The notes under the pieces are model-generated. The model had not been told where the DNA came from, searched no databases, and saw only the letters and a list, made by a program, of their open reading frames with translations. DNA of 34,834 bases from Caldifarciminota bacterium (GTDB lineage: Bacteria > SDB-A): the NCBI GenBank assembly GCA_016929715.1, contig JAFGIG010000005.1, forward strand, positions 1-34,834, in the 5' to 3' direction. The position numbers and the translations under genes are program-made. Positions 1-34,834 of the stretch are shown here, one piece after another (the first letter of the stretch is position 1; every line of letters begins with the position of its first letter).

Positions 1-3000
1 AATCGAGAACTTTATTCCTCTCCGTGAAACCCGAACCTATCAAAGCGCTGTAGAGGGATTTCATTGAATCTTCTCCAAATTCCGGAGTCATATAAGACAT
101 CATCATATACTTTTTCAGTTCTGGAAGAAGATTTTCTCTTATAAACATTATGAATATGTCCTCGAGCGTTCTAGCCCTGTTTTTACGGTTTTGAATCCTT
201 TCAGCCCTTTCAAACATCGTCCTCAGCAAAAGAAAGGTTTTCGCCGATTCGCCCTTTTTCAATGAGTTTATTGTCATCAAAGCCGTCAGTCCCGCTTTTT
301 TCTCTTCACAGGGGACTTCATGGTTTATTTTTTCTGCTTTTTCGACATCTCCTTTTTCGATCAGATTTCTGATGTATTCGGAGTAAGCTTCGGATTTCTC
401 TGCCGGATCTTCAATGTAATTCAGCAGATCATAAACGTGATCCGACAGTTCCAAAGCTCTCTGACTGTATCCTTTTTGAAGCATCCAGTTCTCAAGGAAC
501 ATAATGGTCTGAAACTTCTCGAAAGGGTCTTTAATATTCTCTGAGACTTCAATCGCCTTATCTACTAAATCGCTTTTGAGGAGACAAGATGCGACTTCAG
601 AAAGAGCTCTTGATTTTTGCTTTTCGCAAGAGATGGAATCCGATAATATAAAGGACATGTTTAAGGCTTTTTCGTAATCTTCCTTGTCTTTTCCGGAAAA
701 TGCGGCACAGGCGATCTGGGCGAGCAAAACTGTTTTTTTGGCTTTGTCCTGCATTTTTTCTGTAAAAATCAAAGCATTTGTATAATCGCGTCTTTTCGCG
801 AAATCCAGAGCTATTACTGCGACCGTTTCTTTTTTCATCCATTCCTGGGAAATTAGTTCAATTACGCTGAAAGATTCTTCAGGCCCTATAAGAAGAGCTG
901 TTTTTTCGGCTATTTTCGATATGGAATCGTCACTCTCAATTTGGTTGTCAATCTTTTTTAATAATTCCAGCGCTTTCCTCTTTTCACCGTTGAGCATATA
1001 ACTCCAGGCAATTTCAGTCTGAATTCTGCTTTTAACCGGCGACTCGGCAAGATTTTCCGAAATTTCAGCAACGCATTGAATTTGCGAAGACTCTATAAAT
1101 AATTTTACGAGAGATTCGAGCAATTCGGTTTTGCTCTTGAATTCCTCAGGATTTTCAATGAGCTGGTAAGTCATTGTCAGATTAATGGATCTTGTCAAAT
1201 GATCTGAAATGTCTTTCAAAAGTTGAGCCTTAAGAGAGCTTCCGCCTAAAAAGCTTTTTTCGGAAAGATCCTCCGCCATCTGAATGAGTGCAGTTTCAGC
1301 CCTGTCCTTTTCCGACATAGCGCAGGCAATAAGCGACAAAACTCTGAGGTGAGCGCTCAGATCAAGTTTCATTTTTTTCAAAAGCCCTGTCGCTGTGCTG
1401 AAAAAAAGTTCTCTTTCTTCCCTGTTTTCGATTTCTTTTCCTGACCCAACTATTTTTATAAAAATTTCAATTTTTTCACTCTGGTTCTCGAGTGTAATGA
1501 TTTTTTTATACGCTTTCTCCAGGTTTCCTGAAGCGAGAAAATCAATTATTTTTTCCTCATGATCGTTCTTTTCTTTTTCGGAGTAATCAGGAACAGGCAG
1601 GGGGGGGTCACGGGAATCTTCATTCGAAGCGCTGTTTCTGGATATCTCAAAGAGAGTCTGAAATCTATACCCGAAATACGGGATTTTATCAGCCGTCTCA
1701 AGAGCTTTTTCAGTCATTCCGTTGTTATAGAGATTTTTTGCGACATGGGACAAAGCGCTCGATTTGTAAATATTGTCCGGCATATCCGCTATCAGTTGCA
1801 TGGCTTTTTCGTTTTCTTTGTTAGAAGAGAGATGTTTTGCTATTTCTGAAATCGCCCAAGATTTCATCTCGTGGTCATCTGCGGCTATTCTTTCCAAAAT
1901 CTTCAATCCCTTCGAGAGTTCCAGGGCTGAGGTTTTTACAGCTATTTGAGCCACTGTTTTGTTTTTTAGGTAAGCATCGTCAATTTTATCGGTCAATCTG
2001 AGGGCTTTATTCATGTAAAGATTCCCGTTTTGAGAATCGTCGTTTTTTTTCTGTGAATAAGAAACAGCGACGAAAGACAGAGAAGAAAACCTGTCATCAG
2101 GATCTTCAATGCTTTCGGCTATGGAAAGAGCTTCTTCAAGACTGTCCATTGAAGCCAACTTTTTGGAGACGAGCGACAAAACAGAAGACCTGTTGACTAT
2201 CTCTTCCGTCGTCATCAATATTCTCATGGCTCTAGATGGGTCATCGGATTGGGCGAGAATCATTGCTATTTCAGAATATTTACGAGCCCGTAAAGCAGGA
2301 TCGGATATTTTCCTTGCAAGCGTAAAAGCGCCGTCAGGATCTTTGAGAGCAAGCATTTCTTCAGTTATTCTGAGGATAATTTTATCTTTCTCTTCGCTTT
2401 CGATAACGCCGAGGGTCAGAAACCTCCAGACATCTTCGGAATTTTCTTCACAGAGAACTTTATGGACCCAGAAAGCCATGAATTTATCTGAAAAAAAATA
2501 TCTCCAATCGGCAGTTCCTTCAGAAAGTCTGGTGAAGACAATACTGAATAAGCTTTTCATGGAGGCTCGGTCTTTTTTCACGTCCTGATTTTTTTTTCCC
2601 GAAAGTCCCAAAGATATTAACACAGCAAAACCATAATAACTGGCATCGTCTAGTTTATTCATTATCTGGAGAGCTTCCTGAAGGTCATCCGGTTTTTCCC
2701 TGAAAAACTTTCTGAAAAATGATGCAATTTTTTCGTTTTCCCTGTTTTTGGCTGTAGTCATCTCTTCTGAAAAAAGAAGAAGGGATAATAGTTCGCTCTC
2801 GGTGTCCGAATTCCTGGGAGAGGACATAGTATTTTGAAGGACAGCTTCCGATATCAAGCCTGTCGGGACATAAGAATCGGAAGTTTGCATATACATATCC
2901 ACAGCGAATGATTTCAGGAAATCAGGATCAATTCTTTTTCCCGTATTCAAGGCTTCTGACTTTAAAAATGCCAGAATCCTGAATAAATCCTTCCTTAATT

Positions 3001-4054
3001 CTGCCTGTATATCGTTTTTTTCCTCTCTCAGGAATCTTTCGAATTTCGACGAAATCTCTTCAATCTCCTCCGAAAATTCTTTTCTGACAAAACTCCTGAA
3101 TGAAGGAAAGATCAAGCTGTATAAAAAATCATTGTTGCTAGTTTTTTTCTTGTCAATAAGTCCGGTCAATCTGTCGGCTGTTCCGGCAATACTATTCTGT
3201 CCCATGACCAATATAGATGAGAGCAATTTTCCGGAGACGGGATAGGGACAAAGCGAAAGATGTTTTATCAATAAGGCTTCGTCAACTCTGTCTTTGTCAG
3301 AAAAAACGCAGCGGCATATCTTTCTGCAGGAAGCTTCTAAATCATAAAAACCCTCGGATTCTGTGCTCCGGGTTATTTCCAGCGCCGTTGCTGACAGTAA
3401 AAGATCCAGAGGCGTCGCTTCGGAATAGAGCGCCTCCGGTTTTACGTATTTTTTGCCGGCTTTATGCTCTAAAAAAGACAACACCCCGGACAGATCGCCT
3501 TTTTTAATATCCGCTATTTCTATTTCTGTTTTTTCCCATCTCTTGCTCCAGGACAGGAGAAGTTGTTCAGGAGCAGAAGAAATGATGGTTTTGAACCACT
3601 CGCTGGAGTCTGGTATAAACCTTGTGATTTCAGGATATTTTTCGGCATTATCAATAATGAGAAGTGTTTTCACGGGGTTTTCAAAACCATTGACGGTGTT
3701 AAAACGGTCATAAAGCCTCCGGGTTTTATCCGAAACGGTTTCTCCTCTTTCAAAACCCTTGAGTCCATAAACACTGTCCAAGGTCGCAGATATTAGATCT
3801 AAAAAATCCGACGGAAGTGCAAGTTTTTTCGAATCGTCTATTGTGTATTTAAAGGCAATGCAGCCGGTTTTTTCAAAGTCTTCGCTATTGAGAAATGAAT
3901 CGAGTAAAAAAGACTTTCCCGATCCCGGCTCGCCAGTCAGAAAAAATATTTTTTTCCCGCTTGTTAAAAAATCCGCCAGAAATGAAATGTCAGGCGCTGG
4001 AGTCTCGACAGATTTCTTCTCAGAGGTTTTCGTCTGCCTTTTTTTTGATTTCAA
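1..4054 (-). CDS. Giant P-loop NTPase with long helical-repeat tail (partial, runs off left edge)
   Basis: One uninterrupted minus-strand reading frame from 4054 past the left edge, at least 1351 codons; the C-terminus is missing. There is no early ATG: the first in-frame ATG lies near 3200, after the NTPase motifs. The TTG at 4054 is therefore the likely start, one codon after the stop of the upstream barrel gene, with GGAGGA 12 nt upstream. Seen: Walker A GEPGSGKS at residues 41-48 and a Walker B-like stretch LLIID ending at D135. A helical middle follows, then from about residue 570 to the edge many degenerate repeats of roughly 35 residues with the pattern A-L-x-x-A-x-x-I-x-D-x-x-x-R-x-x-x-L-x-x-I-A. 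This resembles STAND-type signalling ATPases, where an NTPase switch is followed by a superhelical sensor or scaffold. No effector domain is visible, so its function is unknown. A run of eight C (coding strand) sits near residue 817. Confidence 0.85.
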   Translation of the reverse strand, partial: MKSKKRQTKTSEKKSVETPAPDISFLADFLTSGKKIFFLTGEPGSGKSFLLDSFLNSEDFEKTGCIAFKYTIDDSKKLALPSDFLDLISATLDSVYGLKGFERGETVSDKTRRLYDRFNTVNGFENPVKTLLIIDNAEKYPEITRFIPDSSEWFKTIISSAPEQLLLSWSKRWEKTEIEIADIKKGDLSGVLSFLEHKAGKKYVKPEALYSEATPLDLLLSATALEITRSTESEGFYDLEASCRKICRCVFSDKDRVDEALLIKHLSLCPYPVSGKLLSSILVMGQNSIAGTADRLTGLIDKKKTSNNDFLYSLIFPSFRSFVRKEFSEEIEEISSKFERFLREEKNDIQAELRKDLFRILAFLKSEALNTGKRIDPDFLKSFAVDMYMQTSDSYVPTGLISEAVLQNTMSSPRNSDTESELLSLLLFSEEMTTAKNRENEKIASFFRKFFREKPDDLQEALQIMNKLDDASYYGFAVLISLGLSGKKNQDVKKDRASMKSLFSIVFTRLSEGTADWRYFFSDKFMAFWVHKVLCEENSEDVWRFLTLGVIESEEKDKIILRITEEMLALKDPDGAFTLARKISDPALRARKYSEIAMILAQSDDPSRAMRILMTTEEIVNRSSVLSLVSKKLASMDSLEEALSIAESIEDPDDRFSSLSFVAVSYSQKKNDDSQNGNLYMNKALRLTDKIDDAYLKNKTVAQIAVKTSALELSKGLKILERIAADDHEMKSWAISEIAKHLSSNKENEKAMQLIADMPDNIYKSSALSHVAKNLYNNGMTEKALETADKIPYFGYRFQTLFEISRNSASNEDSRDPPLPVPDYSEKEKNDHEEKIIDFLASGNLEKAYKKIITLENQSEKIEIFIKIVGSGKEIENREERELFFSTATGLLKKMKLDLSAHLRVLSLIACAMSEKDRAETALIQMAEDLSEKSFLGGSSLKAQLLKDISDHLTRSINLTMTYQLIENPEEFKSKTELLESLVKLFIESSQIQCVAEISENLAESPVKSRIQTEIAWSYMLNGEKRKALELLKKIDNQIESDDSISKIAEKTALLIGPEESFSVIELISQEWMKKETVAVIALDFAKRRDYTNALIFTEKMQDKAKKTVLLAQIACAAFSGKDKEDYEKALNMSFILSDSISCEKQKSRALSEVASCLLKSDLVDKAIEVSENIKDPFEKFQTIMFLENWMLQKGYSQRALELSDHVYDLLNYIEDPAEKSEAYSEYIRNLIEKGDVEKAEKINHEVPCEEKKAGLTALMTINSLKKGESAKTFLLLRTMFERAERIQNRKNRARTLEDIFIMFIRENLLPELKKYMMMSYMTPEFGEDSMKSLYSALIGSGFTERNKVLD

Positions 4055-4057
4055 CTT

Positions 4058-4663
4058 CTAAAAAAATCCTCCGACGGAAACATAAAAACTCAAAGTTTTT
4101 ATCTCTTCTGAACCAGTTTTTCTGTAGTCGTAATCCAGCGACAAATTCAAATGCTCAGGGTATGACACCATCCAAGGAATGCCGGCTCCAATTCCGGCTG
4201 TCAATCCGTATCCGTATGGCGTCATGCCGTCGTAACCGAAATCGGTATTGAATTTTGTCTTAGAAAATCCGTTCAAAACGTGAAAATAAGGCCCTTTTCC
4301 GGCGCATGAAAAAGGATATACAGCCAGATCCAATCCGAATGTTCCGGAGAGTATTTCAGTATTTGCCCCGTATCCTGTCAAACTGCTTTTGTAATACCTC
4401 TCGTAAAAAACATTGGTCATGAACCCTATCAAAGTGCTTCTGTTGAGCCAGGGAACGTATATTCCAGCTTTTCCCGACAGGCAGTAATTATTTAAATTTC
4501 TTTCTTCTTCAATTCCGCGGGATATCTCACTCGGAAAATATGTTTTGGCATATCCTATTCCGAGCAATCCGTAAAAACTCTTGACCCTTAAGTCAACTCC
4601 GGAATAACGTTCCGTCTGAGACAAAAGAGAAAACGGCAGCAAAAGGATAAATAATAGTTTCAT
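4058..4663 (-). CDS. Small outer-membrane beta-barrel protein
   Basis: 201 aa. The N-terminus MKLLFILLLPFSLLSQ is a short signal peptide, probably cleaved near residue 16. The rest alternates polar and aromatic/hydrophobic residues in the manner of transmembrane beta-strands, with Gly/Tyr-rich turns (for example GYGLTAGIGAG) and a C-terminus VSVGGFF that ends in Phe, as expected for BAM-inserted barrels. The start is ATG with AGGT a few bases upstream (GAGGTAAAATG). It is immediately upstream of, and probably cotranscribed with, the giant NTPase gene on the same strand. I do not recognise a specific family; ligand or role is unknown. Confidence 0.75.
   Translation of the reverse strand: MKLLFILLLPFSLLSQTERYSGVDLRVKSFYGLLGIGYAKTYFPSEISRGIEEERNLNNYCLSGKAGIYVPWLNRSTLIGFMTNVFYERYYKSSLTGYGANTEILSGTFGLDLAVYPFSCAGKGPYFHVLNGFSKTKFNTDFGYDGMTPYGYGLTAGIGAGIPWMVSYPEHLNLSLDYDYRKTGSEEIKTLSFYVSVGGFF
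4067..4072 (-). promoter_or_regulatory. Shine-Dalgarno for the TTG start at 4054
   Basis: GGAGGA on the minus strand lies inside the last codons of the barrel gene, 12 nt before the TTG. The spacing is long, so translational coupling across the TAG-AAG-TTG junction probably contributes. Confidence 0.45.
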
Positions 4664-4793
4664 TTTACCTCGTCTGAATTAAGATTTTAGAGATGTTTAT
4701 ATATCAGATAAAAAGGCGCGTGGCAAGGCTGTTGTAAAGAGAATCAATGCGCTTTTCAGGGATAATCTATACTCAAGCGATTTACAATTAGGA

Positions 4794-4821
4794 TTGAATA
4801 TTGTGATTAATATGCTAAAAT
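4794..4821 (+). promoter_or_regulatory. Candidate promoter of nifJ
   Basis: TTGAAT (4794-4799), 16-nt spacer, TAAAAT (4816-4821), in the 206-bp AT-rich divergent region between the barrel gene and nifJ. Boxes are close to sigma-70 consensus but the region is AT-rich, so chance matches are possible. Nothing else was recognised in this spacer. Confidence 0.35.
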
Positions 4822-4869
4822 ATATAAAATTGTTGTTTTTTTCACTTTATTATTCAATACGGAGGATTC

Positions 4870-7800
4870 ATGTCTGACGCAAAAATAATCATGATCGACG
4901 GCAACACAGCCGCCGCTTATATTGCTCACGCAACAAATGAGGTGATAGCGATATACCCCATCACTCCTTCTTCCACTATGGGAGAACTAGCGGATGAATG
5001 GTCATCGCAGAAGAAAAAAAATATTTGGGGGAACGTCCCTGTCGTAGCCGAGCTTCAGTCCGAAGGCGGAGCCTCAGGAGCAATACACGGCTCTCTCTCA
5101 GCGGGAGCACTGACATCGACTTTCACCGCTTCTCAGGGTCTTCTTTTAATGCTTCCAAACATGCTAAAAATATCAGGCGAACTCCTGCCGACTGTTTTTC
5201 ACATCGCGGCGAGATCGGTATCCTGCCAGGCGCTTTCCATATTCGGAGACCACAGCGACGTGATGGCGGTCCGTTCCTCGGGATATGCTTTTCTTTTTTC
5301 TTCTAACCCGCAGGAATCTATGGACATGGCTCTTATAGCCCAGTCTTCCGCATTGAAGTCGAGAATTCCCTTTCTTCATATTTTCGACGGCTTCAGAACG
5401 TCTCATGAAATACAAAATGTATCGGAAGTGCCTTTTTCAGTCATTGGGGAGATGATAGACCAGAAAGACGTCGATGCATTCAGAAAAACAGCTCTCAATC
5501 CTGAAAAGCCGACAATAAAAGGGACTTCTCAAAATCCCGATGTCTATTTCCAGGGCAGGGAAACAGTAAATCCGTTTTACGTCAAAGTTCCGTCCATTGT
5601 TCAGGACGCGATGGATAAATTCTACAAACTGACAGGAAGGCAATATAAACTCTTTGAGTATATCGGTCATCCTGAAGCAGAAAGAGTCATTGTCATAATG
5701 GGCTCTGGAGCGGATGTCGCCGAAGAAACTGTCCGTTATCTTGCGGATAAAAAAGAGCGGGTCGGAGTCATCAAAGTAAGACTTTTCAGGCCATTCGACA
5801 AAAAAGCTTTTCTTTCGGCGCTTCCCCTTACCGCCAAAGCAGTGGCTGTCCTCGACAGGACAAAAGAACCGGGTTCAGTCGGAGATCCTCTTTACGTCGA
5901 TATATCCACTGCTGTAAGCGAATTGTCGGAAAGCGGTGAAATGAAATTCGCCAAACCTAAAATCTACGGAGGCAGATACGGGCTGAGTTCAAAAGAATTC
6001 ACGCCTGCAATGGTCAAAGGAGTTTTTGGGAACCTTTCTGAACAAAAACCCAAAAACCACTTCACTCTCGGCATAGTCGACGATGTCTCTAACACTTCCC
6101 TTCTCTACAATCACGATTTCTCAATTGAACACGAAGGATTCGAAGGCAAGTTCTACGGCCTCGGGGCAGATGGAACCGTCGGAGCCAATAAAAACAGCAT
6201 AAAAATAATCGGAGAGAACACTGATTTTCACGCGCAGGGATTTTTTGTCTATGATTCAAAAAAATCGGGCGCAGTCACAGTAAGCCACCTCAGGTTCGGC
6301 CCTAAACCTATACTCAGTCATTATCTTGTCCACAATCCCTCTTTTGTCGCCGTTCACAATCCGTCTTTTCTCGACAAATATGATGTCGCCCAAGGCATTA
6401 AAAAGGGCGGAGTTCTTCTTTTGAACACTCCTTACGATAAAGATCAGGTCTGGGACTCACTCCCTTCTGAACTTCAGGGCGACATAATCAAAAAAAACCT
6501 TAAGGTTTATGCCATAGACGCGATTTCCCTTGCCGAAAAAATAGGATTAGGGACAAGAATCAACACTATAATGCAGACGGCGTTTTTCGAGATCTCGAAA
6601 ATTCTCCCCCGCGAAAAATATATTTCGGCTATTGAAGATTCAATAAAAAAGACCTATGGTTCAAAAGGAGAAAAAGTCGTCGAGATGAACATTAAAGCCG
6701 TTCATTCCGCTCTTGAAAATCTTTACGAAATCAAAATCCATGGCAAAGTCACTTCAGTTAAAAAAAGGAAATTCGACATACCCCAAAACGCTCCGGAATA
6801 TGTAAAGAAAGTAGCTCTCAAAATTTTTGAAATGAAAGGAGACGAAGTTCCCGTAAGCGCGATGCCCTGCGACGGAACTTTTCCCTGCGGAACTACAAAA
6901 TACGAAAAACGCAACATCGCCGTGGATATACCGATTTGGGACCCGGCCTCCTGCCTGCAATGCGCCACTTGTTCTTATGTCTGTCCTCACGCAGCAATTA
7001 GAGTCAAAATATTCGAAAAGAAATGGGCAGAAAAAGCTCCAAAATCTTTCAGAAGCATCGAATCCAAGCAGTTTCCCGAAATGCTCTGGACAGTCCAGGT
7101 GGCGCCGGAAGACTGCACCGGCTGCGGACTCTGCATTGAGAACTGTCCCGGCAGGAGAAAAGACGAAAAAGGCAACCGAACGGAATACAGGACTATTGAG
7201 TTTGAAAGACTTATAAAACACAGGGAAACTGAAAAAGCAAACTTCGAGTATTTCCTTCAAATCCCTGAAACGGACGAAAAATTCATAGACAGAAAGACGC
7301 TGAAAGGCACTCAGCTTTTGCCGACTATGTTCGAATTTTCAGGAGCATGCGCGGGATGCGGAGAGACGCCTTATATTAAACTGATCACTCAACTTTACGG
7401 AGACAGGTCTTTAATCGCCAACGCAACGGGATGCTCTTCAATATACGGCGGAAACCTGCCGACTACTCCATATACGCCAAGAAGCGACGGCAGAGGTCCA
7501 GCCTGGAGCAATTCACTTTTTGAGGATAACGCTGAATTCGGCTACGGCATGTTCTTGGCTTCAGAAAAACTAAGAAGCGCCGCTCTGGAGCTTTCTGAAG
7601 AAATGATAGGCGAGAATCATCCTCTGAAAGAGATCCTGAAAAACATTCTCGAAGAAAAGCAGGACAACCAGATAAGCGTCGAACTAGTCAGGGATTACAT
7701 CTCCCAACTGAGAAGGCTTCTGCCTGAATACAAAGACGAAAAGAGCGCGCGCTTATACGAGATTCTCGATTATTTCGTAAAAAAATCCATATGGATTTTC

Positions 7801-8436
7801 GGAGGCGACGGGTGGGCATACGACATCGGCTACGGCGGACTGGATCACGTTCTGGCGAGTGGCAAAAACGTCAATGTCCTCGTCCTCGACACTGAAGTCT
7901 ATTCGAATACGGGCGGACAGATGTCAAAGGCTACACCGCTCGGAGCAACTGCGAGATTCGCGGCCGCGGGAAAACCTCTCCCTAAAAAAGACCTCGGACT
8001 TTTGGCAATGAGTTACGGATATATATATGTGGCTCAAGTCGCAATGCTTGCCAATTACAACCAGACCATACGAGCGGTGACTGAAGCTGAAAGCTACAAC
8101 GGCCCTTCTCTTATAATCGCATACTCTCACTGCATAAATCACGGCATAGACATGCGCAAAGCGAAAACAGCCCAGTCTTACGCTGTAAATTCAGGATATT
8201 GGATTCTTTACAGATATAATCCCTCGCTCTGCGACGAGAAAAAGAACCCTCTCGTGATTGACGCTCCAAAAGAGATAAAAATACCTTTTGAGGAATACGC
8301 TTACAACGAAAACAGATACCGTTCCTTAAAGACGACAATGCCTGAACGCGCGAAAATTCTCCTCGAAAAAGCTCAGGAGGCAGTGACTCACAGATATGAA
8401 TATTACAAAAAACTCGAGAATCTTGAGGTCTGCTGA
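4870..8436 (+). CDS. nifJ: Pyruvate:ferredoxin (flavodoxin) oxidoreductase, single-chain
   Basis: 1188 aa, the usual length for the fused homodimeric enzyme. It oxidises pyruvate with CoA to acetyl-CoA and CO2 and passes electrons to ferredoxin or flavodoxin in the cytoplasm. Domain order is intact: N-terminal pyrimidine-binding domain (PITPSSTMGELADEW, residues ~30-45), transketolase-C-like domain, gamma-like domain, then two [4Fe-4S] motifs C695-x2-C698-x2-C701-x3-C705-P and C749-x2-C752-x2-C755-x3-C759-P. The C-terminal thiamine-diphosphate domain has GGDGWAYDIGYGG near residue 977 and YSNTGGQ after it. The four ligands of the proximal cluster are all present (C827, C830, C855, C1088). Start ATG has GGAGG 4 nt before it. 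It stands alone between divergent and convergent genes. Its presence implies anaerobic or fermentative central metabolism. Confidence 0.97.
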   Translation: MSDAKIIMIDGNTAAAYIAHATNEVIAIYPITPSSTMGELADEWSSQKKKNIWGNVPVVAELQSEGGASGAIHGSLSAGALTSTFTASQGLLLMLPNMLKISGELLPTVFHIAARSVSCQALSIFGDHSDVMAVRSSGYAFLFSSNPQESMDMALIAQSSALKSRIPFLHIFDGFRTSHEIQNVSEVPFSVIGEMIDQKDVDAFRKTALNPEKPTIKGTSQNPDVYFQGRETVNPFYVKVPSIVQDAMDKFYKLTGRQYKLFEYIGHPEAERVIVIMGSGADVAEETVRYLADKKERVGVIKVRLFRPFDKKAFLSALPLTAKAVAVLDRTKEPGSVGDPLYVDISTAVSELSESGEMKFAKPKIYGGRYGLSSKEFTPAMVKGVFGNLSEQKPKNHFTLGIVDDVSNTSLLYNHDFSIEHEGFEGKFYGLGADGTVGANKNSIKIIGENTDFHAQGFFVYDSKKSGAVTVSHLRFGPKPILSHYLVHNPSFVAVHNPSFLDKYDVAQGIKKGGVLLLNTPYDKDQVWDSLPSELQGDIIKKNLKVYAIDAISLAEKIGLGTRINTIMQTAFFEISKILPREKYISAIEDSIKKTYGSKGEKVVEMNIKAVHSALENLYEIKIHGKVTSVKKRKFDIPQNAPEYVKKVALKIFEMKGDEVPVSAMPCDGTFPCGTTKYEKRNIAVDIPIWDPASCLQCATCSYVCPHAAIRVKIFEKKWAEKAPKSFRSIESKQFPEMLWTVQVAPEDCTGCGLCIENCPGRRKDEKGNRTEYRTIEFERLIKHRETEKANFEYFLQIPETDEKFIDRKTLKGTQLLPTMFEFSGACAGCGETPYIKLITQLYGDRSLIANATGCSSIYGGNLPTTPYTPRSDGRGPAWSNSLFEDNAEFGYGMFLASEKLRSAALELSEEMIGENHPLKEILKNILEEKQDNQISVELVRDYISQLRRLLPEYKDEKSARLYEILDYFVKKSIWIFGGDGWAYDIGYGGLDHVLASGKNVNVLVLDTEVYSNTGGQMSKATPLGATARFAAAGKPLPKKDLGLLAMSYGYIYVAQVAMLANYNQTIRAVTEAESYNGPSLIIAYSHCINHGIDMRKAKTAQSYAVNSGYWILYRYNPSLCDEKKNPLVIDAPKEIKIPFEEYAYNENRYRSLKTTMPERAKILLEKAQEAVTHRYEYYKKLENLEVC

Positions 8437-8475
8437 CGGTTAAGCGCTTTTTACTCTAAAGCCTTGGGTCAAGAA

Positions 8476-8940
8476 TCAGAACAAAGAGCTGGTTTTTTCA
8501 GCTGTTATCTCAAGAAATTTTCTGTCCTTTTCATCGAAGGCGTTTTCATGGTGTGAATCTATGTCTATTTCCGCAACAATCCCGCCGTTTTTGTAGATAG
8601 GCACTACGATTTCTGATTTTACTTTCGGGCTGCAGCTGAGATAGTTTTCTTCGTTTTCGACTTTTCCTATTACAAGAGTCTTTTTTTCCAGAAAAGCTCT
8701 TCCGCAGACTCCTTTGCCCATGGGTATTTTTTTGTGTTCAGTCGGCTCTCCTGTGAAAGGTCCGAGTTCTAAAGTATCATCTTCTCTGACTCTATAGAAT
8801 CCGACCCAGTCATATAGTTCAAAATTATGGGCAAGACAATCGCATAAAGCCTTTAACTTTTCCTCTTTTGCGTAATTTCCGGACAGTATTTTATCTATCT
8901 CATTGGAAGCTATTTTATAAAAATCCGGTTTTTCATTCAA
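8476..8940 (-). CDS. msrC: Free methionine-(R)-sulfoxide reductase (GAF domain)
   Basis: 154 aa, a single GAF domain of the fRMsr (YebR/MsrC) family, which reduces free Met-R-sulfoxide in the cytoplasm as oxidative-damage repair. Diagnostic stretches are DWVGFYR (44-50), LGPFTGEP (59-66), GKGVCG (75-80) and SEIVVPI with the AEIDIDS stretch after it. Of the three cysteines in the E. coli enzyme, the equivalents of C94 and C118 are present (C79 and C103, same 24-residue spacing), while the C84 position is His69. The start is TTG at 8940, supported by GGAGG exactly 5 nt upstream; the nearby ATG is out of frame. It converges on nifJ with a 39-bp gap and is divergent from the ABC exporter genes. 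Confidence 0.9.
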   Translation of the reverse strand: MNEKPDFYKIASNEIDKILSGNYAKEEKLKALCDCLAHNFELYDWVGFYRVREDDTLELGPFTGEPTEHKKIPMGKGVCGRAFLEKKTLVIGKVENEENYLSCSPKVKSEIVVPIYKNGGIVAEIDIDSHHENAFDEKDRKFLEITAEKTSSLF

Positions 8941-8945
8941 CTTTT

Positions 8946-8950
8946 CCTCC
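8946..8950 (-). promoter_or_regulatory. Shine-Dalgarno fixing the TTG start of msrC
   Basis: GGAGG on the minus strand, 5 nt before TTG at 8940 (AAAGGAGGAAAAGTTG). It decides for TTG, since no in-frame ATG lies nearby. Confidence 0.8.
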
Positions 8951-9039
8951 TTTCTATATCATCCTTTCCTTCACTGTCATTTTTATCATAAAAAACATTA
9001 GGGTAAAAGTTTTCATTTCAAATCAAAGGGATCATCTAT

Positions 9040-9069
9040 TTGACCAATCGTGCTTCGTTTTGATAGAAT
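9040..9069 (+). promoter_or_regulatory. Candidate promoter of the ABC exporter operon
   Basis: TTGACC (9040-9045), 18-nt spacer, TAGAAT (9064-9069). The ATG chosen for the downstream gene begins 15 nt after the -10 box, so transcription would start only about 7-9 nt before the start codon. No Shine-Dalgarno precedes that ATG, which fits a leaderless or near-leaderless message. Confidence 0.5.
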
Positions 9070-9083
9070 CATTCCTTACAATC

Positions 9084-10808
9084 ATGAAAACTGCTGATAA
9101 TGTATCCGTTTACGGCTTTTTCAAGCCTCATCTCCGGGTGCTGATTCCCGCATTTCTCCTCGTAGCTGTTGGCATAATCGCTGAACTTTTCATCCCAATG
9201 GTGACTCAGAAAGCTATTGATTCCGGCATCGCGCGCGCTGATGTCAGGCTGACCGTTATCTGCGGCTTGGGAATAATAGCACTTGCGCTGACCAGAGCGG
9301 GTTTTCAGAATTTTGCGAACATTCTTTTCACCGGAGCGAGTTCCAAAGTCACAAAAGAACTGAGGTCCGCCCTGATGAAACACGTTTTCTCCCTAGAATT
9401 TTCGCGCATAGACAAACTGCAGACCGGCAGGCTCATGACAAGGGTTTACAGCGACACTTCCCAGATACGACGCCTCAGTTCGTTCGGATTCAGAATGATG
9501 TTTCAGGGAATACTTCTCGTTGTCGGCAGCAACATTATGATTTTCAGGATAGATATAAAAATAGGTTTTTTAGTTCTTCTGCTGACATTGATCAACGCTT
9601 CTCTTTTCGCCTTCTTCGCCGTGTCCGCCAGAAAATTGTTTCTTAAAGTCCAGAACCAGCTCGGTAAGATGAATTCGACAATACAGCAAAATTTTGCGGG
9701 CATAAGCGTTGTCAAGATATTTTCCGCAGAAGAGAAAGAAATAGAGAATTTCGGCGCCGAAGCCGATAAACTCAAGAATCTATCGGTAAAAGTCGGTAAA
9801 CTCATGGCGACGGCATTTCCGCTTTTTATGCTCGTGATCAACCTTGGCATCCTCATTATACTCCAGGTAGGAGGCAAGGAAGTTCTCAGCAATAGGCTTG
9901 CGATAGGAAATCTTGTCGCGCTGACGAATTACCTTTTTATGATAATGTTTCCTCTAATGATGCTCGGTATGTCAATGACAATTTTTGCCCAGGCCAGTGC
10001 GTCTTCCCAGAGGATCAAAGAAATTCTCTCCATCCCCAGAGACGAAAGAGAAACCTATTCGGAAGCTCTTATAAAGCGTGGAAAAGTCAAAATCCGCGGA
10101 TTGTCATTTTCTCATACCGAAGGAGCATCTCTTCTTTCGGGCCTCGACCTCGACATACGCGAAGGAGAAACTCTTGGAATTATAGGGCTTACCGGCTGTG
10201 GCAAGACTACTCTTCTGAATCTTATAGCCGGTTTTTACTTTCCTCAGGAGGGCGGTATTGAGATAGACGGCGTTGAAACATCACGGATCCCCGTCAGTGA
10301 ACTTAGGAATAAAATTGCCGTCGTTTTTCAGAATCCTGTTCTTTTCAGGATGTCGGTCAAAGACAACATCCTTTTTGATGCAGACAGAATATCAGATGAT
10401 GAACTCGATGAGATCTCCGACATTTCGGAACTGAATGATTTTGTAAATGCCAGCTCCGGCGGCATGGAGCTTGAAATAATGCCGCGCGGCATCAACATAT
10501 CGGGCGGACAAAGGCAGAGAATAGCGATAGCGAGAGCTCTCGTTTCAAATAAACCTGTTCTTTTACTCGACGATTCTTTCAGTTCACTCGACAGAATAAC
10601 AGAATCCCGCCTGCTCGACAAACTTCTCAGATACAGAGCCGGGATGACTACAGTAATAGTTTCCCAGAAGATATCTTCCATAAAAAAAGCAGACAGAATA
10701 GCCTTTCTTCACGGAGGCAAAATCATCAACGCCGGAAAACATTCCGAAATGCTCGAAGAATGCAAACTATACAGAGAAGTTTATACATCACAGGGATATG
10801 AAACATGA
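9084..10808 (+). CDS. ABC exporter half-transporter, degenerate-site subunit
   Basis: 574 aa from ATG 9084. An in-frame extension to 8868 exists but overlaps the start of msrC and reads as unlikely sequence. N-terminal exporter-type membrane domain (about six helices, residues ~15-300), then a nucleotide-binding domain: Walker A GLTGCGKTT with K374, Q-loop VVFQNPVLF, canonical signature NISGGQ, Walker B LLLDD. The residue after the Walker B Asp496 is Asp497 rather than the catalytic Glu, and the switch-loop His is Gln528 (VIVSQKISS). That combination is typical of the non-hydrolysing site in heterodimeric exporters such as TM287/288. It overlaps the next gene by ATGA, so the two are certainly cotranscribed and probably form one transporter in the inner membrane. 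Substrate is unknown (drug, lipid or peptide). Confidence 0.92.
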   Translation: MKTADNVSVYGFFKPHLRVLIPAFLLVAVGIIAELFIPMVTQKAIDSGIARADVRLTVICGLGIIALALTRAGFQNFANILFTGASSKVTKELRSALMKHVFSLEFSRIDKLQTGRLMTRVYSDTSQIRRLSSFGFRMMFQGILLVVGSNIMIFRIDIKIGFLVLLLTLINASLFAFFAVSARKLFLKVQNQLGKMNSTIQQNFAGISVVKIFSAEEKEIENFGAEADKLKNLSVKVGKLMATAFPLFMLVINLGILIILQVGGKEVLSNRLAIGNLVALTNYLFMIMFPLMMLGMSMTIFAQASASSQRIKEILSIPRDERETYSEALIKRGKVKIRGLSFSHTEGASLLSGLDLDIREGETLGIIGLTGCGKTTLLNLIAGFYFPQEGGIEIDGVETSRIPVSELRNKIAVVFQNPVLFRMSVKDNILFDADRISDDELDEISDISELNDFVNASSGGMELEIMPRGINISGGQRQRIAIARALVSNKPVLLLDDSFSSLDRITESRLLDKLLRYRAGMTTVIVSQKISSIKKADRIAFLHGGKIINAGKHSEMLEECKLYREVYTSQGYET

Positions 10809-12559
10809 GAGGACAGAGGGCAAAGATAGAAAAACCGAAAAACGCGCAAAAAGCGTTTTTTCTGCTCTTTTCGAATCTTCTCCCCTACAGGGCACAACTC
10901 TTAATCACATTGTTTCTCGTCTTGGCGACAGGATTGATTTCTCTTGCCACTCCTTACTTCATAAAAATAGCAATAGACGATTTCATTCTGAAAAAAGACT
11001 TTGAAGGACTAAAGAATTTATCTGTGATTTTTTTCGCCGTCATTGTTCTGCAACTCGTCTTCAGCTATTTAAGATCCGTCGAAATGGTGAGGATTTCTCA
11101 GAGTGTTCTCAAAGACTTAAGGGTAAGGATTTTTTCCCACGTTCAAAAACTAATATTCGATGTTCTCGACAAGATGAGGAAAGGAGATGTTCTTTCGAGG
11201 ATAAGCAACGATGTTGAAAACGTGAATAATTTTCTCTCACAGGGTTTTTCTGAAATACTCAGCAACACCGTTTTCGTCACAGGAACAGTATTGGCGATGT
11301 TTTGGATAAGTTGGAGGCTCGCTCTTCTCGCTCTTTCCACGATTCCAGTGATTTTTATTGTAACTTTCATCGTGGCTAAGCTTTCACGCAAAATTTTCAG
11401 GGAAAATCAAGCTGTAGCCGGCGAAATGAGTTCATTTCTCGAAGAAAACTTCAGCGGCATAAAGACTATAAAGTCTTTCGGAAAAGAAAACGAATACATA
11501 GAAAAATTCGAAAAAATAAATCAAAGAGCGAGGAAAATTGAATTCCGATCAGAACTTATTTCCCTGATACTTCCCCCGACTCTTCATGCCCTCGGAGCAG
11601 CGAGCATCGGCATAATAATCCTGGGCGGCAGCATTCTCGTCATCAACGGAGGGGCTACCATCGGGGCTCTTGCGGGTATAATTGCATACACGAGGCGGTT
11701 TTTTCAGCCTTTTAGGGCGATGGCTGAACTATACAATCACATGCAGTCAGCTCTTGCGAGTTCGGAGAGGATAGGAGAAATCTTGTGCAGAGAGAAGGAA
11801 AATTATTCAGACGAACTCATAAAAACCGAATCATCTGACGGCAGTATTGAATTCCGGGAAGTCGATTTTTCCTACACAGGGGACATTGATGTCCTCAAAG
11901 ATATAAACTTGACAATTGAATCAGGCAAAACAGTGGCGCTTGTCGGTCCTACGGGGGCAGGTAAAACGACAGTAGTAAAACTCATCTCCCGATTCTATGA
12001 CCCGGTTCGGGGAAAGATAGAATTCGGCGGAAAACGCATTGATAAAATCTCTTTGGAATCCTACAGAAAGAATTTCAGTGTAGTCCTGCAGGAGCCTTTT
12101 ATTTTTTCAAGGTCAGTAAAGGATAACATCAAATACGGCAGGCATGACGCCTCTTTCGAGGAAGTCGAAAAAGCCGCACAGACAGCCGGAATAAAAGATT
12201 TCATAGAAAGCCTTCCGGAAAAATACGAGACAGTAATCTCAGAGGATTCAACGAATATAAGCGCAGGTCAGAGACAGCTCATATCGATAGCCCGGGCTAT
12301 TCTCTCAGACAGAAACATTCTTATACTTGACGAGGCTACAAGCAATGTCGACACGTGGACTGAAAAAACCATTCAGGAAACTGTATCGAAAATCAGCACT
12401 ATGAAAACATCAATAGTAATAGCCCACAGGCTCTCGACAATAAAAAATGCCGATTACATACTCGTAATAGACAAAAACAGAATAATTGAAAGAGGAACGC
12501 ATAAAGAGCTTATGTATAAAAAAGGCTATTATTACGATATGTATGTTTCAGGTCTCTGA
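10805..12559 (+). CDS. ABC exporter half-transporter, catalytic-site subunit
   Basis: 584 aa; start ATG overlaps the previous stop (ATGA) and has AGGGAT just upstream. Exporter-type membrane domain (residues ~25-320, with the FIKIAIDDFI stretch typical of the first elbow/TM region) followed by a nucleotide-binding domain: Walker A GPTGAGKTT with K387, Q-loop VVLQEPFIF, Walker B ILILDE with catalytic E510, and switch His541 (IVIAHRLSTI). The signature is NISAGQ, with Ala487 in place of the first Gly of SGGQ. This altered signature would face the partner's altered Walker B and H-loop, so one composite site is canonical and the other doubly degenerate. The last bases of the gene form the first unit of a short tandem repeat. 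Confidence 0.93.
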   Translation: MRGQRAKIEKPKNAQKAFFLLFSNLLPYRAQLLITLFLVLATGLISLATPYFIKIAIDDFILKKDFEGLKNLSVIFFAVIVLQLVFSYLRSVEMVRISQSVLKDLRVRIFSHVQKLIFDVLDKMRKGDVLSRISNDVENVNNFLSQGFSEILSNTVFVTGTVLAMFWISWRLALLALSTIPVIFIVTFIVAKLSRKIFRENQAVAGEMSSFLEENFSGIKTIKSFGKENEYIEKFEKINQRARKIEFRSELISLILPPTLHALGAASIGIIILGGSILVINGGATIGALAGIIAYTRRFFQPFRAMAELYNHMQSALASSERIGEILCREKENYSDELIKTESSDGSIEFREVDFSYTGDIDVLKDINLTIESGKTVALVGPTGAGKTTVVKLISRFYDPVRGKIEFGGKRIDKISLESYRKNFSVVLQEPFIFSRSVKDNIKYGRHDASFEEVEKAAQTAGIKDFIESLPEKYETVISEDSTNISAGQRQLISIARAILSDRNILILDEATSNVDTWTEKTIQETVSKISTMKTSIVIAHRLSTIKNADYILVIDKNRIIERGTHKELMYKKGYYYDMYVSGL

Positions 12560-12600
12560 CCTTTTCAGGTCTCCGACCCTTTCAGATCTCCGGCCTGAAA
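12546..12600 (+). repeat. Three direct repeats, 17-bp period, with hairpin potential
   Basis: Units TTTCAGGTCTCTGACC (12546-12561), TTTCAGGTCTCCGACC (12563-12578) and TTTCAGATCTCCGGCC (12580-12595), with a shorter TCTCTGAC echo at 12606-12613. The first two units each contain a small inverted repeat GGTC-TCY-GACC, and TTTCAGG of unit 2 can pair with CCTGAAA at 12594-12600. The stop codon of the second ABC gene lies inside unit 1. It may act as a terminator or RNA-stability element between convergent genes, but there is no U-tract. Confidence 0.7.
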
Positions 12601-12623
12601 TATAATCTCTGACTCAAACATCT

Positions 12624-13361
12624 TCAGATACCGATTATCACGCCGAAGGAAATGTAATTGACGAGAGTAAAATTATAGACCTCATCGTTGTCAGCGCCAC
12701 CTTCGAGAATTCTATAACCGGCTTTCAGGTCAATAACTGGGCTGAGCGAAAAAATAGCGCCGAAAAAAACATCTTCCGCCCTGCCCTGGGGCGCCGCCAG
12801 AGCGTCTCCGTCTGCAATGATTGTCAAATTTTTGCCAAGACGGTATCTGAAGCTGAAATTTATAAGAGGGACAAAACCTGTGTTTTTCTTGCTCACCGAT
12901 TTCGAACCATCGTTCAGTCTTATCTCAGCGTCGCGGATTTTACCTGTAATACCCGCGCCGGCGGAAAACCTTGCCCTGTCGTAAAATTCATACCTGTATG
13001 TAAGCCTGTATGAATCGAACCTGTAGTCGGCTTTGATTAAATCACCAGCTTCAAAAATGTATCCCTCGTAATTTAAGTGCCTGTCAAGGCGACCTTCAGA
13101 CCTTATTTTCAAAGGCGCTGCGAGAAAAGATAAGACGTGCCTTTCTCCAAATCGACCCGTGGCTCTGAATCTTAAAAAAAAGGAAGTTTGAGGTGAAAGA
13201 TCGTCTTTGAGGGAAAAAAGAGTTCCAGTATTCCCGGGTATTTTGACGTCATTGTATCCGGTGAAAGCAAGTCCGGATTCAAAATCAATCTCATAAGAGG
13301 CTTCGATACTCTGGAAACCTGCGAAATACAGAATAAACACAGAGGCAACAATCATTCTCAT
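12624..13361 (-). CDS. Outer-membrane beta-barrel protein
   Basis: 245 aa from the ATG at 13361, preceded by GGAAGGAG with 6-nt spacing; a 13-residue longer form from 13400 lacks this site. Signal peptide MRMIVASVFILYFAGFQSIEA, then alternating-strand sequence rich in Tyr, Phe, Arg and Gly (for example YRLTYRYEFYDRARFSAGAG and VPLINFSFRYRLGKNLTI), consistent with a 10-12-strand outer-membrane barrel. The N-terminal part (GTLFSLKDDLSP) is reminiscent of barrels annotated as outer-membrane beta-barrel proteins of unknown role. It converges with the ABC exporter genes and diverges from the M16 peptidase gene. Nothing indicates a particular substrate. Confidence 0.72.
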   Translation of the reverse strand: MRMIVASVFILYFAGFQSIEASYEIDFESGLAFTGYNDVKIPGNTGTLFSLKDDLSPQTSFFLRFRATGRFGERHVLSFLAAPLKIRSEGRLDRHLNYEGYIFEAGDLIKADYRFDSYRLTYRYEFYDRARFSAGAGITGKIRDAEIRLNDGSKSVSKKNTGFVPLINFSFRYRLGKNLTIIADGDALAAPQGRAEDVFFGAIFSLSPVIDLKAGYRILEGGADNDEVYNFTLVNYISFGVIIGI

Positions 13362-13404
13362 TTTCAGCTCCTTCCTTATTTGCTGAAATTTAATATTCAT
13401 TAGG

Positions 13405-13433
13405 AATTTACCAGAATTTCCGCATTAAAGCAA
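13405..13433 (-). promoter_or_regulatory. Candidate promoter of the barrel gene
   Basis: On the minus strand TTGCTT (13428-13433), 17-nt spacer, TAAATT (13405-13410). Only a moderate match in an AT-rich divergent spacer. Confidence 0.3.
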
Positions 13434-13466
13434 AATAATGAAAAAACATACTTTCAGAGGTTTTTC

Positions 13467-13496
13467 TTGCCAAAAAGCTATATTGGTTTATATTTA
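13467..13496 (+). promoter_or_regulatory. Candidate promoter of the M16 peptidase gene
   Basis: TTGCCA (13467-13472), 18-nt spacer, TATTTA (13491-13496), ending 24 nt before the start codon. Confidence 0.4.
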
Positions 13497-13520
13497 ATAA
13501 AAAGTAAAATAGGAGAGAAT

Positions 13521-16052
13521 ATGCATATTTTAGCTATTTGCCTTATTTCAATTTTTCAGGCTACCCTTGACAACGGTTTGAGAGTAGTTCTCGAAGAAGA
13601 CCATTCCTCTGCCATTACTACCGCGAGAATATTCATTGATGTCGGTTCCGTTTACGAAACCGAGAACACAGGAAGGGGACTTTCTCATTTCTGCGAACAC
13701 GTCGTCAGCGGAGGAACGACCCCTTTCAGGACCGAAAAACAATACGAAGAACTGGAAAAGCGTTTCGGCGCCAGAACCAACGCCTACACATCTTGGGAAG
13801 TCACCTGCTACCACACCACAGTTCCTTCCGACTATTCCGATTCGGCAATCATGATGCTGATGGAGCAGGTTTTTTCCTGTTCACTCGACTCTTTTGAAAT
13901 AAGCAGAGAACACGGAGTAATACACCACGAAATACTGACTTCCGACACCCCCGACGAAAGAGTCTGGGACGCTGCATTTGTTTTCTTTTTCGGCAATCAT
14001 CCCCTCTCGGTTCCGATTCTCGGACTCGAAGATGCGATGCTGTCAATCACGAGAGAAGACATTTATAAATTCTACTGCGCCCGTTATTCGCCTTCAAACG
14101 CAGTTCTCGTAGCTGTCGGAGATTTTCAGACCTCTGAACTTTTCGAGTTCATAGAAAAACAAGCCCAAAAATTCCACTCCAGACCATACCTCCCATCGAC
14201 AGTTCCGTCTCCCCCTCAGTATTCCCATCCCCGCACCGACACTGTTTTCGAAGACATACCCCATCCCCTCGTTTACATGATGTGGAACGGCGCCCAGAAG
14301 ACCGCTGATGACTACGATGCTCTTTCTCTTCTTTCTCAATACCTGACAGGCGGTCAGTCATCATACCTTGAAAAACTGCTCGTCGAGGAGAAGGAACTAT
14401 CTTTCGAGACATGGACATACAATATGGGGCTGAGGAGAATGCCCGGCGCTTTTGTCGTATTCAACGCTTCCCCTGACATGGAAAAACTTCACAATGCCGT
14501 CGGAGTTATACAAAGAGAAATTGACAGGATCGCCGCCGGAGACATTGACGAGGCGAGGCTTTCACGCACCAAGAACCTCATCAGATACAGTCTTCTCAAA
14601 GAATGGACGGCAGGGACAAAAGCACAGCTTATCGGCGACGGAATGCTCACTTCAAACGATCCTTTGTATTTTCAAAACAGCATAGAAAAATATTCGAGAA
14701 TAACTTCAGCAGATCTGTCTGAAATCTCTCAAAGACTTCTCTCTTCATCCAAAAGACAGACTTTTTTCGCCCTGCCCTCCGCATTAAAAGAAGAACTGAT
14801 CCCCAACGAAAGATATTCCGGACAAATACCTTTCACTCTTCACGAAAGGGAGGGCTCTCCTGCCCTTCTCTCTCAGAGGACGCCGGGATCTCAATATGTA
14901 AGTATGCTCGTGACTTTCGGAGGCGGCTCCCGTGTTGACCCCGTCGGCGCAGAAGGCACGTGCAGAGTAATCTCCGAAATTCTCGGCTTGAAAACAACTT
15001 ACATGAACTCCGACAGGTTCAGTGAAAAGCTCGATGAACTAGGCATTTCAAGACGTTCCTCATGCTCTGACGATTATTTCTACATATATTTCGACTTCCC
15101 TCTTGAAAATTTCGACAGTGCCGTGGAATTGATTGGAAAAGCAATCAGCGCCCCAGACTTTTCAGACCAAGGGACAAGGGACGCAAAAAAATCGCTTTCT
15201 TTTGAAATCGCCCAGAGTTCTACGAATCCCAACTATCTGCACGGAAAATTTTTCAGGAATAATTTTTTTCCGCAGAATACATACAATAGATATCCCGATG
15301 AAAATTCTATGGCGGAGATTTCAAGGGAAAATCTTGAAAAGCTTTACAGAGAGATTAAGTCGTCGGGAAATGTCGTTGTCGCAATAACCGGCGACGTCGA
15401 TCCGGAAAAGGCGCAAAAAGCTCTGTCTGCAAATTTCCCTGCTCTGAATGCCGGCTCTTCGCTGGCTTCCGGAAGACCTGTTGAAAACATCTATCCCCGG
15501 AGCGACAGCCTGATATATGAATTCCAGCAAACTCTTGTGACTTACGCTTTCAAAACAGTTCCCTGGGGACATCCTGACGGACCCGCCCTTCTCATCTTGG
15601 ACGAACTCCTGTCAGGGGCAAACTCGAGAATTCACGACGCCCTGAGAGGAAGGCAGGACCTTGTTTACTGGGGCTGGGGCTATCAGGCGAGCTACGGCGA
15701 TGCGGGAGCCTTTATCTTCATCTCGCAGACAAGCCAAAAAAACCAAGACAAGGTCAAAGAGGCTTACCTCGCTGAAATAGAGAGGGTGAAAACAGAGCTT
15801 CTTTCTCAAGAAGAGCTCGACAATCTCAGGAACGCAATTTTCTCAAGCTGGGATATGTCAGAGCAGGACCAGCTCAGAAGGCTTTTTAGATACTCTTTCC
15901 TATACCTCATGGGTCAACCCCCGGATTACTACTCGTCCAACCTCAGCCCTTCATTGGAATCACTAACTCCTGAAGACATCCTCGACGCCGCCGTCTTGTA
16001 TTTCGACAAGGGTTACTGGTTTATCTCCCGTCCGGATAACAGCGATTATTGA
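13521..16052 (+). CDS. Secreted M16 (insulinase/pitrilysin-like) zinc peptidase
   Basis: 843 aa from ATG 13521, which has AGGAG 5 nt upstream; the in-frame ATG at 13467 lacks such a site. The first ~14 residues (MHILAICLISIFQA) look like a short signal peptide, followed by the family's usual TLDNGLRVVL opening. Two M16 halves are fused. The N-terminal half carries the inverted zinc motif HFCEH (H56, E59, H60) and Glu137, 77 residues after H60, the expected third zinc ligand, so it should be active. The C-terminal half (from ~residue 455) has no HxxEH, as in two-lobed M16B proteins where it shapes the chamber. Likely a periplasmic or exported peptidase that degrades short peptides. A good promoter separates it from the next genes. 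Confidence 0.93.
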   Translation: MHILAICLISIFQATLDNGLRVVLEEDHSSAITTARIFIDVGSVYETENTGRGLSHFCEHVVSGGTTPFRTEKQYEELEKRFGARTNAYTSWEVTCYHTTVPSDYSDSAIMMLMEQVFSCSLDSFEISREHGVIHHEILTSDTPDERVWDAAFVFFFGNHPLSVPILGLEDAMLSITREDIYKFYCARYSPSNAVLVAVGDFQTSELFEFIEKQAQKFHSRPYLPSTVPSPPQYSHPRTDTVFEDIPHPLVYMMWNGAQKTADDYDALSLLSQYLTGGQSSYLEKLLVEEKELSFETWTYNMGLRRMPGAFVVFNASPDMEKLHNAVGVIQREIDRIAAGDIDEARLSRTKNLIRYSLLKEWTAGTKAQLIGDGMLTSNDPLYFQNSIEKYSRITSADLSEISQRLLSSSKRQTFFALPSALKEELIPNERYSGQIPFTLHEREGSPALLSQRTPGSQYVSMLVTFGGGSRVDPVGAEGTCRVISEILGLKTTYMNSDRFSEKLDELGISRRSSCSDDYFYIYFDFPLENFDSAVELIGKAISAPDFSDQGTRDAKKSLSFEIAQSSTNPNYLHGKFFRNNFFPQNTYNRYPDENSMAEISRENLEKLYREIKSSGNVVVAITGDVDPEKAQKALSANFPALNAGSSLASGRPVENIYPRSDSLIYEFQQTLVTYAFKTVPWGHPDGPALLILDELLSGANSRIHDALRGRQDLVYWGWGYQASYGDAGAFIFISQTSQKNQDKVKEAYLAEIERVKTELLSQEELDNLRNAIFSSWDMSEQDQLRRLFRYSFLYLMGQPPDYYSSNLSPSLESLTPEDILDAAVLYFDKGYWFISRPDNSDY

Positions 16053-16063
16053 GGTCAAACTCC

Positions 16064-16093
16064 TTGACAAATATTGATCCTGCGAAGGATAAT
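16064..16093 (+). promoter_or_regulatory. Promoter of the sAC-like cyclase operon
   Basis: TTGACA (16064-16069, perfect -35), 18-nt spacer, GATAAT (16088-16093, one mismatch). It lies just after the M16 stop codon and 27 bases before the ATG of the small secreted protein. It is the best sigma-70-like promoter in the window and probably drives the four genes to 24661. Confidence 0.6.
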
Positions 16094-16120
16094 ATTTTTT
16101 AGCATCAAAAGGAGGACTAA

Positions 16121-16498
16121 ATGAAAAGAGCCATATTAGCTTTTATTTTTGTCTCTCTTCTTCCGGTTGCTGTTTTCGGATCAGGATGGTCACTTCGACT
16201 CTTCCATTTCCCTGAAGAAATTATAGTCACTTCAGACACAGCACTCACTCTCGCTATGGGCACAATAGTCAATGTATCTGCTACTGAAACAGAGAACAAA
16301 GGCATAACCGTCGAGATATGGTGGGGAGAAGTAGTAGACAATTTCGAGTTCTATACTGTTTTCGAATATGAAGGTGAATACTATCAGACCAGTCCCTATC
16401 AGGTAAATTCTTCTCTTCCGAACAAAAAGATCTATGACATAATGACACCTGACGCGGTTTACCTCCCCCCCTGCATAGACCGCGAAGAAGACGACTGA
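16121..16498 (+). CDS. Small secreted protein of unknown function at the head of the cyclase operon
   Basis: 125 aa. Start ATG has AAAGGAGG 5 nt upstream. Signal peptide MKRAILAFIFVSLLPVAVFG, then a mature part of about 105 residues rich in beta-forming and acidic residues (VTVEIWWGEVVDN-like central stretch; ITVEIWWGE, FEYEGEYYQTSPYQ), a single Cys near the end and an acidic tail DREEDD. I do not recognise the family. It is 23 bp upstream of the first sAC-like gene and under the same probable promoter, so it may be a periplasmic partner or target of that module; this is inferred from position only. A run of seven C lies near its 3' end (about 16465-16471). Confidence 0.8.
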   Translation: MKRAILAFIFVSLLPVAVFGSGWSLRLFHFPEEIIVTSDTALTLAMGTIVNVSATETENKGITVEIWWGEVVDNFEFYTVFEYEGEYYQTSPYQVNSSLPNKKIYDIMTPDAVYLPPCIDREEDD

Positions 16499-16521
16499 TT
16501 TTTTTTCTGCGCGTTTTTTAG

Positions 16522-19500
16522 ATGGGAAATCTCGCCCCTTTTTTCATAAAGGACAAATTTGTCCGCGGTGAAAAAAGAGGCGAGACTGAAGCTTACGTCC
16601 TTCTCATAGACCTCTCGGGATTTTCTGACCTGACAGACTCCCTTCTGAAAAGCGGCGAAGATTCCTGCGAGACTCTGAATGATCTCATAGCTTCAATTTT
16701 TAAGCCGTCGGTTGACATAATTCACAGCCACGGCGGTTTCGTATTCTCTTTCTCAGGCGACGGATTCGCCGCCGCGTTTCTCAAAAGGGAGACCAGAGCT
16801 GAAACAGTTTTCAGGGTGGCTTCACTCTTGAATGTCAACGTCGCCCCTAACAGCCTTTTCAAACTGCCCTTCAGAGCGGGCATTTCTCTGGGAAAGCTTT
16901 CATGGGAAATCGCAGAGACCTCTTGCCAGAAAGTTTTTTACTTCGACGGAGAATCTATAGACAGAGCGGCATATTTCAAGGACAAAGCCGAAAGCGGAGA
17001 AATCGCCCTCGACATCGCTTTTTTAGAAAACCCTGACATAAAAAAAGACCTCTTGGTTCAAAACGGTTCAAAAATTCTTCTTGAATCTAATAAAGCCCTG
17101 AACTGCGACTCCAATCCGCCTCTGACTATTTACGAGAAGTCCGTATCCGATGAAGGTTGGACAAGTCCGGCTGTCTTCAGGTCTTCTCCTGAAGGCGAAC
17201 TCAGATACATAGTTTCTTGCTATATATCCCTCAAAAAACACGGGGACTTCGGCAAACATGTCGGCAGAATAGTCTCTCAAGCCGAATACCACGGCGGTTA
17301 TTTCAACAAAGCGGAATACGGCGACAAAGGGCTTTCTTTTCTTGTTTTTTTCGGAGCTCCTTATGAGACGGAATCTCCTCTTGACAAAGCGGCTGATTTC
17401 CTTCTCTCACTGTTTCAGAGAGAACGCCTCGAACTTCGCGCGGGTATTTCCTACGGCAAAGCCTTCTGCGGTTTTATAGGATCGGACAAAAGGTCCGAAT
17501 ACACCGCTCTCGGCAGAGCCGTCAATATGTCTTCAAAACTCGCCGAAAATGCTTCCTGGGGAGACATAGTAGCCGACGAAACCGTCTTCAACAGGATAAA
17601 AAACAATTTCAACATGCTCAGAATGTCAGAAAACCCGCCGGGAAGGGGCGTTTCTGAGCGGTATGTCCTCGTATCAAAAAAAGTTGCCGACGACTCTTTC
17701 AGCAGGAAAAAAACCGAAATGACAGGCAGAAAAGAAGAGCTCAAAAATCTTCTCGAAATAGCCAAAAGACACAGGGAAGGAGATTTTTGGGGGACTGTCT
17801 GCGTGTCCGGAGAAGCAGGCATCGGCAAGTCAAAACTCCTCGAAAAATTCAAAGACAGCCTCTTCATAGACAGATTCAATGTCTTCAGACTGCCTTGCGG
17901 CGAACCTCAGGGCAAACCTTTTGGGCCTTTTATCCTGTTTCTGAGAGAGTATTTTAACCTCTCGGATTCTGAAAGCGAATCTCTCGGTCTTGTCCGTTTT
18001 CAGGACAAAATTTTCGACTTGAAAGAAAAGCTCGCCGTTATTTTCGGCAGAGAGAGCGCGTTTCTGAGAAACCTCGAATACAAATCTAAATGGATAGGCA
18101 ATCTCGCCGGAATAAAACGTTTCTCGGATGACCTGTCTTTTTACGAACCAAAAGAGAAATACGACAACACAGTGTCGGCTCTAATTGATTTTTTATCCGC
18201 TGAAGCCTTCGTCAAGCCTGTTATAGCGGAAGTTACTGATGCTTTGAAAATTGACGATGATTCCCGTTTCGTGCTTGAGAGCATTTTTAATAGATCAAAA
18301 AAATTCCCGTTCATGCTTCTCCTCGAAACCCGTTCAATAGAACCTTTCACAGACTTGCTTTTCGGAGACAGCGGCGAGGTTCACAACATAAAACTCTCTC
18401 CGCTCGACGAATTTCTGAGCCGGGAATGTTTTTTTTCCTTCTGCAGAGCGCTGAACATAGAAAACAGAATGAGTAAATTCAGAAGGTCATACCTCGACTC
18501 TATGATAGCAAAAACAGCCGGAAATCCTCTTTTTATTGAAAACATGGCGCTCTTTTTATCTTACAAATCGTCAGAACTACCCTATCAGACGGAAGCTGAC
18601 GACAAGCTCGACCAGTCTGTCCCCTCGGAAATAGAGCACATAATTCTGGCGAGATTCGACACGCTCGACACAGAGACCAAAGACGCTCTGAGGATAGCTT
18701 CAGTCCTCGGACAAATTTTTTCAAAAGAGATGTTTTCTGACATACTCAAAGAACATTTTCCGGAAATTGATCCCATGAATTCCCTTTTGAGCTGTCAGAA
18801 AAACAATTTCATAGAACTTTCAGGCAATTCTTGCCATTTTTCAAATCCTCTCATAAGAGAGGTGATCTACGGGATTCAGCCCAAAAGTTTTTTGCAGAAA
18901 ACACACTATTCAGCCGCCAGATGCCTGGAAAGAGACCACATTGACGACCATTCTTATTTAGAGGAAATAACCGCGCATTTCTGTAAATCGGGCTACAGGG
19001 AAAAATCTCTTGAATACCTCATAAAAACATCTGAATACCTTCACGGCGAATTTCACGAAAACAGGGCGTTAGCACTGCTCGAAGAAGCCGAAAAAAATTA
19101 CGGCAGAAAAGACCCCGTCACCTTGAATAAGATTTTTTATTTGAAAGGGTCTGCGCTCAAAAATCTCGGGAAATGGGAAATATCCTCCCATGTATTCAGA
19201 AAAGCCCTCTCAAACGCATATAATAACAGAATGGTGAGGGAATACGCTGAAAATCTCGAATCCCTTTCTTCTCTTTTCAGGAGGACAGGAAAGAGCGGCA
19301 AATCAAAGAATTATGCGAAAAGAGCACTCACGCTCGCCGCAAAGGCGGGAGACGAAAAGTTGATCTTCATGTCCAACAACGATTTAGGACTTCTTCACTA
19401 CAGAAAAGGAGAATACGACAAAGCTCTTTTTCATTTTGAAAAATGCGAAAAAATCTTAAACGGAACGCAGGACAAAAAGGAAATACCGAACGTCCTCCAC

Positions 19501-20376
19501 AATATATCGCTGATTCACGCTGAAAAAGGTGAACTCGACACAGCCCTCGAAAAAGCTCTTGAAGCTCTCGATAAATGCTCACAGGCAGGAAATCTCAGGT
19601 CTGAATCACGTATACTTTTGAATCTCGGCGGAATATATCACGCTATGTTCAATTTCCAAGAAGCTGAAAAGTATTACGAAAGAAGCCTTGACCTGAAAAA
19701 GAAAATCGGAGACACGCCGGGTGAGGTCATGGTCAAATGCAACCTCGGCGTCATAAAAAAAGACCTCGGCAGACTCGATGAGGCTCAGAGGATATTCGAA
19801 GAATGCATGGATATCAACACCCAAATCGGCAACAACAGAAATTTTGCCGTAAATCTGATCAACATAGCCGACATTAAAAAAATTTCTGAAAAATACGAAG
19901 ATTCAATAAGCTGTTATGAAAAATCCTACGAAATATTAAAGGCATCAAATTTAAACTTCTACCTCTGTTACGGCTTAGTTCAGAAAACAGACGCCCTCTA
20001 TGAGCTCGGCAGATATGAGGAAGCTGAAAGATATCTCAGCGAGGCGATGGATATTTCCGATAACATTCAAAATCCGGCATTTATTTCATCATGTAATATC
20101 CTTAGGATTAAGATAGATATTAAAAACAATCTTTCAGTTGATACAAACCTCGCAAAACTGAAAGAGATAGCCCAGTCCGATGAAAATAACTTTATCAGAG
20201 CTTATATTTATTACGACCTTTACAGGCTTACCGGAAAGAAAGAATTCGCCGAAAAAGCCTATGAACTCTTCGTGGACCTCCATGCATCTGTCCCGAAATA
20301 TGAATATAAAATCTTTCTCGAAAAACTGAGGCAAATAGCCCAAAGGTTCGCGTCCGGAGACGGGATCATTAAGTAG
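16522..20376 (+). CDS. sAC-like protein 1: tandem class III cyclase domains, P-loop NTPase, TPR array
   Basis: 1284 aa. Order of domains matches animal soluble adenylyl cyclase (ADCY10). C1 (~20-190) has LLIDLSGFS with metal Asp30 and SFSGDGFAAAF with metal Asp80. C2 (~220-375) has GDKG with substrate Lys269, EYTALG with Thr328 and VNMSSK with Asn335. The transition-state Arg (human R416) is Lys339, so activity may be low or lost. Next comes an NTPase module: Walker A GEAGIGKS (430-437), with a weak Walker B region (VIAEVTDALKIDDDS). From about residue 830 to the end there are roughly ten TPRs (for example NNDLGLLHYRKGEYDKALFH). No signal peptide or TM segment, so cytoplasmic. No clear Shine-Dalgarno precedes the ATG; the start is supported by alignment with its paralogue (MGNLAPFFIK against MENLVPLFIK). 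It overlaps that paralogue by one base. Confidence 0.92.
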   Translation: MGNLAPFFIKDKFVRGEKRGETEAYVLLIDLSGFSDLTDSLLKSGEDSCETLNDLIASIFKPSVDIIHSHGGFVFSFSGDGFAAAFLKRETRAETVFRVASLLNVNVAPNSLFKLPFRAGISLGKLSWEIAETSCQKVFYFDGESIDRAAYFKDKAESGEIALDIAFLENPDIKKDLLVQNGSKILLESNKALNCDSNPPLTIYEKSVSDEGWTSPAVFRSSPEGELRYIVSCYISLKKHGDFGKHVGRIVSQAEYHGGYFNKAEYGDKGLSFLVFFGAPYETESPLDKAADFLLSLFQRERLELRAGISYGKAFCGFIGSDKRSEYTALGRAVNMSSKLAENASWGDIVADETVFNRIKNNFNMLRMSENPPGRGVSERYVLVSKKVADDSFSRKKTEMTGRKEELKNLLEIAKRHREGDFWGTVCVSGEAGIGKSKLLEKFKDSLFIDRFNVFRLPCGEPQGKPFGPFILFLREYFNLSDSESESLGLVRFQDKIFDLKEKLAVIFGRESAFLRNLEYKSKWIGNLAGIKRFSDDLSFYEPKEKYDNTVSALIDFLSAEAFVKPVIAEVTDALKIDDDSRFVLESIFNRSKKFPFMLLLETRSIEPFTDLLFGDSGEVHNIKLSPLDEFLSRECFFSFCRALNIENRMSKFRRSYLDSMIAKTAGNPLFIENMALFLSYKSSELPYQTEADDKLDQSVPSEIEHIILARFDTLDTETKDALRIASVLGQIFSKEMFSDILKEHFPEIDPMNSLLSCQKNNFIELSGNSCHFSNPLIREVIYGIQPKSFLQKTHYSAARCLERDHIDDHSYLEEITAHFCKSGYREKSLEYLIKTSEYLHGEFHENRALALLEEAEKNYGRKDPVTLNKIFYLKGSALKNLGKWEISSHVFRKALSNAYNNRMVREYAENLESLSSLFRRTGKSGKSKNYAKRALTLAAKAGDEKLIFMSNNDLGLLHYRKGEYDKALFHFEKCEKILNGTQDKKEIPNVLHNISLIHAEKGELDTALEKALEALDKCSQAGNLRSESRILLNLGGIYHAMFNFQEAEKYYERSLDLKKKIGDTPGEVMVKCNLGVIKKDLGRLDEAQRIFEECMDINTQIGNNRNFAVNLINIADIKKISEKYEDSISCYEKSYEILKASNLNFYLCYGLVQKTDALYELGRYEEAERYLSEAMDISDNIQNPAFISSCNILRIKIDIKNNLSVDTNLAKLKEIAQSDENNFIRAYIYYDLYRLTGKKEFAEKAYELFVDLHASVPKYEYKIFLEKLRQIAQRFASGDGIIK

Positions 20377-23300
20377 TGGAAAATCTTGTCCCTCTTTTTA
20401 TCAAAAAAAACCACTCCATGGGCATGTATCAAGGAAACCTCGAATGTTTTGTTCTGATAGCCGATATTATTAATTTTTCGGGGGCAACGGAAAATTTTCT
20501 AAAAAAAGGCAAGAAAGGATGTGAAAAACTCCGGCATATCCTCTCTTCGGTTTTCAGCCCGGCTATAGATACAGTTTACGAAAACGGGGGCTTCATATCA
20601 TCATTCGCGGGAGACGGTTTCAATGCCTTTTTCGAAACGCATAACACCGAACCGGATTCTCTTGAGGAAATCTGTCAAAAAATAGCACAGATAGAAATTT
20701 CCGAGGGAGATGCTGTCTTCAGATACAAAACAGGATTGTCCAAAGGAATTGTGACATGGAATATAATAGAGACCCAACATCAGAAATTTTTCCTCTTCGA
20801 AGGAGAGGCAATAGAGAGAGCGGCATATTTCAAATCGAAATCGTCGGCAGGTAAAACATCCGTTGATTTCAGAATCAACCCGAAATGCTTTGACAAAAAC
20901 CCGGATTTTTCATCCCTTATAAAACAATGCTCCAACCCGCCGAAAAAAACACATCATATCGGCGAAATCCCTAGCTCGCAGGATGATGAATGGATACACC
21001 CTTCACTGAGGAATAAAAGAGATATAGGCGAATTCAGAGACATAGTCTCCTGCTTTATACTCTTTGAAAAAAGTCCGGATTCGCTCGAAATGCTTAGAAA
21101 GACTGCCGATTTATCATACGATTACGGCGGTTATCTGGATAAAATAGATTTCGGAGACAAAGGAGGGATGGCTCTTGTCGTATTCGGCGCACCTGTAGAA
21201 ACAGAAAACAAGTTCGTCAGAGCCGCCGACTTCGCCCTCGCCTTGAGAAAGATAAAGCATTCCGATGTGAAAACAGGCATTTCTTTCGGCAAGGCTTATT
21301 GCGGTTTCGTCGGAAACGAAAAGAGAGCTGAATACACAGTCCTCGGCTCCACTGTCAATATTTCATCGAGGATTGCTGAAAAATCGGCATGGCGTGAAAT
21401 TGCCGTGGATGAACCTTTCAAATCCAAAATCGCGAATTCCCACAAACTTTATCCGCTCGGAGAGGAAACTCTTAAAAACTTCAGAGATAAAGTTAAATTC
21501 TTCGTCCTGAGTTCCAAAAAATCCAAAGAAAAATCCGAAGACTTTCCGGTTGTTCCGTTAATCGGCAGAAAAGAGGAAATGGATTCTGTTTTGAGGTCAT
21601 ACGAAAATTCATGCACAGAGAAAAAACTTTGCGCTGTAATTGTGACGGGTGAAACTGGAACAGGTAAAAGCCGTTTAATAGAAGAATTCAACAAAAGACC
21701 GGTCCTCAGCGGGGAAAAAACTATAAGGCTCGAATGCGACGATCCGGTAAAAAAACCTTTCGGTCCCTATCTTTTTTATCTTAAAAACAGATTTGGCATG
21801 GAAGATTCAGACAGCCGCCACCTCAACAGGGTCCGATTCGAGGATTTTCTCGACAACCGCGCGAAAGAGCTATTGGGGCAGGGAAAAGACAAACTGGCAT
21901 CAGAAATAAAAAAATCAGCCCAATATATTTCTTTCCTGCTCGGTTTCGGTCCGGATGATGAAACTTTTTTGGGGCTCGACTCGAAAGGCAAATATGATCT
22001 CTGTTTCAATGCGCTGAAAAAATTCTTTATATCCGAGTGTCTCGAAAATAATGTCGTCATTGAAATTTTCAAGGCTGACCAGATGGACGGCGATTCTCTT
22101 CTTCTTACAGATTCCATATTGAAAAACTTGAAGAAAAATCCTGTTCTTTTAATAATTGAGACAAAAGACGAGAAATTTAATCTTTGTATTCCGGAGTTAA
22201 ATTCAGTTCCGATGGAAGTTATCAGAATCGGAAAACTCTCCCCTGACGAATGCAAACAACTCTTAAACGGATGGGCTGAATCTTTCGGCAAAAAATCCTC
22301 GGATATTTTTGATTGTGACTTTTATGACTTATGCGAGGGAAACCCTTTTTACGTTGAGAATATTGCAAGATTTTTATCTAGAGAAAGCAGGGACAATGAA
22401 TCGTTTAACTTAAAAAAATTTCTGTCGGAACCTCTCGACATAAAAGAACTCATTCTCTCGAGATTTGACGGATTCGAGAGCGGGCTCAAAGAAGCGGTCA
22501 GGGTGGCATCTGTTCTCGGAACTTCGTTCACATACGAAATGTTTGTATCGGTTTTCAGCGAGCTCTATCCGGAATTCGACGCCTCTGAGTATCTCAATTT
22601 CGGAGTCGGTTTAAATGTCTTATCCAGAAACTCAAAAGATTTCTTTTTTTCAAGCGCTATGACACGCGAAGTGATTTACGGCGTTCAGATGAATCCTTTT
22701 CTCGGAAAAATCCACCGCTTAGCCGCCGAGTTTCTTGAAGGATATAACCCTGAAGACAGATTCCGTTTTGAAGCGATGGGAGATCATTACCTGTCATCTG
22801 ACGATAAAGAGAAAGCCGTTTATTGTTACATAGAAGCCGCAAGCTCCTTTTTTGATGTCTATCTCAACCAAAGAGCCCTTATCTGTCTCGATAAAGCTGA
22901 AAATCTTGTCTCCAAAGGACACGAAAAAGAGCTGTTTGATATATATTACCTCAGATCAAGTATATTCAGGTTGACGGGAAAATGGGAAAACGCCAAAAAA
23001 AGCCTGAAAACCTGCTTGGATATCTCTCTCTCAGAAAAGTTCGGGGAAAAATTCTGCCTTTCTCTCGAGATGCTCTCCTCGATCGAGAGAAACAGGGGAA
23101 ACCTCACCAAAGCCTTAAAACACGCCGGGAGGGGCGCGAAAATCGCATCAAACATAAAAGATGAAAAACTGCAGGCTCTCTTTCAAACCGCCCTTGGGCA
23201 TATATATTACAGATCCGGCGATTACGAAAAAGCTCTAGAGTATTATTCCTCAGCTCTCGTTTTTCTGAAAAAAACAAAAGACATCAGGGCTGAGTCTAAA

Positions 23301-24188
23301 ATACTCTCGAACATGGCAAACATTTATTCCGAACTCGGAGACAGTAAAAAATCACTCGAGCTCAATCTCAAAGGACTTGAATTGTGCAGAAAGACAAAAG
23401 ACCTTGGGACCGAATCTATAATTCTTCTTAATCTCGGGACATGTATGCATTCCACGGGAAATTTCCCTGAAGCTCTTGAAAATTATACAAAAAGCCTTGA
23501 AATAAAGGAAAAGATAATGGATGCCGACGGCATCGCCATTTTGAAAAACAATATCGGCTATCTTCACGAATTAGAAGGATCGTTTGAAACCGCTCTGAAA
23601 TACTACGAAGAAAGCGCTGAACTCAGCTCTCAAATCGGGGATAAAAGAAGCCTCTCCATCTCGCTCGGAAACAAAGCTAATGTTCTTTACACCCTCGGTG
23701 ATTACGCTAAAGCTGAATATCTTTACAAAAAGAGCGTCGTTTTATCAACAGAGTCGGGTTCAAAATACAATCTCAGCTTTTTCCTCTTCCGTCTCGCGGA
23801 GCTTTTCTGTGAGCTGGAAGCATTCCAAAAATCGGAAAACCTTCTCGATGAAGCCCTGAAAACCGCGGCAGAAGTTGGAAGATTCTCTGTTGTCTGCGAG
23901 TGTGAAATATTAAAAAGTATTCTCGACTACAAGACAGGCAGAGACCCTGAAAAAGCTGTCTCCATCCTTATTTCGATAATCGAAAAATCACAAGATGATG
24001 ATATCAGATCTTTCGCAGCCTATAACCTTTTCAAGCTGACAAAAGGTATTAAGCACGCAGAAACAGCTCTTGCAGAATTCAAAAAATGTTGTGAAAAGTC
24101 CCCTATTTACGATAATATAAAAAGAAAAGAAGAACTCGAGAAATTCATCGCAAAATCAGGCACCCATGATAAAAAGGAGAACGAATGA
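20376..24188 (+). CDS. sAC-like protein 2: tandem class III cyclase domains, P-loop NTPase, TPR array
   Basis: 1270 aa, a diverged paralogue of the preceding gene along its whole length. The start is GTG, sharing its G with the previous TAG stop (TAGTG), which implies translational coupling. C1: LIADIINFS with metal Asp30, SFAGDGFNAFF with metal Asp80, and FLFEGEAIERAA, which aligns with the C1 motif GQAVDDVRLA of sAC. C2: FGDKGG with substrate Lys262, EYTVLG with Thr321, and VNISSR with Asn328 and Arg332, so every catalytic position I can name is present. NTPase: Walker A GETGTGKS (425-432); Walker B region IEIFKADQMDGDS is degenerate. TPR array from ~residue 800 to the end (for example LGHIYYRSGDYEKALEYY, NIGYLHELEGSFETALKYY). 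Expected to make cAMP in the cytoplasm under control of a signal read by the C-terminal half. Substrate choice (ATP over GTP) is inferred from Lys/Thr. Confidence 0.93.
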   Translation: MENLVPLFIKKNHSMGMYQGNLECFVLIADIINFSGATENFLKKGKKGCEKLRHILSSVFSPAIDTVYENGGFISSFAGDGFNAFFETHNTEPDSLEEICQKIAQIEISEGDAVFRYKTGLSKGIVTWNIIETQHQKFFLFEGEAIERAAYFKSKSSAGKTSVDFRINPKCFDKNPDFSSLIKQCSNPPKKTHHIGEIPSSQDDEWIHPSLRNKRDIGEFRDIVSCFILFEKSPDSLEMLRKTADLSYDYGGYLDKIDFGDKGGMALVVFGAPVETENKFVRAADFALALRKIKHSDVKTGISFGKAYCGFVGNEKRAEYTVLGSTVNISSRIAEKSAWREIAVDEPFKSKIANSHKLYPLGEETLKNFRDKVKFFVLSSKKSKEKSEDFPVVPLIGRKEEMDSVLRSYENSCTEKKLCAVIVTGETGTGKSRLIEEFNKRPVLSGEKTIRLECDDPVKKPFGPYLFYLKNRFGMEDSDSRHLNRVRFEDFLDNRAKELLGQGKDKLASEIKKSAQYISFLLGFGPDDETFLGLDSKGKYDLCFNALKKFFISECLENNVVIEIFKADQMDGDSLLLTDSILKNLKKNPVLLIIETKDEKFNLCIPELNSVPMEVIRIGKLSPDECKQLLNGWAESFGKKSSDIFDCDFYDLCEGNPFYVENIARFLSRESRDNESFNLKKFLSEPLDIKELILSRFDGFESGLKEAVRVASVLGTSFTYEMFVSVFSELYPEFDASEYLNFGVGLNVLSRNSKDFFFSSAMTREVIYGVQMNPFLGKIHRLAAEFLEGYNPEDRFRFEAMGDHYLSSDDKEKAVYCYIEAASSFFDVYLNQRALICLDKAENLVSKGHEKELFDIYYLRSSIFRLTGKWENAKKSLKTCLDISLSEKFGEKFCLSLEMLSSIERNRGNLTKALKHAGRGAKIASNIKDEKLQALFQTALGHIYYRSGDYEKALEYYSSALVFLKKTKDIRAESKILSNMANIYSELGDSKKSLELNLKGLELCRKTKDLGTESIILLNLGTCMHSTGNFPEALENYTKSLEIKEKIMDADGIAILKNNIGYLHELEGSFETALKYYEESAELSSQIGDKRSLSISLGNKANVLYTLGDYAKAEYLYKKSVVLSTESGSKYNLSFFLFRLAELFCELEAFQKSENLLDEALKTAAEVGRFSVVCECEILKSILDYKTGRDPEKAVSILISIIEKSQDDDIRSFAAYNLFKLTKGIKHAETALAEFKKCCEKSPIYDNIKRKEELEKFIAKSGTHDKKENE

Positions 24189-24661
24189 AAATTGAAAAAG
24201 AAATAATTGAAGGCTTTCACAAAAAGACCGCCTCTGAACTTTTCAACTACGTCTGGGAACTGCTCGATAAAAAAGACAGGACAATTGAAGACGACAGAAT
24301 GATGATTCATGCCGCGCACGCTTCGCTTTTTCACTGGATGCAGGTCGGAGACGCCGAGAACGACTATCTCGGAGAGTGGCAGGTATCGAGAGTCTACAGC
24401 ACATTAGGAAAAGGAGAAAGCGCTCTGTATCACGCCCAAAATGCTCTCCTGATCTGCGAAAAAAACGGATTTACGGGCTTCAATCTCGCCTATGCCCATG
24501 AAGCTTTAGCAAGAGCCCAATTGGTTCTTAAAAATCATGAGAACGCGAAAAAAAGCCTCGAAAAAGCTTTTAGAGAGGCTGAAAAAGTAGAAAACGAAGA
24601 GGAGAAAAATCTTCTGGAAAGCGACTTAAAATCACTGTCGGACGACTTCTCCCAGGCATGA
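24185..24661 (+). CDS. Small TPR-like protein, last gene of the cyclase operon
   Basis: 158 aa; the ATG overlaps the stop of the second sAC-like gene (ATGA), with AAAAGGAG 8-9 nt before it. All-helical; central stretch has two to three TPR-like helix pairs (WQVSRVYSTLGKGESALYHA, LAYAHEALARAQLVLKNHEN). From memory it resembles a widespread but uncharacterised single-domain TPR family with the pattern GEW-x2-SRVY-x-LG-x4-ALYHA. No signal peptide or TM. Tight coupling suggests it acts with the cyclases, perhaps binding their TPR domains. Its last 30 bp overlap the convergent NUDIX gene. Confidence 0.85.
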   Translation: MKIEKEIIEGFHKKTASELFNYVWELLDKKDRTIEDDRMMIHAAHASLFHWMQVGDAENDYLGEWQVSRVYSTLGKGESALYHAQNALLICEKNGFTGFNLAYAHEALARAQLVLKNHENAKKSLEKAFREAEKVENEEEKNLLESDLKSLSDDFSQA

Positions 24662-25057
24662 TAGGATTAAGTCTTGGGGGCTGAACCTTAAATCTTTTAA
24701 CGCTTCTCTTCCAAACCATTCAGGACTTCTTTTTTGCGCGTTTTCATTTTCGAATACATATCCGTTGGGGTTCAAATTTTTATCTTCCAGGCATTCGGAA
24801 AGAAAAAACAACTCCAGCGAAAACATTTTTGTTTTCTCATCAAAAAGTTCGTTGAGGCCGACTAATTTTATAACCCGGACAAGTTGTCCTGATTCCTCGA
24901 AAGCCTCTCTCTTCGCGCATTCAAAAACCGAAAAATCGTTTTCCTGAAGTTTTCCTCCGGGCGGTATCCAGAGGTTTTCACTGCTCTTAAGACTCCTGAC
25001 GAGAAGGACTGTTTCGCCGCGGAGTATTATCGCGGCGCATCTTATGCATACTTTCAA
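24632..25057 (-). CDS. NUDIX hydrolase
   Basis: 141 aa. Nudix motif at residues ~34-58: GGKLQENDFSVF then REAFEESG, with the metal-binding core R50-E51-x2-E54-E55-x-G57 intact. The first half of the box is one residue longer than the standard GX5EX7REUXEEXGU and has Asp41 at the usual Glu. Hydrolyses some nucleoside diphosphate-X (for example an oxidised nucleotide); substrate not predictable. Start is TTG at 25057, with CGGAG 5 nt upstream, two bases after the stop of the secreted OB-fold-like gene, so the two are probably cotranscribed. It ends with a 30-bp convergent overlap with the small TPR gene. Confidence 0.88.
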   Translation of the reverse strand: MKVCIRCAAIILRGETVLLVRSLKSSENLWIPPGGKLQENDFSVFECAKREAFEESGQLVRVIKLVGLNELFDEKTKMFSLELFFLSECLEDKNLNPNGYVFENENAQKRSPEWFGREALKDLRFSPQDLILSCLGEVVRQ

Positions 25058-25059
25058 GA

Positions 25060-25554
25060 TTACTCCGAAATGAAGAGAGCCTCTACCCAGTATTCAGACA
25101 TTTCTTCAAGGCCTGTGCTGTCGAGATAAACTCTGTATCTTTCTATTCTTTCCACTTCATCGTGGTGGTGTTCTTCTTCGTCTTGGAGATTTTTTTCCCA
25201 TTCGAGAAGATATTCCCTGTCAATGACAAAACCTCTGACTATCCCGCGCACTGTCACAATGCTTCCGACGATTTCGGGGTCAAAACTTTCCATTTCGTCG
25301 CAGGCTTTGACGTGAACCCGGTATGAATCCTCCTGGCAGATGTTCATTTTTCTTCCGTCATGCCTGCAGACATGGTCAACTGACCCTCTGACAAAGATTT
25401 CCTCGCCTTCGAGCTCTGAAATATTTTCACAGAGTTCTTTGACGCTCATAATGCTTGATTCTGAAGGAATCTCCGTTTGATATGTGTTTTCGGCTGCCAT
25501 TAAAAACGGCATTGCCGCCACAGCAGATAAAAACAAGAGAGTTACTGCTTTCAT
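25060..25554 (-). CDS. Secreted OB-fold-like protein with HxCxH motif
   Basis: 164 aa from the ATG at 25554, which follows AAGGAGG by 5 nt; an in-frame upstream start at 25641 would overlap the divergent sigma gene and bury the signal peptide. Signal peptide MKAVTLLFLSAVAAMPFLMA. The mature part has an OB-fold-like run of strands: EEIFVRGSVDHVCRHDGRKMNICQ, split here as EEIFVRGSVDHVC and RHDGRKMNIC, then YRVHVKACDEM and GSIVTVRGIVRGFVIDREY. The HVCRH and nearby Cys could bind a metal or form disulphides. An acidic/His stretch EEEHHHDE follows. The family (small periplasmic OB-fold proteins with a VxHVCxHxGxKM signature) is familiar but without a firm function. It is divergent from the ECF sigma gene, 68 bp away. 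Confidence 0.75.
   Translation of the reverse strand: MKAVTLLFLSAVAAMPFLMAAENTYQTEIPSESSIMSVKELCENISELEGEEIFVRGSVDHVCRHDGRKMNICQEDSYRVHVKACDEMESFDPEIVGSIVTVRGIVRGFVIDREYLLEWEKNLQDEEEHHHDEVERIERYRVYLDSTGLEEMSEYWVEALFISE
25063..25067 (-). promoter_or_regulatory. Shine-Dalgarno fixing the TTG start of the NUDIX gene
   Basis: CGGAG on the minus strand, inside the final codons of the preceding gene and 5 nt before TTG at 25057. Confidence 0.65.
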
Positions 25555-25622
25555 TTTTCCTCCTTGCATTTTTTTTCGATAATTTTCGTGTTTAAACCGT
25601 CTTATAATCAAAGGAGACAAAG

Positions 25623-26132
25623 ATGGACGAGATTTTAACACAGAAATTCAAAGACGAAAAGCGAAGGCTTCTCTCTTTTATAACTATGAAAGTAGGAGAC
25701 GCTGATGAAGCCGAAGATATCCTTCAGGAAGTATTCGAATCGGCAATCCTGAATTTCAACACAATAAGATCCCTCGAAACCGTCACTTCCTGGCTGTTCT
25801 CCGTTGCGAAAAACAAAATTGCAGACTACTTTCGGGCTAAGAAAAGAGTAAATCTTGACATTGCCGAACTCGAAGACATTTTGCAGGATATGGATGCGAA
25901 GCCCATGGATGAAGTAAAAATAGCGGTTTTTACAGAAAAAGTCTCTCAAATAATATCCTCGATGCCCGAAAAACCAAAACAAGTGTTTATTATGCATGAA
26001 CTCGACTTATTGACTTTCAGGGAAATTTCAGAAATTACAGGGACGCCGATAAGCACCCTGCTATCGAGAAAAAAAGAAGCCATGGCATATCTTAAAAAGA
26101 AACTCAAAAATAAAAGGGAGGAATTGCTATGA
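25623..26132 (+). CDS. ECF-type RNA polymerase sigma factor
   Basis: 169 aa, the usual size. Region 2: DADEAEDILQEVFE (core binding) and TSWLFSVAKNKIADYFR (-10 recognition). Region 4: MPEKPKQVFIMHELDLLTFREISEITGTPISTLLSRKKEAM (helix-turn-helix for the -35), shown here by its ends MPEKPKQVF and STLLSRKKEAM. Directs transcription of an extracytoplasmic-stress or envelope regulon. Start ATG has AAAGGAG 6 nt before it. It overlaps by ATGA the following small membrane protein, the position where an anti-sigma factor often sits. A TATAAT at 25603-25608 lies very close to the start codon without a good -35, so the promoter is unclear; self-activation is possible. Confidence 0.92.
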   Translation: MDEILTQKFKDEKRRLLSFITMKVGDADEAEDILQEVFESAILNFNTIRSLETVTSWLFSVAKNKIADYFRAKKRVNLDIAELEDILQDMDAKPMDEVKIAVFTEKVSQIISSMPEKPKQVFIMHELDLLTFREISEITGTPISTLLSRKKEAMAYLKKKLKNKREELL

Positions 26133-26440
26133 TGATAAATATTTTCAAAAACAAAATACTTCTGGTCGCAGGCGGGATAGTTTTCGGAGTTCTTTTTGCT
26201 CTCTTTTTCGGTATTTTCGTAAAAATACTCTGGAACTGGCTCATGCCTGAATTGTTTTCACTGCCGAGGATATCATATTGGCAGGCATGGGGGCTTGTTT
26301 TGCTGTCACACATTTTTTTCAAAAACACAGAACACCGCTTCAGAAGCAATAATCGCGACAACAGAAAACCGGAAAATTTAAGGCAAAAGATAAGAGAGCA
26401 CATTCATGAGACGCACTCAGCAGAAGAGGCGCAGGCATAA
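26129..26440 (+). CDS. Small two-TM membrane protein coupled to the sigma factor
   Basis: 103 aa. ATG overlaps the sigma stop (ATGA); GGGAGG stands 7 nt before the first of two adjacent ATGs. A first TM helix (LLVAGGIVFGVLFALFFGIF, ~11-30), then the conserved-looking stretch LMPELFSLPRISYWQAWGL leading into a second hydrophobic segment (~50-63), then a basic/acidic cytoplasmic tail. From memory the LMPxLF-x-LPxISYWQA pattern recurs in small unannotated membrane proteins next to ECF sigma factors. A role as membrane modulator of the sigma factor is inferred from coupling; it lacks the zinc-binding anti-sigma (ZAS) motif. Confidence 0.8.
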   Translation: MMINIFKNKILLVAGGIVFGVLFALFFGIFVKILWNWLMPELFSLPRISYWQAWGLVLLSHIFFKNTEHRFRSNNRDNRKPENLRQKIREHIHETHSAEEAQA

Positions 26441-26466
26441 AAGAGGCGGCTCTGAGCCGCCTCTTT
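26440..26466. terminator. Strong bidirectional hairpin terminator
   Basis: Perfect inverted repeat: AAAGAGGCGGCTC (26440-26452), one central base, GAGCCGCCTCTTT (26454-26466). GC-rich core flanked by A3/T3, placed exactly between the convergent sigma-operon and serpin genes, so it can stop transcripts from both sides. Confidence 0.85.
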
Positions 26467-26473
26467 AGTAATT

Positions 26474-27712
26474 TCAAAAAGCTGTCGGATCGAGCAATCT
26501 GCCCATGAACAGCAAAAGACCGGTCTCTCTGTCCCGAATAGCATAGAGGAACGGGCGGTCAGCGTTGAATACTTTTCGTGAATGCTGAGCTGCAGATGTC
26601 CTCTCCATCACTACCGCTGTCGCAGCGGCGGCTTCAGTGCCTTCTTCATCAACGGCAATAAACGCCTGATGTATTACATAGCTTATGTAAAGGTCCTTGT
26701 CTCCGGTCATACCTGAAAAATCCGCCGCTCCGGCAATAAACGCCTCCGGCATTCCCATAATTTTGAGGACTTCGTTAAGGGTGAATTTGGATTCTATTTT
26801 GAACCTGGGAAAATATATTACTACCTCTGAATTAGTCAAGGAGCTCAGATACAAATCCGTTCTGTCAAAATCCAAAGCTCTCTCAAAATCTTCAAATTTA
26901 GTTTTAGGTAAAAATGCCACCATTGAAAGATTTCCGCCTCTATAGGGCATTTCAAGGACCTGCACTTCTTCGTCCTCATAGTAACCGAATCTGGCTTCGG
27001 AATTATCAAGAAACATCATGTCTGTTTCCACAGTTTTGTCTTCCGACAAATAAAAAGGCGCTTTCGCTGTTTTCTCGGCGTCAAAAGTGTATTGCCATGT
27101 CCCTTTGAAATATATCGCGTTTGTCAGGACAAGCGTAGTCAAGGGATTTATCTGACCGGGTGACAAAAGATCTTTAATTTTTCCTTCAGTTTTTTCTTCG
27201 ACCCAGAAATTTATCTTGTTTCTCGAGCCTTCGGGATCGTTTACAAAATCGAGATTGACAGCTCTGCCGTAATAATATTTTTCGACATCCGCTATATAAT
27301 CTCCGAGGAAAGGATAACCGTTTTGGGTCCATAAGGCGTTCGCGGTCGAAAGAGATAGGTCGAGACGGGTAGAATTGATTTTATCGAGAAGAGATAAGTA
27401 TCCGTATCTCGTCAAGGAAATATCAAATCCAAGGTCCAAGACATTACGCATTTGTTCGGCGGTCGAACCCCTAGCTCCTTCATAAGTCATAGTCAGCGCA
27501 TCGTGGACGCTGAAAGGAGACATGATTATATTTCCGCTTGTTTCTTTTGAGGCAGTCAGATAAAAATCGAATGAAAAGTCGTTTACACTCTTTACGACAG
27601 CGCCTCCGTAAAAAGGCAGAGAAATGGAAAACAGATCCGAGCCGGCTGACACAGACGGCAATACCAAAAATAATAAAAACACAGGACCGCAATTTATAAA
27701 TCCTCTTAGCAT
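26474..27712 (-). CDS. Secreted serpin (serine/cysteine protease inhibitor)
   Basis: 412 aa. Signal peptide MLRGFINCGPVFLLFLVLPSVSAG; start ATG has AAAGGAGG 5 nt upstream. Full-length serpin fold: SPFSVHDALTMTYEGARGST (strand/helix hD region near the start), TLVLTNAIYFKGTW (s3A, the family's most conserved stretch), and C-terminal ADRPFLYAIRD with a LLFMGRLLDP ending. The hinge of the reactive loop is EEGTEAAAATA, with small residues at P12-P9 and Thr at P8, so it should insert and inhibit. Counting from P15 Gly places P1 at Thr with Arg at P2 (MERT-SAAQ); P1 Arg is possible if the loop is one residue shorter. Acts in periplasm or outside the cell. Divergent from a secreted metalloprotease gene, 125 bp away. 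Confidence 0.95.
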   Translation of the reverse strand: MLRGFINCGPVFLLFLVLPSVSAGSDLFSISLPFYGGAVVKSVNDFSFDFYLTASKETSGNIIMSPFSVHDALTMTYEGARGSTAEQMRNVLDLGFDISLTRYGYLSLLDKINSTRLDLSLSTANALWTQNGYPFLGDYIADVEKYYYGRAVNLDFVNDPEGSRNKINFWVEEKTEGKIKDLLSPGQINPLTTLVLTNAIYFKGTWQYTFDAEKTAKAPFYLSEDKTVETDMMFLDNSEARFGYYEDEEVQVLEMPYRGGNLSMVAFLPKTKFEDFERALDFDRTDLYLSSLTNSEVVIYFPRFKIESKFTLNEVLKIMGMPEAFIAGAADFSGMTGDKDLYISYVIHQAFIAVDEEGTEAAAATAVVMERTSAAQHSRKVFNADRPFLYAIRDRETGLLLFMGRLLDPTAF

Positions 27713-27787
27713 AAAAACCTCCTTTTCATAATATTTTACACTATTTTCTAAAACATTATTCCCTGTTTTTTAACATTCCCTGCGCTG

Positions 27788-27816
27788 TGGACTTATAAAA
27801 CTTTCAGGAATAGAAT
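27788..27816 (+). promoter_or_regulatory. Candidate promoter of the HELQH metalloprotease gene
   Basis: TGGACT (27788-27793), 17-nt spacer, TAGAAT (27811-27816), in the 125-bp divergent spacer with the serpin gene. The -10 is the same hexamer as in front of the ABC exporter. Confidence 0.4.
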
Positions 27817-27837
27817 ATACTTAAAAAAGGCGGTTCA

Positions 27838-29508
27838 ATGCATATTTTCTTCGTATTGTTGATTTTTGCGGCAGATGCCGGTTTTTTCCCGGAAGAAAGA
27901 GGTCTCTGTTTCACTCCTTCTGTCAAACTCACTCTTCTTAATGTCAACTGGAATTCGGTCCGCGAAGAAAACGCGAGAATCCGGCGTTCCCTGTCAAGCG
28001 AATACGTCTTTGACAGAGTCGCTGTTGGAGACACAAAGACATTTTGGTCATGGAATCTTTCTGTAATGCCCCCTCAGTGGATTCAAGTTCCCGCGACCTG
28101 CAGGGCTGTGGGCGACTCCTGTTATATTTTCGTCGCTGACGACCAATGGAACGTCCACATGACGCAGGAAAACGTGGACACAGTCCTTTTGCATTTCGAA
28201 CATCACACTCCGGCATATCCGACAAAAGGAATAGTTCAGCTCGATGTCGAACACTTCGGCGAGATTCCCGACGAAATAGACAACGACCGGCACGTCTATA
28301 TTTTTTACTCGGCTCTAGGAAGCTACAACGGCATAGCTTTTGACGGATATTTTTCTGCTTACAACCAGATGACCGATTCTCTGGCGCAGATCTATGGAGC
28401 TCATTCCAACGAAGTAGAAATGTTCTATATGACGTGCCATCCTCTTCCTCCGGCAGCTCCTCAGAGGCTTTCGGTCCTCGCCCACGAACTTCAGCACATG
28501 ATCCACTGGAACGCCGATGAAGACGAGGAAATATGGGTTGACGAAGGATGTGCTGAAGTCGCGATGTGGCTCTACGGTCTGCCTGATGAAATTTCAGGTT
28601 TTCCCTCGAATCCCGACAACAATCTTCTTAACTGGGGTCAGCAGTGGAGCGATTACATTCAGACATATCTTTTCATGATGTTCGTCATGGAACATTACGG
28701 AGGAGCTCAGACCTTAAAAAACATAGTGTCCGACACTCTGAATTCCGTTTCCGGCATTGAAAACGCCCTCTCTTATTCCGGATATCCGGGGACGGATTTC
28801 AACTCGCTTTTCACGGACTGGACGGTTGCCAACTTCCTCGATGACACTATATACTGCGGCGGAAAATTCGGTTATTTTCTCCTCGATATTCCGCCTTTTG
28901 CCAGGACATACCACTCAAGTTATCCCGTCAACGCCGCGGGAAAAACTGTAGACCCTTGGGGAACAGACTATATCCTCTTTTCTGGAGGAAATGAACTGAC
29001 ATATGTTTTCGACGGAGCCGACAATACTGCCTTCGGCATCGGCGTCGTCCTTATTTCAAATGAAACCGACTCTGTTTTTTTCCCCGAACCGGACAGCAAT
29101 AATTCGTTTGAACTTTATCTCGGAGAATTCGGCTCTCAGTTTGACAATGTTTTAGTCTCCGTTTCAAGAACCTGTTCTTTGGGTTCAAATAGTTATTCTT
29201 ATTGGGCTGATGTCTCTACAGGCGTCGAAATCTATCCCGTTTCGGATGACTTTTTCTTTTTTTCTTCTTTTTTCGACCTCTTTTCTTCTCATTTGAAAAT
29301 TAATTTTTCTTTCGGAAAAACAGGCAGTTTGTCCTTAAAAGTTTATGACTGCTCAGGAAGGGAAATCGCGCAAAAAGAGCATCTTGTTTCTGATCCCGGA
29401 GAAGTTTCTGTCCAAATGTTTCTGCCGGAAATACCGCAGGGGATGTATTTTCTATGGGTAAATTTCTCAGGATGTCTTAAAAAGGATAATTTTGCAGTAT
29501 TCAGATAA
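27838..29508 (+). CDS. Secreted zinc metalloprotease (HELQH) with T9SS-like C-terminal sorting tail
   Basis: 556 aa. Short signal peptide (MHIFFVLLIFAADAG). A propeptide-like region precedes a gluzincin-type catalytic domain: HELQH at 216-220, with catalytic Glu217, followed by EIWVDEG at 231-237 that can supply the third zinc ligand (Glu236). The HExxH...W(V/L)DEG layout resembles the M30/hyicolysin and M6-like peptidases. The last ~85 residues (from ~470; for example GSLSLKVYDCSGREIAQKEH, PQGMYFLWVNFSG) match the shape of T9SS type A sorting domains: strands with a D-x-x-GR-E turn and a G-x-Y-F-L ending. So it is probably exported through the outer membrane and anchored or released there. 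A GGCGG site stands 4 nt before the ATG. Confidence 0.88.
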   Translation: MHIFFVLLIFAADAGFFPEERGLCFTPSVKLTLLNVNWNSVREENARIRRSLSSEYVFDRVAVGDTKTFWSWNLSVMPPQWIQVPATCRAVGDSCYIFVADDQWNVHMTQENVDTVLLHFEHHTPAYPTKGIVQLDVEHFGEIPDEIDNDRHVYIFYSALGSYNGIAFDGYFSAYNQMTDSLAQIYGAHSNEVEMFYMTCHPLPPAAPQRLSVLAHELQHMIHWNADEDEEIWVDEGCAEVAMWLYGLPDEISGFPSNPDNNLLNWGQQWSDYIQTYLFMMFVMEHYGGAQTLKNIVSDTLNSVSGIENALSYSGYPGTDFNSLFTDWTVANFLDDTIYCGGKFGYFLLDIPPFARTYHSSYPVNAAGKTVDPWGTDYILFSGGNELTYVFDGADNTAFGIGVVLISNETDSVFFPEPDSNNSFELYLGEFGSQFDNVLVSVSRTCSLGSNSYSYWADVSTGVEIYPVSDDFFFFSSFFDLFSSHLKINFSFGKTGSLSLKVYDCSGREIAQKEHLVSDPGEVSVQMFLPEIPQGMYFLWVNFSGCLKKDNFAVFR

Positions 29509-29509
29509 T

Positions 29510-29537
29510 TTGACAGTAGTCTCAAATAGCATATAAC
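29510..29537 (+). promoter_or_regulatory. Candidate promoter of the small membrane protein / propeller genes
   Basis: TTGACA (29510-29515, perfect -35), 16-nt spacer, TATAAC (29532-29537), directly after the metalloprotease stop codon. Confidence 0.5.
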
Positions 29538-29577
29538 ATAATAAACCGTGTTTTTTTGACATTGTTAAGGAGAAAAT

Positions 29578-29808
29578 ATGAGATTCATCTTTCCCTCGAT
29601 TATGGTCGCATATGGAATTTTTCATTTGCTTTCTATCTTCGTGAAATACCCGGGATTTCTTGGCTACCTCTTCGACTCTGATAAAATTCTCGGAATATTC
29701 TATTTTTTTCCCGATAAAATCAGAAGACCTCTGAGTAAAATTGTCATAGGATTGTGCTCAATCGCCCTCGGAATTGTACTTTTCGTAATCCTGTCAAGAT
29801 CTCCTTAA
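29578..29808 (+). CDS. Small two-TM membrane protein, unknown function
   Basis: 76 aa; ATG preceded by AAGGAG with 6-nt spacing. Two hydrophobic segments (about residues 4-22 and 54-72) joined by a short polar loop with the KYPGFLGYLFDSDKILGIF region and a basic DKIRRPLSK stretch before the second helix. It has a proper ribosome binding site and a promoter, so I take it as a real gene. No family recognised. The next gene starts 51 bp later and is probably cotranscribed. Confidence 0.6.
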   Translation: MRFIFPSIMVAYGIFHLLSIFVKYPGFLGYLFDSDKILGIFYFFPDKIRRPLSKIVIGLCSIALGIVLFVILSRSP

Positions 29809-29859
29809 ATGTATATCAGTTACGATAAATTAAAGTTTTCAAGCTTAAGGAGGAAATCA

Positions 29860-31557
29860 ATGAAAATTCACGCTGTTTGGACTTTTTTGCTCTTTGCGGC
29901 TTTTACTGCGCTGGAATCTTCAAGCCATGACTTTGCATCAGAAATCCAAATTTTACCCTCGGGCTGTATTTACAAGATCACAGAAGGCAACTCTTATCAA
30001 TTTCCCGAGACTTACTCAAATTCCGGCACATATATTCACAATCCTTATTCAGGAATCATTTGGCACTACAGTGTCGCCAGCGGACTAACCGGCAAAAACA
30101 CTTCAATAGGCAACTCAGCCGACCAGGTCTTCGCGGGAACATGGTATGGCGGATCAAAAATGTTCACAGGCACCGGCGGTTTTGGCACTCCAGTATGGGA
30201 AACTCCCCAGCCATCCGTCGGCGCCAATGAATACTGGCGTAACTGGGCTTCGAGGTCTGTTTCTTCAGCGTCTTCCGACTTGTTTTACTCCCTTTCGGCT
30301 TGGGAGGTCTGGGATGACATGGGAACTCCCGGCGCTACAGGCGACGACACTCTTATATCCAAAAATTTTCAGGTCTCCAGATACTCTCATTCTTCATCAG
30401 TTCCGATTTGGACATGGGACGGAACAGGATATTTCCTCCAGGCATCGGTCGACGAACCTGGGAAAACAGCTATATCAGGAGACGGATCCGTTTTAGCGGT
30501 TACAGGACTCATTGACGGCCATCTTGCGGTCATGTTTTTCAGCGACACTTCCTCTGCACCGGTTATGATATATGAAAACCCCGGCATCGCGTATTCCGCA
30601 AGACAGGTGCGCCTGACATCAGACGGATCAACTTGTATTTTCAGTTGCGGTGCAAATTTATACAGGGTCGAAGTTGCGACGGGAAACCTCGCCGGAACTC
30701 ACAGTCTCGGCGCATCCACAGACTGTTTCGGCGTTTCCGGAGACGGATCTATCGTCTCCTACGGTTTCACTTCGGCGTATATCGCGCAGTGGAACGGAAC
30801 AAATTACGGCATAATCCATTCATTTCCTGTCTCGAGTTACTATGCCGGGTCGGCTGTAGTCAGTCAAAACGGAAACTATGCATATTTCGGATTTTATAGA
30901 AACGACTATCTCACGAATAGAATATACTGTTATGACCTGACTCAGAGCGCCATAATCATGACATACAATTATCCCATAGGGAGCGGAACGAATCAGGACA
31001 TTATCTCATGGCTCGACTGCTCTGACGACGGCAGGTGGCTCGCAGCCGGTTCGTGGGGTTGCCAAACAGGCGGAGGTCCCGAAATTCAGGTTTTCGACAA
31101 CACTAAACCGACATCGCCGGTTTTCACGATAGATACTCCGGGCTCTGTTTTTCATGTGGATATATCTCCCGACGGCCAGTATATATCCAGCACGGGAAAG
31201 CATGTCCACGCCAACACCATGGGCTCGGGAATAGACCTCTATTTCGCCGAAATCGATATTTTGAATGTTGAAGAAGAAAACAACAGCGCTATCGGAAACA
31301 ACGGCTCCGAAAATATATGCGCGGTGAGGACTGCCGGCGGAATGGTTAAGCTATCTTTCAGCCTGCCTTTTGAATCTTTTGTCACTCTTGATATTTTCGA
31401 TGCGGCAGGCAGATCGCTCGGATCATATATTAACGCTGAACTTATCTCCGGAAATCACGAAATACAATTAAGACTTGATGTTTCCGACGGCGTCTATTTC
31501 TATGAGCTTAAAACCGGGGAAACTTTTTCCAGGGGTAAATTCTTTTTAGCAAAATAA
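29860..31557 (+). CDS. Secreted beta-propeller protein with T9SS-like sorting tail
   Basis: 565 aa from ATG 29860, which has AAGGAGG 6 nt upstream; an in-frame ATG at 29809 has no such site and would put 17 residues before the signal peptide. Signal peptide MKIHAVWTFLLFAAFTALES. Residues ~200-480 contain about six WD40/YVTN-like blades, each opening with a D-G turn (SGDGSVLAVTG, SDGSTCIFSCG, GDGSIVSYGF, DDGRWLAAGS, PDGQYISSTG). The C-terminal ~80 residues (MVKLSFSLPFESFVTLDIFD, AAGRSLGS, GVYFYELKTGE) have the T9SS type A sorting layout. Probably a surface or secreted binding protein; ligand unknown. Ends just before a strong hairpin. Confidence 0.82.
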   Translation: MKIHAVWTFLLFAAFTALESSSHDFASEIQILPSGCIYKITEGNSYQFPETYSNSGTYIHNPYSGIIWHYSVASGLTGKNTSIGNSADQVFAGTWYGGSKMFTGTGGFGTPVWETPQPSVGANEYWRNWASRSVSSASSDLFYSLSAWEVWDDMGTPGATGDDTLISKNFQVSRYSHSSSVPIWTWDGTGYFLQASVDEPGKTAISGDGSVLAVTGLIDGHLAVMFFSDTSSAPVMIYENPGIAYSARQVRLTSDGSTCIFSCGANLYRVEVATGNLAGTHSLGASTDCFGVSGDGSIVSYGFTSAYIAQWNGTNYGIIHSFPVSSYYAGSAVVSQNGNYAYFGFYRNDYLTNRIYCYDLTQSAIIMTYNYPIGSGTNQDIISWLDCSDDGRWLAAGSWGCQTGGGPEIQVFDNTKPTSPVFTIDTPGSVFHVDISPDGQYISSTGKHVHANTMGSGIDLYFAEIDILNVEEENNSAIGNNGSENICAVRTAGGMVKLSFSLPFESFVTLDIFDAAGRSLGSYINAELISGNHEIQLRLDVSDGVYFYELKTGETFSRGKFFLAK

Positions 31558-31566
31558 TCTGACAAA

Positions 31567-31592
31567 ATCGCCGGGGATTTTTCCCCGGCGAT
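31567..31592. terminator. Hairpin terminator between convergent genes
   Basis: Perfect inverted repeat ATCGCCGGGGA (31567-31577), loop TTTT, TCCCCGGCGAT (31582-31592), located between the stop codons at 31557 (+) and 31604 (-). Very stable stem; there is only a short T-run on the minus-strand exit side. Confidence 0.75.
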
Positions 31593-31603
31593 ATGGTTAA
31601 TTG

Positions 31604-34216
31604 TCACTTTATGAGCGTTATTCTCTGCGAATAATATTTTTCTCCGTCGTCTATGCCTATGAAATAACTCCCGGGGGCGAGCTCTTTGCCTTCTATTCTC
31701 AGAACGTGAATTCCCTCCGTCAAAATTCCTTCGTGAATCTTCTCGACCTTTCTGCCGTTGATGTCGAATAGGCTGACCCGGACGTCAGCGCTCTTCTTTA
31801 TCTCGAACCTCAACTCCGTGAAATCCTCAAAAGGCTCGGGGGAAACCATCTTTATTATGACATTCCTTTCAGGTGCAACTGCATTTTCCTCGACGCCGGA
31901 AACTGAAATATCCACTTTGAACATGGAAACTCCGTGAGTCCCTGAAACTAAAAATCTCTGCGCGTCGTGTATATCTATGTCGAAAACGGGGCACATCGGG
32001 TGATTCCCGACCGCCATCCATGTGACTCCGTTGTCGTTTGTGTAATACAATCCGAAATCAGTTCCAGCGTATAACCTGCCCGGTATCTGCGGGTCCGGTA
32101 AAATATCGTTTACGGGTATATCTCCGAGGTTTCCGCTTATGTCTGACCATGTCGCTCCGTAGTCTTCCGTGTAAAATATATGCGGCAGATGTTCTCCGAT
32201 TTTGTATCCTGAAAACGATACATAGGCTTTTGCGCCGTCAGAATGATGCGGGGTCACTCTCGTGCACCACCTGTCGGGAAGGTTTTGTGAGACCATCGTC
32301 CAGCTTGTCCCCCCGTTTGTTGTCACCCAGACTCTGCTGTCGTCGGTTCCTGCCCAAATAACAGAAGAATTGACCGGAGACTGGCATATCGTGGTTATTG
32401 TCCCGTAAGTCAGATTTCCTCCGCCTGCCCCGCCCGTCAGGTCCGGACTTATGGCATTCCAGGAGGAACCGCCGTTTGTAGTCTTCCAAACTCTCTGCGC
32501 TCCGTAGAATAATACTTGACTGTTGTGAGGACTCATCACGACCGGGGTGCACCAGTTGGTTCTCTCACCGTGTGTGTAATTGTCAAAAATTATGTCCCAT
32601 GAATTTCCGCAATTAGTTGATTTTCCGAGATAACCGTATTGAGCTTCGACATAGAGAACATTTGAATTAGTGAAATCGACATTGCAGTAGAATCCGTCGC
32701 CGTAAAACAGAACATCCCAATCGTCTATGTTTCCCGTCAATGTCCTCGGCGAACTGTTGTCCTGAGTGCCGCCATAAAGCCTCTGGGGTGTTAGTTTGTC
32801 TATTGTTATCGCGTAAAACTGGGTTATCGGCATATTGACGCACATCCTCCAGCTTGTCCCTCCGTTGGTGGACACATAGAACCCGCCGTCGTTTCCTTCG
32901 ACAATAAAGGACGGATTTGAGGGCGATATATACATAGCGTGATGATCGACGTGCATCACATCGCCTATTGTGCTGAAGTTCCTGCCTCCGTCGGTGCTCC
33001 TCCAAAGAGAGACATCTCCTATATAGACGATGTCAGGATTAGTCGGGTTTATCCAGATCTGGCCGAAATACCAGCCGAAACTCGAAAAAGACGAAGGGCT
33101 CGGGTTGACGAGCCTCGATTCCCAGGTGGCTCCTCCGTCTGTCGTTCTCCATACACCGAGAAAGTTGCCGGGGTGGTTGACGTAACTTGCATATACCGTC
33201 TGGGGGCTGGAAGGAGAAATAGCAAGACCAATTCTGCCGTTAGTTGGAGAATCCGCGGGTAAGCCGTTTGTCAGCTTTGTCCATGTATTCCCGCCGTCTG
33301 TAGATTTCCAGATACCTGTCCCCATACCGCCGACGTTTCTGAAATCCGGCTTTCTTATTCTCTGCCACATAGCGGCATACAGCACATCCGGATTCTGCAC
33401 GTCGAGTGCGACATCAATACAGCCGGTCGTGTCGTTTACGAAAAGCTTTCTCTCCCAAGTTGTTCCGCCGTCAGTGCTCCTGTATAATCCTCTTTCGGAA
33501 TTGACGCCGAAAAGCGAACCCATCGCCGCGACATAGATCCTGTTCGAATCCACGGGGCTGATCCTTATCCTCCCTATATGTCTTGAATATTCGAGCCCGA
33601 GAAATTCCCATGTCAGTCCGCCGTCATTGCTCCTGTAAAGACCCGTCCCCTCGTATGAATCTCCGCTCGAATTCGCCTCTCCGGTGCCGAAATATATTTT
33701 CTGAGAGTTCTGCGGATCAAGCGCCAGATCACCCACTGAAAGGCTCGGCACGTCTTCTGATATGAACTGCCAAGTGTAACCGCAGTCGGTAGATTTCAAT
33801 ATCCCGCCGAGAGCCGCCCCGGCGTAGATAATGTTGTTGTCAGAGGGATGAACCGCGACAGCCGTTATCCTGCCCCCGACATTCGTGGGTCCGGCCTGGT
33901 TGACCGTGAAATAATCAGAGTTCGAAGTAGCTTGTCTCAAAGATACTGCCCGATCTAGCGCGGCAGTGTAGCTTTCAAAAGGGACTTCATCATAGGGATA
34001 AGCTCTTGACAAGCTAAACCACTCCGTCGGTTTCTTGCTCGTGTCGCCGCCCCTCATTTTAGTCTTGTATTCGACAAATCTTTCGCGCGTGCTCTCGACA
34101 ACCTGATTTTGCGATGTTTTGTCGCCGTAAAAAAAGCGTTTACCGAAAAACAACACCGCCAGTATTACAGTGAAAATAACCGCAAGTATAAAAAGCAGAC
34201 TGCTTGTTTTTTTCAT
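31604..34216 (-). CDS. Secreted sortilin-like Asp-box (BNR) propeller protein with T9SS-like sorting tail
   Basis: 870 aa. ATG with GAGAGGAG a few bases upstream. N-terminal hydrophobic segment (~7-24) after KK acts as signal or anchor. The body holds 12 Asp-box motifs (S/T-x-D/N-x-G-x-T/S-W), for example STDGGTTW, STDGGNTW, TTDGGATW and STNGGTSW, spaced through residues ~135-740; this is typical of double seven-bladed propellers of the VPS10/sortilin and xyloglucanase-like group. GPTNVGGRITAVAVHPSD begins the domain. The last ~85 residues (RVSLFDINGRKVEKIHEG, LAPGSYFIGIDDG) form a T9SS type A-like sorting domain. No glycosidase catalytic residues could be assigned, so binding or an unknown enzymatic role is possible. 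Confidence 0.9.
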   Translation of the reverse strand: MKKTSSLLFILAVIFTVILAVLFFGKRFFYGDKTSQNQVVESTRERFVEYKTKMRGGDTSKKPTEWFSLSRAYPYDEVPFESYTAALDRAVSLRQATSNSDYFTVNQAGPTNVGGRITAVAVHPSDNNIIYAGAALGGILKSTDCGYTWQFISEDVPSLSVGDLALDPQNSQKIYFGTGEANSSGDSYEGTGLYRSNDGGLTWEFLGLEYSRHIGRIRISPVDSNRIYVAAMGSLFGVNSERGLYRSTDGGTTWERKLFVNDTTGCIDVALDVQNPDVLYAAMWQRIRKPDFRNVGGMGTGIWKSTDGGNTWTKLTNGLPADSPTNGRIGLAISPSSPQTVYASYVNHPGNFLGVWRTTDGGATWESRLVNPSPSSFSSFGWYFGQIWINPTNPDIVYIGDVSLWRSTDGGRNFSTIGDVMHVDHHAMYISPSNPSFIVEGNDGGFYVSTNGGTSWRMCVNMPITQFYAITIDKLTPQRLYGGTQDNSSPRTLTGNIDDWDVLFYGDGFYCNVDFTNSNVLYVEAQYGYLGKSTNCGNSWDIIFDNYTHGERTNWCTPVVMSPHNSQVLFYGAQRVWKTTNGGSSWNAISPDLTGGAGGGNLTYGTITTICQSPVNSSVIWAGTDDSRVWVTTNGGTSWTMVSQNLPDRWCTRVTPHHSDGAKAYVSFSGYKIGEHLPHIFYTEDYGATWSDISGNLGDIPVNDILPDPQIPGRLYAGTDFGLYYTNDNGVTWMAVGNHPMCPVFDIDIHDAQRFLVSGTHGVSMFKVDISVSGVEENAVAPERNVIIKMVSPEPFEDFTELRFEIKKSADVRVSLFDINGRKVEKIHEGILTEGIHVLRIEGKELAPGSYFIGIDDGEKYYSQRITLIK

Positions 34217-34258
34217 TTTCTCCTCTCTTTCAATTTTTATTGCTGAACCGGATTTTTA

Positions 34259-34723
34259 TCACGGGGTTTCAACCCAGACATTTTTCGGGTTTTCCTTATC
34301 TACATAGACGACTAATTTTCTACCCATACTTAAGTTTTTAATTTCACCTGTATCTGTCAAAAAGAAATAGTTTAGCATGAAAGGCGGTCTGTCGAAGACT
34401 GAAATTTTCAACAGCAGTTTCACCTGCGATCTGCCGCCTACAGTGACTCCTGTCAGTTCTGTTTTTGTTATCTCGGCTTCCCCTCTTCTCCCGTTGGCTA
34501 TGAGGCGGTCTCTTTTTCTGTCTCTGCAGAAAGAAAACAAAAAGAAAAAAAGCAACAATAACAGAGTCGAGCCGGCAAAAAGCCCGCCCATTATGTATAA
34601 AAAGAGCTTGAGTTGATAACCGTCGTTTGTCTGGGCTTCGGGGGGCGCGAAATAAGCGGCTATTATGAGAGCCGTGCCGACAAATACCATCGGCGCTGAT
34701 ATATACAATAATCTCTTTTTCAA
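34259..34723 (-). CDS. Two-TM membrane protein with soluble C-terminal domain, unknown
   Basis: 154 aa, starting with TTG at 34723; AAGGGG lies about 9 nt upstream. Two TM segments (residues ~7-26 and ~40-67, very rich in Leu/Phe) are followed by a basic turn (CRDRKRDRLIANGRRGEAEI) and a beta-rich domain of about 75 residues (TGVTVGGRSQVKLLLKISV, LVVYVDKENPKNVWVE). The GRRGEAEI then V-D-x-x-NP-x-x-V ending resembles DUF3592-type membrane proteins, in which a short beta domain follows two helices. Function unknown. The gene is 42 bp upstream of the Asp-box protein on the same strand and probably cotranscribed with it. Confidence 0.75.
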   Translation of the reverse strand: MKKRLLYISAPMVFVGTALIIAAYFAPPEAQTNDGYQLKLFLYIMGGLFAGSTLLLLLFFFLFSFCRDRKRDRLIANGRRGEAEITKTELTGVTVGGRSQVKLLLKISVFDRPPFMLNYFFLTDTGEIKNLSMGRKLVVYVDKENPKNVWVETP

Positions 34724-34758
34724 AGCAGAGCCCCTTGAGGTTTTCAGGCAGATTTTAC

Positions 34759-34764
34759 ATTATA
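34759..34764 (-). promoter_or_regulatory. Candidate -10 box for the 34723-31604 gene pair
   Basis: Perfect TATAAT on the minus strand, 35 nt before the TTG at 34723. The best -35 candidates (TTTAAC or TTAACA) are weak or badly spaced. The rest of 34724-34834 holds nothing else I can identify. Confidence 0.35.
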
Positions 34765-34834
34765 ACAAACATAAAATCCTGTTAAAAAAAAATATTTCTT
34801 GTTAAACTTTACCTCTTGGGGAAATGTCTAAAGT

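Follow-up and report, generated by a model that had tools for sequence, protein, structure and literature searches.

A lineage-specific tandem pair of sAC-like proteins with unequal catalytic residues within an expanded bacterial cyclase family

Do two soluble adenylyl cyclase (sAC)-like proteins encoded back to back in a bacterial operon form a single signalling device, or are they the unequal products of a gene duplication? The question is raised by a contig of a Caldifarciminota bacterium (C20, JAFGIG010000005.1), the whole of which, 34,834 nucleotides, is the window analysed here. It belongs to a 1.98-Mb draft genome (GCA_016929715.1, hereafter G000) that is 94.7% complete, and we compared it with two congeners (G001 and G002) and a genome of a sister genus (G003). 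The first-pass annotation of the window described an operon of four genes, here called A, P1, P2 and T (Table 1), in which two paralogues of about 1280 residues, each with the order C1 cyclase, C2 cyclase, NTPase and TPR, are preceded by a signal-peptide protein and followed by a small TPR protein, and proposed that the operon encodes a two-subunit cAMP switch with dedicated small partners. The gene layout was described correctly: the ORF positions agree, with a gap of 23 bp between A and P1, a 1-bp overlap of P1 and P2 (TAGTG) and a 4-bp overlap of P2 and T (ATGA), and A begins with a Sec-type signal sequence. P1 and P2 had been called fused head to tail and are in fact separate, overlapping genes. 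The one good promoter that had been reported is the sequence TTGACA-N18-GATAAT ahead of A, which recurs with the same hexamers and spacing and at the same place upstream of A in G002. Directly upstream of A lies a gene for an M16 (insulinase-type) peptidase, absent from the earlier description, which is part of the conserved neighbourhood: M16 is the conserved upstream neighbour of a sAC-like gene in 3/3 relatives having this neighbourhood. Downstream of the four genes, in conserved synteny, the window encodes a bacterial serpin (26474-27712; PF00079, E 2.5e-115), and near it lie genes for an ECF-type sigma factor (25623-26132) and a NUDIX protein (24632-25057).

Table 1. Features of the four-gene locus and its upstream flank (positions in the window).
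Feature	Position	Strand	Remarks
M16 (insulinase-type) peptidase gene	13467..16052	+	Pfam PF00675/PF05193
Promoter-like TTGACA-N18-GATAAT	16064..16093	+	11/12 match; best in 14 kb
A	16121..16498	+	125 aa; Sec-type signal sequence; predicted all-beta; no family
P1, sAC-like protein	16522..20376	+	1284 aa
P1 C1 cyclase domain	16522..17016	+	Metal Asp30, Asp80 present
P1 C2 cyclase domain	17188..17685	+	Lys263, Thr328, Asn335 present
P1 codon 339	17536..17538	+	Lys at human sAC Arg416 site (alpha-phosphate)
P1 Walker A	17809..17832	+	GEAGIGKS
P1 degenerate Walker B	18220..18246	+	VIAEVTDAL
P1 TPR region	19102..20304	+	
P2, sAC-like protein	20376..24188	+	1270 aa; GTG start; overlaps P1 by 1 bp
P2 C1 cyclase domain	20376..20870	+	Asp30, Asp80
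P2 C2 cyclase domain	21021..21530	+	Lys256, Thr321, Asn328, Arg332 all present
P2 Walker A	21648..21671	+	GETGTGKS
P2 lost Walker B	22053..22079	+	VVIEIFKAD; family consensus hhhEhEDgH
P2 TPR region	22926..24113	+	
T	24185..24661	+	158-aa TPR-like protein; widespread stand-alone family

The domain order claimed for both large proteins is borne out by Pfam, by alignments with human sAC and by a structural model of P2. The two proteins are indeed paralogues that align from end to end at 32% identity (593 bits). In Pfam they match Guanylate_cyc in the second cyclase domain only, AAA_16 above the cut-off and many TPRs; the first cyclase domain has diverged beyond the reach of Pfam and can be aligned with C1 of human sAC in P1 and P2 alike. 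An AlphaFold model of residues 2-401 of P2 (called 1-400 in the analysis), computed from an alignment of 64 family members, contains both cyclase domains at a mean pLDDT of 90. When this C1-C2 model was compared with the PDB, every one of the best 24 matches was human sAC (E 4e-25 to 5e-22), and membrane cyclases came next (E about 1e-15). As modelled, the C1-C2 region of P2 is a complete intramolecular sAC-type pair in one chain, and for P1 the same pairing is supported by alignment. No membrane segment is predicted in P1 or P2.

The difference between the copies lies in the active site, for which we take the roles of the sAC residues from published work (PMC12867704, PMC12250328). Both proteins have the two metal-binding aspartates of C1 (human sAC Asp47 and Asp99) and the adenine-recognition residues of C2 (Lys334 and Thr405; numbering of P1 and P2 in Table 1). 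None of the six catalytic residues examined (D, D, K, T, N, R) is lost from P2 or its orthologs, and the counterparts of Asn412 and Arg416 are present in all three P2 orthologs. In P1 the Asn412 site is kept and the Arg416 site is Lys339, with Lys also in the G002 ortholog. Across 150 family members this site holds Arg in 144, Lys in 3, Met in 2 and Phe in 1, the three Lys carriers being P1, its G002 ortholog and a fragment from G003. Because P1 has lost the catalytic Arg, P1 and P2 are not equivalent. The Lys may partly replace the Arg, and P1 may hence be an active cyclase; our search of the open-access literature for R416K kinetics found no paper with this mutant. Bicarbonate sensing as in sAC is rejected for both proteins, in which the bicarbonate-binding Lys95 and Arg176 of the human enzyme are missing, with Ser and Ala in their place.

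The NTPase regions have changed as well. Their Walker B acidic pair, which is ED or DD in 135/150 homologs, is TD in P1, TS in its G002 ortholog and FK, FQ or FN in the P2 proteins; the acids are partly lost in P1 and absent in the P1 ortholog and all P2 proteins. Among the 145 other homologs, 143 keep at least one acid, and the two that do not are truncated. With Walker B changed in P1 and P2 alike, a switch driven by ATP hydrolysis probably has no central role here. Between species, identity in P1 is 73% in C1 and 62-65% in the other folded domains (the linker lies outside this range), while in P2 it runs from 36-47% in the NTPase, the fastest-changing folded domain, to 60-68% in C2, the best conserved one. 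P1 is more constrained than P2 in most domains, and such strong constraint makes it clear that P1 has a function in those species that have retained it.

The genome comparison places the origin of the pair. The order in G000 is M16-A-P1-P2-T. The four-gene order, whose absence from every relative had been named as part of a refutation, is retained in one of the two congeners: in G002, A-P1 lies on one contig and P2-T on another, the two overlapping at the P1/P2 junction, with the C-terminus of M16 preceding A. G001 has only M16-P2-T at the same place, without A-P1 and with 15 bp between M16 and P2, and in G003 a single sAC-like gene lies between two M16 genes. In a tree of 80 homologs (quick search, LG+G4, SH-aLRT support and no bootstrap), P1 from the window and G002 and P2 from the window, G002 and G001 form sister clades (SH-aLRT 100), and the next branch (SH-aLRT 100) is the lone sAC-like gene that G003 has next to M16. 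Because the tree and the genomic context agree, we conclude that P1 and P2 arose by tandem duplication in the ancestor of the genus and that A-P1 was later lost in G001. P1 is dispensable, as this sister species lacks it. The 1-bp overlap of P1 and P2 is replaced in G002 by a gap of about 60-66 bp. The 4-bp overlap of P2 and T is kept in all three species (the window genome, G001 and G002), which makes it very likely that P2 and T are translationally coupled.

The description of A and T as dedicated small partners finds no good support for either protein. A is found in G000 and G002 only, that is, only where P1 occurs; its model has a pLDDT of 70 and gave no PDB match with E below 0.001. A is unlikely to be a subunit of a P1-P2 complex, as it is secreted and the large proteins have no membrane segment. 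The T family is present in 21 of 241 sampled genomes, the four of this phylum included. Where its position in outside genomes could be determined, its neighbours are unrelated and no cyclase adjoins it, and in G003 a member lies 7 kb from the cyclase. The linkage of T to P2 is limited to the genus. Since its relatives stand alone, we reject T as a dedicated subunit as a general claim, and its relevance to P2 is uncertain.

The pair is part of a much larger set of genes. In G000, 21 ORFs match a class III cyclase, and 17 of these encode cyclase-NTPase-TPR proteins of more than 1000 aa, P1 and P2 among them; about 14 of the 17 have the two-cyclase layout, judged from alignment ranges. The statement that single proteins of this layout are known in bacteria is correct, in that the layout occurs in many phyla, and understated, given the 17 in this one genome. 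G001, G002 and G003 are similarly rich in such genes. The 21 cyclase ORFs would be about 1% of genes if G000 has about 1800, a gene number that is itself estimated. The top class III cyclase counts in a 2005 census were 37 in Bradyrhizobium (0.4% of proteins) and 28 in Sinorhizobium (0.5%) (PMC1183210). In our sample of 241 genomes G000 is the highest among the genomes compared in first-look cyclase candidates per Mb, with its congeners and an unrelated genome of 6.1 Mb next in rank, though this is a loose measure. A literature search on bacterial cyclase-NTPase-TPR proteins found no directly relevant study.

Several other members of the family deserve mention. The same genome has a second tandem pair on contig C13 (L051:4036-11744), of 1331 and 1238 aa with a 4-bp overlap. 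Its first gene, with orthologs in all three relatives, has Ser, Ser and Thr at the Lys334, Thr405 and Asn412 sites; its second gene has intact catalytic residues and is found in this species only, G002 having another insert at the site. At L054:3352-10096 and L078:5814-12585 a cNMP-binding protein of 367-393 aa is encoded divergently from a sAC-like gene, with a convergent 582-aa TPR protein behind; this arrangement is conserved between species, with parts of it in L084, L116 and L073, and is more promising than the window as a candidate for a cyclase paired with a receptor of its own. In a three-species orthologous group (L062:3086-6799, L115:7304-11029 and L076:3-3029) the first metal Asp is replaced by N or H and the Arg by M or F, and by these residues its members are likely to be true pseudo-cyclases. 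Saprospiraceae loci of the Bacteroidota (L144, L146, L151 and others) have Glu and Ala at the base-recognition Lys and Thr sites, and such substitutions may confer a different nucleotide specificity. A sequence labelled 'Desulfuromonas sp. SDB' (L142, LKUE01000025.1; Thermodesulfobacteriota in NCBI) falls in the same family as the window in the set of genomes analysed, and the name looks misleading.

Our results suggest, with a probability that we put at about 0.62, that P2-T is a conserved cAMP unit and that P1 is a diverged, probably impaired or modulatory copy left by the tandem duplication. On this reading of the sequences, an ancestral single sAC-like adenylyl cyclase gene, of the kind located downstream of M16 in this bacterial family, would have been duplicated in tandem to give P1 and P2. 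P2, translated together with T, would be the conserved working unit, its N-terminal C1-C2 region making cAMP from ATP in a sAC-type site, as human sAC does. Its NTPase-like and TPR regions would be the sensing part, with the TPR superhelix probably binding a protein or peptide signal, and the cAMP may be read by CRP-type proteins encoded elsewhere, presumably some of the cNMP-binding proteins, of which there are five per genome, the one at L054 among them in G000. P1, with the secreted A and its own promoter, would be the copy that diverged and whose alpha-phosphate Arg site is damaged; its activity is probably weak or absent, and it would most likely modulate P2 or act on its own input.

The two-subunit switch of the first-pass annotation is unproven, as G001 manages with P2-T alone and the copies are not equivalent. 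It could nevertheless be argued that P1-P2 is an obligate heteromeric cyclase, with P1 as a ligand-sensing pseudo-enzyme controlling P2. The overlapping genes under one conserved promoter, the strong constraint on P1 and the asymmetry between an upstream copy without the catalytic Arg and an intact downstream copy are all consistent with this, as is the same asymmetry in the C13 pair, where the first gene has lost the base-recognition residues and the Asn and the second is intact. Yet P2-T occurs without P1 in G001, the second C13 gene is confined to one species, the 1-bp overlap is not kept in G002, and the C1-C2 region of P2 is already a complete pair, so that no partner is needed. A P1-P2 complex is possible; an obligate heteromer we consider rather unlikely. 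Somewhat less likely still is a scheme in which P1, as a pseudo-cyclase, would join P2 through the NTPase-TPR arms and gate cAMP, A or M16 would supply an envelope signal, and the C13 pair would be a second case, of independent origin, in which the upstream copy is damaged and the downstream one intact.

If P1 and P2 were instead two independent active cyclases with different inputs, merely co-transcribed after the duplication, this would accord with birth-and-death evolution of the 17 such genes in G000, with the divergence of the TPR regions of P1 and P2 to 29% identity and with the possibility that Lys supports some activity; we think it quite improbable, because almost all family members have Arg416 and the two P1 orthologs share the Lys. 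It is also conceivable that neither protein any longer signals by cAMP and that both are scaffold or NTP-binding proteins with decaying domains, as might be read from the altered Walker B of all P1 and P2 proteins and the rapid change of the P2 NTPase. The six catalytic positions intact in all three P2 orthologs, and C2 as the best conserved domain of P2, make this very improbable.

With P2-T as the favoured working unit and P1 as its diverged copy, the pair is a lineage-specific sAC-like duplicate whose two copies differ in catalytic residues, and it belongs to a family that has expanded remarkably; the layout itself was already known. The pair is less striking than the density of sAC-like genes across the genome as a whole. 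Little is known of what the NTPase and TPR parts of sAC-type cyclases sense, and the genus can serve as a natural experiment, in which a single ancestral gene became a pair that two species keep and from which a third has lost the extra copy, with catalytic and NTPase lesions of P1 and P2 that can be placed on the tree. The presence of 17 cyclase-NTPase-TPR genes in a 2-Mb genome against five cNMP-binding proteins also raises the question of how the cAMP sources stay separate.

Among known systems, the TOMM kinase/cyclase fusion TIGR03903 resembles P1 and P2 in a stretch of cyclase, NTPase and TPR that aligns at 90 and 77 bits. These scores compare with a cut-off of 706, P1 and P2 have no kinase domain in Pfam, and no TOMM genes were seen in the window; we therefore reject this assignment. 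The bacterial sAC-like cyclase-STAND NTPase-TPR proteins of Saprospiraceae, Cloacimonadota, WOR-3, Chloroflexota and others have the same length and layout, share the N-terminal motif N-L-x-P-x-F-I and are 23-29% identical to P1 and P2, but with few exceptions have kept Walker B and Arg416. No same-strand family neighbour was found for any of the 52 family genes outside these genomes that have at least 2.5 kb of flank on both sides. Human sAC (ADCY10) differs in its bicarbonate site, in having Arg416 where P1 has Lys and in the absence of a tandem gene pair, and its identity is about 19% in a fold alignment. The likeness to it nevertheless covers the one-chain C1-C2 arrangement, the metal Asp residues in C1 and the base and phosphate residues in C2, and in sAC, as in P1 and P2, NTPase-like and TPR-like regions follow C1-C2.
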